Positions 1 through 46,109 of a DNA stretch of 46,109 bases are shown here, piece by piece; the first letter of the stretch is position 1; the number at the start of each line of letters is the position of its first letter. The DNA comes from a virus. The position numbers were made by a program, and so were the translations under genes. The stretch spans positions 1-46,109 of IMG/VR virus record IMGVR_UViG_3300031753_000011; one strand, written 5' to 3'. The notes under the pieces were generated by a model. That model did not search any database, was not told the origin of the DNA, and was given only the letters and a program-made list of their open reading frames with translations.

Positions 1-325
1 TCAAGTACTTTATTTTAACGGGGGCTTTAGTTCTTATTTGGTGATATTATTAAATAGTTATAATAGTGGAACATCTTTGTTATCAGCACGTTGCGAGAGT
101 TTAAGAAGAGAGGAGTTGTGTTACTAACTTCTAATACTCTTACTACTCGGTGTATATTACTCTGTGTGTACATTGCGTTCTCTCGGATACTATTGCGTTC
201 TTCCTGTCAAGAGTTTTTTCACAGTCCAGATAATATTCCTGTAGGCGTGGTCCTGTCAAGAGAATATTTACTCCTGTTGGTTTCCCAGTGGGAAAATGAG
301 CGCTACGTGGTTTGGAATTGCGCGA
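1..325. other. AT-rich left end without a convincing gene
   Basis: This stretch is visibly richer in A and T than the rest of the window and holds no ORF I trust. A plus-strand reading frame from 91 runs into the 3' end of the helicase-methyltransferase gene and has no recognisable domain. The region holds repeated TTACT pentamers (121-125, 140-144, 157-161, 268-272) and two TTGACA boxes read on the minus strand (205-210 and 254-259). If the molecule is circular or permuted, this region joins the equally AT-rich right end to form a non-coding block of about 0.5 kb between two convergent operons. I see no direct terminal repeat between the two ends. Confidence 0.6.
230..259 (-). promoter_or_regulatory. 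Candidate sigma70-type promoter pointing left
   Basis: Read on the minus strand, TTGACA (254-259) is followed after 18 bases by TATTAT (230-235), a good match to the consensus. It points out of the left edge of the window, away from all annotated minus-strand genes, so its product would be a short RNA or a transcript entering the sequence that joins position 1. A second TTGACA at 205-210 has no good -10 box. Confidence 0.45.
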
Positions 326-2527
326 CTACTCTTTTACGAAGAGACCAGCGGAGACTTGCTGAGCAGCACGGAGATTGAGAACCGCTTGCTTGAAGTACGA
401 TTCTTTCAACTCAAATCCGATGAAGCGTCGATTTAGTTTTACCGCTACGTGGCCCTCGCTGCCAATGCCGGCGAACGGTGAGAGTACTAAATCGTTTGGA
501 TTGGTCCACAACTCCAGCGCGCGTTGAATTACTTGCAGTTGCAGCGGGCAGATGTGCCGCTCGTCCTCGTGTTCGCGTGCGGATTCTTTCTGCAACGTGT
601 CGCTTGGATTTATGTCCATCCACACCGGCGAAGCATAGCGCTGCCAAACTTGCACAGGGAATGTTTCGTTGGTGTGCGTCACGCGTTCGGGATTGTCGCC
701 GCGCTTGCGCATGGTCACAAGATAATCCGGTATACCTTGCCGCGACATGCAGGAATCTTTCTTGAGTTGCTTGTGCAGGAGCCCGAGCGCTTTTGTGCGT
801 TGCATCGCTGTAACTGGATCTTTCCAGATGCACACTTCGCTGTGGTAAACGAATCCTGCCTCTTGAAAAATGCGGATCATGTCGCCGCGAAAGTCCGATA
901 TACCAATGATGCCGTCGCGTTCCTTGGATGTCGGCAAATTCATGCAATGGAAACTGAGCAGCCGACCGGGCATCAACACGCGGTGCAGCTCGATCGTGAT
1001 AAATCGGAAGTGATGATAGAAGTCAGCGTGCGTGCGACAGTTCCCCATGTCGCGCTCGCTCGAAGAGTACGTGTACAGCGAAGCGAACGGCGGCGAGAAG
1101 ATCGAATAGTGCAGGCTGTCCGTCTCAATCTCTTTGATGAGGTCTACGCAATCGCCTAGCTTCATTTCCCAGTTGTCTGCTTTTTCCGTTCGTGTTTTGT
1201 ATGCGACCTTCTGCCGCAAGTTCTCGCCGTGAATCTGTTTTTGGTTTAGCTCTTGCATGTGATTCACCATTTCTTCGGCCATGCGCGCGGCGTCCTTTTC
1301 TTTTCGTTTGATGTTCTCGGTGACTGCTCCCTCGTTCGCGCTGGTTACGATGTAGCAGTGCACTGGTTTGGTTTGTCCGAATCGCCAGCAACGGCGCACC
1401 GCTTGATAGAATTGCTCGTAGGAATCGCTGAGACCGAAAAAAACAACATTCGGGCAGTGTTGCCAATTCATCCCGAATCCGCAGATGGATGGCTTGCTGA
1501 CAAGCACGCGAATCACGCCCTCGGAGAATCCGAGCATGCGAGACTCTTTGTCCTCGCGGTCGTCGGACCCGCGAATATCGACGGCATTCTTTATCATCGC
1601 AACTGCCGCGTCGCTCTCCGCATTCAGGTTGCACCAGATGAGCCACGGCTCTTTTTTCTTGGAGCCCACGATGCGCGCGACTTCTGCAGCTCGTTCCTCG
1701 ATACTGCCTGATCGCGCCTGCCGTCTCTCTTGGAGAGTTGACGCGGGCATGGCAAACAGCATTCCTTCCGTTGGCTTGTGAACGTCCACTGTCACATCAT
1801 GGAAGTTTAGATCGGGTAAAATGAATTGCTCGTCGGGATAACCCAAGTCGCTCGGCTTGCGCATCATCACGGCCCACGAACAAATCCAGCGCCAGAAGTC
1901 GCGTTCAGCGTGTCGCTTCAATCTCCATTTGGAAGTCTCTCCGCCGTCGTGGACGAAGAATGTCGAGAGCATCTCGGTGCGCGACAATGCTCCTAGAAAC
2001 TCCGAATGGTTCCCCAACTCCATGTAATCGTTTGGTGCCGGCGTTGCGGTGCACGCGAGTCGGTACGGAGTTTTGTTGAATGTGTCGATGATCTGATTGC
2101 GGAACACTCCCTCAAAGGATTTTAGTATGCTGGATTCGTCCAGCACGATTCCCTGATAGTCCGTTGCTGAGAAGTGTGACAGCATTTCGTAATTCGTGAC
2201 GGTGATTTGAGCGGAACAAGTTTCGCGCGCGTAGGTTGCGGCGATGTCAAACTTGTTGGCTTCTCGGATAGTTTGCTGTGCGACCGCGAGCGGGGCGAGG
2301 ATGAGCACGCGACCTGGCACATGCTTTGCCCATTCTAGTTGCATCGGAGTCTTGCCAAGCCCGCAATCGCAAAACAGCGCAGCGCGGCCTTTCTTGAGAG
2401 CCCATCGCACAATGTCTCGTTGAAAGTCGAACAGTTTAGGGTTGAGCTGGTCGGCGGGTATGTCTATACCGCACTCTTCTAATTTTATTTGCTTCAGTTC
2501 TAGGAAGCGCTCGTAAGCAGACTTCAT
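326..2527 (-). CDS. SNF2-like helicase fused to a DNA methyltransferase
   Basis: The protein has 733 residues. The N-terminal half looks like a superfamily 2 ATPase: Walker A GLGKT near residue 56-60, motif II LDES near 129-132, motif III TATP near 160, and a C-terminal RecA-like lobe ending in a motif VI-like QAVRRCWRFGQT near 375-386. The C-terminal part, from about residue 450, looks like an amino-methyltransferase of the beta class: the catalytic SPPF tetrapeptide near 478-481 comes before the SAM-binding FAGIGS near 685-690. Such proteins methylate adenine N6 or cytosine N4; the target sequence cannot be read here. No restriction nuclease domain or partner is visible. The start codon overlaps the stop of the upstream zinc-ribbon gene (ATGA), so it is the last gene of the leftward operon. 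Likely roles are protection of phage DNA or remodelling during replication. Confidence 0.85.
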   Translation of the reverse strand: MKSAYERFLELKQIKLEECGIDIPADQLNPKLFDFQRDIVRWALKKGRAALFCDCGLGKTPMQLEWAKHVPGRVLILAPLAVAQQTIREANKFDIAATYARETCSAQITVTNYEMLSHFSATDYQGIVLDESSILKSFEGVFRNQIIDTFNKTPYRLACTATPAPNDYMELGNHSEFLGALSRTEMLSTFFVHDGGETSKWRLKRHAERDFWRWICSWAVMMRKPSDLGYPDEQFILPDLNFHDVTVDVHKPTEGMLFAMPASTLQERRQARSGSIEERAAEVARIVGSKKKEPWLIWCNLNAESDAAVAMIKNAVDIRGSDDREDKESRMLGFSEGVIRVLVSKPSICGFGMNWQHCPNVVFFGLSDSYEQFYQAVRRCWRFGQTKPVHCYIVTSANEGAVTENIKRKEKDAARMAEEMVNHMQELNQKQIHGENLRQKVAYKTRTEKADNWEMKLGDCVDLIKEIETDSLHYSIFSPPFASLYTYSSSERDMGNCRTHADFYHHFRFITIELHRVLMPGRLLSFHCMNLPTSKERDGIIGISDFRGDMIRIFQEAGFVYHSEVCIWKDPVTAMQRTKALGLLHKQLKKDSCMSRQGIPDYLVTMRKRGDNPERVTHTNETFPVQVWQRYASPVWMDINPSDTLQKESAREHEDERHICPLQLQVIQRALELWTNPNDLVLSPFAGIGSEGHVAVKLNRRFIGFELKESYFKQAVLNLRAAQQVSAGLFVKE

Positions 2528-2694
2528 GCTCGCTCACGACACTGGTAGCACACCGCGTGTTTGTGGATGACGAAGTCGGCTTGCTTATCGCAGAACTCGC
2601 AGAGCAGCACAGCGCTTTTGCGCGGGTCCGCCGTCATCGCCTCGCGCGGCATGGGTTGCTTGCAGGTGGGGCAGATTTTAGGTTCCGCTTGCAT
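2524..2694 (-). CDS. Small zinc-ribbon protein, 56 aa
   Basis: This short gene has three CxxC pairs (CPTC near residue 8, CEFC near 32, CYQC near 49), so it probably folds around one or two zinc ions. The stop overlaps the ATG of the helicase-methyltransferase by 4 bases (ATGA), which indicates translational coupling, and its 5' end overlaps the sigma-like gene. The coupling suggests a partner or regulator of the downstream enzyme, but no family is recognised. Confidence 0.7.
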   Translation of the reverse strand: MQAEPKICPTCKQPMPREAMTADPRKSAVLLCEFCDKQADFVIHKHAVCYQCRERA

Positions 2695-2869
2695 ACTGTC
2701 CTCTCGTCGTCACAATTCCGCGTGAGAGCAACTCTGTTTTTATTTTGCGCAACGCCGCTTGCTCGATTTGATGTACGCGCATCGGCGTGACGCCAATCTC
2801 GTCCGCTATTTCCTTCAACGACTCGGCGACGTAACGGTCAATCGGCACTTGACGCTTTGGTCTCGGCAT
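2678..2869 (-). CDS. Stand-alone sigma-region-4-like HTH protein, 63 aa
   Basis: The segment with ADEIGVTPMRVHQIEQAALRKI (given here in two parts: ADEIGVTPM, then RVHQIEQAALRKI) closely resembles sigma70 region 4.2, the helix-turn-helix that reads the -35 element. Regions 1 to 3 are absent. I chose the start at 2869 (MPRPKRQ) because the frame upstream overlaps the previous gene and has poor composition. Short region-4-like proteins can act as transcription regulators or as modifiers of host RNA polymerase. Its place in the RHH-led leftward operon fits an early regulatory role. A generic LuxR/sigma-like DNA-binding protein is the alternative. Confidence 0.7.
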   Translation of the reverse strand: MPRPKRQVPIDRYVAESLKEIADEIGVTPMRVHQIEQAALRKIKTELLSRGIVTTRGQYASGT

Positions 2870-3041
2870 AAGGGCATTCACACTCAATCGACATGAGCAG
2901 CGCATCGTACCAGTCTGCTTCCTGATCGGCCCGCCTGCGGCCTTCAGGAATAATCCAACCGTTCGGGTCCAACGTCCAACCGCGACGGCCCATCTCTGCA
3001 AAGAATTTTTCTCTATTGATTTTATGCTTGTGCGCTTCCAT
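2838..3041 (-). CDS. Hypothetical protein, 67 aa
   Basis: The frame is open between overlapping neighbours: 20 bases shared with the zinc protein upstream and 32 with the sigma-like gene downstream. The N-terminus is basic (MEAHKHKINREK) and the rest is mixed charged with two cysteines near the C-terminus. I do not recognise a family. Gene packing and strand agreement are the main support. Confidence 0.6.
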   Translation of the reverse strand: MEAHKHKINREKFFAEMGRRGWTLDPNGWIIPEGRRRADQEADWYDALLMSIECECPYAETKASSAD

Positions 3042-3264
3042 TTTTCCGACCGAGCGTCCCGATAGCGCGATTAGGAATTACCTCAACGACCTTGCCGCCC
3101 TTTCCAAAGCGAACCCACTCGCTCATAACCGCTTGCCAGACCCACTCGCATCGGCAGAAGTCGCAGCGGTAATGCTCCGCTGAACATTTCGCGCAGGCGA
3201 CATACCACAATCCGCGTCCGCACTTTGGGCAATCTGCACCGAGAACGGCCTGCGCGACGCTCAT
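3022..3264 (-). CDS. Zinc-finger protein, 80 aa
   Basis: Residues CPKC, CAKC and CDFCRC in the first 40 positions form three closely spaced metal-binding pairs of a rubredoxin or zinc-ribbon type. The C-terminal half is basic and ends without a further motif. It starts 4 bases before the upstream gene stops (ATGA overlap), as expected for a coupled operon. The function is unknown; nucleic-acid binding is the usual role of such ribbons in phages. Confidence 0.65.
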   Translation of the reverse strand: MSVAQAVLGADCPKCGRGLWYVACAKCSAEHYRCDFCRCEWVWQAVMSEWVRFGKGGKVVEVIPNRAIGTLGRKNGSAQA

Positions 3265-3464
3265 CGGTACACTTCCGCAATTCGTTGGATCGCTTCTCCG
3301 ATAGCAACTGCCGCTGCAAGTCGAGCCGGTGATTCCTGCCGCACATCAGAGAGCATGTGTTGCGCGAGCACGTCGATGGTCTGCATTTCTTGCTTCAAGT
3401 TCTCGGAGATGCGCTCTAAGTTCTTGGCGCGGTCCCGCACTTGCCTCAACTCAGCATCGCTCAT
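3261..3464 (-). CDS. Predicted helical protein, 67 aa
   Basis: The sequence is rich in charged heptad-like positions (DAELRQVRDRAKNLERISEN) and should form a coiled coil, followed by an alanine-rich helix. No catalytic motif or membrane segment is seen. It overlaps the RHH gene upstream by 14 bases and the zinc-finger gene downstream by 4. A small dimeric accessory protein is the best guess. Confidence 0.6.
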   Translation of the reverse strand: MSDAELRQVRDRAKNLERISENLKQEMQTIDVLAQHMLSDVRQESPARLAAAVAIGEAIQRIAEVYR

Positions 3465-3612
3465 GCGCTTCCCTCAGAAGATTCTCACGGACCCAATCCG
3501 CTATTGATCGCTTCGCTCGCTTCGCCGCCTTGCGAATCGCTTCCAATTCCTGCGGGTACATGCGTACATTGAGGACGGCGGTTTGGCGAGGTACTTCGCT
3601 CCTTAGTTTCAT
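3451..3612 (-). CDS. Ribbon-helix-helix (CopG/Arc-like) repressor candidate, 53 aa
   Basis: The arrangement is a short beta strand (AVLNVRMYP) followed by two helices (QELEAIRKAAKRAKRS, IADWVRENLLREA), which is the RHH fold of CopG, Arc and MetJ. These proteins bind DNA as dimers through the strand. It is the first gene of the leftward operon and lies just beside an inverted repeat overlapping the -35 box of the divergent rightward promoter, so it probably represses that promoter and perhaps its own. No clear ribosome-binding site precedes the ATG at 3612. Confidence 0.75.
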   Translation of the reverse strand: MKLRSEVPRQTAVLNVRMYPQELEAIRKAAKRAKRSIADWVRENLLREAHERC

Positions 3613-3647
3613 GGACGCAGAGCGTACCAGATGTCACACGCACACGC

Positions 3648-3691
3648 AATACAAATAATCCTTGACATCCATATTTGTATTACGCAATACT
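3648..3691 (+). promoter_or_regulatory. Rightward promoter with flanking inverted-repeat operator
   Basis: TTGACA at 3662-3667 and AATACT at 3686-3691 are 18 bases apart. A perfect 10-base inverted repeat, AATACAAATA (3648-3657) and TATTTGTATT (3672-3681), brackets the -35 box, with centres 24 bases apart. This is the expected place for a repressor site, and the RHH gene lies next to it. The predicted transcription start falls on or beside the ATG at 3698, so the first mRNA would be leaderless. Confidence 0.65.
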
Positions 3692-3697
3692 GGACCC

Positions 3698-3886
3698 ATG
3701 CGAATCGTCACCAAGCGCACCGAGAACCCCACGCCAGTACGCAGTTGGGACTTCTGCGCGTACGATGCCGATACGCTAGACCTAGGATCGCTACAAGGTC
3801 TAGGCGCAACTCCAGAAGAAGCATTCCAAGATTTCGTAGACCGCTACGAAGAGAAGTATAGGATTCGACTTGAGGAGAAATTTTGA
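3698..3886 (+). CDS. Small acidic protein, 62 aa
   Basis: It is the first gene of the rightward operon. I chose the ATG at 3698 and not the one at 3662, because the upstream one lies inside the promoter -35 box. The C-terminal helix (TPEEAFQDFVDRYEEKYR) resembles the tails of HicB-like or other small antitoxin-like proteins, but the match is too weak to assign. Its first-gene position and apparent leaderless start suggest strong early expression. Confidence 0.65.
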   Translation: MRIVTKRTENPTPVRSWDFCAYDADTLDLGSLQGLGATPEEAFQDFVDRYEEKYRIRLEEKF

Positions 3887-4140
3887 ACATGCTAGAGCCT
3901 AAAGTTTTGGCGATTATTAAAGGCGTCGGCTTTGGAGTGCGCGATACTTCTCACGCGATGCTTTGGTTTACCGCGTATGAATCAGAAACCTCCGCATCCC
4001 TTCAATGCATACCGGCTGAACAAGCTGTTGAATTGCTGGAAAAACATGGCATCGCCAACGTAACAGACCTTGAAGGTAAGCCGTGTTGGCTTCAAAGAGA
4101 TAACGGCTTAATCAAATTCATAGACTTCGTGAGGATATGA
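3883..4140 (+). CDS. Hypothetical protein, 83-85 aa
   Basis: A GAGGAG ribosome-binding site lies 5 bases before a TTG at 3883 and 11 bases before an ATG at 3889; either could start the gene, and the TTG would overlap the upstream stop. The product is a soluble mixed alpha/beta sequence with no motif I recognise. It overlaps the next gene by ATGA. Confidence 0.65.
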   Translation: MNMLEPKVLAIIKGVGFGVRDTSHAMLWFTAYESETSASLQCIPAEQAVELLEKHGIANVTDLEGKPCWLQRDNGLIKFIDFVRI

Positions 4141-4355
4141 ATATGAGCGAACGTGATCCATTTCTCGTGAGCATGGAAGAACGCTGCCAAGTGAACGACC
4201 CGCTAGACATGGACGAACCCGACGCCGACGAACCGACGCAAGCGCAACGCCTCGCATATCCAAAGTGCACATTACTAACAAGTGAGGACCGACTCCAACA
4301 GTTGCTTGCCAGCGCGTACGCGCAATATTTGATTCACACGGAGATATTAAGATGA
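4137..4355 (+). CDS. Hypothetical acidic protein, 72 aa
   Basis: The ATG overlaps the previous stop (ATGA), and a second ATG follows two codons later. The middle is strongly acidic (DPLDMDEPDADEP) and the C-terminal part is predicted helical. There is no recognisable domain. It could be a small DNA-mimic or inhibitor protein, which is speculation based only on charge. Confidence 0.6.
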   Translation: MNMSERDPFLVSMEERCQVNDPLDMDEPDADEPTQAQRLAYPKCTLLTSEDRLQQLLASAYAQYLIHTEILR

Positions 4356-4546
4356 GCTATCTAAAATGCCCGACGTGTGGGCAGAGTCCCGCCCAAGACA
4401 CCGCAAGATATTGCTACAAAGACGGTACCGCTCTAATTTCAAAGAAAGCAACTTGCGATTGCGGGAATGATGTAAATCTCGTGTACGACAAGTTTTGTGA
4501 GATTTGTGGCAAATCGACAGAAAGCGCAAAAGTTGCCGAGTCCTGA
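4352..4546 (+). CDS. Double zinc-ribbon protein, 64 aa
   Basis: The order CPTC, CYKDG, CDCG and CEIC gives two ribbon-like metal sites, as in small zinc_ribbon proteins where each knuckle ends in a glycine turn. It overlaps the upstream stop by 4 bases. The cargo or partner is unknown. Confidence 0.65.
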   Translation: MSYLKCPTCGQSPAQDTARYCYKDGTALISKKATCDCGNDVNLVYDKFCEICGKSTESAKVAES

Positions 4547-4679
4547 CGATTTTCGGAGGCTGGACGAGCGACTCCAACGCTTCTTTGCGAAGCACGGCGA
4601 GCTGTGTGACTGGCTGCTGATCTGCGCGCTGTGCGCCGTCATCGCGGGGCTCGCAGGATACCTGACAGGCAAACCGTGA
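4497..4679 (+). CDS. Small single-pass membrane protein, about 60 aa
   Basis: A hydrophobic stretch near the C-terminus (WLLICALCAVIAGLAGYL) follows a charged, helical N-terminal part (DDFRRLDERLQRFFAK). The exact start is uncertain: a GTG at 4497 gives a 50-base overlap with the zinc-ribbon gene, and later starts are possible. The stop overlaps the GTG of the next gene by 4 bases, supporting that the frame is real. Confidence 0.5.
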   Translation: MRFVANRQKAQKLPSPDDFRRLDERLQRFFAKHGELCDWLLICALCAVIAGLAGYLTGKP

Positions 4680-4864
4680 TTACCTGCTACCAATGCGAGG
4701 GGACGGGGATCAATCGACACAGCGGCCATCTCTGCCCGCACTGCGAAGGCAGTGGCTACATGAATTGGTTCTTTCCACTGGTCGTCGCGGTCGGTGCGCT
4801 GACCTGTTCGGCTATTGTTTTGTACGGAGTGGAGTTGGTCGCACGATGGGCAAGGACGCTGTGA
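4676..4864 (+). CDS. Membrane-anchored DnaJ-type zinc-finger protein, 62 aa
   Basis: Two CxxCxGxG repeats (CYQCEGTG and CPHCEGSG) sit 17 residues apart in the first 25 positions, the signature of the DnaJ cysteine-rich domain, here with one pair instead of two. A transmembrane helix (FFPLVVAVGALTCSAIVLYG) follows. The start is the GTG at 4676, which overlaps the previous stop. In DnaJ these repeats bind unfolded protein; a membrane-tethered form in a phage is unfamiliar to me. Confidence 0.65.
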   Translation: MITCYQCEGTGINRHSGHLCPHCEGSGYMNWFFPLVVAVGALTCSAIVLYGVELVARWARTL

Positions 4865-5199
4865 AGCGACGGCGGATGAGCGAGGCGCAGATGTGGCTAG
4901 AGGACTATATGCAGGAACGCTACCCATACGCGAAAGTTTCCTGTGAACATCAATTTTGCCGTAGAAAATGGCGCTTCGACGTAGCAGTGGAAGAGGACCA
5001 TTATCAAATTCACAGGCAGTGGGGCTTTGAGATTGAGGGAGGTCTCTACGTTAGCGGCGCGCACGTTCGCGGACAACACTACGAAAGCGACATGGAGAAA
5101 TACAACACGGCTGCTGCTCTCGGTTGGCTCGTTTTCCGCTGGACACCAAAGCAAGTGTTGAACGGGACCGCAAAAGAATTTATCGAGCGATACCTGTGA
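4846..5199 (+). CDS. PD-(D/E)XK-type nuclease or resolvase-like protein, 117 aa
   Basis: The core FDV, then EIEGG, then a conserved HVRGQHYESDMEKYN segment and a final strand WLVFRW match small phage nucleases of the VRR-NUC/Vsr-like kind. The aspartate in FDV and the glutamate in EIEGG would bind the metal, and the lysine of EKYN may assist. I chose the ATG at 4846 because it leaves only a short overlap with the gene upstream. It sits just ahead of the ERF-type recombinase, so branched-DNA cutting during recombination is a reasonable role. Confidence 0.7.
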   Translation: MGKDAVKRRRMSEAQMWLEDYMQERYPYAKVSCEHQFCRRKWRFDVAVEEDHYQIHRQWGFEIEGGLYVSGAHVRGQHYESDMEKYNTAAALGWLVFRWTPKQVLNGTAKEFIERYL

Positions 5200-5312
5200 G
5201 TGACGACAGTAAACTTTTAGCGGAGATGGTCACGCGAGGCTGGTCGCTACTGCTCGCGGTGGGTACGACGGTTTTTATTTCGGTGCTGGCATGGCGCAAG
5301 AGGAGACGATGA
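5196..5312 (+). CDS. Very small membrane protein, 38 aa
   Basis: The GTG at 5196 overlaps the nuclease stop (GTGA) and the stop overlaps the ATG of the ERF gene (ATGA), so the peptide is locked into the coupled chain. It has one hydrophobic helix (SLLLAVGTTVFISVLAW) and a basic tail (RKRRR), typical of a positive-inside single-pass protein. The function is unknown. Confidence 0.6.
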   Translation: MSDDSKLLAEMVTRGWSLLLAVGTTVFISVLAWRKRRR

Positions 5313-5998
5313 AACTCACGGAGAAAATCTGGGCGATTCAATGCATGACGCGTAAGGTGCGGAAGAAAGGCGTTAACCCCGAACAGGGATGGGAATACCT
5401 GCGCATCGAGGATGCCGTGGGCAATGCAAAAAAGTTGATGAACCGCTACAAACTCATCCTCACTCCCGAACTGGTAGACATGAAGCGCACGGCCAACGAA
5501 AAGGGCAGCGGCTACGTCATCGACTTAACGATGGTGTGGACGCTCGAAGACATCGAATCCGAGGAGAAAATCACCTACCGAATCCCAGGATCAGGATGGG
5601 ACTACAACGATAAAGGTGTATTCAAAGCGATGACCGGCTCGCGCAAGTATGCCATCGTCCTAATATTTAATCTCGCCGTCGGCAACGACGTAGAAGAACG
5701 CGGCTCCATCGCCCGCGACAACGCGAAAGATAGACAACACGAAATTGCGGAACACAAGATCGCCAACGGCGAAGCAGGCCGGGGAGTTGACGCGGACACG
5801 CCAGCGCTGTACTACGAATGGAGCGACGCATCTCTGCGAGCGTTTATTTCCGGTGACGCTTCGTTGATGAAACTCAACGCTGATCTACTCAAGCCGCTAA
5901 AGCTAGGTCGGGATGTCGTGGCGAATCGGGCGCAGTTAGACGAGTTGAAGCTAAAATTGGAAGGGCGCGGAGTTCTGTTTAAGAGACTGGCAGCATGA
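5309..5998 (+). CDS. ERF-family single-strand annealing protein, 229 aa
   Basis: The region GWEYLRIEDAVGNAKKLM, then GSGWDYNDKGVFKAMTGSRK and YAIVLIFNLAVGNDVEE, matches the ERF/Sak recombinase family, which anneals complementary single strands during phage recombination and replication. The start at 5309 was chosen over the in-frame ATG at 5291 because an AGGAG site lies 5 bases before it and it overlaps the previous stop. The C-terminal third is variable, as usual in this family. A nuclease just upstream and an HNH protein just downstream complete a recombination module. Confidence 0.8.
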   Translation: MKLTEKIWAIQCMTRKVRKKGVNPEQGWEYLRIEDAVGNAKKLMNRYKLILTPELVDMKRTANEKGSGYVIDLTMVWTLEDIESEEKITYRIPGSGWDYNDKGVFKAMTGSRKYAIVLIFNLAVGNDVEERGSIARDNAKDRQHEIAEHKIANGEAGRGVDADTPALYYEWSDASLRAFISGDASLMKLNADLLKPLKLGRDVVANRAQLDELKLKLEGRGVLFKRLAA

Positions 5999-6348
5999 AA
6001 GCAGACCGACAAGCAACGCAAGCGCGGAAGTTTAAGGACCCGGATTCGTACATCACGCCCGACAAACGCGAAATCCTCCACGGCATGGACTGGGAGGATC
6101 GCAAGTTTGAACTGTGGCAGAGAGCGCGAGGCCAGTGCGAGTACGTGATACACCGCGACGGCTACGACACGCGATGCTTGCGTGAAGGACACGACCCGCA
6201 CCACAAAGTTTTACGCTCGATCCTGCGGGATGATCGACTCGCAGCGATTGAACTTTTATGCAGACACCATCACACCGTCGTGGACCGCGAGCAGCGGCAA
6301 CGGAAGCGCGATGCGAAAAAAGCCCGTCAAGAAGTTTCAGGATTCTAA
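5995..6348 (+). CDS. HNH-type nuclease-like protein, 117 aa
   Basis: The sequence DPHHKVLRS followed about 20 residues later by LLCRHHHTVVD resembles the beta-beta-alpha metal core of HNH nucleases: two tandem histidines, then a C/H cluster. Compared with classical HNH proteins only one CxxC-like position is kept (CEYV is incomplete), so the structural zinc may be missing. It starts in the ATGA overlap with the ERF gene. The substrate is probably phage recombination intermediates. Confidence 0.6.
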   Translation: MKADRQATQARKFKDPDSYITPDKREILHGMDWEDRKFELWQRARGQCEYVIHRDGYDTRCLREGHDPHHKVLRSILRDDRLAAIELLCRHHHTVVDREQRQRKRDAKKARQEVSGF

Positions 6349-6475
6349 CCCGTGCTATCGATGCGGGAAGCCGCGATGGTGGCATCTCAAGAATGTTTTT
6401 GAGCGGAACGATGACGGACACGTGTTCACCACCAAACTGGACGCTGCGTTGGAGCAAGGGAGGAAGCGCAAATAA
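6311..6475 (+). CDS. Small zinc-binding-like protein, 54 aa
   Basis: The ATG at 6311 lies inside the 3' end of the HNH gene in another frame. The peptide has a CYRCG knuckle followed by a tryptophan-rich stretch with a histidine (PRWWH) and a lysine-arginine tail, so it may bind one metal ion or nucleic acid. It has no recognisable family. Confidence 0.5.
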   Translation: MRKKPVKKFQDSNPCYRCGKPRWWHLKNVFERNDDGHVFTTKLDAALEQGRKRK

Positions 6476-6605
6476 CACATATGTGCTACAAGAAGCCCGT
6501 GACCGCGCGCGACACCAGCCAGGGGGAGAACTTGTAACCCCGTGTGCTTGAAGTGAGCGTGAGTGGCTATCGCCCATTGGCAGCTTTTAGTGTGGAGAAG
6601 AAAGA

Positions 6606-7004
6606 GTGAGCGACGAATCGGCAGTGAACAGGGAACTTGAGCGAGAACTTGCGGAGCCATTCGGAGAATACTGGCGCGATGCGCGTCACGGGATTCTAGA
6701 TTCAATCGCCTGCAATCTTCACAACAAGGGCTACTCCATCCAAGGGAACACTGAGGAAAGCGATTGCCGCTGGCTAGCGCGAGCAATGTATTGCGATCAT
6801 CCGACCAGGTTCGCGCATGAACCGCGTGACTTTGATCGACTAAATGAGAATGAGCAAGCCGACTGGGTACGAATTGCAGAAATTGCTGTCAAATGCCTTC
6901 CCTCGTTGATGAGTCGCATTGCGCATCGTGTGATTCTGATGAGTCAAGCACTGCGCACGATGGAGCGAGCGATGCGAGAAGAAAAGAAAAAGGCAGCATC
7001 ATGA
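6606..7004 (+). CDS. Hypothetical helical protein, 132 aa
   Basis: A GGAGAAG site lies 5 bases before the GTG at 6606. The product is mostly charged helix with an arginine-rich C-terminal end, and the stop overlaps the next ATG by 4 bases. A weak zinc-like arrangement (CRWLARAMYCDH) is present. No known domain was recognised. Confidence 0.65.
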   Translation: MSDESAVNRELERELAEPFGEYWRDARHGILDSIACNLHNKGYSIQGNTEESDCRWLARAMYCDHPTRFAHEPRDFDRLNENEQADWVRIAEIAVKCLPSLMSRIAHRVILMSQALRTMERAMREEKKKAAS

Positions 7005-7441
7005 AGATTTACGTAGCGACGAGTTGGCGTAACGAGTTTCAGCCAGACGTGATTAAGGAGTTGCGCAGCGACGGGCACGACGTATACGACTTTCGCGGCG
7101 AGGAAGGATTCTCCTGGCGTGAAGTGGATGACAATTGGCTGAACTGGACGCCACAACAGTACCTCAGGGGCCTCGATCATCCGTGCGCAGAGCGTGGATT
7201 CAAGCGCGACATGAAGGCGCTTGATTGGTGCGAGGCTTGCGTCTACGTGATGCCGTGCGGACCTTCGGCTTCGATGGAAATGGGTTACGCGCGAGGGCAA
7301 GGCAAACTCGTCGTCGCCTACATTCCCGCCCTGCGAGAGCCGGACCTCATGGTCAAGATGGCGCACTTCATCACAACGGACCTTGAACGAGTGAAAGCCT
7401 ATTTGATGAACGAACACGTCAAAGCAGCGGTGCAATCTTGA
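7001..7441 (+). CDS. Nucleoside 2-deoxyribosyltransferase-like protein, 146 aa
   Basis: MKIYVATSWRNE at the start, DMKALDWCEACVYVMPCG in the middle and SASMEMGYARGQGK further on fit the nucleoside 2-deoxyribosyltransferase/DUF4406 superfamily (first strand plus substrate loop, an aspartate-bearing strand, and a catalytic glutamate in the S-x-E-M-G-Y helix). These enzymes break or transfer the N-glycosidic bond of (deoxy)nucleosides or nucleotides. In a phage this could feed or edit the deoxynucleotide pool. The start at 7001 overlaps the previous stop. Confidence 0.7.
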   Translation: MKIYVATSWRNEFQPDVIKELRSDGHDVYDFRGEEGFSWREVDDNWLNWTPQQYLRGLDHPCAERGFKRDMKALDWCEACVYVMPCGPSASMEMGYARGQGKLVVAYIPALREPDLMVKMAHFITTDLERVKAYLMNEHVKAAVQS

Positions 7442-7668
7442 CCGCCCAGCCCGCCTACGACTCCCTGCTGCGCCAGACTGGACGCATACATTTTTACGTT
7501 GTGTTCTGTAACGGCAGACGTGGCGAATGCCGTTCTCGTTTGTTCGACGACACGATAGCTGGACCGCTCGTATATCAAACCAGAAAAGCAGCTAACGATG
7601 CGGCGAGTAAAGCGCGGATGCTGTACGGATGGTCGAAAATAGTGCGTTGCGAGGTGGAGGAGCCATGA
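7438..7668 (+). CDS. Hypothetical protein, 76 aa
   Basis: The TTG at 7438 overlaps the previous stop (TTGA) and is the only start that fits the spacing. The product is basic with two cysteines and a predicted beta-alpha fold (HFYVVFCNGRRGE, then a helix rich in alanine). It ends in an ATGA overlap. The family is unknown. Confidence 0.55.
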   Translation: MTAQPAYDSLLRQTGRIHFYVVFCNGRRGECRSRLFDDTIAGPLVYQTRKAANDAASKARMLYGWSKIVRCEVEEP

Positions 7669-7877
7669 CCTCCCTGCTGCGCCAGAATCAGGCGCTACGA
7701 GAGGCGCTGCAACTGCTAGTCGATGAGTTGACGGACTATGCGAACAAGCACGGGCTTGGCCCAGCACGTTTGCTGTACGCGCTAAGCCGGGGAGCCACGA
7801 TACTTCGCGAGAACGCCGCGCTGGCCCAGCCGCCCGAGTCCGCCGAGGTCGTGGCGCCTGCTGAAAGCACAAAGTGA
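7665..7877 (+). CDS. Coiled-coil protein, 70 aa
   Basis: A GGAGGAG site stands 2-3 bases ahead of the ATG at 7665. The sequence begins with leucine heptads (SLLRQNQALREALQLLVDEL) and ends in an alanine/proline-rich tail. It is probably a small dimer. Both ends overlap neighbours by 4 bases. Confidence 0.6.
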   Translation: MTSLLRQNQALREALQLLVDELTDYANKHGLGPARLLYALSRGATILRENAALAQPPESAEVVAPAESTK

Positions 7878-8029
7878 AGATTTTATCTCCAATGCGTGCA
7901 ACGTCCAATTGCGAGCACCGGCGAAATGTCGCGGCGAAAGGTCGCATAAACATTGAGCGAAGTGTGTGTCAAGTCGTGGCGATTGCAGTCGTAAACCTTT
8001 TGCTTGCGTTGGCTTTCGCCCTGTGTTAG
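7874..8029 (+). CDS. Small membrane protein, 51 aa
   Basis: The GTG at 7874 overlaps the previous stop (GTGA). A basic N-terminal half (RRNVAAKGR) is followed by one hydrophobic helix (VVAIAVVNLLLALAFAL), giving an inside-positive single-pass protein. It ends just before the promoter at 8050. The function is unknown; a host-membrane or lysis-control role is possible. Confidence 0.55.
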   Translation: MKILSPMRATSNCEHRRNVAAKGRINIERSVCQVVAIAVVNLLLALAFALC

Positions 8030-8049
8030 CGAGTTCGTCAAAGTGCGTT

Positions 8050-8058
8050 TGGTATAAT
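8050..8058 (+). promoter_or_regulatory. Extended -10 promoter
   Basis: TGGTATAAT (8050-8058) is a perfect extended -10 element (TGN plus TATAAT). No good -35 box is found 15-18 bases upstream, as expected for extended -10 promoters. It lies 27 bases before the ATG at 8086, with an AAAGGAGAG ribosome-binding site between, and would boost the second half of the rightward operon. Confidence 0.65.
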
Positions 8059-8085
8059 AGGGGCACGCTCAAAGGAGAGCGGACT

Positions 8086-8313
8086 ATGACAAACAACGAA
8101 GCGCGGATGCTAGTCAGCGGAGATACCGTGGAATGGATCGAAGGGGCCAATGGGTGTTCGGCGGTGGTCGGTAAGGTTAGGTTCGACGCTAAGAATTACT
8201 CGCACTACGTGGACTGGCCCGATGGACAGCGCACTTGGATGCACGATGGTCCCGCGTTGAAATGCATGCGCGTGGTGAGTAAGGCCAAGACTGTAAATGG
8301 ATTCCCGCGATGA
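8086..8313 (+). CDS. Hypothetical protein, 75 aa
   Basis: The start has a strong AAAGGAG site and a dedicated promoter. The sequence looks like a small beta barrel (GDTVEWIEGANG, then VGKVRFDAKNYSHYVDWPDG), similar in style to KOW/SH3-like or DUF-type domains that bind nucleic acid or protein. I do not assign a family. Confidence 0.65.
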   Translation: MTNNEARMLVSGDTVEWIEGANGCSAVVGKVRFDAKNYSHYVDWPDGQRTWMHDGPALKCMRVVSKAKTVNGFPR

Positions 8314-8363
8314 AGTTGGAGCGTGCCGCGCCACAGCAGCACCAGGAGAGCGAGGGGCAATGA
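8310..8363 (+). CDS. 17-codon bridging ORF
   Basis: The ATG at 8310 overlaps the upstream stop by 4 bases, and the stop at 8361-8363 overlaps the next ATG by 4 bases, so this ORF exactly bridges the two genes. The peptide is rich in glutamine and glutamate. It may serve mainly to carry ribosomes from one gene to the next. A coincidence of frames cannot be excluded. Confidence 0.4.
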   Translation: MKLERAAPQQHQESEGQ

Positions 8364-8584
8364 GCAAGCCGACGAAATGGAAATATACCGATATGGCGCG
8401 TCGATTCGCACGAGGTCACTTACCAGCTACTGCTTGGACTGATAAGGACATCAAGGCCCTAGCTGATCTTCTTGGCATCGTGCGGATGCGGTCTTATGGC
8501 GATGGCTTCAACGAAGGGTATGCTGCTGGTCACGAAGATCAAATGAAAATGCGCGTGCAAGACGCGATGGAGCGCCAGCCATGA
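8360..8584 (+). CDS. Hypothetical protein, 74 aa
   Basis: I placed the start at the ATG at 8360, which overlaps the bridging ORF. The product is a helical protein with mixed charge (KALADLLGIVRMRSYGDGFNEG in two adjoining helices) and a lysine-rich start. No catalytic motif is visible. The stop overlaps the next ATG. Confidence 0.6.
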   Translation: MSKPTKWKYTDMARRFARGHLPATAWTDKDIKALADLLGIVRMRSYGDGFNEGYAAGHEDQMKMRVQDAMERQP

Positions 8585-9084
8585 CGCCCCCGAACGACGC
8601 GCTGCGCCAGCTAGCCGACCAGGTTGCTGATGAAATTTGGCATTGCGCTGACGGCGCTCCAGGAACTACTTACGCTGAAGTTTGGAAGCAACGGTCACGA
8701 GAGATTATTGGGCGAGTGCTCGCCGCCCGCCAGCCAGCGCCAGAGCCGCCCCGGGCCACGCTGACAACCTTCACGCCGATGGACGACGGCAATTGGCATT
8801 ACGACTACCAGCGCGACATCGCTGTAATCGAAGGAAGAACGTACGTCCGCGCGACCGAGCCTACGGTGACGGTGGGTGCGCCCGCGCCGTTCAAGTGCAA
8901 GGCGCGCTCTGCGAATATGGGCGCTAATGACCCGCAAGATTGCGACTGGCCCGTCTGTGGATGCGACCCGTACGCAGACAAAGTGATCGAAGCGCTTAGC
9001 GAGAGTGGAAAGTTTCTCGGTGCGATAAAGGAATCCGTTGCGGCGCGCACCCCCGCCGACCTCGACCGGCAGGCGAAAAAATGA
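8581..9084 (+). CDS. Hypothetical protein, 167 aa
   Basis: The N-terminal third is helical (ALRQLADQVADEIWHCAD), followed by a beta-rich part and a cluster of cysteines (CKARS, CDWPVCGCDPY) that may bind metal. Both ends overlap neighbours by 4 bases. It has no family I recognise. Confidence 0.6.
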   Translation: MTPPNDALRQLADQVADEIWHCADGAPGTTYAEVWKQRSREIIGRVLAARQPAPEPPRATLTTFTPMDDGNWHYDYQRDIAVIEGRTYVRATEPTVTVGAPAPFKCKARSANMGANDPQDCDWPVCGCDPYADKVIEALSESGKFLGAIKESVAARTPADLDRQAKK

Positions 9085-9230
9085 TTCAAGCCCAACTAAA
9101 ACTAAAACTTACGAAAGCCCAAGAAGCTAAGTTGGAGGGCTCAACAAGCGAGCTTCGGGCTGGTACCTACGAGCAGACGGTTCTACAAACGGGCGGTGTC
9201 CCAGAGCGGGAGGGCGACGCGTCACGCTGA
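9081..9230 (+). CDS. Small protein, 49 aa
   Basis: The ATG overlaps the previous stop. The first twenty residues (MIQAQLKLKLTKAQEAKLEG) recall the extreme N-terminus of IS605/TnpB-type proteins, but the resemblance ends there, and chance is a fair alternative. It is the last short gene before the 152-residue gene. Confidence 0.45.
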   Translation: MIQAQLKLKLTKAQEAKLEGSTSELRAGTYEQTVLQTGGVPEREGDASR

Positions 9231-9267
9231 GTTGTGCTAGCATGCCCGCCACGAAAGGGGAACGCAC

Positions 9268-9726
9268 ATGACTTTTTTGTCGAAACTTGGGTCCTTCCTC
9301 GCACGGGGAATCGCGATTCTCACGGGACTGGAACCGCTGATTGCTCCGCTGTTCGGGTCGCACGCGCAGCAAGCGGCGGGTATCGCTACGACCATCGCAA
9401 ACGATTTGACCTCCATCGGGCAAGTTGTTGTCTCCGCCGAGGCCGTCTTCCAGACTCCGGGGAGTGGGGCGCAAAAGCTCGCAGCCGCTGCTCCGCTGGT
9501 GACGAACATCGTCAAGACGAGCCAACTGGTCTCTGGGCACAAGATCGCCAACCAATCACTGTTTATCCAGGGCTGCACGAACATCACGAACGGTGTAGCA
9601 CAAGTGCTCAACTCGCTTAGCGGGGACAACGTGAACTCGTCTGGGCAGCCGCTACCGCCCGTGCCGCCCGCACAGACCTCACCTGTTCCGGCTAGCCTGT
9701 CTATCCCTCCCAAGGCGACTTCGTAG
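9268..9726 (+). CDS. Hypothetical protein with hydrophobic N-terminus, 152 aa
   Basis: AAGGGG lies 7 bases before the ATG. The first 35 residues are hydrophobic or amphipathic (FLSKLGSFLARGIAIL, then GLEPLIAPLFG), the centre is an alanine/threonine-rich helix region, and the last 35 residues are a proline-rich tail (PPVPPAQTSPVPASLS). It could be membrane-associated. It ends the rightward operon, just before a hairpin. Confidence 0.65.
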   Translation: MTFLSKLGSFLARGIAILTGLEPLIAPLFGSHAQQAAGIATTIANDLTSIGQVVVSAEAVFQTPGSGAQKLAAAAPLVTNIVKTSQLVSGHKIANQSLFIQGCTNITNGVAQVLNSLSGDNVNSSGQPLPPVPPAQTSPVPASLSIPPKATS

Positions 9727-9792
9727 CCCTGAGAGGCTAGGGCTTGCAGCAATCGAGGTTCCTTGCGCGTCCCTCAGGACAAAGCAGGGCAC

Positions 9793-9828
9793 GGGGAGCA
9801 GGTAGGCGGGGATACCGACTTGCTCCCC
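9793..9828 (+). terminator. Likely intrinsic terminator
   Basis: GGGGAGCA (9793-9800) pairs with TGCTCCCC (9821-9828), with GGT/ACC pairing possible inside the loop, and a short T-rich stretch follows. It ends the operon that closes at 9726. A smaller AGCCCT/AGGGCT hairpin lies at about 9724-9743. Confidence 0.55.
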
Positions 9829-9848
9829 TGAATTTTGGGGATTGACTT

Positions 9849-10232
9849 GTGATAAACGGTTTAGAAGCAGTTGCGGATGCGATTATGAAGTTCGAGGGAT
9901 GGGCACTTGGTTCCCGGTCCTACATCAACCGCAATCCAGGGAACCTGCGCCTGCCGGGGAGGGAAGCCGATGACCGTGGGTACACCATATTCCCAGACCT
10001 CCCAACCGGATACGCCGCCCTTTTGCGTGAATTGCAGAGTAAATTTAGCGGCAACAACGCGCACGGCATCGGTCCATCTTCAACTGTGCTGGACCTGTTT
10101 AATGTCTACGCTCCCCCGAGCGACAACAACCCAACCAATGCCTACGCACAATTCGTTGCTCGTTGGGCTAGTGACGCGCTCGGGAAACCTCTTACAGTGG
10201 ATTCCAAGTTAAGCGAGATTTGGTCCGCTTAG
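9849..10232 (+). CDS. Lysozyme-like peptidoglycan hydrolase, 127 aa
   Basis: The motif set FEGW near residue 15, NRNPGNLR near 27-34, and VYAPPSDNNPTNAYAQFV near 90 fits the small lysozyme-like family often annotated as phage structural protein P5 or transglycosylase. The glutamate in FEGW is the likely catalytic acid. It has its own GTG start and no signal peptide, so it would need a holin, or it may act in the virion. Small membrane proteins nearby (10229-10432 and 11544-12244) are candidate partners. Confidence 0.65.
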   Translation: MINGLEAVADAIMKFEGWALGSRSYINRNPGNLRLPGREADDRGYTIFPDLPTGYAALLRELQSKFSGNNAHGIGPSSTVLDLFNVYAPPSDNNPTNAYAQFVARWASDALGKPLTVDSKLSEIWSA

Positions 10233-10432
10233 TGCCACAGCACCCAGTGCCACGGCGCGAGCGAGAAGAACGCGATCACCAGCACCAAAAACACAATCAG
10301 GTAGGCGATCTGCACCAACTCTCCGCTGATTCCTGAAATACGGATCAGGTAGCGCAATCCCAAAATGACAATTGCGGCGACAATCAGAAACACGATGAAC
10401 GATACGAGGAAGCCGACTAAGGTTCCGGGCAT
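10229..10432 (-). CDS. Two-helix membrane protein, holin candidate, 67 aa
   Basis: Two hydrophobic helices (FLVSFIVFLIVAAIVILGLR and IAYLIVFLVLVIAFFSL) are joined by a short loop. A GAGGTG site is 8 bases before the ATG at 10432. The 3' end overlaps the convergent lysozyme-like gene by 4 bases. Size and topology fit a class II holin, but small inner-membrane proteins of other kinds look the same. Confidence 0.5.
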   Translation of the reverse strand: MPGTLVGFLVSFIVFLIVAAIVILGLRYLIRISGISGELVQIAYLIVFLVLVIAFFSLAPWHWVLWH

Positions 10433-10502
10433 GAGGATTCACCTCTGCAAAGTTTGATGCGCGAAACGTTCTAAGGTACTGAAAGGATGGGGACCGCTAA
10501 AA

Positions 10503-10841
10503 ATGTTGAAGCTAATCGTCGGAATATCTTCTCTGCTTTTGTTCGCTCTTCCGCAAGCCAAAGAACCTAAGCCGTCAATGGTTACGCCGAAGATCACGCA
10601 CCACGATGAGGTGAGCACGCAGCACTACGACCGCGTAGAGGTCTCTTGCCCGGAGGGATACGAGGGGCACTTTGTTGATTTCGGAATTGGATTTGATGGA
10701 GAAGCAAACTTAGGGGCAATGAGTTGGGTCGATAGCAGTGGGCCCCCAGCCTTCATGATCTGCTTTGATAAGTCATTCATGGAAAAGGTGCGGGCGAATC
10801 CCGATTTGCTGAGACCGCGACCAATAATTAAACCAGCTTGA
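10503..10841 (+). CDS. Secreted protein, 112 aa
   Basis: A Sec-type signal peptide is visible: a short start with one lysine (MLKLIVG), a hydrophobic core (ISSLLLFAL) and a polar site (PQAKEP). The mature part has two cysteines (SCPEG and MICFDK) that could form a disulfide in the periplasm. No domain is recognised. It is a lone plus-strand gene facing the minus-strand late operon. Confidence 0.6.
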   Translation: MLKLIVGISSLLLFALPQAKEPKPSMVTPKITHHDEVSTQHYDRVEVSCPEGYEGHFVDFGIGFDGEANLGAMSWVDSSGPPAFMICFDKSFMEKVRANPDLLRPRPIIKPA

Positions 10842-10846
10842 GAAAA

Positions 10847-10883
10847 TCTCCGACTAGCCACGTGGGGCGAGGCTAGTCGGAGA
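10847..10883. terminator. Bidirectional terminator hairpin
   Basis: TCTCCGACTAGCC (10847-10859) and GGCTAGTCGGAGA (10871-10883) form a perfect 13-base stem with an 11-base loop. It stands between convergent genes ending at 10841 (plus) and 10915 (minus) and is preceded by AAAA on the plus strand, giving a U-run for leftward transcription. It should end the long minus-strand late transcript. Confidence 0.8.
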
Positions 10884-10914
10884 CCTGTCCGTGTTGGACC
10901 GCGCGGAGACTGTG

Positions 10915-11406
10915 CTACGAAGTTTGGTTGATCGTGAATCCGGTCGCCGGTACGACAGCCGCCGTCAGCGGCACATTCACCGTCGCTGTGATCTTAGTTC
11001 CGTCCGAGGACACGCCCGTGACCGTGAGATTGAAACTGGTTGCCGGGTCCGTCGCCGAAGTCGCTACGCTTACCGCCGTGCCGTCCGCACTCGGTGTCAG
11101 CGTAGTAAGCGAGTCGTCGGAACTCCACTGCGGAATGCTCCCCGCTTGAAGCTGCCCGCCCGCTGGTGTCGGCGTCTCGGTGAACGTACCCGTTGCGCCT
11201 TTTACGATTCCTGTGATTGGCATGCCTTTTTCTCCTTGAAAGATTTGAAAGCCCGTTGCTGCTGGAAACAAACCTTCACGAATGAGACTCAATTCGCGAC
11301 AAATGCATTCGAGCGCTTCAAGTATCTCGCGCTCCACATGCAACTCTTTCTGCTCAGTTTTGTTGCGACCCATGCGAAACCAATCTACCACGCGCGTCAA
11401 GAGCAT
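10915..11406 (-). CDS. Ig-like domain protein with optional coiled-coil N-terminus
   Basis: From residue 62 the sequence looks like a small bacterial Ig-like domain (TPTPAGGQLQAGSIPQW, TLTPSADGTAVSVATSA, FNLTVTGVSSDGTKIT). The first 60 residues are helical and charged. An AAGGAG site stands 8 bases before an internal ATG at 11223, while the ATG at 11406 has no such site, so the 102-residue form may be the main or only product. A similar PATGF-x-I-x-Q motif occurs at the end of both halves. The likely role is virion decoration. Confidence 0.6.
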   Translation of the reverse strand: MLLTRVVDWFRMGRNKTEQKELHVEREILEALECICRELSLIREGLFPAATGFQIFQGEKGMPITGIVKGATGTFTETPTPAGGQLQAGSIPQWSSDDSLTTLTPSADGTAVSVATSATDPATSFNLTVTGVSSDGTKITATVNVPLTAAVVPATGFTINQTS

Positions 11407-11543
11407 GATGTTACGTTTGGAACACTTTTTTATCTAAATCGCGGAGCGTGGACGAACGCGCCAGTAAGTGCAGAGTCCCACCGCCTCACCGGATTCGCCC
11501 ACGCCCCGTTTTTCTCGCCCTTGGTTAGTCGCGAGAACTCTTT

Positions 11544-11816
11544 TTACTTTCGCCTGCGATCTTCTCCGTTTAGCCAGCGCTGCTTATCTTCGACCAGGTA
11601 ATTCAAACGCGCGAGCATCTTGTCGCTGTTCTGGATAAGTGTGTCGCGCGCATCGGCATCAATCTGGTGTTCCTTCCGCCATGCCTCAAGGTTCCCTACT
11701 CGCCAAGTCAAATCCCGCCAAGCGAACAGCGTCGCGACGAGAAACAGCAGACCCGCCACGAGATTGCCGAAACTTATGGTCCAGTCGAATTGCAACCCCG
11801 AGGCCCATGCAATCAT
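11544..11816 (-). CDS. Membrane-anchored coiled-coil protein, 90 aa
   Basis: A transmembrane helix (FGNLVAGLLFLVATLFAW) is followed by a charged coiled coil (LTWRVGNLEAWRKEHQ to MLARLNYLVEDKQ). This topology resembles phage spanin-like or holin-accessory proteins. The ATG at 11816 overlaps the previous stop. It sits with another membrane protein at the end of the late operon, the usual place for lysis genes. Confidence 0.6.
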   Translation of the reverse strand: MIAWASGLQFDWTISFGNLVAGLLFLVATLFAWRDLTWRVGNLEAWRKEHQIDADARDTLIQNSDKMLARLNYLVEDKQRWLNGEDRRRK

Positions 11817-12244
11817 GGTTTCGCGGCAACCTGGGGAGGTGCGACTTCCAGCGCAGCGCCAGCAACAGGAACAACCTTGGTGCGATTCGCTGCGCTCTGA
11901 TACACGTACTCCTGCAAGGCGAACTGCTTTACCCAAACCCAGAGCATCCCGAGTATCCCAGTCAGCGTCAGGCCGCTGATAACTACGGTGTGTTCGACCG
12001 AACTGTACGCGATGTGCACGCCGATAGCGGTAAGGAATGAACTCGCGATAGCGACGACACGATTCACTCGCGGTGTCCAGTGCGTGATCCAGGGGAGTGC
12101 GGACCATCGTTTCATCAACTGAATGACGAAGACGGCGACAGCGCTCGCGGTGATTTGCGTACCGAAGTGCAGGCTTTCAGGAACGGTCGCAGGAGTGATC
12201 GGTTGATTCTGTGCAGCCGTTTGCAAAAGTAGGGCTAGGTGCAT
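11813..12244 (-). CDS. Multi-pass membrane protein, 143 aa
   Basis: Three hydrophobic segments are seen: ITASAVAVFVIQLM, VVAIASSFLTAIGVHIAY and VVISGLTLTGILGMLWVWV. Size and topology fit a holin or a membrane adaptor of the late operon. It overlaps the gene upstream by 10 bases and the one downstream by 4. No enzymatic motif is visible. Confidence 0.6.
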   Translation of the reverse strand: MHLALLLQTAAQNQPITPATVPESLHFGTQITASAVAVFVIQLMKRWSALPWITHWTPRVNRVVAIASSFLTAIGVHIAYSSVEHTVVISGLTLTGILGMLWVWVKQFALQEYVYQSAANRTKVVPVAGAALEVAPPQVAAKP

Positions 12245-12408
12245 GGATTCTCCTTTTCAGGAACGATTATCAGATGGCCGCGTAAGTCTGGTACGGTCTG
12301 CTCGATGCGCTTCACCGCTGCTTCTGCCTGCTCGCGCGTAGGGTAATACGTGTCAGGCTCGGGGAGCACGCCAGTTTTGGCAATCGCGATTTGGAAATGG
12401 CCGGTCAC
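12235..12408 (-). CDS. Hypothetical protein, 57 aa
   Basis: I start it at the GTG at 12408, which overlaps the pectate lyase stop (GTGA); a longer TTG start at 12432 is possible. The fold hint is a strand followed by a helix rich in charged residues (TREQAEAAVKRIEQTV) and a final strand, a little like SPOR-type or ferredoxin-like small domains. The function is unknown. Confidence 0.55.
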   Translation of the reverse strand: MTGHFQIAIAKTGVLPEPDTYYPTREQAEAAVKRIEQTVPDLRGHLIIVPEKENPCT

Positions 12409-14237
12409 GAAGTCCTGCCCGCGAGAAACCAATCTAGTGCGGTGAACCCGTCCGGCATAATCACATTATTCTGCGGTTTGCTCGTGTCGAGTCCCATTTT
12501 AGATTTCCACTGATCGGCGAGGCCGTCGTGTTGCGATGACGGCCACGGCGTACCAGCGGCGTACGTTGGCGTCTGAAACTGGCCCGTGAAAAAATTTCCT
12601 GGTCCCTTCGACTGATATTGCGAAATGATCCGCGAATCTTGCGAGTCGCGGCGCAGCGAGAAAGTTCCATCGCCGTTGAGCACCGCGCAGTTGCCAACAC
12701 TGGCCAGCACGACAGCATCAAGGTTTGCGGTGTCGTCGGTGATCGGCACGGGCGGAGCGGATAGTGGCGTGTTGCGAAACCACGCAGCGGGAGCCGGTCC
12801 CGTCTCCGCTAGCCCCTCACCGGGAGTTTGCGCACACAGTAGCGTCTGGTCTCCGTTCGAGTCGTTCATCTGCGGGCCGCGATTTCCCTTTACGTAGAAT
12901 GAGCCCGGTCCCGGCATGGACTGCGACGTATCGTCGGTCGATTGCACGGCGGTGAACTCGATGGGATGCGGACACCCGTTGTTGTTGCCTTGGTTCAGAT
13001 TGCCAGCGACGTAGCGATTGCCGATCACGTCTACCACGCATCCACCCTGAAACAGCGAGGCGAAGTAATCCCAGTTGAAGACGATGTTGTTCTGCCAGCG
13101 GCCTGACTTCGTGTTCCAGAGTGGCATGCGATGCCCAATATTGGCGAATAGTGAGTGGTGGTAGTCGAGGTTTGTTGAACTCGTGGCCGGTCCCGTTGTC
13201 GCATCCGTCATCGGGCCGACCGGGTGACGCGCATCGCTCTCGTACATCAAAATATTTTGGAACGTGCAATTGTGCACGGGTCCGCCGTCGTTCGTGAGCG
13301 CTAAGCAAACCTTGTTTGTCCACCAACGACCAGATAGATTCGCCATGAGAACGTTGAAGACGTTCCCCGATCCTAGCTGCAAACCAACAGAGCCATCCCG
13401 GTTAGGATCGAAGTTAGGTATATTTTGCGGAGTGTTCCCGTCGTAGGTGAGGAATCGTAAAATCACATCGTGAGTGTTGACGAATAGTGCTACACCTTTA
13501 GCGCCTAGTCCGCCAATACAGATTCCTCCTCCAGGCGCGGTCTGTCCCGCGATGGTTAGAAACGGATTGCCTATACGCAAATCGGCCTGCTGTACGATTA
13601 GACCGCCCGTGCGAAAGATAGCCGTGCGAGGTCCGGTTGCTTCGATGGCCGCCCGAAACGAACCCGGCCCTGAGTCGTTCAAGTTGGTGACTTCGATAAC
13701 TGCACCGCCGCGGCCGCCAGCAGAGGCAGCACCGCTCCCTTGCGCTCCTGGGAATGCGATGCCACTCGGTGGAGGCGGTGGAGGCGGAGGCGGTGGGGGA
13801 GGAGGCGGAGGTGGAGTACCACCAAACTGCACCTGCCAGTAGGCAACCCCGCTAGAACCCACAGGGGACGGCCCAGACAGCACAAGTACGGTTGCCCCGA
13901 CCAGCGGGCTAGGCTGAGGCGAGATCGCCGGTCCTGGGGCACCGCCTTGCGTTGTTGGCGGGCTGGAGCGCACTGGCCCGGTGTTTGGGTTCACGACTAC
14001 CGTGTTGCCGACCGCCAGTGTGCCCGTGAGCGCATCTGCCCCAAGCCATCCGACGATACCGGTCGGCGGTGGGGGCGGCGGAGGCCCTGACGAGTCCGCA
14101 ATCGTGAGCGTCGTCCCGCTCAGCGTCGCCTTGATTCCGTTCTTTGTCGTGTCCACGATGGTCAACGGAACAGGCGGCGGCGTGTACGGAGGCGGCGTAA
14201 CCGGAGGGACCGGAACATTCACTGTCGAGTTAGACAT
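12405..14237 (-). CDS. Pectate lyase-like (PL1-type) protein with poly-proline hinge, 610 aa
   Basis: Residues from about 170 contain AFPGAQGSGAASAGGRGG, VIEVTNLNDSGPGSFRAAIE and LTIAGQTAPGGGICIGG, the opening of the pectate lyase family 1 beta-helix as seen in bacterial secreted enzymes. The N-terminal 170 residues are a proline/glycine-rich domain followed by a run of 16 prolines. No signal peptide is present, unlike the adhesin-like proteins next to it. An AGGAG site lies 6 bases ahead of the start. It probably serves as a virion-borne depolymerase or an adhesin derived from one. I did not confirm the catalytic arginine and calcium site. Confidence 0.75.
   Translation of the reverse strand: MSNSTVNVPVPPVTPPPYTPPPVPLTIVDTTKNGIKATLSGTTLTIADSSGPPPPPPPTGIVGWLGADALTGTLAVGNTVVVNPNTGPVRSSPPTTQGGAPGPAISPQPSPLVGATVLVLSGPSPVGSSGVAYWQVQFGGTPPPPPPPPPPPPPPPPSGIAFPGAQGSGAASAGGRGGAVIEVTNLNDSGPGSFRAAIEATGPRTAIFRTGGLIVQQADLRIGNPFLTIAGQTAPGGGICIGGLGAKGVALFVNTHDVILRFLTYDGNTPQNIPNFDPNRDGSVGLQLGSGNVFNVLMANLSGRWWTNKVCLALTNDGGPVHNCTFQNILMYESDARHPVGPMTDATTGPATSSTNLDYHHSLFANIGHRMPLWNTKSGRWQNNIVFNWDYFASLFQGGCVVDVIGNRYVAGNLNQGNNNGCPHPIEFTAVQSTDDTSQSMPGPGSFYVKGNRGPQMNDSNGDQTLLCAQTPGEGLAETGPAPAAWFRNTPLSAPPVPITDDTANLDAVVLASVGNCAVLNGDGTFSLRRDSQDSRIISQYQSKGPGNFFTGQFQTPTYAAGTPWPSSQHDGLADQWKSKMGLDTSKPQNNVIMPDGFTALDWFLAGRTS
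13768..13815. repeat. GC-rich microsatellite encoding 16 prolines
   Basis: This is a run of GGN triplets on the plus strand (CCN on the coding strand) in the pectate lyase gene. Such tracts change length by slippage. It separates the N-terminal domain from the beta-helix and should act as a stiff polyproline II spacer. Confidence 0.8.
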
Positions 14238-14246
14238 TTCGCACTC

Positions 14247-14375
14247 CTAATGAATCGTTACCCCGTTTTTGGCTTCATGAAACGCTTTTGGCTTTGGCTC
14301 AAACGCCACTTCATCAAAGATTGCTCCGACCATCCGCTTGCGTGCCGCTGCGAAATGTGCGAGTCTCCGCGTCAC
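14247..14375 (-). CDS. Small protein, 42 aa
   Basis: The GTG at 14375 shares one base with the previous stop (TAGTG), indicating reinitiation. The peptide has a basic N-terminus (MTRRLAHFAAARKR) and a neutral tail. It stands between the FnIII-like and pectate lyase genes. It could be a small structural or regulatory peptide, and no family is recognised. Confidence 0.5.
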   Translation of the reverse strand: MTRRLAHFAAARKRMVGAIFDEVAFEPKPKAFHEAKNGVTIH

Positions 14376-14860
14376 TAATTCGATTGTGTTGCGGCAACTT
14401 GCGTTGGTGCGGCAGGCTGCCCGGTTACAGGTGGCGGATTCGGCGTAGCGACCACATTCACCTGTACCGCAACCGAGGGCAGTGATTCGACTCCGCTCAA
14501 TGTCGCCGTCACGAAATAGCAATAAGTTCCCAGCGATACGCCACCACCGCCACCGCTGTCTACATAAGTCGTCCCGCTGATTGCCGAGTAACTCACCTTG
14601 ACAAATCCTGAGCCGCTAGCGCTTGCGGGCGGAGTGGCTGGACATGCGCCGAGTAGTCGATAGACGGTGTAAAACAGCCCGTTGCTTGCCGTTGCGCTGG
14701 TAGAAGCCGTCCACGTTAAAGTAACGGAGTGTACCGTCTGCGAGTATGCAGGCGACGATCCGCCGACTAAGACAATGGCGAAAATCAAGCTGCGTATCAG
14801 CAGAGTGTTCCAGCGCTTCCAAATAGTGACTCTTGCACATTGGGATATGGTGAATCGCAT
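14375..14860 (-). CDS. Secreted fibronectin-type-III-like protein, 161 aa
   Basis: The start at 14860 has AAGGAG 9 bases upstream. After a basic N-terminus there is a hydrophobic helix (LLIRSLIFAIVLVGGSS) and a candidate cleavage site AYS-Q. The mature part (VTLTWTASTSATASNGLFYT, then YCYFVTATLSGVES) is a fibronectin type III fold, followed by a proline-rich tail. It belongs to the cluster of apparently exported adhesins. Confidence 0.65.
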   Translation of the reverse strand: MRFTISQCARVTIWKRWNTLLIRSLIFAIVLVGGSSPAYSQTVHSVTLTWTASTSATASNGLFYTVYRLLGACPATPPASASGSGFVKVSYSAISGTTYVDSGGGGGVSLGTYCYFVTATLSGVESLPSVAVQVNVVATPNPPPVTGQPAAPTQVAATQSN

Positions 14861-14899
14861 AGCGTACGACTCCTTTGCAGCCATCTGCATAACACAAAA

Positions 14900-17269
14900 T
14901 CATCTCAACTCTACCGTTGCCGTGTCTCGAAAAGCTGGGGCATTCGCCACCACCGCTTGGTAAGTTACCGCCGTCGCGCCTGTCGAGCGAATCAGAAACG
15001 TGTCCGTGAATTGTCCCGCTGCCGCACACGAGTGAGACGTGCCTTGTTGATTGATCGCACCATTCAGCCCGGTGTAATTTACCTGCCATTGTAACGTTGA
15101 ACTAGCGACCGCCGTGCATTCTGAAGCGATGGTTACTAGAAACGTCCGAGCGGTAGCGGTAGTATTGAACGTCGAAGCCGCGAGAAGCGTTTGAGCCGTG
15201 AGCGAGTTGATGGTCGCGCCTTGAAAATCGCAGGCGATCGAAGCCTCGTACATATTGCAGTTGTTTGGTCCGATCTGTGCTTGTCCGTCGTTGATGTTCG
15301 CGGTGGTGTTGCCGCCGGGGAACGAAGTTCCGATGATGCGATTGCCGCCATTCGCGTTCGTCGAGAAATTCAGCCCATACCGCGTGTTGCTGTAAAGAAT
15401 GTTGTTTGCAAAAGTGTTCTGCGAGCAGGTGCTTGTCGAACTATTGCAGAGGATTCCATCGAAAGAGCCGGTCGCGCCGTTGCTATATATCTTATTGTTG
15501 GAGATTAGTGATTTTTGCGTCCCGGCGACGTTGACGCCATAGGTGGCGGCATTGGTGACGGTATTCCCGATGACCTTGATCCCGAATAGATTGTTGGTGA
15601 GGATGCCGGGGCCAGCACCGGCTTGGTTTCCTACTCCCTGAACGTGGTTACCCTCAATCGTGACGTCTTGGTTCTGCGCCACACTGGACGACAGGTAGAT
15701 ACAACCGTTGACGCTCCAGCCGCAGTTCTTGAAATTGTTCCCTTTGATCTGCGCGTTGACGATGACGTTCGCTGCGAGGATGGACGTCCAGGCGATCCCG
15801 TTCGATCCGCTGTCGCATTCGTTGCCTTCAACCAACACGTTCGTCAAGATTTCGGATGCGTTGGCGGCGGCAAACTCAAAGCAGGAAACGGTGTGCCCTA
15901 TAGCCGCGCCTTTGATCTGACACTCATTTCCGACGTAGGTGAAATTGCTGCCGCCAGCGGTCGCGTGATTGAAGTTTGTTTGATAGCAGCTTTCGTTCGG
16001 CTGTGTGGAGTCGGCGGTCTCGACAGCGAAATTACTGGCCACGATGATGTCGCTAGTGTCCTCGAAGTTGTAGTCGTGGCCCGCTCCATCGAGCAGCGTA
16101 TATATGGTGTTTTGCGATTGATTGCCTGTAATCTCAAAGTATTGATGCGGCGTCGTTGGCGTGCCGCCGTTGGCGTTCAGGCACACATCCGTCATCAAGT
16201 TGCAATAGTTGTGCACCATGCGGATAAAACTGGCGGTATTCGAGCCAGCGGAATTGACCTGTACCAGCGCGCGCCCGGCTCCAGACTGTAGATCGTGGTA
16301 ATCCACATGGGAGCAGGCATCGCATTCGAATACTGCAACGAAACGATTGGCGGCGACGGCGGAGATGTCGAAAACATTGTCTGCCCTCAAGCCGAATACC
16401 TCTTGAAAGCTAGTCTGGTTCTGCTTGATAAGCGCAACGTTGCCAACATCGCCGACGATGTAAGACTTGCTAAACTTTCCCGCCCCAAACATGCACGTAT
16501 TATTTTGAGTCCACGCAAGTTGCGTGTTCATTAGGTAGAAGGACTTTTGCGCTGGGGGAACATAGACGCAACCATTTACCGCGCCTGCGGCGGTGAACGC
16601 ATTGGCGATGGGCGTCGAATCGTCCGTAGCCCAGTAGAGAGTGGCGAAATACCCGGAACCTGCGGCGTTGACCGTCAGCGAGTCCACATGCCCATCAGCG
16701 CCCGTGTTTGCGGTGCAAGTTAACGTCCCGCCAGACCCAGACTGCCCCTGTTGTGTGCCGAGAATGGTCGCGGTGCAAGCGGTAGCGCCCGAGGTTCCAT
16801 TGCTCACCACTACACCGCCGGTGATCGCGCCAGAGGAGTTGACCGTCGCGTACCCGTACGGAGTCGTTGAGCAGCCTGTGCAACTGATATTTACGGGGAG
16901 AGTCAGCGCGGTCGAGGCAGCCAGCGTCACATTAGAGGTAGAGACGAAGGTTGCTACCGCCGTCTTTACATTCACGCCTGCATTGCATCCGACGCAAATG
17001 ACCGTCTTGTTCGCTGTGCCAGTGCAGCCCGAACCCCCCGTACAATCCGTTGAGGCAAACAGTGCCGAGGCGCTCGTGACCGTAGTACTCCCGTTCGTCA
17101 CCACATCGTGAACGACCTGCCCATCGCCCACGGCACCCTTCCCTTGAATATCGACCCACGGACGGCCTGTTGGAAAGAAGGTATCCGATCCGGGAATGAA
17201 TGACTGCGCGAACGCCGGGGGGATGTAACCTAGAAGCAAAATGGCGAGGACTGTAAGTTTTGTTCTCAT
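14900..17269 (-). CDS. Secreted right-handed beta-helix adhesin/tailspike-like protein, 789 aa
   Basis: A clear signal peptide (KLTVLAILLLGYIPPAFA-Q) precedes WVDIQGKGAVGDGQ, which resembles the V-x-x-F-G-A-x-G-D-G start of tailspike and Pectate_lyase_3 domains. The centre carries repeated short strands and turns of NosD/parallel beta-helix type (YFEITGNQSQN, VIGNTVTNAATYG, ISNNKIYSNG). The C-terminal 100 residues form a separate beta-domain. Its place beside the tail genes suggests a receptor-binding or polysaccharide-degrading spike; the signal peptide suggests export to the periplasm or cell surface. Confidence 0.75.
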   Translation of the reverse strand: MRTKLTVLAILLLGYIPPAFAQSFIPGSDTFFPTGRPWVDIQGKGAVGDGQVVHDVVTNGSTTVTSASALFASTDCTGGSGCTGTANKTVICVGCNAGVNVKTAVATFVSTSNVTLAASTALTLPVNISCTGCSTTPYGYATVNSSGAITGGVVVSNGTSGATACTATILGTQQGQSGSGGTLTCTANTGADGHVDSLTVNAAGSGYFATLYWATDDSTPIANAFTAAGAVNGCVYVPPAQKSFYLMNTQLAWTQNNTCMFGAGKFSKSYIVGDVGNVALIKQNQTSFQEVFGLRADNVFDISAVAANRFVAVFECDACSHVDYHDLQSGAGRALVQVNSAGSNTASFIRMVHNYCNLMTDVCLNANGGTPTTPHQYFEITGNQSQNTIYTLLDGAGHDYNFEDTSDIIVASNFAVETADSTQPNESCYQTNFNHATAGGSNFTYVGNECQIKGAAIGHTVSCFEFAAANASEILTNVLVEGNECDSGSNGIAWTSILAANVIVNAQIKGNNFKNCGWSVNGCIYLSSSVAQNQDVTIEGNHVQGVGNQAGAGPGILTNNLFGIKVIGNTVTNAATYGVNVAGTQKSLISNNKIYSNGATGSFDGILCNSSTSTCSQNTFANNILYSNTRYGLNFSTNANGGNRIIGTSFPGGNTTANINDGQAQIGPNNCNMYEASIACDFQGATINSLTAQTLLAASTFNTTATARTFLVTIASECTAVASSTLQWQVNYTGLNGAINQQGTSHSCAAAGQFTDTFLIRSTGATAVTYQAVVANAPAFRDTATVELR

Positions 17270-17270
17270 G

Positions 17271-19532
17271 TTAGTTGAGTATCAAATAGTTGTAGCAGAC
17301 TGGGTTTGTCGCAAACACCCCGTTGGCCTGAATTGTGAAACTCGTTGCCGCCACTCTGGCGGTGATGAATTGCGCTGATGGAAGCACTGCGGTTTGGCAG
17401 GTAACGCTGAGTTTTGCGCCTAGACTCTCGTCCTCGAAAAGTACAATCACGCTGCTCGCCGTCACTGCAGTGGTATTCACCGTGAGCGTAGGATTGGTTC
17501 CTGCCGGTACTGCTACTGAGCCGGACGAAGCCGACCCGCAGACCGCTGGCGAAGCGCCATTGGCACAATTCGTGGCAGTCTTGTACTTCGCGGCTTGCAA
17601 TGTTCCCGACACATCGCCCTGCGTTCCATTGCCTATACCCAAAACATCGGCGCTAAGGCGCGAGATTCCAGTATCAAGACTTGCAGTTATGATTGCGCCA
17701 GAAGTCCAACCTAGAGTCCCGGTGCTGCCAAATGAGCCGGTTATACCGGAGAGAATTCCGAAAATGTCGGTGCCCTGATTAGCAAAGAGTAGAACGTTGT
17801 TTGTTCCGTCCCAATGCATACCGCTGGTAGTAGAGGCGGTGAACCCGTAGGACGGTGCGGAGGTACTACCGTTCGGCAAGGCCAGACCGTTGCTAGCCGT
17901 AACAGGATTGGTCGCGGTGCCCGCTACGGCTGGAGCGGTGAAGGTTGCTGTACCGCTGGTATTTCCAGATAGCGCAAGCACTCCATTCCCAGCGCCCGCA
18001 CCGCTAACGGTCAATGTCGGTGCAGCGTAAAGAAGCGAACTCGTCCACGATGTGATCTGCGGATTTCCTCCGTCTGTCGTCCACAACCCGCCTGCGGTTC
18101 CCGTCGTCGTCGGTAGATTGATCGGGTTCGGCGTGCCCGCTACCGCTGCAACGCCAAGCGATGCGCTGCCACTGGTCAAGCCAAACAGGTTTACGCCTCC
18201 TGACGAACCGGCACCCGCAAAACCTAGCGACAGTGCCCCTCCCCCTGATACCAGACCGAGATTTTGTGTGCTTATTCCTATGGGATTTCCTACGGCAGAG
18301 ACGCTTATTGAAGCTGGTCCGACGGTGATGACATTGCTACCCGACTTAATCAAACTTCCGGTGCTGCCGGTCAATGAGGAAAGGGTTCCGTTAAAGGTCA
18401 ATGTTGTCGTACCAGGATTGAACGTTAGCGCCGCATTTCCTCCCACGGCACTTGCGCCAGTCCAAAAAGCGAGTTGATTCGCTACCCCAGAGCCGGTGAC
18501 AGTTCCCGTTCCGCAGGACACCCACGATGATTGCTGTGGATTTGCTCCATCGGTTTGCAAGCACTGTCCGGCTGTGCCCGTTGCTGTCGGCAAATAGATT
18601 AAATTCGGTGTGCCAGCTACGGGATTAGCGCCGATAGAACCCGTTCCACTGGTGCTGCCTACCAACAAAACAGCCCCCGACTGACTGCTGGACCCTAATT
18701 GAAAGTTTCCCCCGCTAAGAATGGCATTTGTGGATGTGAGGTGAAATGGTGTGCCCGTTCCGGTGATAGTGACGCCGCTCGGGGTTGCCGTTACTGCGGC
18801 CACCCCAGCAGAAGAGATTCCCGCGAGGGTGCTGCCTACAAGGGCCGCGTTCGCACCGTTGAAAGAAAAAGTTCCGCCAGCGGCTGGATTGAACGTTAGT
18901 GCTGCATTCCCGCATATCGTCGTCGGTGCGGTGAAAAACGTGACCTGATTCGCGAGTGCTCCGCCGCAAGGCGTAGCGCCTCCGCCTCCGCCGCTCCCTT
19001 GATTCGACCACGCAGAGCCGTTCCACACGCGCGTAAGCAGGCTCGTCGTGTTGAAGTACTCTGCTCCTTGAGGGATCGGTGTTGCAATCTCTGCGTCAGC
19101 GTACGCAGTCGTGAACGGTCCCGGCGGATTCTGTAAATTTATGGAGATAGCAGGCGGAGTTGCGTTGAGCGTTTGCGTTGCTCCGGTGATCGTTGTTTTC
19201 GAAGTCAGGAAGGGACTCGAAGTAGCGTTGGGGACAAACTGAAACTGCCACTGCGAACCCTGCGGACTGATTGCCGTGTTCGAGGGAATGGAAACCGAGT
19301 ATGCGCCTGTTCCGTTGAGCGTTCCGGTGATGACATTGTTTAGCGTGCCCCCAGTCCACGTGTAGGGTCCCGTAGGGAACTGTGGATTAGGGACAAACGT
19401 TGCGGTGAAAGTTCCATTGTTCCACGATTGCCCGCCAGCGTCGGTCACTTGGCCCGAGACCGTCGTGGACTGCCCGAAAGCATTGACTGCTCCACCGAGA
19501 ACGAGGATGAGGGCTAGGATTAGTTTCTTCAT
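17271..19532 (-). CDS. Secreted repetitive adhesin/tail-fibre-like protein, 753 aa
   Basis: An AAGGAG site lies 6 bases before the ATG. The signal peptide (KKLILALILVLGGAVNAFG-Q) is followed by an N-domain (VSGQVTDAGGQSWNNGTFTA) shared with the next gene upstream, then many glycine/threonine-rich repeats containing NGA, LTFNP and INLPTTTGTAG motifs, and a C-terminal domain with LGAKLSVTCQ and NPVCYNYLI. It is fibre-like in composition and almost free of charged residues in the repeats. Export, host-surface display or assembly into the tail are all possible. Confidence 0.7.
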   Translation of the reverse strand: MKKLILALILVLGGAVNAFGQSTTVSGQVTDAGGQSWNNGTFTATFVPNPQFPTGPYTWTGGTLNNVITGTLNGTGAYSVSIPSNTAISPQGSQWQFQFVPNATSSPFLTSKTTITGATQTLNATPPAISINLQNPPGPFTTAYADAEIATPIPQGAEYFNTTSLLTRVWNGSAWSNQGSGGGGGATPCGGALANQVTFFTAPTTICGNAALTFNPAAGGTFSFNGANAALVGSTLAGISSAGVAAVTATPSGVTITGTGTPFHLTSTNAILSGGNFQLGSSSQSGAVLLVGSTSGTGSIGANPVAGTPNLIYLPTATGTAGQCLQTDGANPQQSSWVSCGTGTVTGSGVANQLAFWTGASAVGGNAALTFNPGTTTLTFNGTLSSLTGSTGSLIKSGSNVITVGPASISVSAVGNPIGISTQNLGLVSGGGALSLGFAGAGSSGGVNLFGLTSGSASLGVAAVAGTPNPINLPTTTGTAGGLWTTDGGNPQITSWTSSLLYAAPTLTVSGAGAGNGVLALSGNTSGTATFTAPAVAGTATNPVTASNGLALPNGSTSAPSYGFTASTTSGMHWDGTNNVLLFANQGTDIFGILSGITGSFGSTGTLGWTSGAIITASLDTGISRLSADVLGIGNGTQGDVSGTLQAAKYKTATNCANGASPAVCGSASSGSVAVPAGTNPTLTVNTTAVTASSVIVLFEDESLGAKLSVTCQTAVLPSAQFITARVAATSFTIQANGVFATNPVCYNYLILN

Positions 19533-19542
19533 GCGGTACTCC

Positions 19543-20889
19543 TTACGGATGAACTCCTACGCAATAGATGGTCGTGAAGCTGCTCGTGATCGAGCGCTCT
19601 TGTTGCGTGATGACTACGATTTGCGAGGCAGTGAACGAAGAGATAATCAACATGGGCGCTAGGTTATTAGAAGAACCCAAAGACTGCGCTTGCGGTTGAA
19701 GTCCTGTGCAAACCGGGATGTACGATGTGTCAGCAAACGCCGTTGACCAGGTAAGCGTTGAGAGGCAAGCATCGAAGCTGCTTCCTGATCCCGGTGTACA
19801 ACCCGCTCCAGTTGCCGTCGCTATTTGTGAAAATCCACCGCCATTCGCGCAAGCACCAGCCGCAACTCCTAACAGCCCTCCGACTCCCGCCTGCACGCAT
19901 CGCCCCGAAGTTAAAGCGCTGTCTGTAACGTTGGCCGCTGTTACGCTCGTCGTCGCCTGAATCGATCCGGGAGCGATGAACGTAGCCGGAATGGAAAGTG
20001 TCGGTGTTGTCCCGCCGCTGGAAGTAATTTGATTCGCCGTGCCAGTGACGCTGGTAACGCACGACGGACACGCAATATTCGGAGTGGAGCCACCGCTCGA
20101 AGTGATCGGCGCGCTGGCAGTGACATTCGTGACCGTGCCGATTCCGCTGAACGAACCCGGCGTGTTGAACGATGGCGGAGCGGGAGCCCCGCCAGGATTT
20201 CCGAAGATGGTTCCAGCGGGAGCGTTGGAGAGCGTAAAGGAAAGATTTGGTGTCGTCGTCGGATTCGTGACCGTCGTTGTGAATAGCGGCGAAAGATTGC
20301 CTGCACTAAAACTGGAAACCGTTCCGCCTCCACCGTTCAGTACAAACCACGTACAAGGCGGGAATCCTGTTTGTAAGCAAACGTGCAGTCGATTGTCGGT
20401 CAGATTGAAATAGAGTGTTCCCGGCAAAGCCCCAAACACTTCCGGGTCGGTGTAGGCTCTCGCGCCGAGCAGCGGTGTGGACAAATCGAGATGGATTACA
20501 GGCGGGACAATTTGCGCACTGATATTCTGCGTGGCTCCGGTGATCGTGAGCGAAGCAGTCACGCACGAAGTGGTGGACGCGGGACAGACTTTTACGTTGA
20601 ATGTGCTCTGCGATGGAGAAATGGTCGCGTTATCAGGAACGGCAACTCCCGAAAATGAGCCTGTCCCGTCGAGCGCTATCGGTCCGACCGTCGTGGAGAT
20701 GTTGAATGGGACGCCGCCTTGGAAGTATGGCCCGGTCGGGTTAGAGTTGGCTGGTCGGAAAGTAAATGTGACCGTTCCATTCGCCCAGATTTGCCCGCCA
20801 GCATCTGTGATCGTTCCGGAGACGCTAGTTGTCTGAGAAAACGCAGGAATCGCCCATAGCAGTCCTAGGAGTAAGAGTAGCCGACGCAT
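19543..20889 (-). CDS. Secreted adhesin/tail-fibre-like protein, 448 aa
   Basis: It starts with a signal peptide (RRLLLLLGLLWAIPAFS-Q) and an N-domain (VSGTITDAGGQIWANGTVTF) similar to that of the 753-residue protein, including the later YTDPEVFGALPGTLYFN and W...GGGG junction. Repetitive glycine/serine/threonine-rich sequence and a cysteine-containing C-domain follow. There is no ribosome-binding site near the ATG, but a promoter-like sequence lies directly upstream. The two genes are tandem paralogues at their N-termini. Confidence 0.7.
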   Translation of the reverse strand: MRRLLLLLGLLWAIPAFSQTTSVSGTITDAGGQIWANGTVTFTFRPANSNPTGPYFQGGVPFNISTTVGPIALDGTGSFSGVAVPDNATISPSQSTFNVKVCPASTTSCVTASLTITGATQNISAQIVPPVIHLDLSTPLLGARAYTDPEVFGALPGTLYFNLTDNRLHVCLQTGFPPCTWFVLNGGGGTVSSFSAGNLSPLFTTTVTNPTTTPNLSFTLSNAPAGTIFGNPGGAPAPPSFNTPGSFSGIGTVTNVTASAPITSSGGSTPNIACPSCVTSVTGTANQITSSGGTTPTLSIPATFIAPGSIQATTSVTAANVTDSALTSGRCVQAGVGGLLGVAAGACANGGGFSQIATATGAGCTPGSGSSFDACLSTLTWSTAFADTSYIPVCTGLQPQAQSLGSSNNLAPMLIISSFTASQIVVITQQERSITSSFTTIYCVGVHP

Positions 20890-20899
20890 GTTGCGGGTA

Positions 20900-20928
20900 A
20901 TGGTACTTCGGGACTAGTACAGATTCAA
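20900..20928 (-). promoter_or_regulatory. Candidate promoter for the adhesin cluster
   Basis: On the minus strand TTGAAT (20923-20928) is followed after 17 bases by TACCAT (20900-20905), each with four of six consensus matches. The expected transcription start lies 2-4 bases before the ATG at 20889, giving an almost leaderless mRNA. The site overlaps the 3' end of the acidic mini-gene. Confidence 0.4.
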
Positions 20929-21032
20929 TCTTCTTCTTCGCTGTCGCCCTCTTCGCTGTCGTCAGCCTCGTCGGCTTCATCCTCTTGCAGAATGTCTTCG
21001 TCGCCGTCGTCGTTGATTTCTTCGGGCATCAT
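20925..21032 (-). CDS. Very acidic mini-protein, 35 aa
   Basis: After MMPEEI almost every residue is aspartate or glutamate (about 23 of 35), with serine and alanine between. It starts in the ATGA overlap with the cysteine-rich gene. The first codons and the DNA around them are a near copy of the start of that gene. It may be a DNA mimic or a substrate or carrier for the ATP-grasp enzyme encoded two genes upstream; both are guesses. Confidence 0.55.
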   Translation of the reverse strand: MMPEEINDDGDEDILQEDEADEADDSEEGDSEEED

Positions 21033-21217
21033 GCAGTCTTCCCCAACTTTTCCCATTCTTCTCTAGGCCACTCGCAACAATTTCGGAACTTGCATTTGTG
21101 GTTCCCAGAATGATTGACTTCCAACGCACAAGCGTGATTTTTAACCGTAACATCCGATTCTCCGTTATCGGGGAACCAAGTCAATCCGCACTTCACTTTG
21201 ATTTCTTCGGGCATCAT
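21029..21217 (-). CDS. Cysteine/histidine-rich small protein, 62 aa
   Basis: The pattern CGLTW, HACALEVNHSGNHKCKFRNC, C and EWPRE resembles small phage proteins with a C/H metal site. It begins MMPEEI, like the next gene. I chose the ATG at 21217, which overlaps the ATP-grasp stop. No function is known; association with the ATP-grasp enzyme is suggested by coupling only. Confidence 0.6.
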   Translation of the reverse strand: MMPEEIKVKCGLTWFPDNGESDVTVKNHACALEVNHSGNHKCKFRNCCEWPREEWEKLGKTA

Positions 21218-22488
21218 CCGTGCAACCATCCCGCGTCACGCAACTCTGCGTAACGCTTCGCTGTGTTGTGGCCTACGTCTGTACGATACATCCCATTCGG
21301 CACGCGCACTTCTTTGAGCATCGAATACGCGCCATCGAATGCCTGCCCGATTGTTTCACCGAGCGCGAGCGGCGATCCCACCCATCCGCAAATTCCCGCT
21401 GTCTCTAAATCGTCGGCATCTTCGACTCGCTGTCGCACGTCGTACACAAAGAAGCGGTCAAAGTTTTTCTCGGTGAGCCCTTCAATCGGGATGCCCGCTT
21501 TGTAGAACTTTTGCGGCAGCCCTTCGCATGGATACGGCGGCACGCTCAAGCGAACAGACGCGCAGAACGTAGCTCGCGGGATGATTTCCGCTGGCCGCTG
21601 ATCTGTCGCGATCGCGTACAGGAAGTCTCCCCAGTTCAGTCCAATCAATCGCGTGAGCAGCGCATCCGCGTCGTATCCGAATCGGGGACAAAATTCCAGT
21701 CCGAAACACCCTTCTTGGTTCACAATCGTGTTCAAGTCAATCGGCCCGACGTACCCCATTTCTTGCAGTGGGCCGATGGCTTTTTTGAGCCCCTTCTCGA
21801 AAAGCAGATTCTCCCGATTCGCAAGCCATACCAGCGAGCCCGAGCAGCCCGTGTTCGGTCCCACATCGCCGTTCATTAGCTTTTTTGTTTCGAGTGTGTG
21901 GCTCAGCGCGTAGCATCCGCTTTCGTTGATGTACGCTTCGGTGGAGACTTCTGTTCCTGCGACGTACTCTTGCAGAACAAACTTGCTCACCTTCGCATCT
22001 CGAAATAGCACATCGAAGTAGTGCAGCAAATCTTCTGCCGACCGCGAGACGTACGTCGTTGATTTATCGTCTTGATCGCCTATGGGCTTAAAAACTAGAC
22101 GCTTCTTTGTTTTGCGAATATAGCGGATAGCGTCGGACGGGTCCGTGAACACTTCCCACGGTGCGACCTGAATGCCGCACTTTTGCATGAAGTCGAGAGA
22201 GAACTCGCGATTTTCTTCTAGTTCGTCCGCAAGGGTTGAGTCACCAATGGTGGGAACTTTTTCGCGGGCGGCGTCGGCATCTTTGCCCATGCCGGTTGTA
22301 TCGAATAAAATTAAATCGTACTTCTCGGGGTAGTACGTTTCCGCTCCCGGCATGAGCTGCACCATGCCGCCGAGCGCTTCTGCGTAACGCGCCTCACTGA
22401 CAATCGCGGAAACGTCGTGGCCTTGCTTCGCCATTAAATGCGCGAACCAAATGCCCTCCGAAAAAAGCGAAGCGACACAAACGCGCAC
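21214..22488 (-). CDS. PurD-like ATP-grasp ligase, 424 aa
   Basis: The N-domain (MRVCVASLFSEGIWFAHLM), an ATP-grasp middle with LVFKPIGDQDDKSTTYVS and VLQEYVAGTEVSTEAYIN, and the metal/phosphate end GLEFCPRFGYDADALL match the phosphoribosylamine-glycine ligase superfamily. In PurD the last motif reads RFGDPE, so this enzyme is diverged at the substrate side. ATP-grasp enzymes join a carboxylate to an amine through an acyl phosphate. The gene is in the late operon among virion genes and is coupled to two mini-genes, which fits modification of a protein or peptide better than purine synthesis, but neither is proven. The start codon is GTG. Confidence 0.7.
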   Translation of the reverse strand: MRVCVASLFSEGIWFAHLMAKQGHDVSAIVSEARYAEALGGMVQLMPGAETYYPEKYDLILFDTTGMGKDADAAREKVPTIGDSTLADELEENREFSLDFMQKCGIQVAPWEVFTDPSDAIRYIRKTKKRLVFKPIGDQDDKSTTYVSRSAEDLLHYFDVLFRDAKVSKFVLQEYVAGTEVSTEAYINESGCYALSHTLETKKLMNGDVGPNTGCSGSLVWLANRENLLFEKGLKKAIGPLQEMGYVGPIDLNTIVNQEGCFGLEFCPRFGYDADALLTRLIGLNWGDFLYAIATDQRPAEIIPRATFCASVRLSVPPYPCEGLPQKFYKAGIPIEGLTEKNFDRFFVYDVRQRVEDADDLETAGICGWVGSPLALGETIGQAFDGAYSMLKEVRVPNGMYRTDVGHNTAKRYAELRDAGWLHG

Positions 22489-22494
22489 GAAGAA

Positions 22495-22734
22495 TTAAAC
22501 GCCGGACTTGCTTCCGACGCCTTCGGTGGGGAACTCGCGACGCATGCCGCCCTGGTTGCCCTTCCAGCCGTGGCGCGTGCGCTCAGTGGAAAATTCGGAC
22601 TTGCCTTCCATCGGCGCGCCGCCCGCGTCCATCGAACCGTCGCGGACTGGCGAGGTCGTCATGAGGTCATCAATCTGCATGTCCCCTTCCATCGCCCACT
22701 TTTTTGCTTCCTCTTTATTTCCATAAAAGGACAT
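22495..22734 (-). CDS. Hypothetical late protein, 79 aa
   Basis: A GAGGAGG site is placed well before the ATG at 22734. The sequence starts with a helix rich in lysine and glutamate (SFYGNKEEAKKWAMEGDM) and continues as a glycine-rich, disordered-looking tail with several arginines. It is likely a small virion component, with no known family. Confidence 0.6.
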   Translation of the reverse strand: MSFYGNKEEAKKWAMEGDMQIDDLMTTSPVRDGSMDAGGAPMEGKSEFSTERTRHGWKGNQGGMRREFPTEGVGSKSGV

Positions 22735-22782
22735 TTTGTTCGCCTCCTCAGCGATTGGGACTCTATCCGCACTGCGCGGAAA

Positions 22783-23037
22783 TTACAATACCTTGTTCAC
22801 CTTCGGAGCTTTTGGGTCGTCGGTGTGATGACAGCCCGGATACACAGTGTCCCCGTACGTGCCGAAATTCTGCATCGGGATTCGCGTCCGCGTGGCGTCG
22901 CCACCTGACTGCTCGCCTTCCATGAACGGATCGCGACCCGCATCTGTGAGCGCTTCACTTTGCATTCCTGCGGGCTTCACTGGACGATCCGCGCTGTCAC
23001 GTAACCTCTCGCGTTTCCACTCTCTGACTCGTGGCAT
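22783..23037 (-). CDS. Hypothetical late protein, 84 aa
   Basis: The N-terminal 20 residues are very basic (PRVREWKRERLRDSADR), and the rest is polar and glycine-rich with CHH near the end. The composition is similar to the 79-residue neighbour, with which it shares a two-part layout. It is probably a virion or assembly protein; no motif is decisive. Confidence 0.55.
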   Translation of the reverse strand: MPRVREWKRERLRDSADRPVKPAGMQSEALTDAGRDPFMEGEQSGGDATRTRIPMQNFGTYGDTVYPGCHHTDDPKAPKVNKVL

Positions 23038-23071
23038 CGGAAAGTACCTCCCGAACTGGACCTAAAGTACC

Positions 23072-23209
23072 ATGGACTCGCACGGTGGCGAATCGCAAAC
23101 TTTACGCATGATCGCTTCGTCAATCATTCTCGCTGTCTCGGTCGTTCTGCTCGCGTACTTTCTCAATTACGCGTTTGACGGTAAACCTCCGAAGATTGGA
23201 CCTTTGTGA
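23072..23209 (+). CDS. Small membrane protein on the opposite strand, 45 aa
   Basis: Within a long minus-strand operon this plus-strand ORF has one clear transmembrane helix (ASSIILAVSVVLLAYFL) and a polar tail with prolines. It starts 34 bases beyond the divergent 84-residue gene. It is followed 7 bases later by a second membrane ORF, which supports a real two-gene unit. Confidence 0.5.
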   Translation: MDSHGGESQTLRMIASSIILAVSVVLLAYFLNYAFDGKPPKIGPL

Positions 23210-23216
23210 GCCCGCT

Positions 23217-23312
23217 ATGATTTTTTTCGTTGCGCTCTTTCTCTACTACGTTGTTCTACCATTAGTCGGACTCTACACCGTTATCCGCGTGATCCGGTGG
23301 GCATGGCGCTAG
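23217..23312 (+). CDS. Very small membrane protein, 31 aa
   Basis: The peptide is almost entirely one hydrophobic helix (FFVALFLYYVVLPLVGLY) with a basic C-terminus (RVIRWAWR). Its stop overlaps the stop of the convergent minus-strand gene by 4 bases. Together with the ORF before it, it could be a holin or antiholin pair or a host-membrane effector. Confidence 0.45.
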   Translation: MIFFVALFLYYVVLPLVGLYTVIRVIRWAWR

Positions 23313-23899
23313 GGCAGCGGCGCTCCAAGTTTTTTCGCCGCGTGATAACCTATTTCTCCGACGCCGTACGCTCCAATGGCACGTTTTAGCCATTTGCTGA
23401 ATGCGCTTTGCAATAATTCTTGAGCCTTGCTTTTCCCGAATTTCTCGACAGTCTTCATAATTTCGTCGCCATGAGAATCCAAGATTCCAGTAGCAACCCG
23501 TTCGACTTGTTTCTTTGGCGTGAACATCCCCCGAATCGCTCGCTCCGCACCCGCCGCAGCCTCCGCTGCTGGCGGGGCGATGCCATACTGCGCCAACGTA
23601 TCAGCGGTCATTCCCGCAAATTGCGCGATATTTGCTGTCGTGGTTGGTTGAGGTTTCAACCCTTGTCCGGGTTGCGCGCTCGTCAATCCACGCTTGACTT
23701 CATCCCATATACGCCCTGCTTGGGTGCGTGTGTCAGCACTTAATCCTGTCGCTTGCGCAGCACCGCGCAATGGACTCGTGTCCGGTTTAGGAGCCTCGCC
23801 TTTTTTGAAGTCGAAGTCGGCGGGAAGCGTTTGGGGCGGAGACGCCTGTCCCGTTTTACCTTCAAAGAAGTTTGCCGGAAGCGTAGCAGGAGTGCTCAT
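23309..23899 (-). CDS. Probable internal virion protein, 196 aa
   Basis: The first 90 residues are proline/glutamine-rich and contain two similar blocks (TLPANFFEGKTGQ and TLPADFDFKKGEA), and the rest is helical with an alanine-rich amphipathic stretch (APPAAEAAAGAERAIRGM). No enzyme motif is seen. It starts in the ATGA overlap with the 637-residue gene. The order after the two larger helical proteins resembles podovirus ejection-protein blocks. Confidence 0.55.
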   Translation of the reverse strand: MSTPATLPANFFEGKTGQASPPQTLPADFDFKKGEAPKPDTSPLRGAAQATGLSADTRTQAGRIWDEVKRGLTSAQPGQGLKPQPTTTANIAQFAGMTADTLAQYGIAPPAAEAAAGAERAIRGMFTPKKQVERVATGILDSHGDEIMKTVEKFGKSKAQELLQSAFSKWLKRAIGAYGVGEIGYHAAKKLGAPLP

Positions 23900-25809
23900 T
23901 TTTTCGGAGGAACGATAGTCCACTGGTCATTGGAGCCCTTTTTTCGTTGGTAGGTTGCGCCGTTGTATATCTGAGTTTCCATTTCAGCAGCGGCTTTTTT
24001 GGCTTCTGCTTTAGCTTGCCCGCCAGCTTTCGGCACACCACTTCCGAGAATCCGCACTTGATTGTCGAACGCATCGAGCATGGCGGTCATGCGTTTCGGA
24101 TCGGCAGTACCCATGTTTGGCAACAATGACCGGATCGCATCGCGCGTATCCTGCGCGCCCTGTCCCATGCCAGCGATATTACGAAGAGACATTGCGCGTT
24201 CGTTGAGATGCTTGATCCAGAGCACAGTCTGAAACTGATCATCTGTCAGTTGCTCGTTTGCGAGAGCCTGAAATTCGGCAGACGCAATGCCTTCGTCTCC
24301 CGCCCTTAAGGCTTCCTGCATCAACGCGATTTGCTTTGCGCTGAATGGAGTTTTTTGTTTCGTCACCGAATCACGCAACTTTTGCGAAGAAACAGAAATG
24401 TCCTCGATCTGCTTAGAACGTGACAGATTTTTTGCGCCTTGCGTAGCGCTTGATAATCCGCCTTCCAGTGCAGCCTTCCCGGTTGTGAAGTGTGTAACCG
24501 GGTATCCGTTTTCGTCGTAGTCGGTCACTTCCACAATCTTGTAATCGTTCATTGCTTTCGCGCGGGCGATGGCGCTCGCTGACGCTTTCTTCATCTCCAA
24601 ATCCATCGCTTTTTTCCCATATTCTCGCAAATCAGCAGCGTATTTTGGGTCGCGGTCGCGCTTCGCATAATCTGCTGGGTCGGGAGGTGCTCCAATCTGA
24701 TCGCCAATGTCTGGAGGGATTTTGAGTTGCTGCTTTTGACGAGCAGCATCTTTTGCTCCGGTGAATAGCGTTTCGTCTTCTTTGGTCCACTCGGGACTGT
24801 CCGGTGTGACGGTTTTTCCACCTCGAACAACCGCATAAGGTACGTTCCCGATACTTGCGACTTTCGGGGCAGATGTGGACTTCGTTTGTCCTGCAATTTC
24901 CTGACCGCTAGCAGCGTCGCGCAATTGGAATGCGTCTTTAGGATTCGTTTTGTTGTAAGCCCACACTTTGCCATCCGGGCTCGTAACAACTGCATAGTTT
25001 TCTCGCGCTTCCTTCGCTGCTTTCTCAATGTCCAAAATTCCTAGTGCGGCCTCGCGCAAATCTTTCGGACTCGCCGCTCCCGCCGTCGTCGGTGCTTTCG
25101 CTTGAATCTCGCGAGACATGGCGGTTTGCTGTTCAGGAGTGAGTTGCGGTTGCTGTCTCCCCTGAATCAACTGGCGGAACATGCCCATCAATCCCTGTTT
25201 GGCTTGCTCCTTCTGCCCCGCTGTCTGCTCCGTTTTAGAGGAAACTTTTTTCAGCGCTTCCCCGTACACGGTTGTTTTTTCGGGATTCAACCAGTCTTGG
25301 TTGAGCGCCTTTGCCATCTGCTTCAATTTCTTCGGGTCGCCTAGCACTACGTCCACTTTGGATTGCGCTTCTGCGATGGCTCGGGGATCGCCGCCCGCTT
25401 GCGCGGAGTACAATTCGTTCAGTGCAGAACTCATGTACGTCCAGTCGGACTCTGCTTTAAGTAAATCCTTTTGCTTCTTTTGTGCGACAGCGTTTTGAAT
25501 GTTCGCTTGCAGCCCATGCATGAATCGCAATCCGCCCCACTGCGGACCGCGTTGCATGTAACTGGGAGGAGTGGGGTCCTGTCGGCCCGGTACGGGAGCG
25601 GGAACGGGAGCGCCAGCGAATTGCTTACGCTGCGCAGATTGCGCGAGGGTCTGCAGAATCCGCTTCGTCATCTCAGAAACGGGAGACGCAGCAGAAGCAG
25701 CCCCGCCTACAAATGGCGGAGTTGTTCCGGGTGTCATCCCCGGAGTAACTCCAGGGACCGGAGTTCCAAATTCAGCGCTGCCGCCCTCAAATCCTACGCC
25801 ATTGCTCAT
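23896..25809 (-). CDS. Candidate ejection protein, 637 aa
   Basis: A proline/glycine-rich N-terminus is followed by long charged helices rich in alanine, lysine and glutamine. There are no cysteines and I see no transmembrane helix or catalytic motif. Size, composition and position after the tail genes fit internal proteins that podoviruses eject with the DNA. It is coupled to both neighbours by 4-base overlaps. Confidence 0.5.
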   Translation of the reverse strand: MSNGVGFEGGSAEFGTPVPGVTPGMTPGTTPPFVGGAASAASPVSEMTKRILQTLAQSAQRKQFAGAPVPAPVPGRQDPTPPSYMQRGPQWGGLRFMHGLQANIQNAVAQKKQKDLLKAESDWTYMSSALNELYSAQAGGDPRAIAEAQSKVDVVLGDPKKLKQMAKALNQDWLNPEKTTVYGEALKKVSSKTEQTAGQKEQAKQGLMGMFRQLIQGRQQPQLTPEQQTAMSREIQAKAPTTAGAASPKDLREAALGILDIEKAAKEARENYAVVTSPDGKVWAYNKTNPKDAFQLRDAASGQEIAGQTKSTSAPKVASIGNVPYAVVRGGKTVTPDSPEWTKEDETLFTGAKDAARQKQQLKIPPDIGDQIGAPPDPADYAKRDRDPKYAADLREYGKKAMDLEMKKASASAIARAKAMNDYKIVEVTDYDENGYPVTHFTTGKAALEGGLSSATQGAKNLSRSKQIEDISVSSQKLRDSVTKQKTPFSAKQIALMQEALRAGDEGIASAEFQALANEQLTDDQFQTVLWIKHLNERAMSLRNIAGMGQGAQDTRDAIRSLLPNMGTADPKRMTAMLDAFDNQVRILGSGVPKAGGQAKAEAKKAAAEMETQIYNGATYQRKKGSNDQWTIVPPKK

Positions 25810-26696
25810 ATCGCGAATCCGCCCGCCGCATCACCTGCCCAGGCGCTGGAACTTGCCGTGTCGCCCTCACTGAAATATGGATTCCCTAACGTCGATCCGA
25901 TTGGCCCACCGCTACTAGGGACGGTTGTTTGTTTCTTCCCACCACCGCCGCCGACCATTCCACCGCTCATCAATCCTTCCGCGAAATTCGCCGCTTGTTG
26001 TGCATAGTCCCAAGCGCTCGGGGAATTTAACTTTTCTGTCGCTGTCGCAGGAGCAACGCCCATCATCACGTTGATATAGTTTTGTACTGCGTCCTCATAC
26101 ATCTTTGTGACGATCTGCCCCTCGTTCAAATTTACTTGCGAGAGATAATCTCCGAGACCAATCTCCGCACCAGACCCGAAACGATTCCCGCTCGCGCTGA
26201 ACTGCTCCATCAAACTTTCTGTGCCCCGTTCGATTCCCGGCTGCAACGAGGCTAGCATGTTGTTAACCGCTTGCTGATTGAACCCGGCACCGCTCGTCAG
26301 GAAATTCATGATCGTGTGCGCCATGCCGTCGCCGTACGTGTTTCGCAGGCTGTTGAACAAGCGCCCGAGGTCCTTCTGATTCATCATGTTCATGCCGCCG
26401 ATAGGCGACTGTGCGGCCGCTCCTACGTTAGTTGTCGGTGTTCCAGTTGGCGAGCCCGGACTCCCAAGATTCAAGCTGGATTGATATCCGCCTCCCGTGT
26501 TTGCGGGGAATGCTGGGGGAACTCCTGCGGTGAGCGGATTGGGATTCGTTGGTGCAGTCGTGCTCATGTTCGTGGGAGGCAATAGTGGATTGGTGCCAGT
26601 CGATCCACCGCCGACAGAAATGTTGGTTCCTGTTGGGTTGCTCGGCGCTCCCCCAGGAACTAAATTTGACCACAATGGATTTGTTACAGTTGACAT
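25806..26696 (-). CDS. Internal virion/DNA-transfer-like protein, 296 aa
   Basis: The first 100 residues are low-complexity with N, P, G and T; the centre has helices (LGRLFNSLRNTYGDGMAHTI, then a run with SLMEQFSASGNRFGSG), and the end is glycine-rich. Podovirus ejection proteins such as P22 gp7 have a similar style. The 5' end overlaps the HNH gene by 13 bases. The assignment rests on context. Confidence 0.5.
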   Translation of the reverse strand: MSTVTNPLWSNLVPGGAPSNPTGTNISVGGGSTGTNPLLPPTNMSTTAPTNPNPLTAGVPPAFPANTGGGYQSSLNLGSPGSPTGTPTTNVGAAAQSPIGGMNMMNQKDLGRLFNSLRNTYGDGMAHTIMNFLTSGAGFNQQAVNNMLASLQPGIERGTESLMEQFSASGNRFGSGAEIGLGDYLSQVNLNEGQIVTKMYEDAVQNYINVMMGVAPATATEKLNSPSAWDYAQQAANFAEGLMSGGMVGGGGGKKQTTVPSSGGPIGSTLGNPYFSEGDTASSSAWAGDAAGGFAI

Positions 26697-27220
26697 TGTG
26701 GCCGCCTCTCTCCGCGAAGGATGCGAGAAATGTACATCGGATGAACAAGGAAATGCTCAGCTATTTTCGCGGCCTTCCAACCGTTGCGTGCATACAAATG
26801 AATCGACTTTACTTGAATGTCGCTTAGTTTCCGTGGACATCTTCCTTTTTCTCGCTTGTCCGTCATATTTTCTGCGTGAGTCCCAAGGAAAAGATGGCTT
26901 GGATTGACGCACGATGGATTGTCGCAACGGTGCAAGACATTGAACTTTCCTATAGAGTTTTTACCGTTGTGCAACTCGTACGAGAGGCGATGCACGCGAA
27001 TGGATCGCCAAGCGCTGCTGCGGTCGCTAATATATCCGTATCCTGTCGGAACTTTGGTTCCGATCCATTCCCAGCACTCGTCTGGTTTGCCGCGAATAAC
27101 ACGAGACCAAAATCTAGCCGCAATATCACATTTGCAATTCAATGAACAGAATCGCCTGCGAGACAAATGAGAAGGCTTTGTCTTGAACGCCTTTCCGCAT
27201 CGTTCGCAAACCTTTTCCAC
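26684..27220 (-). CDS. HNH homing endonuclease, 178 aa
   Basis: An N-terminal zinc knuckle (CERCGKAFKTKPSHLSRRRF, then C and C) is followed by CWEWIG, the HNH core HRCDNPSCVNPSHLFLGT and a C-terminal DNA-binding helix-turn-helix (AKIAEHFLVHPMYISRIL). This is the typical layout of free-standing phage HNH homing endonucleases. The GTG at 27220 shares one base with the upstream stop (TAGTG). It looks like a mobile insertion between two virion genes that otherwise would be adjacent. Confidence 0.85.
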   Translation of the reverse strand: MEKVCERCGKAFKTKPSHLSRRRFCSLNCKCDIAARFWSRVIRGKPDECWEWIGTKVPTGYGYISDRSSAWRSIRVHRLSYELHNGKNSIGKFNVLHRCDNPSCVNPSHLFLGTHAENMTDKREKGRCPRKLSDIQVKSIHLYARNGWKAAKIAEHFLVHPMYISRILRGERRPQCQL

Positions 27221-28014
27221 TAGTACCTCTGCGCCACAATCCCTATCTGAATGGTGCTCAATCTGCGGTCGCGCTCCGGTTGGAGTGTACGCGCAGCAAT
27301 CAGTCCCGGTCTAGCTAAAACTCCGTCTTTCGTCCCCGAGGCCGGGTCACCGTAGAGCAACGTATGCAGAAATGTTGCTTGTTCATTCCATCGGTTCGCG
27401 ACTGCTCCACGCTCTGCCGCTGCATACGAAACAATGTCAAACCAGCTCGGCGGCACGTAAACAGGAGAACTTGCAAGCGCCGTGTCTACGAACGGATGAC
27501 GCAACTGGTACGGCAAATACGTTACGAAATTCGTGTTCGGTTGCGGACCAAACCAGAATTGCGTCCCGAATCTCGTGTACTTGAATGGTATTCCGCCCTG
27601 AATGTTCAGCATCGGTGCGATGGCTTTCGGCGTGAGAAATTCCATCGGGTAAGCTACCGCGTTCGCCGTGTTCGGCGTCCCTGGTCCTGTGAGCGCCTGA
27701 TTCAGAAAAATAACTACATCTTCGCTCAGCGTGTAGTCGTCGCCAGAATTTAAGAACGTGCTGACATAAAACTTGTAGCTGCTGCCCGCGATTCCGAGCC
27801 CTGGTCCGATGGTTACCTGAGGAGGATCGGGAACGCGTAACTCCTCGAATGGTTGGCTCTCGGTAATCTCTCGCAGCGCATCGCGAATCCACGCGCTCGG
27901 GCGCATCTCGGGATTTGCTTGTTTCTCGTTCACGTTGGGGTTGTTTTGCAGTGCGGCCTGCACTCGCGGGATGAGGTCCGCAATCGTCGCCGTCGATGAG
28001 CCGGGATTGTTCAT
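27220..28014 (-). CDS. Head-tail adaptor-like protein, 264 aa
   Basis: The N-terminal helix pair (TIADLIPRVQAALQ, WIRDALREITESQPFEEL) resembles head-tail adaptors of short-tailed phages, followed by a beta-rich portion (YKFYVSTFLNSGDDYTLSED). I chose the ATG at 28014 because it overlaps the stop of the gene before it. Other structural roles are possible. Confidence 0.5.
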   Translation of the reverse strand: MNNPGSSTATIADLIPRVQAALQNNPNVNEKQANPEMRPSAWIRDALREITESQPFEELRVPDPPQVTIGPGLGIAGSSYKFYVSTFLNSGDDYTLSEDVVIFLNQALTGPGTPNTANAVAYPMEFLTPKAIAPMLNIQGGIPFKYTRFGTQFWFGPQPNTNFVTYLPYQLRHPFVDTALASSPVYVPPSWFDIVSYAAAERGAVANRWNEQATFLHTLLYGDPASGTKDGVLARPGLIAARTLQPERDRRLSTIQIGIVAQRY

Positions 28015-28541
28015 GCTGCAATTAAAACCTCTGCGTATACAGGTGTGTTGTTGCCCGCAGTCGAAGCCGCAAGATTCAATACATTTGCTGGTCCGCCTCC
28101 AGTGACAGATGCAGCACCCCATCCTATCGCACCAGCGTTGCCGCTTCCTCCGGCTATCGTTACCGCAGAAGAAACGTTAACTGGATTGAATAGGAACACG
28201 AAACCCTGAGGTGCCAAGTTGAATGTTGCGCTTTGCTGAGACGACCCTCCGCCGCTATTCGGATACCAGAGCGTGACGCCGATAATTGCCGAATTATCCT
28301 GATTTCTTATGTACACAATTGGAGCGTTGTTGCTGTTCGGTGCTGTGATGTCAGTCAAAAAAGACAGTGGGATTCCAGGGAATGTAGGCACGCCTCCGGT
28401 GATCGGAAAAAATTCATTGTAAAACAGTACGGTACCGGAAAAAGAAATGCCCCCTATCGAAATAAGCTGCTTAGGAGAAAGGTCTGATCCAGATTGCACC
28501 GCAACCGTCAGCGTCGGAGAAATGGTTACAGATGGTGGCAT
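28011..28541 (-). CDS. Virion protein, 176 aa, paralogue of the next gene upstream
   Basis: It is beta-rich with few charged residues. The segment PIVYIRNQDNSAIIGVTLWY, followed by GGGSSQQSATFNLAPQGFVF, lines up with a similar segment in the 135-residue gene at 28543. Both are likely small tail or decoration proteins with a jelly-roll-like fold. Confidence 0.6.
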   Translation of the reverse strand: MPPSVTISPTLTVAVQSGSDLSPKQLISIGGISFSGTVLFYNEFFPITGGVPTFPGIPLSFLTDITAPNSNNAPIVYIRNQDNSAIIGVTLWYPNSGGGSSQQSATFNLAPQGFVFLFNPVNVSSAVTIAGGSGNAGAIGWGAASVTGGGPANVLNLAASTAGNNTPVYAEVLIAA

Positions 28542-28542
28542 G

Positions 28543-28950
28543 TTACGCCGCCGCCAGAACGCAGCACGAACCTACCGCTCCTGCGGTGATCGTCGCGGCA
28601 GTGATTCCGCCGGCCGTCTCTGCGGGTTGCGCATAGATGAAAAAACCTCCAGCGCCCGCCGTTGCTCCCGCTAACAAAATCACGCTCGTCGAAGCACCGC
28701 CCGCTGGCGTGTAATTTAGCGTGACGTTTTGCGCGTTGCTGAGATTGCGTACATAGAGAATCCAAACTGTAGCGGCGGGAAGTGGAATCGTCTTCGTCCC
28801 AACGATGGTCTGGAAAAATGGCTCGTAGTAATCCGAAGTCGCTGCAAGTGTTGGATTGTTCAGTGAGCGCGTGGTGATCTGCGGTGACGGTGAAAGTGTC
28901 GTGTCGGTCACCACCCACTGGGCTTGGAGAATGATGTTTAGATTCGGCAT
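28543..28950 (-). CDS. Virion protein, 135 aa
   Basis: The sequence has TVWILYVRNLSNAQNVTLNY followed by GGASTSVILLAG and GGFFIYAQP, parallel to the 176-residue neighbour. It is almost without charged residues in its second half. It is probably a capsid or tail surface protein. Confidence 0.6.
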   Translation of the reverse strand: MPNLNIILQAQWVVTDTTLSPSPQITTRSLNNPTLAATSDYYEPFFQTIVGTKTIPLPAATVWILYVRNLSNAQNVTLNYTPAGGASTSVILLAGATAGAGGFFIYAQPAETAGGITAATITAGAVGSCCVLAAA

Positions 28951-28969
28951 TTCTTCACCGTCCTAGCAC

Positions 28970-29320
28970 TCACGCGAAGATGACATTATACGCGGCAGCC
29001 GCCGTTGTACAGCGCAAACTGATTGTAGTTTTCGTCCAAGGGATTGATCCCCTATACAAATTCCCGCCGTTGTTCGTATCTTGTCCCACAATCGTTAGTG
29101 GCACCGATCCGAGGCTATGATTGATTGTGAAGTCCGTGTTTGCCACTCCTGGCGTTGTTCCGCTCGCTTTCCAGATAAGCAAATTTTGATCTTGGTCCGT
29201 ATTCCCCATCGTGCTTCCGTACGAAAGTTTTCCCGCGATCTGGTCCGCGAGATGTTCGTTCCACCGCGTGAGATTTTGCAGCGTGGAGATTTGCCCGAGC
29301 GTGCGCTGCACTTTCCCCAT
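28970..29320 (-). CDS. Small tail-tip-like protein, 116 aa
   Basis: The first 40 residues are helical (LGQISTLQNLTRWNEHLADQ), and the last 60 (INHSLGSVPLTIVGQDTNNG to TTISLRCTTAAA) look like the C-terminal beta tip found on many tail fibres, with the N-H-x-L-G motif. It starts directly after the 161-residue gene. It is likely a minor tail component. Confidence 0.55.
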   Translation of the reverse strand: MGKVQRTLGQISTLQNLTRWNEHLADQIAGKLSYGSTMGNTDQDQNLLIWKASGTTPGVANTDFTINHSLGSVPLTIVGQDTNNGGNLYRGSIPWTKTTISLRCTTAAAAYNVIFA

Positions 29321-29806
29321 CTATGCCAACTCCTGCCGCTCGACGCGACCGCACAGCGTAATCTTGGTAATCGATAGCGGTCCTGCATTAGCCTCTCGGC
29401 GCACCGTTAGCTGCAAATTCTGCCCCGTGATTGGTAACGTGCTCTGTGAGTTGTTGGAGTCGAACATCGTCGTACGCAAGCGATTCGTTGGGACGGTTGT
29501 CCCTATCGTTGCTTTCAGCGTTGCGGAAAAAGCGTCGCCTGTTGAGTCGTTCGTTCCGGTGATAATGAACGAGACGGTGACGATTCCTAGATTGCGATAG
29601 GTGACGATGATTCGCGCGATGGTCGGCGTGCGCCCATGCTGAATCTCTTCGACCTTGAAAGAGTGGGACGAAGAGTTTACGGGGTCGTTGAACCCGAACA
29701 GCGGATCGAACGCGTACAACGCACATACGCCGGTCATAGCGTTCTGCATGGGCATCATGGCGATGCTCGCGAGTTGACTGATACCGCCGTTTGAAAATGC
29801 TCCCAT
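29321..29806 (-). CDS. Tail-associated beta protein, 161 aa
   Basis: The N-terminal third has a hydrophobic, methionine-rich segment; the rest is a run of beta strands (RIIVTYRNLGIVTVSFIITG, LQLTVRREANAGPLSITKIT). The genes for the tail-nozzle-like protein and this one abut by one base, suggesting they work together. I know no family name. Confidence 0.5.
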   Translation of the reverse strand: MGAFSNGGISQLASIAMMPMQNAMTGVCALYAFDPLFGFNDPVNSSSHSFKVEEIQHGRTPTIARIIVTYRNLGIVTVSFIITGTNDSTGDAFSATLKATIGTTVPTNRLRTTMFDSNNSQSTLPITGQNLQLTVRREANAGPLSITKITLCGRVERQELA

Positions 29807-31149
29807 TAGAGTAGCTGGTGCCCTCCTCCCGAACCTCCGCCGCTGCCAGCGCTAGAACCTCCGCCCGCTCCGCCAGACATTCCCGAACCTGCTACGGAAA
29901 CAGACGGCGGAAAAACTCCCGGTATCCCGAACGACGGCAACTGTCCCGTCCACACCGTCTCTGCCCTGCCGGTGATGAGCTGCCCCACGGTATCCCACGG
30001 AGCCCAGTTGTTATCCTCGTCGGCATACTGATAGTGGCGTGTGAATGTGCCGAGCGGAATTGAGATGGTGTACATCGGGTAGTTGTAGCCGAGTCCCAAG
30101 TTTGGGAGAAACGACGCAACCGGATTCCCGCTGGCGGCTGCGATGTCCGCATAGATCGCGTCGCGAGCCCCTCCACCGATAGGAGAGAAACTGTTCACGC
30201 TCATCTTGTAAATCTGTTCCGTCGAAGCGAAGAACCCAGATGCGCCGTACTGCGCGATACTCCAGTTCAAAATATTTCCGATGCCGTGACGCGAAGCCCA
30301 AAGGTGATCGAACTGGAACGGCGTCAGTGTTCGTCCGGTAGGCGTAAATTGCGTGATGCCGTTGGGACGGAACAGATACCCTTGAATCCCGATGGTCATA
30401 AGTCCGGTGAGCACGTCGGGCACATCGAGGAAATCATTGAAGCCCGCGCTGGTGTTCGCTATCGGGTCCCACTGTGTCGGTATCCCGTTCGCGCTCCACC
30501 ACAACCGTTGCGGGAATTTGAAAATCACTCCCGTCGCGTTGTCGAGAACGACGACGTTCGCCAGCAAGATTTGATTGTTCAGTTCGCTGAGATAGAAAGC
30601 GCCGATTGACAGCGGGCCAGTAGAACCGGGAACAACCGTAGGCGCGTCGGCCACAGCAATTGCCGCGATGGACGTAGCGCCGGGTGCTCCCGCGTTCGCG
30701 AACGTGGGAATCTGCGAGAGCCCGTCCCACGATGCTAGGACCGGCGCGCCGTTCGTGTAGTACAGGATATTTGCAAAGACTTGCGTGGCGACGGGATTAC
30801 CCGCTGCGAGATTCGGCCCGCCCAGATAAGTCCACGGATTCACGTTTGGCGCTTGATTGTTTCCGGCGAGTTGCCATGCAGCGCTCGCGGTCATCAACAC
30901 CGTGTGCCATACCTGATTTACGTCCTGAAAACTCGCTGCGCCGAGCGGAGGATTCTTGTTGTCCGGGGCGGGAAATTCCAGCTTGAACACAGGCCGGGAC
31001 CGCAACTCTTTGTTGCGGAACATGAAGTTGTGAGTTGTCGGAGAGGCGTGATCGTCTAGCAGATTTTCAGGAGTTTGCACGTCGAGGCCGAGATAGGGTC
31101 CAGCGTATTCGATCTCGAAATATCCACTTTTACTAACTTGAACGGCCAC
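29806..31149 (-). CDS. Tail nozzle/stabilization-like protein, 447 aa
   Basis: The sequence opens GYFEIEYAGPYLGLDVQTPE, followed by repeated blade-like segments with YYTNGAPVLASWDG, RLWWSANGIPTQWDP and GYLFRPNGITQFTP. Such repeats are seen in the beta-propeller-type tail nozzle or hub proteins of short-tailed phages (T7 gp12 and P22 gp10 type). The last 30 residues are a glycine/serine tail. The assignment is moderately sure. Confidence 0.6.
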   Translation of the reverse strand: MAVQVSKSGYFEIEYAGPYLGLDVQTPENLLDDHASPTTHNFMFRNKELRSRPVFKLEFPAPDNKNPPLGAASFQDVNQVWHTVLMTASAAWQLAGNNQAPNVNPWTYLGGPNLAAGNPVATQVFANILYYTNGAPVLASWDGLSQIPTFANAGAPGATSIAAIAVADAPTVVPGSTGPLSIGAFYLSELNNQILLANVVVLDNATGVIFKFPQRLWWSANGIPTQWDPIANTSAGFNDFLDVPDVLTGLMTIGIQGYLFRPNGITQFTPTGRTLTPFQFDHLWASRHGIGNILNWSIAQYGASGFFASTEQIYKMSVNSFSPIGGGARDAIYADIAAASGNPVASFLPNLGLGYNYPMYTISIPLGTFTRHYQYADEDNNWAPWDTVGQLITGRAETVWTGQLPSFGIPGVFPPSVSVAGSGMSGGAGGGSSAGSGGGSGGGHQLL

Positions 31150-31161
31150 ACGCGCATTCCC

Positions 31162-31665
31162 CTAGTAAATCGTCAACTGCAAGTTGCTTGGAGCCGGAAG
31201 CGTGTTGATTACCAGCCCTTCAAACCACAGTATTTTCGCGGAGTTGTACGGCTGGTCCGCAAGAGTCGCGTGCGGATTCCAGACAGTGTTGCCGACTAGG
31301 TTGGTGAGTAGCAGCGTGCTCGCTGCCGGCGCTTGGTCCCACAATCCTTGCTCCGCTCGAATATTGTCGAGGAACGCGGCTGTTAGAACATTACCGCCCG
31401 CTCCAGCATTCGCCAGCGTACTTTTCCACGCGGGAATCGTGATGAGAAAAGTGTTCGCGCCCGGGACCGCTTGGACTCGATAACCACCGTTCCATCCAAA
31501 CGGAGTGACGCCTTGAATGCTGATTGGTGCGTTCGCGGCGAGACCGTGAGCAACGGCTGTAACAAGTGCTGACGCAATTCCATTGCGTACAATGCTGGTG
31601 ATCGCCGTAGATGTGGCCTGGTCGGCGTTCGTGAAGGTCCACGGATTCGTTTGCGTGTTCGCCAT
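31162..31665 (-). CDS. Virion protein with FCCH-like domain, 167 aa
   Basis: Residues about 20-80 (ITSIVRNGIASALVTAVAHG, then SIQGVTPFGWNGGYRV and NTFLITI) match the small beta domain, often annotated as E1-FCCH-like, that recurs in phage tail and baseplate proteins. The C-terminal half is beta-rich and unassigned. It sits between the small zinc protein and the nozzle-like gene. Confidence 0.55.
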   Translation of the reverse strand: MANTQTNPWTFTNADQATSTAITSIVRNGIASALVTAVAHGLAANAPISIQGVTPFGWNGGYRVQAVPGANTFLITIPAWKSTLANAGAGGNVLTAAFLDNIRAEQGLWDQAPAASTLLLTNLVGNTVWNPHATLADQPYNSAKILWFEGLVINTLPAPSNLQLTIY

Positions 31666-31938
31666 TTACCAAGTACCTGCGCTGGCTGGTACAGTTTCGA
31701 GTTGCAAAATCGGATCTATCGGGTTGATGAGTTTTGTGTCTGGGATTAACTCTTGCCGGTCTCGACTAGCTTCGCGTGCTACGCGCAATTCAAACGAGCC
31801 GTTGATTGCACGATCAAAGCAGCCGTAAACGTGGCAAACAAGTAGGCCATCATCCCATGAGCAATCCGAAATCGGAACTTTGCGCTCGCATCGGGCGCAC
31901 TGGGTATAAACGTAGTCAAGATACCCTCTCCAGATCAT
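31666..31938 (-). CDS. Zinc-ribbon-like late protein, 90 aa
   Basis: CARCERKVPISDCSWDDG and VCHVYGCFDR give two cysteine pairs of a zinc ribbon, typical of small proteins found after capsid genes in several phages. The rest is helical and basic. It overlaps the gene before it by 4 bases. Confidence 0.6.
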   Translation of the reverse strand: MIWRGYLDYVYTQCARCERKVPISDCSWDDGLLVCHVYGCFDRAINGSFELRVAREASRDRQELIPDTKLINPIDPILQLETVPASAGTW

Positions 31939-32243
31939 GTGCTCGAATCATCCTTGGCCGATGGCGGAGGGGGTGGAGGTGGAGGTGGGCCAACAGATTC
32001 CGGCGCAGCGGCGTGCGATTGTGGCATCGGCCCAACGCCGCCAACGTGCGCGGGGCGGACAACGGGTTTCTCAATCCCTTCTTTCAATTCAGAAGTGGAG
32101 ATGCCGCCTTGTTTTGCGAAATGTCCCCGCAGGTAAGTGCGCGCTGCGTCCTCTTCGTAGAAATCTCCCGCAGTCCCGCAGGAGCATTGCGCGTGGAACG
32201 GTCGGAGCAAATCCGTTTTAGAAACTGCGCCAATGTGGTGCAT
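31935..32243 (-). CDS. Hypothetical protein with poly-proline tail, 102 aa
   Basis: The N-terminal half holds CSCG, and the second half is proline/alanine-rich with a run of nine prolines. Like the pectate lyase gene it contains a slippage-prone GGN/CCN tract (about 31968-31994). It has no known family; a flexible linker protein of the virion is likely. Confidence 0.5.
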   Translation of the reverse strand: MHHIGAVSKTDLLRPFHAQCSCGTAGDFYEEDAARTYLRGHFAKQGGISTSELKEGIEKPVVRPAHVGGVGPMPQSHAAAPESVGPPPPPPPPPSAKDDSST

Positions 32244-32250
32244 GTCAGCC

Positions 32251-32763
32251 TCACGTTAGAGCCATCGCCGAAAATTCCAGACTCACGTTGACAGTTCCAT
32301 CGCCGAGCGTCAGCGCGGGAGTTGTCCCCACTAGTTTCAACTCAAACCCCAGATTCGCGCAAGCCGTCAGCGCTTCGTTGCCGACCGCAACCGGGCCAAC
32401 GGTGATGAACCGGCTCGCAACCTGATCGACGAGCCCCGCCGCTGGAACAGTCGCCAGCGCTACCGCTTTGCCAATGTACTCCAACTGAAAAGCGTTGTCG
32501 GCATTGCCGAGCGTGTAGGCCGTGGTGACGAATTTGTACTCGACGGAAAGTCGTTTAGGAAATAGAACGAGGTTCACGGTGCCGTCTATCTGGACGGTTG
32601 ACGGTGTCGGGAAAAGCACGATGGCCGTCGTTTGCAGCGCTTTCAACTGAGCGCTGGTGAGCGTGAGCTGCGCGCCCATCGCAGGAATGCCCATCGAAGA
32701 CGAGCCGTTTGGAAACTGAGTCAGCGAGTACGGCGGGTTGAATGGTTGGTCTGCTGTGCCCAT
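32251..32763 (-). CDS. Structural protein, 170 aa
   Basis: The sequence is beta-rich with VQIDGTVNLVLFPKRLSVEY, then NVSLEF at the end, and has alternating hydrophobic residues. It lies two genes downstream of the capsid gene in the late operon. A decoration or minor head protein is most likely. Confidence 0.55.
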   Translation of the reverse strand: MGTADQPFNPPYSLTQFPNGSSSMGIPAMGAQLTLTSAQLKALQTTAIVLFPTPSTVQIDGTVNLVLFPKRLSVEYKFVTTAYTLGNADNAFQLEYIGKAVALATVPAAGLVDQVASRFITVGPVAVGNEALTACANLGFELKLVGTTPALTLGDGTVNVSLEFSAMALT

Positions 32764-32776
32764 CTCGCTCTCTCCC

Positions 32777-33007
32777 TCAGTGCTGAATCAACGGCATGGC
32801 AGTTACCGGCAAAATGCGCTGATTCTTTCTCTGCTCTGCCGCGAAATCGTGGATGGCTTCCTTCGCCATTTCCAGCATGCCCATGCAAATCATGGGATTC
32901 TGAATCGGCCCGTTCACCTGCACTGCTCCGGTCAACTGATCCAAGCTAATCGTCAGGACCAAAGTTGCGTTCGGCGCTTGTCCGTTGCTTCCGTTGTTAT
33001 CATTCAT
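32777..33007 (-). CDS. Small structural-region protein, 76 aa
   Basis: A beta start (LVLTISLDQLTGAVQVNG) and an amphipathic helix (MGMLEMAKEAIHDFAAEQRK) follow a polar N-terminus. It directly follows the major capsid gene in transcription. No family is recognised. Confidence 0.5.
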   Translation of the reverse strand: MNDNNGSNGQAPNATLVLTISLDQLTGAVQVNGPIQNPMICMGMLEMAKEAIHDFAAEQRKNQRILPVTAMPLIQH

Positions 33008-33028
33008 GTAAACTTTACTTATTGAATA

Positions 33029-33994
33029 TCACGGCCCGTACGACCAGAAAGTTCCGGGCCACACGGTGGCTCCCGCCGAGAAACGCTGCGTGCTCAGGAA
33101 CAAAAGCACCTGCGTCTTGAAGTCATCATCGGTCTGCGCCATGAGCGGCTCGCGCTCGTAGAATTTCATTTGATGGCCGGACTTTTCTGCGATGAGTCCC
33201 CATCCCGATGTTGAAGTCAGATAGTTGAGTTCCAACCCTTGCAGATTTTCTGCTTGCAGCCAGTTCAGTTCGTTGTTCGCACTGAACGGCACGCCGGGAG
33301 AGCCGATCAACTCACGCGTCAAGCGGCGAAGTTCGGGCGGATGAACCAAGTGACGCGGGTGCACGTGAATCGGGATACCGCGTCCATCGGGCATGCGCGC
33401 GAAAATGTTGATTGCTTGCTGCAATGCAGTGTCGCCGAGGTCGGTATCGGGGTTGGGCCGGTTCGGGTAGGTGCCTGCCGCCGAGATGATATTTGTGATT
33501 CCCGGTGCCGTCGCGGTCGCTGCTGTTCCGCCGAGCAACGGATGCGCGATGTTGAACAGCGTTACGCCGTCATTCGTGAGAATTAGCGTCCCGCCAAGAT
33601 TGAACAGCGAGCAGCACACTGCTTCGCGACCGAACAATCCCGAGCGTGCATGCGACTTGGGCATCTGCTTCACGATGCCGTACTTGTCGTCGGCAATCAG
33701 TTGCCGCGTAACTTCGGAGAGCAACCCGTACTGCAAGTGTAGATACTTTTTCGTGCCGCCTTGAATCATCGCGTCGGTGATCGGCGGAGTGCCTTCCGGC
33801 ATGAGAGGCATCGGCCCGGTACCCGACAACTGGTAGTCGATTTCGTACGCGTCCTCGGAGGTCATCTCGTTCATGTAGTGCGGGTATTGTGGCGCGTGTT
33901 CTTTCAAATCGAAGAATTCAACGAAAATGTGACGTAACCCAGGAGCTAATAGCGGGGGAAAATTATTTCTAGATTGTACACCCAACGGAGCCAT
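33029..33994 (-). CDS. Major capsid protein, 321 aa
   Basis: Its position after scaffold and decoration genes, its size and its sequence style (YEIDYQLSGTGPMPLMPEG, LSEVTRQLIADDKYG, ARSGLFGREAVCC, then DLGDTALQQAINIFARM and PFSANNELNW) fit an HK97-fold head protein of the Mu gpT-like kind. A GGGAGGG site lies 8 bases before the ATG. No N-terminal delta domain is evident, consistent with a separate scaffold. Confidence 0.75.
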   Translation of the reverse strand: MAPLGVQSRNNFPPLLAPGLRHIFVEFFDLKEHAPQYPHYMNEMTSEDAYEIDYQLSGTGPMPLMPEGTPPITDAMIQGGTKKYLHLQYGLLSEVTRQLIADDKYGIVKQMPKSHARSGLFGREAVCCSLFNLGGTLILTNDGVTLFNIAHPLLGGTAATATAPGITNIISAAGTYPNRPNPDTDLGDTALQQAINIFARMPDGRGIPIHVHPRHLVHPPELRRLTRELIGSPGVPFSANNELNWLQAENLQGLELNYLTSTSGWGLIAEKSGHQMKFYEREPLMAQTDDDFKTQVLLFLSTQRFSAGATVWPGTFWSYGP

Positions 33995-34023
33995 TTGTTA
34001 AACCCTCCCCGCCATGTTAAGAT
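33995..34023 (+). promoter_or_regulatory. Promoter-like sequence ahead of the inserted HNH gene
   Basis: TTGTTA (33995-34000) and TAAGAT (34018-34023) are 17 bases apart, each with four of six consensus matches. Seven bases later comes the ATG at 34031, so the transcript would be leaderless. The promoter serves a gene inserted against the late operon. Confidence 0.45.
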
Positions 34024-34030
34024 ATGGCTT

Positions 34031-34552
34031 ATGCCACTCAAAGACCCAGAGGCCAGAAAGGCCTTTAATCGCGCTTACTACAAACGAAAACATGCACAGA
34101 TTCTTGAACAGCAACGTGGGTATCGGCAATCTAACAGCGAGAAAATATACGAGCGCAACCGCAAATACGTTGAGAAAAATCGAGAAAAGCATCGCGCTTG
34201 GTGCCGCAAAGCCAATAAGAAATGGCGCAAAAAGCACGGCCCCGAATATTATCGCCGGTATCGCAGAAAGCGCGGTGAAGCAACGAAGATTACGGCCCGC
34301 TGGCGACTTCGCGAAGCTCTTAAGAGCGGTGAAGTCAAACGTCCTTCCGCATGTTCTCGCTGCGGAATCGAATGCACACCGCACGGACACCATCCGAACT
34401 ACTCGAAACCTTTGGAGGTCGAATGGGTATGCGGTATCTGTCACAAAAAAATCCATAAACTCCTGAAAACTACGCGACGATCTGGGCAACCGCAGGCAGA
34501 ACAACGAAAATCACGTGACCGCCGACCGTGCCGACCGGCTCCAGCGGGCTGA
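34031..34552 (+). CDS. HNH-like endonuclease on the opposite strand, 173 aa
   Basis: A long, very basic N-terminal helix region (about 100 residues rich in K, R, Y) precedes CSRCGIECTPHGHHPNYSKP and WVCGICHKKIH, an HNH core with two CxxC pairs. I start it at 34031. It points against the late operon, lies between the capsid gene and a decoration-like gene, and its last 83 bases overlap the 3' end of that gene. It is probably a homing-type insertion. Another in-frame ATG upstream lies inside the promoter. Confidence 0.7.
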   Translation: MPLKDPEARKAFNRAYYKRKHAQILEQQRGYRQSNSEKIYERNRKYVEKNREKHRAWCRKANKKWRKKHGPEYYRRYRRKRGEATKITARWRLREALKSGEVKRPSACSRCGIECTPHGHHPNYSKPLEVEWVCGICHKKIHKLLKTTRRSGQPQAEQRKSRDRRPCRPAPAG

Positions 34553-35111
34553 TTGCCACGATGAGCACCGCTGCGCTCGCGCCTGTTTTGTTCGTGTCTA
34601 CATACCAGAACGCGTTGCCGCTGTCTTTCGTGAGTCCGAAAATCAAACCGACTTGCGCGTTGCTGGTAGCAACTGGCGTCACCGTTGCAGACGTTCCGAG
34701 CTTGCCGATGAACCGAGTTGTCGGTGCTGCGATGTTGTAGCGGATGAATCCGTCCGACGTTGGAACCATCGGCGGAGTGATGACCGCGAGCGGTTGATTG
34801 GCATTCGCTGCGTAGTTTCCAATCACGGAACCAGGGCCGAGCACCGGCGAAAATGGTTGCGGTGCGCCCGCTCCGGTCGTGCCAAGATTGGCCGCGTTTT
34901 CTGCCGCGAACCCTGCGATACCGCGCACCAAAGTGGTGCCGTCCCACGCGGCCACGCCGCCGTCCGCCGCGCCGACGCCGGTCATCTGGATTTGAACTGG
35001 CGTGCCTTCAACGAATGTTTGGCCCGCCTCTTCGACTTGGTAGCCTTCGGGAAATGAGATAGCTCCGCCAAGGTCCTGCGTTGGCTCGATTGCATCCGCG
35101 AAGTTCGCCAT
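34470..35111 (-). CDS. Head decoration-like protein, 213 aa
   Basis: The composition is rich in alanine, glycine and valine with few charges, with segments such as EEAGQTFVEGTPVQIQMTG and VRGIAGFAAENAANLG, typical of small head decoration proteins encoded before the major capsid gene. The 3' end overlaps the HNH-like gene from the other strand. No motif is decisive. Confidence 0.6.
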   Translation of the reverse strand: MANFADAIEPTQDLGGAISFPEGYQVEEAGQTFVEGTPVQIQMTGVGAADGGVAAWDGTTLVRGIAGFAAENAANLGTTGAGAPQPFSPVLGPGSVIGNYAANANQPLAVITPPMVPTSDGFIRYNIAAPTTRFIGKLGTSATVTPVATSNAQVGLIFGLTKDSGNAFWYVDTNKTGASAAVLIVAISPLEPVGTVGGHVIFVVLPAVAQIVA

Positions 35112-35115
35112 GTGT

Positions 35116-35718
35116 TTATTTCTCCTTGGGAATGCGAGCTACTGAGGCGTTGCCCCTGATTTCTCCGGTGAGCAGTTCTTGCGCAGCATCGCTGACTACT
35201 GCTCGTGAGCGCATCTCTTCGCTGTCCACGACTTGGGTGTTCAACTCTGGCGACATGTTGCCAATGCCCATTGGCCCGGTATCTTGCCGACGCGGGTTGA
35301 TGAGATCGAGTGCCGCTAGGTTTTGCGCTTTGCGAATTTCTTTCCAGCGTTGCACGGGGATTTTCATCAAGCGGCGGTCGCCGGAACGAATCTCGTTTTC
35401 GTTTTTTACGTTGTCTTTGGAATACATCTCTACGTCTTTGGTCGTGGCGTACTGCCATCCCGCTGCACGTAGTTGCTCGACGCGTTCGTGTCGCGCATCG
35501 CTGCCGCAGCGGTCGAACGCGAGGTAGTACACGTACTCTTTGTTGAGTACCGTCTTGATACGTCCAGATTCGGGAAGATGCAGCGGGCGAGCGGCGATTG
35601 ACGGGCTGAGCAAGTCGCGGAGTTCTTCGTTCCACTGCGACGGCGGGATACCATCCGGTCCGAGGATTTGCTTGAGCGTGTTCGGCGGAACGGCGGGATC
35701 AAATTGCGGTTGCGCCAT
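35116..35718 (-). CDS. Hypothetical head-region protein, 200 aa
   Basis: The sequence is charged and mainly helical in the centre (KIPVQRWKEIRKAQNLAALD), with a tryptophan-containing N-terminal domain. It starts where the scaffold gene ends (one-base overlap) and lies ahead of the decoration-like gene. A head assembly role is inferred from position only. Confidence 0.5.
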   Translation of the reverse strand: MAQPQFDPAVPPNTLKQILGPDGIPPSQWNEELRDLLSPSIAARPLHLPESGRIKTVLNKEYVYYLAFDRCGSDARHERVEQLRAAGWQYATTKDVEMYSKDNVKNENEIRSGDRRLMKIPVQRWKEIRKAQNLAALDLINPRRQDTGPMGIGNMSPELNTQVVDSEEMRSRAVVSDAAQELLTGEIRGNASVARIPKEK

Positions 35719-36404
35719 CAGACGAGCCCTTTCTTCACGTTCTCAGAAAATTTCTTCGGGTCGATGTCGAGCGCGCGCATCTGCTCTGCGACGCTCCAAG
35801 TTTTCACACTGCCATCGGGTTTCGTTTGGTGCCACACGAGCGACGGATCGGAGAGCGGGCCTTCTTGCTCGGTTGTGCCCGTGCCTTTGTCTTCGAGGAA
35901 GAAAGTTCCGTTGCTATCGCGCCGCAAGCCGGAAGTTTTTACTTCACGTGCGATCAGGATATTCACGATGTTGTCGCATACCGCTGCGTAATCCGGTTTG
36001 GCTTTGGTCGGAAAATCTACGCTCGCAAACCACTCTTTCACTTTCGGAATCAAGTGGGACCATTGCGACGGAATGCTGGAAATGCATTCGCTCTCGGTGA
36101 GGCGCGCGTTGGTTTGAATCGCGACGGCGAGGCTGGCTTGCGTGGCGTTGTGCTGCTTTTCTTCGGCGGTGAGTTCGCGCGGCGTGCCGTCTTCGTTCGT
36201 CGGTCCCTTGCGCTCGGGCGGTTTTGTTGCTTCGGCCTTGATGCCTTCCCACTCGGTTTTCAATCCGCTGAGTTCGTCACGCAGCGGCTTCATGCGTTCA
36301 TCAACAGCCGCACCGAACCGCTCGACGAGCGCGTCCATCTCCGCCTTGCTCTGCTCTTCGGGAGTTTTGCCATCAGGCTGTTTGTGTTTGTCGAACCAAC
36401 CCAT
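35718..36404 (-). CDS. Scaffold-like protein, 228 aa
   Basis: Coiled-coil sequence (MDALVERFGAAVDERMKPLR, DELSGLKTEWEGIKAE), a charged linker and a helical C-terminus (SVAEQMRALDIDPKKFSENV) are usual for capsid scaffolds, as is the position between portal and capsid genes. On the minus strand TTGACA (about 36452-36457) with a weak GTTACT box after 17 bases lies 25-50 bases before the start; it may be a late promoter, but it also falls inside the gene before it. Confidence 0.6.
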   Translation of the reverse strand: MGWFDKHKQPDGKTPEEQSKAEMDALVERFGAAVDERMKPLRDELSGLKTEWEGIKAEATKPPERKGPTNEDGTPRELTAEEKQHNATQASLAVAIQTNARLTESECISSIPSQWSHLIPKVKEWFASVDFPTKAKPDYAAVCDNIVNILIAREVKTSGLRRDSNGTFFLEDKGTGTTEQEGPLSDPSLVWHQTKPDGSVKTWSVAEQMRALDIDPKKFSENVKKGLV

Positions 36405-36582
36405 CGGTACCGGAACCTCTGGAGCGAGAGAGTAACCCAGTCGTACTAGAACTTGTCAAGGGAATATTTTCACGATCTTTCAGAAACGCGTCCCACCACT
36501 CCCGCGTCACTACCAAACGGCGGCCCGTTGCGAGCCGCAAAAACTTCCAGTGGTGAATCCTTAGCGGCTGATGTGAAGTCAT
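36373..36582 (-). CDS. Hypothetical protein, 69 aa
   Basis: The start overlaps the previous stop by 4 bases (ATGA). The first 40 residues (LRIHHWKFLRLATGRRLVVT, then REWWDAFLKDRE) look like a small folded domain rich in tryptophan, and the tail is low-complexity serine/threonine/glycine. It overlaps the scaffold start by 32 bases. The function is unknown. Confidence 0.45.
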   Translation of the reverse strand: MTSHQPLRIHHWKFLRLATGRRLVVTREWWDAFLKDRENIPLTSSSTTGLLSRSRGSGTDGLVRQTQTA

Positions 36583-36866
36583 CGGCGACTCCGTTTCCAC
36601 TCCTGCAACTCTTTGGGCAAGTCGCGCATTCTTTCGAGTACAGCGATCTGTCCTCTGCAAAAGTTTGTGAGTTCCATAGTTGGCGTGTTGTGTATCACGT
36701 CATACTCCAGCGCTTGGCGGAGCGCCTCCAGGTCCGCTAGGAGGTCCGCCCATGCCGGGTTCTGCACCAGGGACGAGGCCCGGTCGGGGTTGGCGAATAG
36801 CTTGGGCCATCGCACTGAGTCGGTCTGCGGGTTGCTGCTGCGCTGGTCCGGGTTGCGCTTTGGCAT
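36579..36866 (-). CDS. Small portal-linked protein, up to 95 aa
   Basis: The core NPAWADLLADLEALRQALEY and ELTNFCRGQIAVLERMRDLP resembles short helical proteins encoded just after phage portals (pattern of a tryptophan/leucine helix, then RGxIxxL and LP). The start is unclear: the ATG at 36866 gives a long overlap with the portal 3' end, and a later GTG near 36765 is possible. Confidence 0.5.
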   Translation of the reverse strand: MPKRNPDQRSSNPQTDSVRWPKLFANPDRASSLVQNPAWADLLADLEALRQALEYDVIHNTPTMELTNFCRGQIAVLERMRDLPKELQEWKRSRR

Positions 36867-38745
36867 TGAGTTCCTCGGGAAATTCGATGTTAGCTACAAA
36901 CTCCTCCGGTTGGTCGGTGATTTGAAAATCACGGACGATCTGCTGCATAAGCCGCATTTTCCCTTTGGCCGTTTCGATGAGCCACTTTTTGTAAAACTCT
37001 GGGAGTCCCTGATTCTGCACTGCCTGAATCGCGCTGGACATGGATTTCATGTAGCCGTCGAGCGCTTGATTCAACAGCAATTCGTTTTGCTTGGTGACTT
37101 CGCGGTTGGCGCTCGCGGTTGTGGAGCGAATGGGAATCCGTACTTTGCGTTCAAGAAAATCTGCCAGCGCTTCGTCCAGCAACTTGTCGTCGAGCCCGAA
37201 CATAGAACCTTTGCCGCCGAGTCCCATCGCTCCGTACATGTCCGTGAGCAGCGAAATAAGTTTTACGTGCGAGTGCCGAAAATCCGACGTGCGATGATTG
37301 TTGCGCGAGTTCCCCTCTTGCAACACCGCCATTGTGCCCATGCTTCCGAACTGGCCTTTCTTGTTGGTGGTGCCTGGTCCCATTGCTCCGAGTGGTGGAC
37401 CGACTCCGAATCTTTCGCGCGCTTGCTGAATCATGGCTTGCTCGTTCGCCATTGACAGTTGACCGGCATCCACATTGCCCACCGAGTAATGCTCAAACTC
37501 TCCGTTGCCGAACGGTAGCGTTGCGCCCGGAAAAACTTTCATGTTCTTGTCGATGTTTTTGTTTTGCGGCGAGAGCCGGTTGAGTCCGAGCATCATCCAC
37601 GTGGTTGCATCGTTGCGCTGATTCTTCGCCGTGCTGATTTCATCTTGGAAGTATTGCCCCATGTCCGCGTAGCCGCGCCCGTTCATGCCAAACTCGCCAA
37701 GCGACAGCCGCGTGCGAATCAACGGAATCTGATTTTCAGGTATGAAATTGAAAACCTGATTCAGCATGGTTTTCGTTTCAAAATGGAACCAGGCGATAAG
37801 TCGAAACTTTCGCGGGCCGACGTACCAGTAAAAATAGCACTCGTGAATATCCCACTCCGCGAGGATGCGGTCCTCGGTGGACACCACGCCTTTCTTTTGG
37901 TTCTCGCGCTTGCGGATTTCTCCGGGTCCGTAGCGGTCTGGCTTGCCTAATATTTTTTCCACATCGGCTTTGCGATAGTGGCCTTTGAACACTCGCTCTT
38001 GTAAGTCGCGGCGGTTGAGTGTCACCTTGCGTGACAAGAAAACAGAATCTTCTGGCGTGTTCGCGTCCGGGTCGTAGAGCACATCCTCGAATCGCAGGTT
38101 GACTACTTTCGGCCCTTCGTAGAGCGTTTCGTTCTCGAATTTTTTTCGCTTGCCTACTTTGTCGTAGCCGACGTAAATCGCTTCGACGCGCTTCTCGGGT
38201 GCCACGCATACCCACGCAGTTCCGAGGTCGGTGCTGTCGTGGAACCAAAGATTTTCCACGCGATACAAGTCGAGTTCTTTTGGTTCGTATGCAACGTGGT
38301 CGATGAACGTTTCGAGTAGTCGAGCCTTGCGAGAGTTATTCGCGGCATCGTCGGAATCTTTGGCTTGCGTGAAGTAGCGGTAGTTGATTATCGGCGCGAT
38401 GGCCCAGACGAGCTGCATCACGCGAGCGGAAAGTTCATCGCTTGATTCGCCGATGATCGGGTGCACCAAGTTGCTGCAATTCTCGAACGGCCAGGATTTA
38501 TTTTCTTCGCGCGGCTTGCCACTCGCGAGGCGTCGCCACTCTGGGACTTTGTGCTTGTGTAGGTTTTCGAGTTGTTTCGTGCGTGCGTCGATCTGCTCAT
38601 ACACCCACTTGCAAATCTCTGCGTCTGTCGATTCGCCGAAGGAAGCCTCACGCATTTCAAAGTTGCGCGCGGTGCGGTAAGACAGTTTTGGTTTTGGCTC
38701 AGGAGTCGGCGCGATCTGCGGGAGTTGCGGAACTGCGGTTGCCAT
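36700..38745 (-). CDS. Portal protein, 681 aa
   Basis: The order and style (KSWPFENCSNLVHPIIGESS, LYDPDANTPEDSVFLSRKVT, AKNQRNDATTWMMLGL near the middle, then a glutamine/proline tail) fit large portals of P22-like short-tailed phages, which form the dodecameric DNA channel and hold the terminase. Its neighbours, terminase upstream and scaffold downstream, agree. The C-terminal 50 residues are proline/glycine-rich and probably disordered. Confidence 0.8.
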   Translation of the reverse strand: MATAVPQLPQIAPTPEPKPKLSYRTARNFEMREASFGESTDAEICKWVYEQIDARTKQLENLHKHKVPEWRRLASGKPREENKSWPFENCSNLVHPIIGESSDELSARVMQLVWAIAPIINYRYFTQAKDSDDAANNSRKARLLETFIDHVAYEPKELDLYRVENLWFHDSTDLGTAWVCVAPEKRVEAIYVGYDKVGKRKKFENETLYEGPKVVNLRFEDVLYDPDANTPEDSVFLSRKVTLNRRDLQERVFKGHYRKADVEKILGKPDRYGPGEIRKRENQKKGVVSTEDRILAEWDIHECYFYWYVGPRKFRLIAWFHFETKTMLNQVFNFIPENQIPLIRTRLSLGEFGMNGRGYADMGQYFQDEISTAKNQRNDATTWMMLGLNRLSPQNKNIDKNMKVFPGATLPFGNGEFEHYSVGNVDAGQLSMANEQAMIQQARERFGVGPPLGAMGPGTTNKKGQFGSMGTMAVLQEGNSRNNHRTSDFRHSHVKLISLLTDMYGAMGLGGKGSMFGLDDKLLDEALADFLERKVRIPIRSTTASANREVTKQNELLLNQALDGYMKSMSSAIQAVQNQGLPEFYKKWLIETAKGKMRLMQQIVRDFQITDQPEEFVANIEFPEELNAKAQPGPAQQQPADRLSAMAQAIRQPRPGLVPGAEPGMGGPPSGPGGAPPSAGV

Positions 38746-38751
38746 GACGCG

Positions 38752-39150
38752 CTACTCTAGCACAAGTTGAGCCGCAACCCATTCGCGCATTCGAGTCCAT
38801 CGCTGCTCTGGAGTGTTGTGCCTCCAGTCACCATCGTCGTTCTCGAAAGCAATCTCTGCCGCCATCGCCGGACTGATTCCGAAAAATCCTGCAACTTGGG
38901 CGCGGTCCTCCGGGTCGATGTTGGACATGTCGAGGCCGCGCTTTAAGCCAACACAACCCATCGCGCATACTTCGCCGTGAGACTCAAGTTGCTCGGCGAT
39001 GAGCCGCTTATTCGGCATCGTGTCTAGCGCTTCGAGCATCTCACGCAAAAATGCCTGACCGCGTTTTCCACGAATGGCGCTCTTTACCGCGCCTCGCCAG
39101 CGAATTAATTCCCACTGCTCACAATCGTCGTTGTAACCCGAACGGCTCAT
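38752..39150 (-). CDS. Hypothetical packaging-region protein, 132 aa
   Basis: The first 50 residues are helical and basic (LIRWRGAVKSAIRGKRGQAF), and the end (PEQRWTRMREWVAAQLV) is a tryptophan-rich helix. CAMGCVGLKRG in the middle has two cysteines. I have seen this protein type near terminase genes of unrelated phages, with no agreed function. Confidence 0.6.
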   Translation of the reverse strand: MSRSGYNDDCEQWELIRWRGAVKSAIRGKRGQAFLREMLEALDTMPNKRLIAEQLESHGEVCAMGCVGLKRGLDMSNIDPEDRAQVAGFFGISPAMAAEIAFENDDGDWRHNTPEQRWTRMREWVAAQLVLE

Positions 39151-39152
39151 GG

Positions 39153-40844
39153 TCAGTACCCTCCTGCTCCGACGTTTCGGTTTCTGAAAGCCTCATTCTG
39201 CGCTGCAACCCATTCGAGCGTGTCTCGTCGTCGCACGTTGTCGAGCGTAACAGGTACTTGCGCGAGCGTGTCGAGCACGTCCAGCGTGCCAGCGGGGTAC
39301 GTTTCGTACTCGGAGAAAAATTCTTTGAAACTCGGATGGCACCAAAACTGTTTGGCTTTGAAAAGAGTTTGCAGCGCTTCGATGCGGTTCGCTTGTCCGC
39401 TCTCGGAGTCGTCGCTGTCTAGTTCGATCACGTTGAGCATTTGTTTTTTGTCGCGGCGGTTGCGCTCGTCCAGATAGAACTTCAAACTCTGCGCAGCGTT
39501 CCTGCTCAGATAAAACTCGCTGAGTCCCATTGGTCCCGCCATTTTGTACACGATGTCCAGCACGTCCCCATACAAAAACTTTCCGACTTCGAGCCGCAGC
39601 AAATAAATATTATCCTTTTCGCTGTCGTACCCGGCCACGAGGACCACGTGGTTCACACGCCGATGCTTCTTTGCGTCCGCGAGGCTCACGATCATGCGTT
39701 TGTGCAGCACGCCCGCGTTGATGTCAGGTAGAACTTTGCCGCCGTACACGTAGTGTTTTAGCAGCAAGTAGTTTCGCGGGTCGCTCTTGTCGAGTCCGGG
39801 CATCGCTTCGCGGCATTCGTACTTGCGAATCCAATCCGGTTTGAACAAGCACTCCTCTGGGAGTACCGTCTTGTTACGGTAGAAGTGCAGGTAATCGTAG
39901 CTGGAGCCGTTGTGCGAGAGAGTTTCTTTTTCTTTTTGCAACCGCTCCATCGTCCACTCTTCGGGGAAGATGGGCACGCCGTGCTCGGGATGAATTGCGC
40001 AGCATCCGCCTTCGGCGTCGTGTGTTTCGATTTTGAATTCGGGATGGTTAGCGCGGATTTTTGAGTTGAGGTCTGCGTGGCCCCAACGGTTGCCGATGAC
40101 GAGCTGCCGGCCGATTCCTGACTTTGTGAACGCGACGGGATCGAATCGCGTTGTTGTTTGTTTCCACCAGCGGTACACGTCGTCCATGATTGAGCCGTCA
40201 CCGTTGAGCATATTGAACTGCGCGGTTTTTCCAACTGAGTCGTCGTTGATGATTCCACTCACGTGCACGCCTTGCAAGGCTTGGCCCACGCTGCGAAACT
40301 CATACGTCGAAGTCGTGAGGTCGCTCGGTCGTGTGCGGTCGCGTTGGTGCATTTTGCTGTGATTGTTCCAGGTTGTTTCGCTGTCGGGAATTACATCTGA
40401 GAACGCAAACCGGAACACGTCGTTGTGCAAATAGTGGTCGTCAATCGCTTTGCTCATGGAGACTACACGCATCGCGGTTTCGTGCGTGACCAGTGTGCGT
40501 GCGTTTTGGTCATGCGCTACTTTCATCCACCGAATCCACTCGTTGTCATATCCGAGCCCGCGCATGAGCTGCTCATCCCGCTCGGTGAACGACAGCGCCC
40601 ACCACATCGAAAGGGCTTCGACACCGATTGTCGTTTTGAAATGCGACATGGGAATCTCGAACACCAGATGCAGGTCCTCGGTCTCCAGCGTCGAGCACAT
40701 GTGCCAGTGAAGTTTTGCAAGCCGATGTTTTTTCAAAACGTACGACGTGAAAAAGAAAAGCGAGCCTAGCGAGTTGAGTCGGATCGCGTCGCGGTACGAT
40801 ACTGGGTCGTCACGCGGGATCGGAAGTGCCGTCCAGTTCATCAC
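39153..40844 (-). CDS. terL: Terminase large subunit, 563 aa
   Basis: An ATPase domain has IPMSHFKTTI near residues 64-73 at the Walker A position, and VSGIINDDSV near 196 as Walker B. A nuclease domain follows with VLVAGYDSEKDNIYLLRLEV and conserved aspartates. The Walker A is unusual because the glycine before the lysine is phenylalanine. The enzyme cuts and pumps DNA into the head through the portal. A small terminase subunit was not recognised. The start codon overlaps the helicase stop. Confidence 0.8.
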   Translation of the reverse strand: MMNWTALPIPRDDPVSYRDAIRLNSLGSLFFFTSYVLKKHRLAKLHWHMCSTLETEDLHLVFEIPMSHFKTTIGVEALSMWWALSFTERDEQLMRGLGYDNEWIRWMKVAHDQNARTLVTHETAMRVVSMSKAIDDHYLHNDVFRFAFSDVIPDSETTWNNHSKMHQRDRTRPSDLTTSTYEFRSVGQALQGVHVSGIINDDSVGKTAQFNMLNGDGSIMDDVYRWWKQTTTRFDPVAFTKSGIGRQLVIGNRWGHADLNSKIRANHPEFKIETHDAEGGCCAIHPEHGVPIFPEEWTMERLQKEKETLSHNGSSYDYLHFYRNKTVLPEECLFKPDWIRKYECREAMPGLDKSDPRNYLLLKHYVYGGKVLPDINAGVLHKRMIVSLADAKKHRRVNHVVLVAGYDSEKDNIYLLRLEVGKFLYGDVLDIVYKMAGPMGLSEFYLSRNAAQSLKFYLDERNRRDKKQMLNVIELDSDDSESGQANRIEALQTLFKAKQFWCHPSFKEFFSEYETYPAGTLDVLDTLAQVPVTLDNVRRRDTLEWVAAQNEAFRNRNVGAGGY

Positions 40845-42205
40845 TGATCTTTGTACGGCAGAGGTTTCACCGCCCTAGGAGCCTCGCCGGGTTCAAATCG
40901 AAATGTTCGGATATTGAATCTACATTCCGTCATGCCCATTCGTCCGTCTCGACTTTTCAGAATAAATACGCGCGCCTCTGTTTCTTCGCCAGTCAAGTCC
41001 TGAACGTACGGTCGGTCCACATAGAGAATTATGTTCGCGTGCTTCGACTTTGCGCCTGATCCATACAAACGCTGGAGTGTCGGATGTTCTCTGTCTTTAG
41101 CGTCGAGGCTCTTACGCAACTGAGAAACAATTATCACCGGGATGCGCAACTCCATCGCAAGCGCCTTGAGCGAACGTATAAGAATGCGCTGCTGGTCCCA
41201 TTCGTCTTTTCCTTGAACTTCTACCAACTCATCGTAGTCTACGATGATTCCGCCGAGTTCGTTTTTTGATCCCATCGTCCGAGCTGCAAGGCGAATGCGA
41301 GCAAGCGAGAGTTCACCGTCAAGAATGCGACAAGTTTTGCATTGACGGCCAGTAGCCTCAACCAACTCCGTCGTATCGTGGTCGCTGAGAAATTCAGGAT
41401 GCCTAATTTTTGAATACTCGACGCGAGAATCAGAGCAGAGCACGCGGGCCATGAGGTGCTCTGCCAGCATTTCTCCCGAGCAATAGAGTACGTGGTGCCC
41501 CGATTCGCAAGCTGTGCGACCGATCTGGAGCGCGAAGAAAGTTTTCCCGACGCCCGTCTCCGCCGTGATGATTCCTATTTCTCCTGAGCGGAATCCTCCA
41601 CAACGCTCGTCTACTTCACCGATACCCGTATTTATCTTGATGAACTTTTTTTCCCAAAGATCACTGAGTAGAGAAATGGCCGCGTCACGATTGGTTTGCC
41701 CGCGATCTTCGGATTCCGTCAGCTTTGCAATCTGGGAAAATAATTCAATAGCTCCGTCGATGACTTGAGAAGCTGGCGCTCCGCTCGCGTCGGCCTCGTA
41801 CGCGTCTGTTTCTATTTTCGATGAAGCGATGATTAAAAGCCGCATCACTCGTTTTGTTCGGACCCGTTGCGCGTAACTATCGACGCGCATCTTCATAAAA
41901 ATTCCGTCAACGAGCGATGCGAGGTAAGGGATGCCGCCAACTTCGTCTACTTCTTTGGCCGCGCTGATGGTCCCTTCTAGAAATGCAAGGTCAACTGGCT
42001 TCGCGTCTTGCCAAAGTTTTTTGAGTGAACGGAAGATCACACGATGACGAGCGTCGAAAAAATCTTCTTCGGTAAGCAACTCCATGAGTTCCGCTGTTCG
42101 CTCGTTACCCATGATGATAGACCCAAGCAAAATGCGTTCGGCGTCGATGTCAATGGGCTGTCTTGGTCCTAGGGTTTGATTTTTGAAATCCTCAGTTTTT
42201 CCCAT
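40841..42205 (-). CDS. DnaB-type replicative helicase, 454 aa
   Basis: The N-terminal domain (AERILLGSIIMGNERTAELM, EDFFDARHRVIFRSLKKLW) and the RecA-like domain with AETGVGKT near 215-222 and GIIVDYDEL near 319-327 are those of DnaB-family hexameric helicases, which unwind DNA at the fork. The length is normal for the family. It starts inside the 3' end of the YdaU-like gene, a usual loader/helicase order. No primase gene was recognised. Confidence 0.85.
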   Translation of the reverse strand: MGKTEDFKNQTLGPRQPIDIDAERILLGSIIMGNERTAELMELLTEEDFFDARHRVIFRSLKKLWQDAKPVDLAFLEGTISAAKEVDEVGGIPYLASLVDGIFMKMRVDSYAQRVRTKRVMRLLIIASSKIETDAYEADASGAPASQVIDGAIELFSQIAKLTESEDRGQTNRDAAISLLSDLWEKKFIKINTGIGEVDERCGGFRSGEIGIITAETGVGKTFFALQIGRTACESGHHVLYCSGEMLAEHLMARVLCSDSRVEYSKIRHPEFLSDHDTTELVEATGRQCKTCRILDGELSLARIRLAARTMGSKNELGGIIVDYDELVEVQGKDEWDQQRILIRSLKALAMELRIPVIIVSQLRKSLDAKDREHPTLQRLYGSGAKSKHANIILYVDRPYVQDLTGEETEARVFILKSRDGRMGMTECRFNIRTFRFEPGEAPRAVKPLPYKDQ

Positions 42206-42699
42206 GCCGCTGAAACTCCTCCCCTTTTGGTGCCTTTAGTGAGATCGCCGTTAGAAGAACGATCTAAAGGCTTAACTTCAAAATCTTCTGAAGAGACAGC
42301 CGAAGGCACCCCGTCTATAGTCTTAATGTCTAATGTCTGACCGGACGGTTGACCGGACGGTTGACCGGACGGTTGACCGGACGGTTGCTTAGTTCTGGCC
42401 GCAACTCCGAGGGCTGACGCAGCCTTAGCTTTATTTCTCTTTTCGTTTGTGTAGTTTAGCTCTTCTTGGAATCGAGGATTGATGCCTTTGGGGAAAAAAC
42501 GCTCATAAATTACCTTGACGGCGAGCTTTTCTTCTGGCGTCGCGGCTCGGGCAATACGCAAGGCGTCGGTTAACCGTCCGATAGACCGTTCGGTGTAGTA
42601 TTGGTAGTCAAGTAACCGATTGTATGCGCAGTCCTCCAACCAAGAAAGATTGAGCGTATCGGCAATATAAGAACCTGGGAATCTTCTGTAAAAATCCGT
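42169..42699 (-). CDS. YdaU/DUF1376-like replication protein with ACG start, 176 aa
   Basis: The N-terminus (DFYRRFPGSYIADTLNLSWL, then EDCAYNRLLDYQYYTE and ALRIARAATPEEKLAV) matches the DUF1376 domain of phage replication or helicase-loading proteins. That domain is only complete if the gene begins at 42699, where the codon is ACG, 5 bases after an AGGAGG site and downstream of an in-frame TAG. The first conventional start is a TTG at 42639, which would remove 20 conserved residues. A four-fold PSGQ linker separates the domain from the C-terminal tail. Confidence 0.6.
   Translation of the reverse strand, partial: TDFYRRFPGSYIADTLNLSWLEDCAYNRLLDYQYYTERSIGRLTDALRIARAATPEEKLAVKVIYERFFPKGINPRFQEELNYTNEKRNKAKAASALGVAARTKQPSGQPSGQPSGQPSGQTLDIKTIDGVPSAVSSEDFEVKPLDRSSNGDLTKGTKRGGVSAAWEKLRISKIKP
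42339..42386. repeat. Four tandem 12-bp repeats
   Basis: GACCGGACGGTT is repeated four times without a mismatch (starts 42339, 42351, 42363, 42375) in the linker of the YdaU-like gene, encoding PSGQ units. Slippage would change the linker by whole units without frameshift. Confidence 0.95.
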
Positions 42700-42702
42700 T
42701 GG

Positions 42703-42718
42703 CCCCTCCTACAAGGGG
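42703..42718 (-). promoter_or_regulatory. Hairpin covering the ribosome-binding site
   Basis: Read on the minus strand, CCCCT and AGGGG can pair around a 6-base loop, so the AGGAGG site of the YdaU-like gene is partly hidden. Together with the ACG start this predicts low or regulated translation. Confidence 0.45.
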
Positions 42719-42728
42719 GATACGGGGA

Positions 42729-42826
42729 CGAAGTGTGTAGGCACCCCGGCCCCGCCTCCGCAGTCTGATAAACGGGAATAGCCCGCCCCGAAATCAGCTA
42801 GGGCAGTCTACGGCGAAGTGTGTAGG
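42729..42826. repeat. Direct repeat pair near the replication promoter
   Basis: CGAAGTGTGTAGG occurs at 42729-42741 and 42814-42826, identical over 13 bases and 85 bases apart. The second copy lies between the -35 and -10 boxes of the promoter at 42805-42832, so a bound protein would block it. The 98-base interval contains no gene. Confidence 0.75.
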
Positions 42827-42832
42827 TGTCAA
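42805..42832 (-). promoter_or_regulatory. Promoter for the replication/packaging genes
   Basis: On the minus strand TTGACA (42827-42832) is followed after 16 bases by TAGACT (42805-42810). It lies about 100 bases before the YdaU-like gene and after the end of the GroES-like gene, and could drive the DnaB, terminase and following genes. Confidence 0.55.
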
Positions 42833-42869
42833 GAGAAAATCTGCGGGTTGTTTTGAAAATGTAACGACG

Positions 42870-43469
42870 CTACGCGGCGGACCCGACCGCGACACTCTTT
42901 TTCACGCGGCGTAGTTCGAGGTGTCCGCTCACTTTTGCGAGGATGTCGCTCTCTTGGATCACGCGGATTACGACTACCTCGTCCCCTGGTAATTCCAAAT
43001 CGTATACGTGCCCGGAAAATGAAGTATAGATCACTGCTTCGCCGCGTTGCGCGCGTTCTACTTTGTCTCCAACGCTCACGATAGTTCCTGTCGTTGGTCT
43101 GCGCTCGCTCGCTTGCGCTACGACGATCACGCCGCCTTTGCCTTTGCAAGTTCCGCACAGTGTGCGCCCAGTCCCACGGCACCGCGTACACTTCGCGTCG
43201 TGGACAATTATGCTCTTGCCAGAGCCGTTACAACTCTCGCACACCAACTCTTCGAGCTCGGGTGACTTGATTTTCTTTTTACCAACGCAGTCAGGGCACT
43301 CGTACCCCGATCTAAATTCATCTTCCACAACCAACAGCCTATCATTGAACGCTTCCATCGTCAGCGCCCCGAGGCGCAGCACGTTGGTTTGAATCGCGGA
43401 CTGCAAATCTATTTCTTGCACGAGGTCTCCTTGATAGGCTCTCGCCAATGATGCCCGCACTCCAAGCAT
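42870..43469 (-). CDS. GroES-like co-chaperonin with inserted DnaJ-type zinc finger, 199 aa
   Basis: The first GroES strand (EAFNDRLLVVEDEFRSG, residues about 39-55) is followed by four CxxC pairs (58-61, 77-80, 94-97, 105-108), three of them in the form CxxCxGxG, as in the DnaJ cysteine-rich domain. Then the GroES fold resumes: GVIVVAQASERRPTTGTIVS, GDKV, GEAVIYTSFSG, EVVVIRVIQESDILAKV. The zinc finger thus sits inside the segment that corresponds to the GroES mobile loop, which docks on GroEL. An N-terminal 38-residue extension and a basic tail are additional. The likely role is to redirect or adapt the host GroEL for folding phage proteins such as the capsid. No GroEL gene is in the window. 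Confidence 0.75.
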   Translation of the reverse strand: MLGVRASLARAYQGDLVQEIDLQSAIQTNVLRLGALTMEAFNDRLLVVEDEFRSGYECPDCVGKKKIKSPELEELVCESCNGSGKSIIVHDAKCTRCRGTGRTLCGTCKGKGGVIVVAQASERRPTTGTIVSVGDKVERAQRGEAVIYTSFSGHVYDLELPGDEVVVIRVIQESDILAKVSGHLELRRVKKSVAVGSAA

Positions 43470-43488
43470 CTAAAAATTGATTCTCCCT

Positions 43489-43501
43489 CTTGTTTCGGGA
43501 A
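43489..43501 (-). promoter_or_regulatory. TTCCCGAAACGAG-type element, copy 1
   Basis: On the minus strand TTCCCGAAACAAG lies 19 bases before the ATG of the GroES-like gene, with GAGGGAG following. Two closer copies stand before the next two genes upstream (44101 and 44286). The core GTTTCGGGAA is a partial palindrome and could be a protein or RNA-protein binding site. Confidence 0.6.
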
Positions 43502-43529
43502 GTTGCCAACAATTGAAACACCTACTTGC

Positions 43530-44093
43530 TTATCGCCTAAAAGCATCGGTTCCTGTTTCATTTTCGGAGAAACCCAGCAAATCTCGTTCTACCCTTGTTT
43601 TGCCGCATTCTGGGCACTTCCGAACTAGATACTCCAGTCCAAACGGATAATGCGAAACGGCATCCTTATTTTGCAGGCAGTTCACGCACAAATAACCGTC
43701 CCTGTCCTCTCGTGGTTTACCGCAATAACAACACGAGCATTCTTCTACCCAAACCTTTTTGTCCCAATGCCCATTCTTGTGATCGTGGCTGTAATCGCAG
43801 TATCGGATGCGGTAACCGTCCGCCGAATCCGCAAGTTGCTTTTTAAGGAGAGCAGCTATCTCAATCAAATCATCCGGCTGCCTAAACATGTGACCGGAAA
43901 ACACGCGAACGCAATGTTCGGATTTGTGGCAGCTTATGTGAATTTCAAAACCACAGACCGAGAAGTGTGAGCATCTGCACCCATCGCCTCCGCCAAGTTG
44001 ATAAAATCCATATCTTTCAATGAGTTCAAGGCACCCGGCTTTATTGGGATTCCTGTAGCCAGGCAATTCTATCTGTTCTCTTTGATAGCTCAT
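43530..44093 (-). CDS. Cysteine-rich multi-zinc protein, 187 aa
   Basis: The N-terminal half (NKAGCLELIERYGFYQLGGG, GCRCSHFSVCGFEIHISCHK) and the C-terminal half (CSCCYCGKPREDRDGYLCVN, CPECGKTRVERD) hold many CxxC-type pairs, at least three zinc sites. I start it at the ATG at 44093, eight bases after the repeated TTCCCGAAACGAG element. No enzyme domain was recognised. It stands between two regulatory-looking genes and the zinc-bearing co-chaperonin. Confidence 0.65.
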   Translation of the reverse strand: MSYQREQIELPGYRNPNKAGCLELIERYGFYQLGGGDGCRCSHFSVCGFEIHISCHKSEHCVRVFSGHMFRQPDDLIEIAALLKKQLADSADGYRIRYCDYSHDHKNGHWDKKVWVEECSCCYCGKPREDRDGYLCVNCLQNKDAVSHYPFGLEYLVRKCPECGKTRVERDLLGFSENETGTDAFRR

Positions 44094-44100
44094 TTTTTGG

Positions 44101-44114
44101 CTCGTTTCGGGAAC
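44101..44114 (-). promoter_or_regulatory. TTCCCGAAACGAG element, copy 2
   Basis: On the minus strand GTTCCCGAAACGAG is followed by CCAAAAAATG, where the ATG is the start of the cysteine-rich gene. It is identical over 14 bases to copy 3 and, like it, is followed by an A-run leading straight into the start codon. Confidence 0.75.
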
Positions 44115-44116
44115 GC

Positions 44117-44278
44117 CTATCGTTGCGTTAAAGCATACAAAATTAAAAATATCCAGATCACTTTGGCGAAAGATTGCCAATCAAATTCAGGTTGTGAAGG
44201 CAGAATAGCCCAATCCGATTCTTCGATCGGTAGAGTTTGGCTCGCGTTCAGTCCGTATTGAAAGAGTCGAGAGTTCAC
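44117..44278 (-). CDS. Small protein with C-terminal membrane helix, 53 aa
   Basis: The GTG at 44278 overlaps the RHH stop (GTGA) and follows the TTCCCGAAACGAG element. The sequence has an acidic, tryptophan-containing first half and ends in a hydrophobic helix (VIWIFLILYAL) with a short polar tail, so it is probably tail-anchored. The function is unknown. Confidence 0.55.
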   Translation of the reverse strand: MNSRLFQYGLNASQTLPIEESDWAILPSQPEFDWQSFAKVIWIFLILYALTQR

Positions 44279-44649
44279 TTTTTTGCTCGTTTCGGGAACC
44301 CACCAAGCGGTATGTCGTTCCTGCGGCGGTAGTCGGAGCAGGACGCGCACATGCACGTAAGTCGGTTCGACTTCGCGGTGTGCACAGAATTGTTACCAGA
44401 GGCTTCTCGTACCTCTGGAGTGGGCGTGTGATTCCCAACGGCGGGTGACAATCCCGCGACATCCTTACAATTCTCAAACGGCCAAGTTTTATGCGTGACT
44501 CTTGGCAGCTCAATCTCGCGCATCAATACTTCCCGTGCCCACGCGATCAGCACGCGGCCTTCTAGCTTGGCTCGCGTAGTCAACGCGTTTAAGTCCGTCC
44601 GGTCCAGGTAGATGACCAGTCGCGCTCGATCTTCAAATTGCTTGCGCAT
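44275..44649 (-). CDS. RHH-type DNA-binding protein with cysteine-rich tail, 124 aa
   Basis: The N-terminal 45 residues hold a strand (ARLVIYLDR) and two helices (TDLNALTTRAKLEG, LIAWAREVLMREIE), the ribbon-helix-helix layout also seen in the protein at 3451-3612. A linker and a CMCASCSDYRRRN motif follow. The ATG at 44649 was chosen because the one at 44658 falls at the -10 box of its promoter. It lies next to a divergent promoter with a direct repeat, so autoregulation is likely. Confidence 0.65.
   Translation of the reverse strand: MRKQFEDRARLVIYLDRTDLNALTTRAKLEGRVLIAWAREVLMREIELPRVTHKTWPFENCKDVAGLSPAVGNHTPTPEVREASGNNSVHTAKSNRLTCMCASCSDYRRRNDIPLGGFPKRAKK
44286..44299 (-). promoter_or_regulatory. 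TTCCCGAAACGAG element, copy 3
   Basis: On the minus strand GTTCCCGAAACGAG is followed by CAAAAAAGTG, where GTG starts the 53-residue gene. The copy lies inside the 3' end of the RHH gene and encodes part of its last residues. Confidence 0.75.
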
Positions 44650-44686
44650 GTAGCACACATCATATAGGATGTAGCACCGATGTCAA
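44642..44686. promoter_or_regulatory. Divergent promoters with direct-repeat operator
   Basis: Leftward: TTGACA (44681-44686) and TATGAT (44659-44664) are 16 bases apart; the expected start lies within about 3 bases of the ATG at 44649. Rightward: a weak pair, TTGCGC (44642-44647) and TAGGAT (44665-44670), 17 bases apart, precedes the ATG at 44680. ATGTAGCAC occurs at 44648-44656 and 44669-44677, exactly 21 bases (two helical turns) apart, flanking the -10 boxes. A dimeric repressor, probably the RHH protein, could bind here. Confidence 0.6.
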
Positions 44687-44859
44687 CCGAGCATCTGATT
44701 TTGCGACCGACAGTCTGGTGCGACCGCTGCCCGCTCGCGCTGTTCTACTCACGGCTAGACGACGAGGAAGAGATTCTGTATCACCCGAAATCGAAGTGCA
44801 TCCGATCTGAGCAGAAGTTCAAGCGGCAGACGATTGAGTTGGAGAGAATCGACGAATGA
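44680..44859 (+). CDS. Small protein with cysteine pair, 59 aa
   Basis: The sequence (STEHLILRPTVWCDRCPLAL, then EILYHPKSKCIRSEQKFKRQ) has a CDRC pair and a third cysteine near a histidine, a possible single zinc site, with a charged C-terminal helix. Its stop overlaps the next ATG (ATGA). It is the first gene of the short rightward operon at the right end. Confidence 0.6.
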   Translation: MSTEHLILRPTVWCDRCPLALFYSRLDDEEEILYHPKSKCIRSEQKFKRQTIELERIDE

Positions 44860-45158
44860 ACAAACTTATTTTACTTTTGGCCTGTTTCGTGACGATAGCG
44901 ATGGGACAGGAGCCGCGCACGCCGTCGCCGGTCACGTTCGCCACTGCATCCATAGGACACCCGCTTGTCGAATGCGCAAGCCTCAATGGGCCAATCGGGC
45001 CGCTGAAAGACTGCCATCTCATGAATGGGGCAACGCTTGACGACCTGGCTAACGAAATTTCCAAAGAGCAGCAACGTATGCGCAGCGAATACGCCAAGAT
45101 GAGCGAGCGCTACTTTCGTTGTTCTGGAGTTTTTAAAGAAGTTCCGGCGACAAAATGA
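44856..45158 (+). CDS. Secreted protein, 100 aa
   Basis: A signal peptide (NKLILLLACFVTIAMG-Q) is clear. The mature part has a pair of cysteines (VECAS and KDCHL), then a charged coiled-coil-like segment (NEISKEQQRMRSEYAKMSER) and another cysteine. It would act in the periplasm or at the surface. It is coupled to both neighbours by 4-base overlaps. No family is recognised. Confidence 0.6.
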   Translation: MNKLILLLACFVTIAMGQEPRTPSPVTFATASIGHPLVECASLNGPIGPLKDCHLMNGATLDDLANEISKEQQRMRSEYAKMSERYFRCSGVFKEVPATK

Positions 45159-45229
45159 GTTTGATGAGTTGCATTTTATCGGACTACTGGTATTTGTTCG
45201 GTGACGACGATGCACCGATCTGGCACTGA
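45155..45229 (+). CDS. Mini-protein, 24 aa
   Basis: The ATG overlaps the previous stop (ATGA), and the ORF ends 2 bases before the next ATG. It is rich in aromatic and acidic residues (SDYWYLFGDDDAPIWH). The tight packing suggests it is translated, at least as a coupling device. Confidence 0.4.
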   Translation: MSLMSCILSDYWYLFGDDDAPIWH

Positions 45230-45231
45230 CG

Positions 45232-45432
45232 ATGCCCGAGCATTACACGAAAAATACTTTGGAGTGCACCGCTTGGTGCGCGAAATGTCAGGACTATACG
45301 CAACACCGCGTTGACGACGGGAGGCGAGGGCCATGCCTAAACGTTCACAAGGTAAGCAAGTCTCAGATGGAGAAGCAAAAACGGAAGGAAGCGCAGAAGC
45401 TCCGCGAGCGACAAAATCCAACGCTGTTTTGA
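45232..45432 (+). CDS. Small cysteine-containing basic protein, 66 aa
   Basis: CTAWCAKCQDYTQHRVDDGR has three cysteines and a histidine in 20 residues, followed by a very basic helix (QMEKQKRKEAQKLRERQ). It may bind nucleic acid through a zinc site. It overlaps the last gene of the operon by 100 bases. Confidence 0.55.
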   Translation: MPEHYTKNTLECTAWCAKCQDYTQHRVDDGRRGPCLNVHKVSKSQMEKQKRKEAQKLRERQNPTLF

Positions 45433-45899
45433 GAGAAGAGGAAAGAATAGAAAACGCTCGCGCTCTCGACGTAGCTGCTGGAGTCGCTAGCGTTAAAACG
45501 GTTCAACGCGACGAAGTAACGCGGCCAGCGAACGCTACCGCGCACGTAAAGGCGGACACCAGAGAGAAGCGCCTATACGAGATCGCCCGCGCTTGCACAG
45601 GGAATCTGAACGACGCCTTCTTTGACGAGTTCCCCGACAGGCAGGAAATCTTAGATTTGGCGCTTGACATCTCGACACGCTTGCTCACTGTGGCAATCTT
45701 GAACGGCGATGTGCCGCCGACGCAGCGGATTTCCGCTATGCGCCTAGTAGCCGCGTTGAACGGCAGACAGTTACCTCCAGCCGAAGACGGGGAGCCGACG
45801 AAGGTATGGACTGCGCCACCGCTCACGATTCCGACCGGCGCAACCGATGACGTGCAACGTTCCCTCGATAAAATACGCGAATTGTCCAAGTCTGCATAA
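45333..45899 (+). CDS. Hypothetical protein, 188 aa
   Basis: The first 70 residues are polar and probably disordered; the rest is helical (LYEIARACTGNLNDAFFDEF, EILDLALDISTRLLTVAIL, QRISAMRLVAALNGRQLP). Placement at the right end opposite the packaging genes leaves a role open; the size would suit a small terminase subunit, but I see no clear helix-turn-helix. The ATG at 45333 is the only plausible start. Confidence 0.55.
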   Translation: MPKRSQGKQVSDGEAKTEGSAEAPRATKSNAVLREEERIENARALDVAAGVASVKTVQRDEVTRPANATAHVKADTREKRLYEIARACTGNLNDAFFDEFPDRQEILDLALDISTRLLTVAILNGDVPPTQRISAMRLVAALNGRQLPPAEDGEPTKVWTAPPLTIPTGATDDVQRSLDKIRELSKSA

Positions 45900-46109
45900 A
45901 AGATACCGCAACCCACCCGTATATGAATGGTAAAACAACGCAAGTAACGTCACGTCTTAGTAACATTTTAGGCGTGTATGGTCAAATAGTACACACACCA
46001 ATCAGTAACAGTATTACTCAAGAATAAACGGTTAGTACCATCTCTTTCATTAGTACCTCTTAAAGCTTTTTCATGCCAAACCAGAACTTTTCTTTATTTC
46101 TGAAATTTC
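45900..46109. other. AT-rich right end with short repeats
   Basis: No gene is seen. AGTAAC occurs at 45943-45948, 45959-45964 and 46004-46009, and TTAGTACC at 46032-46039 and 46050-46057. The reverse form TTACT recurs at the left end of the window. If the ends are contiguous, the repeats flank the junction in opposite orientation, as could be expected for an origin, a terminator or a packaging region. Confidence 0.5.

Follow-up and report, generated by a model that had tools for sequence, protein, structure and literature searches.

A GroES co-chaperonin of uncultured phages with a docking loop predicted to be rebuilt around a DnaJ-like zinc finger

The mobile loop of GroES is the part of the chaperonin lid that binds GroEL, and it is usually short and flexible. 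The zinc domain of DnaJ binds two zinc ions, one held by its CxxC motifs 1 and 4 and the other by motifs 2 and 3. In gp31 of phage T4 the roof loop is missing and the mobile loop has 22 residues, against 16 in GroES (PMC6318259), and ZnJ2, a DnaJ-type zinc-finger protein that lacks a J domain, has holdase activity (PMC5818400). Here we describe a large group of uncultured phages that, judging from sequences and structural models, carries a GroES whose docking loop is rebuilt around a DnaJ-like zinc finger (Zn-GroES). No description of a phage GroES with zinc, DnaJ or CxxC features was found in open-access papers, and the earlier note on this DNA, made from the letters alone, likewise knew of none.

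The gene lies on the minus strand of the window, by which we mean the whole stretch of 46,109 nucleotides that was analysed (IMG/VR record IMGVR_UViG_3300031753_000011, positions 1 to 46,109). It occupies positions 42870..43421, stop included, and encodes 183 amino acids from a GTG start, as defined by the open reading frame, the conserved start and Pfam matches. The earlier note had placed an open reading frame at 42870-43469 on this strand; the reading frame is real, but the gene is shorter, and the ATG at 43469 was rejected as its start because conservation among the homologues begins at GTG 43421. The homologues align from that residue, and AGGAG stands 5 nt upstream of it. All eight cysteines of the product fall within four CxxC motifs at residues 42, 61, 78 and 89; at least four such motifs arose in 3 of 200,000 shuffles of the protein sequence, by which chance clustering of the cysteines was rejected.

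Profile searches and structural models both assign the product to the GroES/Cpn10 family and fold. Pfam Cpn10 (PF00166) matches residues 93-164 with 26.5 bits, against a cutoff of 21.1, and the same profile matches 44 of the 45 aligned members of the family described below at E<=0.01. The NCBIfam models of DnaJ and GroES also match the product, both far below their full-length cutoffs. Single-chain AlphaFold2 models reached a mean pLDDT of 67 with a 15-sequence alignment and 79 with 45 sequences, and in the latter the barrel is predicted with confidence (block means of 86-97 over residues 111-160). The best PDB matches found by Foldseek are GroES/Cpn10 proteins, and nearly all named matches in its viral library are phage co-chaperonins. 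With VIA-align, M. tuberculosis Cpn10 (1p3h) scored Z 10.4, gp31 in its complex with GroEL (2cgt) Z 10.2 with an rmsd of 2.3 over 74, and Xanthomonas GroES (3nx6) Z 10.2 with an rmsd of 1.5 over 66 and 32% identity; quinone oxidoreductases are the next fold, from Z 7.2. An alcohol-dehydrogenase GroES-like domain was considered and rejected, since ADH_N matches only 6 of the 45 members and the structural rank of this fold is below that of the Cpn10 proteins. As the earlier note had expected, the predicted monomer contains a GroES barrel with the CxxC segment inside the loop, and GroES and T4 gp31 are both among the best matches of the model.

The protein begins with an N-terminal extension (residues 1-22; 43356..43421, on the minus strand like all features of the gene), delimited by alignments and the model and folded in the latter into a short helix and two strands; the structural alignment to gp31 begins at model residue 6. 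Strand β1 and the start of the mobile loop follow (residues 23-38; 43308..43355), located by the GroES alignment and by the modelled strand at residues 28-33. The insert with its four CxxC motifs extends from C42 to C92 (43146..43298) and is defined by the motif pattern, a Pfam match and the 45-member alignment. Register, the tripeptides of the family and the profile alignment identify IVV at residues 99-101 (43119..43127) as the docking tripeptide, and the model and VIA-align place the rest of the docking segment and the GroES barrel at residues 102-165 (42927..43118), where the roof hairpin of GroES is absent or short. The C-terminal tail (residues 166-183; 42873..42926), which is modelled as disordered with low confidence, ends in GSAA or GTAA and is conserved in sequence among close relatives (0.85). 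E. coli GroES has neither the N-terminal extension nor a counterpart of the tail.

The insert is positioned between strand β1 and the docking tripeptide in the profile and multiple alignments, and IVV stands 10 residues ahead of PTTG, the same distance that separates IVL and STRG in E. coli GroES. Alignments and model bear out the earlier reading that the GroES fold is interrupted in its docking loop by four DnaJ-like CxxC motifs, and GVIVV was correctly recognized as the counterpart of the IVL anchor, in exact GroES register. The zinc finger does not, however, stand in place of the mobile loop, as had been claimed: the insert is added in the N-terminal arm of the loop, and the docking part is retained. 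DnaJ_CXXCXGXG (PF00684) matches the window protein with 22.0 bits, against a cutoff of 32.7 (E 2e-4), and 30 of the 45 members at E<=0.01 (best 6e-8); motifs 2-4 of the window protein are complete CxxCxGxG motifs and motif 1 is partial (CPDCVGKK). The pLDDT is 85-89 over residues 61-90 and about 65 over residues 41-60, while the remaining insert and the docking segment stay at 58-65, as might be expected of a loop.

This architecture is not a one-off. The family was built from five viral relatives, after which IMG/VR was searched by junction pattern and alignment, and the homologue search proposed in the earlier note returned 51 IMG/VR loci sharing the insertion, about 45 of them distinct and some near-identical. 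A fusion produced by sequencing or assembly was rejected, as dozens of different contigs show the same architecture. In 84,980 bacterial and archaeal genomes the exact zinc-docking junction pattern, a narrow one that matches the loci then known, was found nowhere, and a protein-alignment scan of the same genomes detected no relative; GenBank phages and plasmids contained no full-length relative of Zn-GroES. Four CxxC motifs are present in 42 of the 45 aligned members and two in the remaining three. The outer columns are nearly invariant, with C42/C45 in 45/45 and C89/C92 in 44/45. Two-motif forms are L072 with its near-copies and L015, in which the inner pair alone is missing in agreement with nested motif pairing, and L067, whose spacing can be read either way; each of them retains one four-cysteine site at its loop. 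Because L072, L067 and L015 sit on separate branches of the barrel tree, the second zinc site seems dispensable, and the one four-cysteine site at the loop seems never to have been lost. Insert length is about 21-70 residues across the family. An extra CxxC pair occurs at the position of the GroES roof hairpin (after PTTG..VSxG) in L030, L070 and L141, which represent three branches, and exchange of inserts between lineages is possible because the inserts of L030 and L141 look alike. The three most divergent Zn-GroES proteins are those of the L076, L071 and L015 records, and a small J-domain-like protein was found only there, among 32 records searched (J-domain-like regions L123:1108-1665, L124:1171-1662 and G042:C1:13569-13646; the L015 match is below cutoff).

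We consider Zn-GroES to be, with a probability of roughly 60%, a gp31-like co-chaperonin dedicated to phage head proteins, which would work with host GroEL through a docking loop that zinc staples and lengthens. It would presumably form a seven-membered ring that caps the host chaperonin through docking tripeptides of the IVV type, so that head proteins of the phage, and most probably its major capsid protein, could fold inside the closed cage. Directly ahead of each tripeptide, the DnaJ-type CxxC hairpin in the mobile loop would bind zinc, the first ion being held by the two motifs nearest the loop base and a second by the optional inner pair. Such a hairpin could staple and lengthen the loop and thereby set the geometry and affinity of docking to GroEL, and the cage may be widened, as it is by the longer loops of gp31. 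This structural role is favoured because the non-cysteine residues of the insert have low pairwise identity across the family (0.32, against 0.47 in the barrel and 0.49 in the docking segment) and because the CxxC spacers range from 6 to 25 residues in length, as a staple or spacer would permit. Points against the co-chaperonin reading are the modest pLDDT of the insert, the weak tripeptides LAH, ISH and ASS, the frequent gap of 1-2 kb between the gene and TerL, the position of the gene beside replication genes in the window, and the conservation of the insert in the six closest members, which is still high (0.71). Given the latter, a specific binding surface on the insert is possible.

The weak tripeptides could also indicate that the protein has kept the GroES fold without any longer working with GroEL, for instance as a phage structural protein or assembly factor. 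Poor docking tripeptides are found in three members, the protein is extended beyond GroES at both termini, and GroES-like barrels also occur in dehydrogenases, in keeping with the six ADH_N matches. However, docking register and hydrophobicity are retained in most members: the tripeptides are mostly IVV, LVV, IIV or LIV (IVL occurs once among the 45 members, in L017), and 43 of the 45 have at least two hydrophobic residues, ISH and ASS being the exceptions. Furthermore, conservation among the six closest members is highest in the docking segment (0.87), and related phages have an ordinary Cpn10 in this role. A protein that acts independently of GroEL is very unlikely.

The functional proposal of the earlier note was that substrates could be handed from a DnaJ-like surface directly to host GroEL; on this view the zinc surface would itself bind phage proteins that are still unfolded and deliver them to the cage closed by the same molecule. 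On the one hand, zinc-finger proteins without a J domain can be holdases, as ZnJ2 illustrates, the insert matches BSD2_CRD weakly in 25 of the 45 members, and a heptamer would place seven such surfaces round the mouth of the cage. On the other hand, the protein has no J domain (no match to a J domain with HPD was found in the window protein or elsewhere in its record), three branches lack the inner motif pair, the spacers are variable, and outside its cysteines the insert is less conserved than the barrel. The proposed architecture stands, with its barrel, its CxxC segment in the loop, its retained tripeptide and its phage origin, whereas the hand-off function is unlikely. It is also doubtful, and slightly more so, that a phage lineage fused a substrate-holding zinc domain to a GroEL lid that collects head proteins, closes the cage and bypasses host DnaK/DnaJ. 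The observations agree better with a structural function of the zinc loop, within a co-chaperonin for head assembly, than with a transfer from a DnaJ-like surface to GroEL.

The genomic setting is consistent with the co-chaperonin reading. In the window, the Zn-GroES gene adjoins replication genes, namely those of a primosomal (DnaD-like) protein with a PSGQ repeat run (42169..42639; PHROGs, PT repeat) and a DnaB-like helicase (40841..42205; PHROGs), followed on the same minus strand by the terminase large subunit (39153..40844), which is the conserved downstream partner of Zn-GroES, the portal or head-tail connector (36700..38745), both assigned by PHROGs and synteny, and the major capsid protein (33029..33994; PHROGs). 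Throughout the family, the Zn-GroES gene is located upstream of the terminase, portal and head genes. A reverse search with the terminase gave 80 loci, 37 of which extend upstream by more than 3 kb, and in 36 of these 37 Zn-GroES is upstream of TerL; the single exception is on the contig of L071, which has Zn-GroES elsewhere. The strand is that of TerL in all 60 loci where Zn-GroES is present, and the distance is often 1-2 kb; several phages have the gene directly at the start of the terminase or overlapping it. The clade showed no full-length relative without zinc motifs, the three CxxC-free hits being truncated by the ends of their contigs. Since no Cpn60/GroEL gene was detected in 43 clade records, many of which are fragments, the GroEL of the host presumably serves as partner. 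Other features of these records were observed in passing. The open reading frames just upstream of Zn-GroES in the window (43409-43561 and 43530-44180, minus strand) contain CxxC pairs and are zinc-ribbon-like, the second with a weak NMD3 match; a single open reading frame at 326-2527 (minus strand) combines a helicase C-terminal domain with an N6/N4 DNA methylase; and terminase reading frames of more than 800 aa at L040:8568-11012 and L047:1811-4237 have Hint/intein-splicing matches below the Pfam cutoff and probably contain inteins.

The conserved location upstream of the terminase, portal and capsid genes could also be expected if the zinc hairpin were an arm that binds a phage protein (capsid, portal or terminase), or GroEL outside its groove, and steers the host chaperonin to head assembly. 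The roof-position CxxC pairs of three branches suggest lineage-specific surfaces that would suit such an arm. Across the family, however, the insert has no non-cysteine signature stronger than that of the barrel, and we regard such a targeting or client-selecting arm as improbable compared with a stapled and lengthened docking loop.

At the thresholds used, no relatives of the terminase or portal turned up among GenBank phages, and the host could not be inferred from them. The capsid protein does have such relatives, at 25-29% identity, and it belongs to the family whose GenBank members adjoin an ordinary Cpn10. In all seven GenBank phages examined (Alcaligenes QDWS535, Roseobacter CRP-902, Pelagibacter HTVC027P, Caulobacter GB2A, Planktothrix Pag-Yong1 and two spring phages), an ordinary Cpn10 without CxxC insert is encoded between portal and capsid. 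That of Caulobacter phage GB2A (gp089c; L192:8930-9361) is annotated as hypothetical and matches Cpn10 above the Pfam cutoff. Each of the 26 sampled records in which Cpn10 scores has one copy, which is the zinc form in the clade and the plain form in the others. Because the seven related phages and the clade each carry one form of Cpn10, phages of this capsid type seem to need a co-chaperonin of their own, and in the clade the zinc form seems to have replaced the plain one.

Two aspects make these proteins relevant to further study. First, a folded and probably zinc-dependent module has been placed by a group of phages exactly in the GroEL-binding loop, and the repeated changes of insert size and motif number, together with the roof CxxC pairs of three branches, form a natural series on loop order and length that could show how chaperonin docking, cage size and client choice are controlled. 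Second, the swap between ordinary and zinc Cpn10 among phages with related capsids makes the reason for a phage-owned co-chaperonin directly testable.

To our knowledge, the closest known metal-binding GroES is HspA of Helicobacter pylori. Its nickel site is in a histidine-rich C-terminal tail (PMC5116745, PMC8779794) and, unlike the predicted site of Zn-GroES, lies outside the mobile loop and is not of the CxxC type. The central domain of DnaJ (PF00684) and BSD2/ZnJ2 resemble the insert in having a single continuous domain with four CxxC motifs, most of which are CxxCxGxG; in Zn-GroES this domain is grafted into a GroES loop, some members have two motifs only, and the window match remains below cutoff. 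Bacterial GroES/Cpn10 (PF00166) shares the barrel and the docking tripeptide in register, whereas Zn-GroES has a CxxC insert before the tripeptide, no roof hairpin and extensions at both termini. The ordinary Cpn10 proteins of the related phages belong to genomes with the same capsid-protein family and are likewise encoded in the head module, but they lack the zinc insert and lie in the portal-capsid interval rather than upstream of the terminase. T4 gp31 has no CxxC insert in its loop, shares 16% identity with the window protein and acts in head assembly, whereas Zn-GroES is known only as a gene in the head module; nevertheless, both are phage-encoded proteins with a GroES fold, a mobile loop longer than that of GroES, an N-terminal extension and no roof loop.
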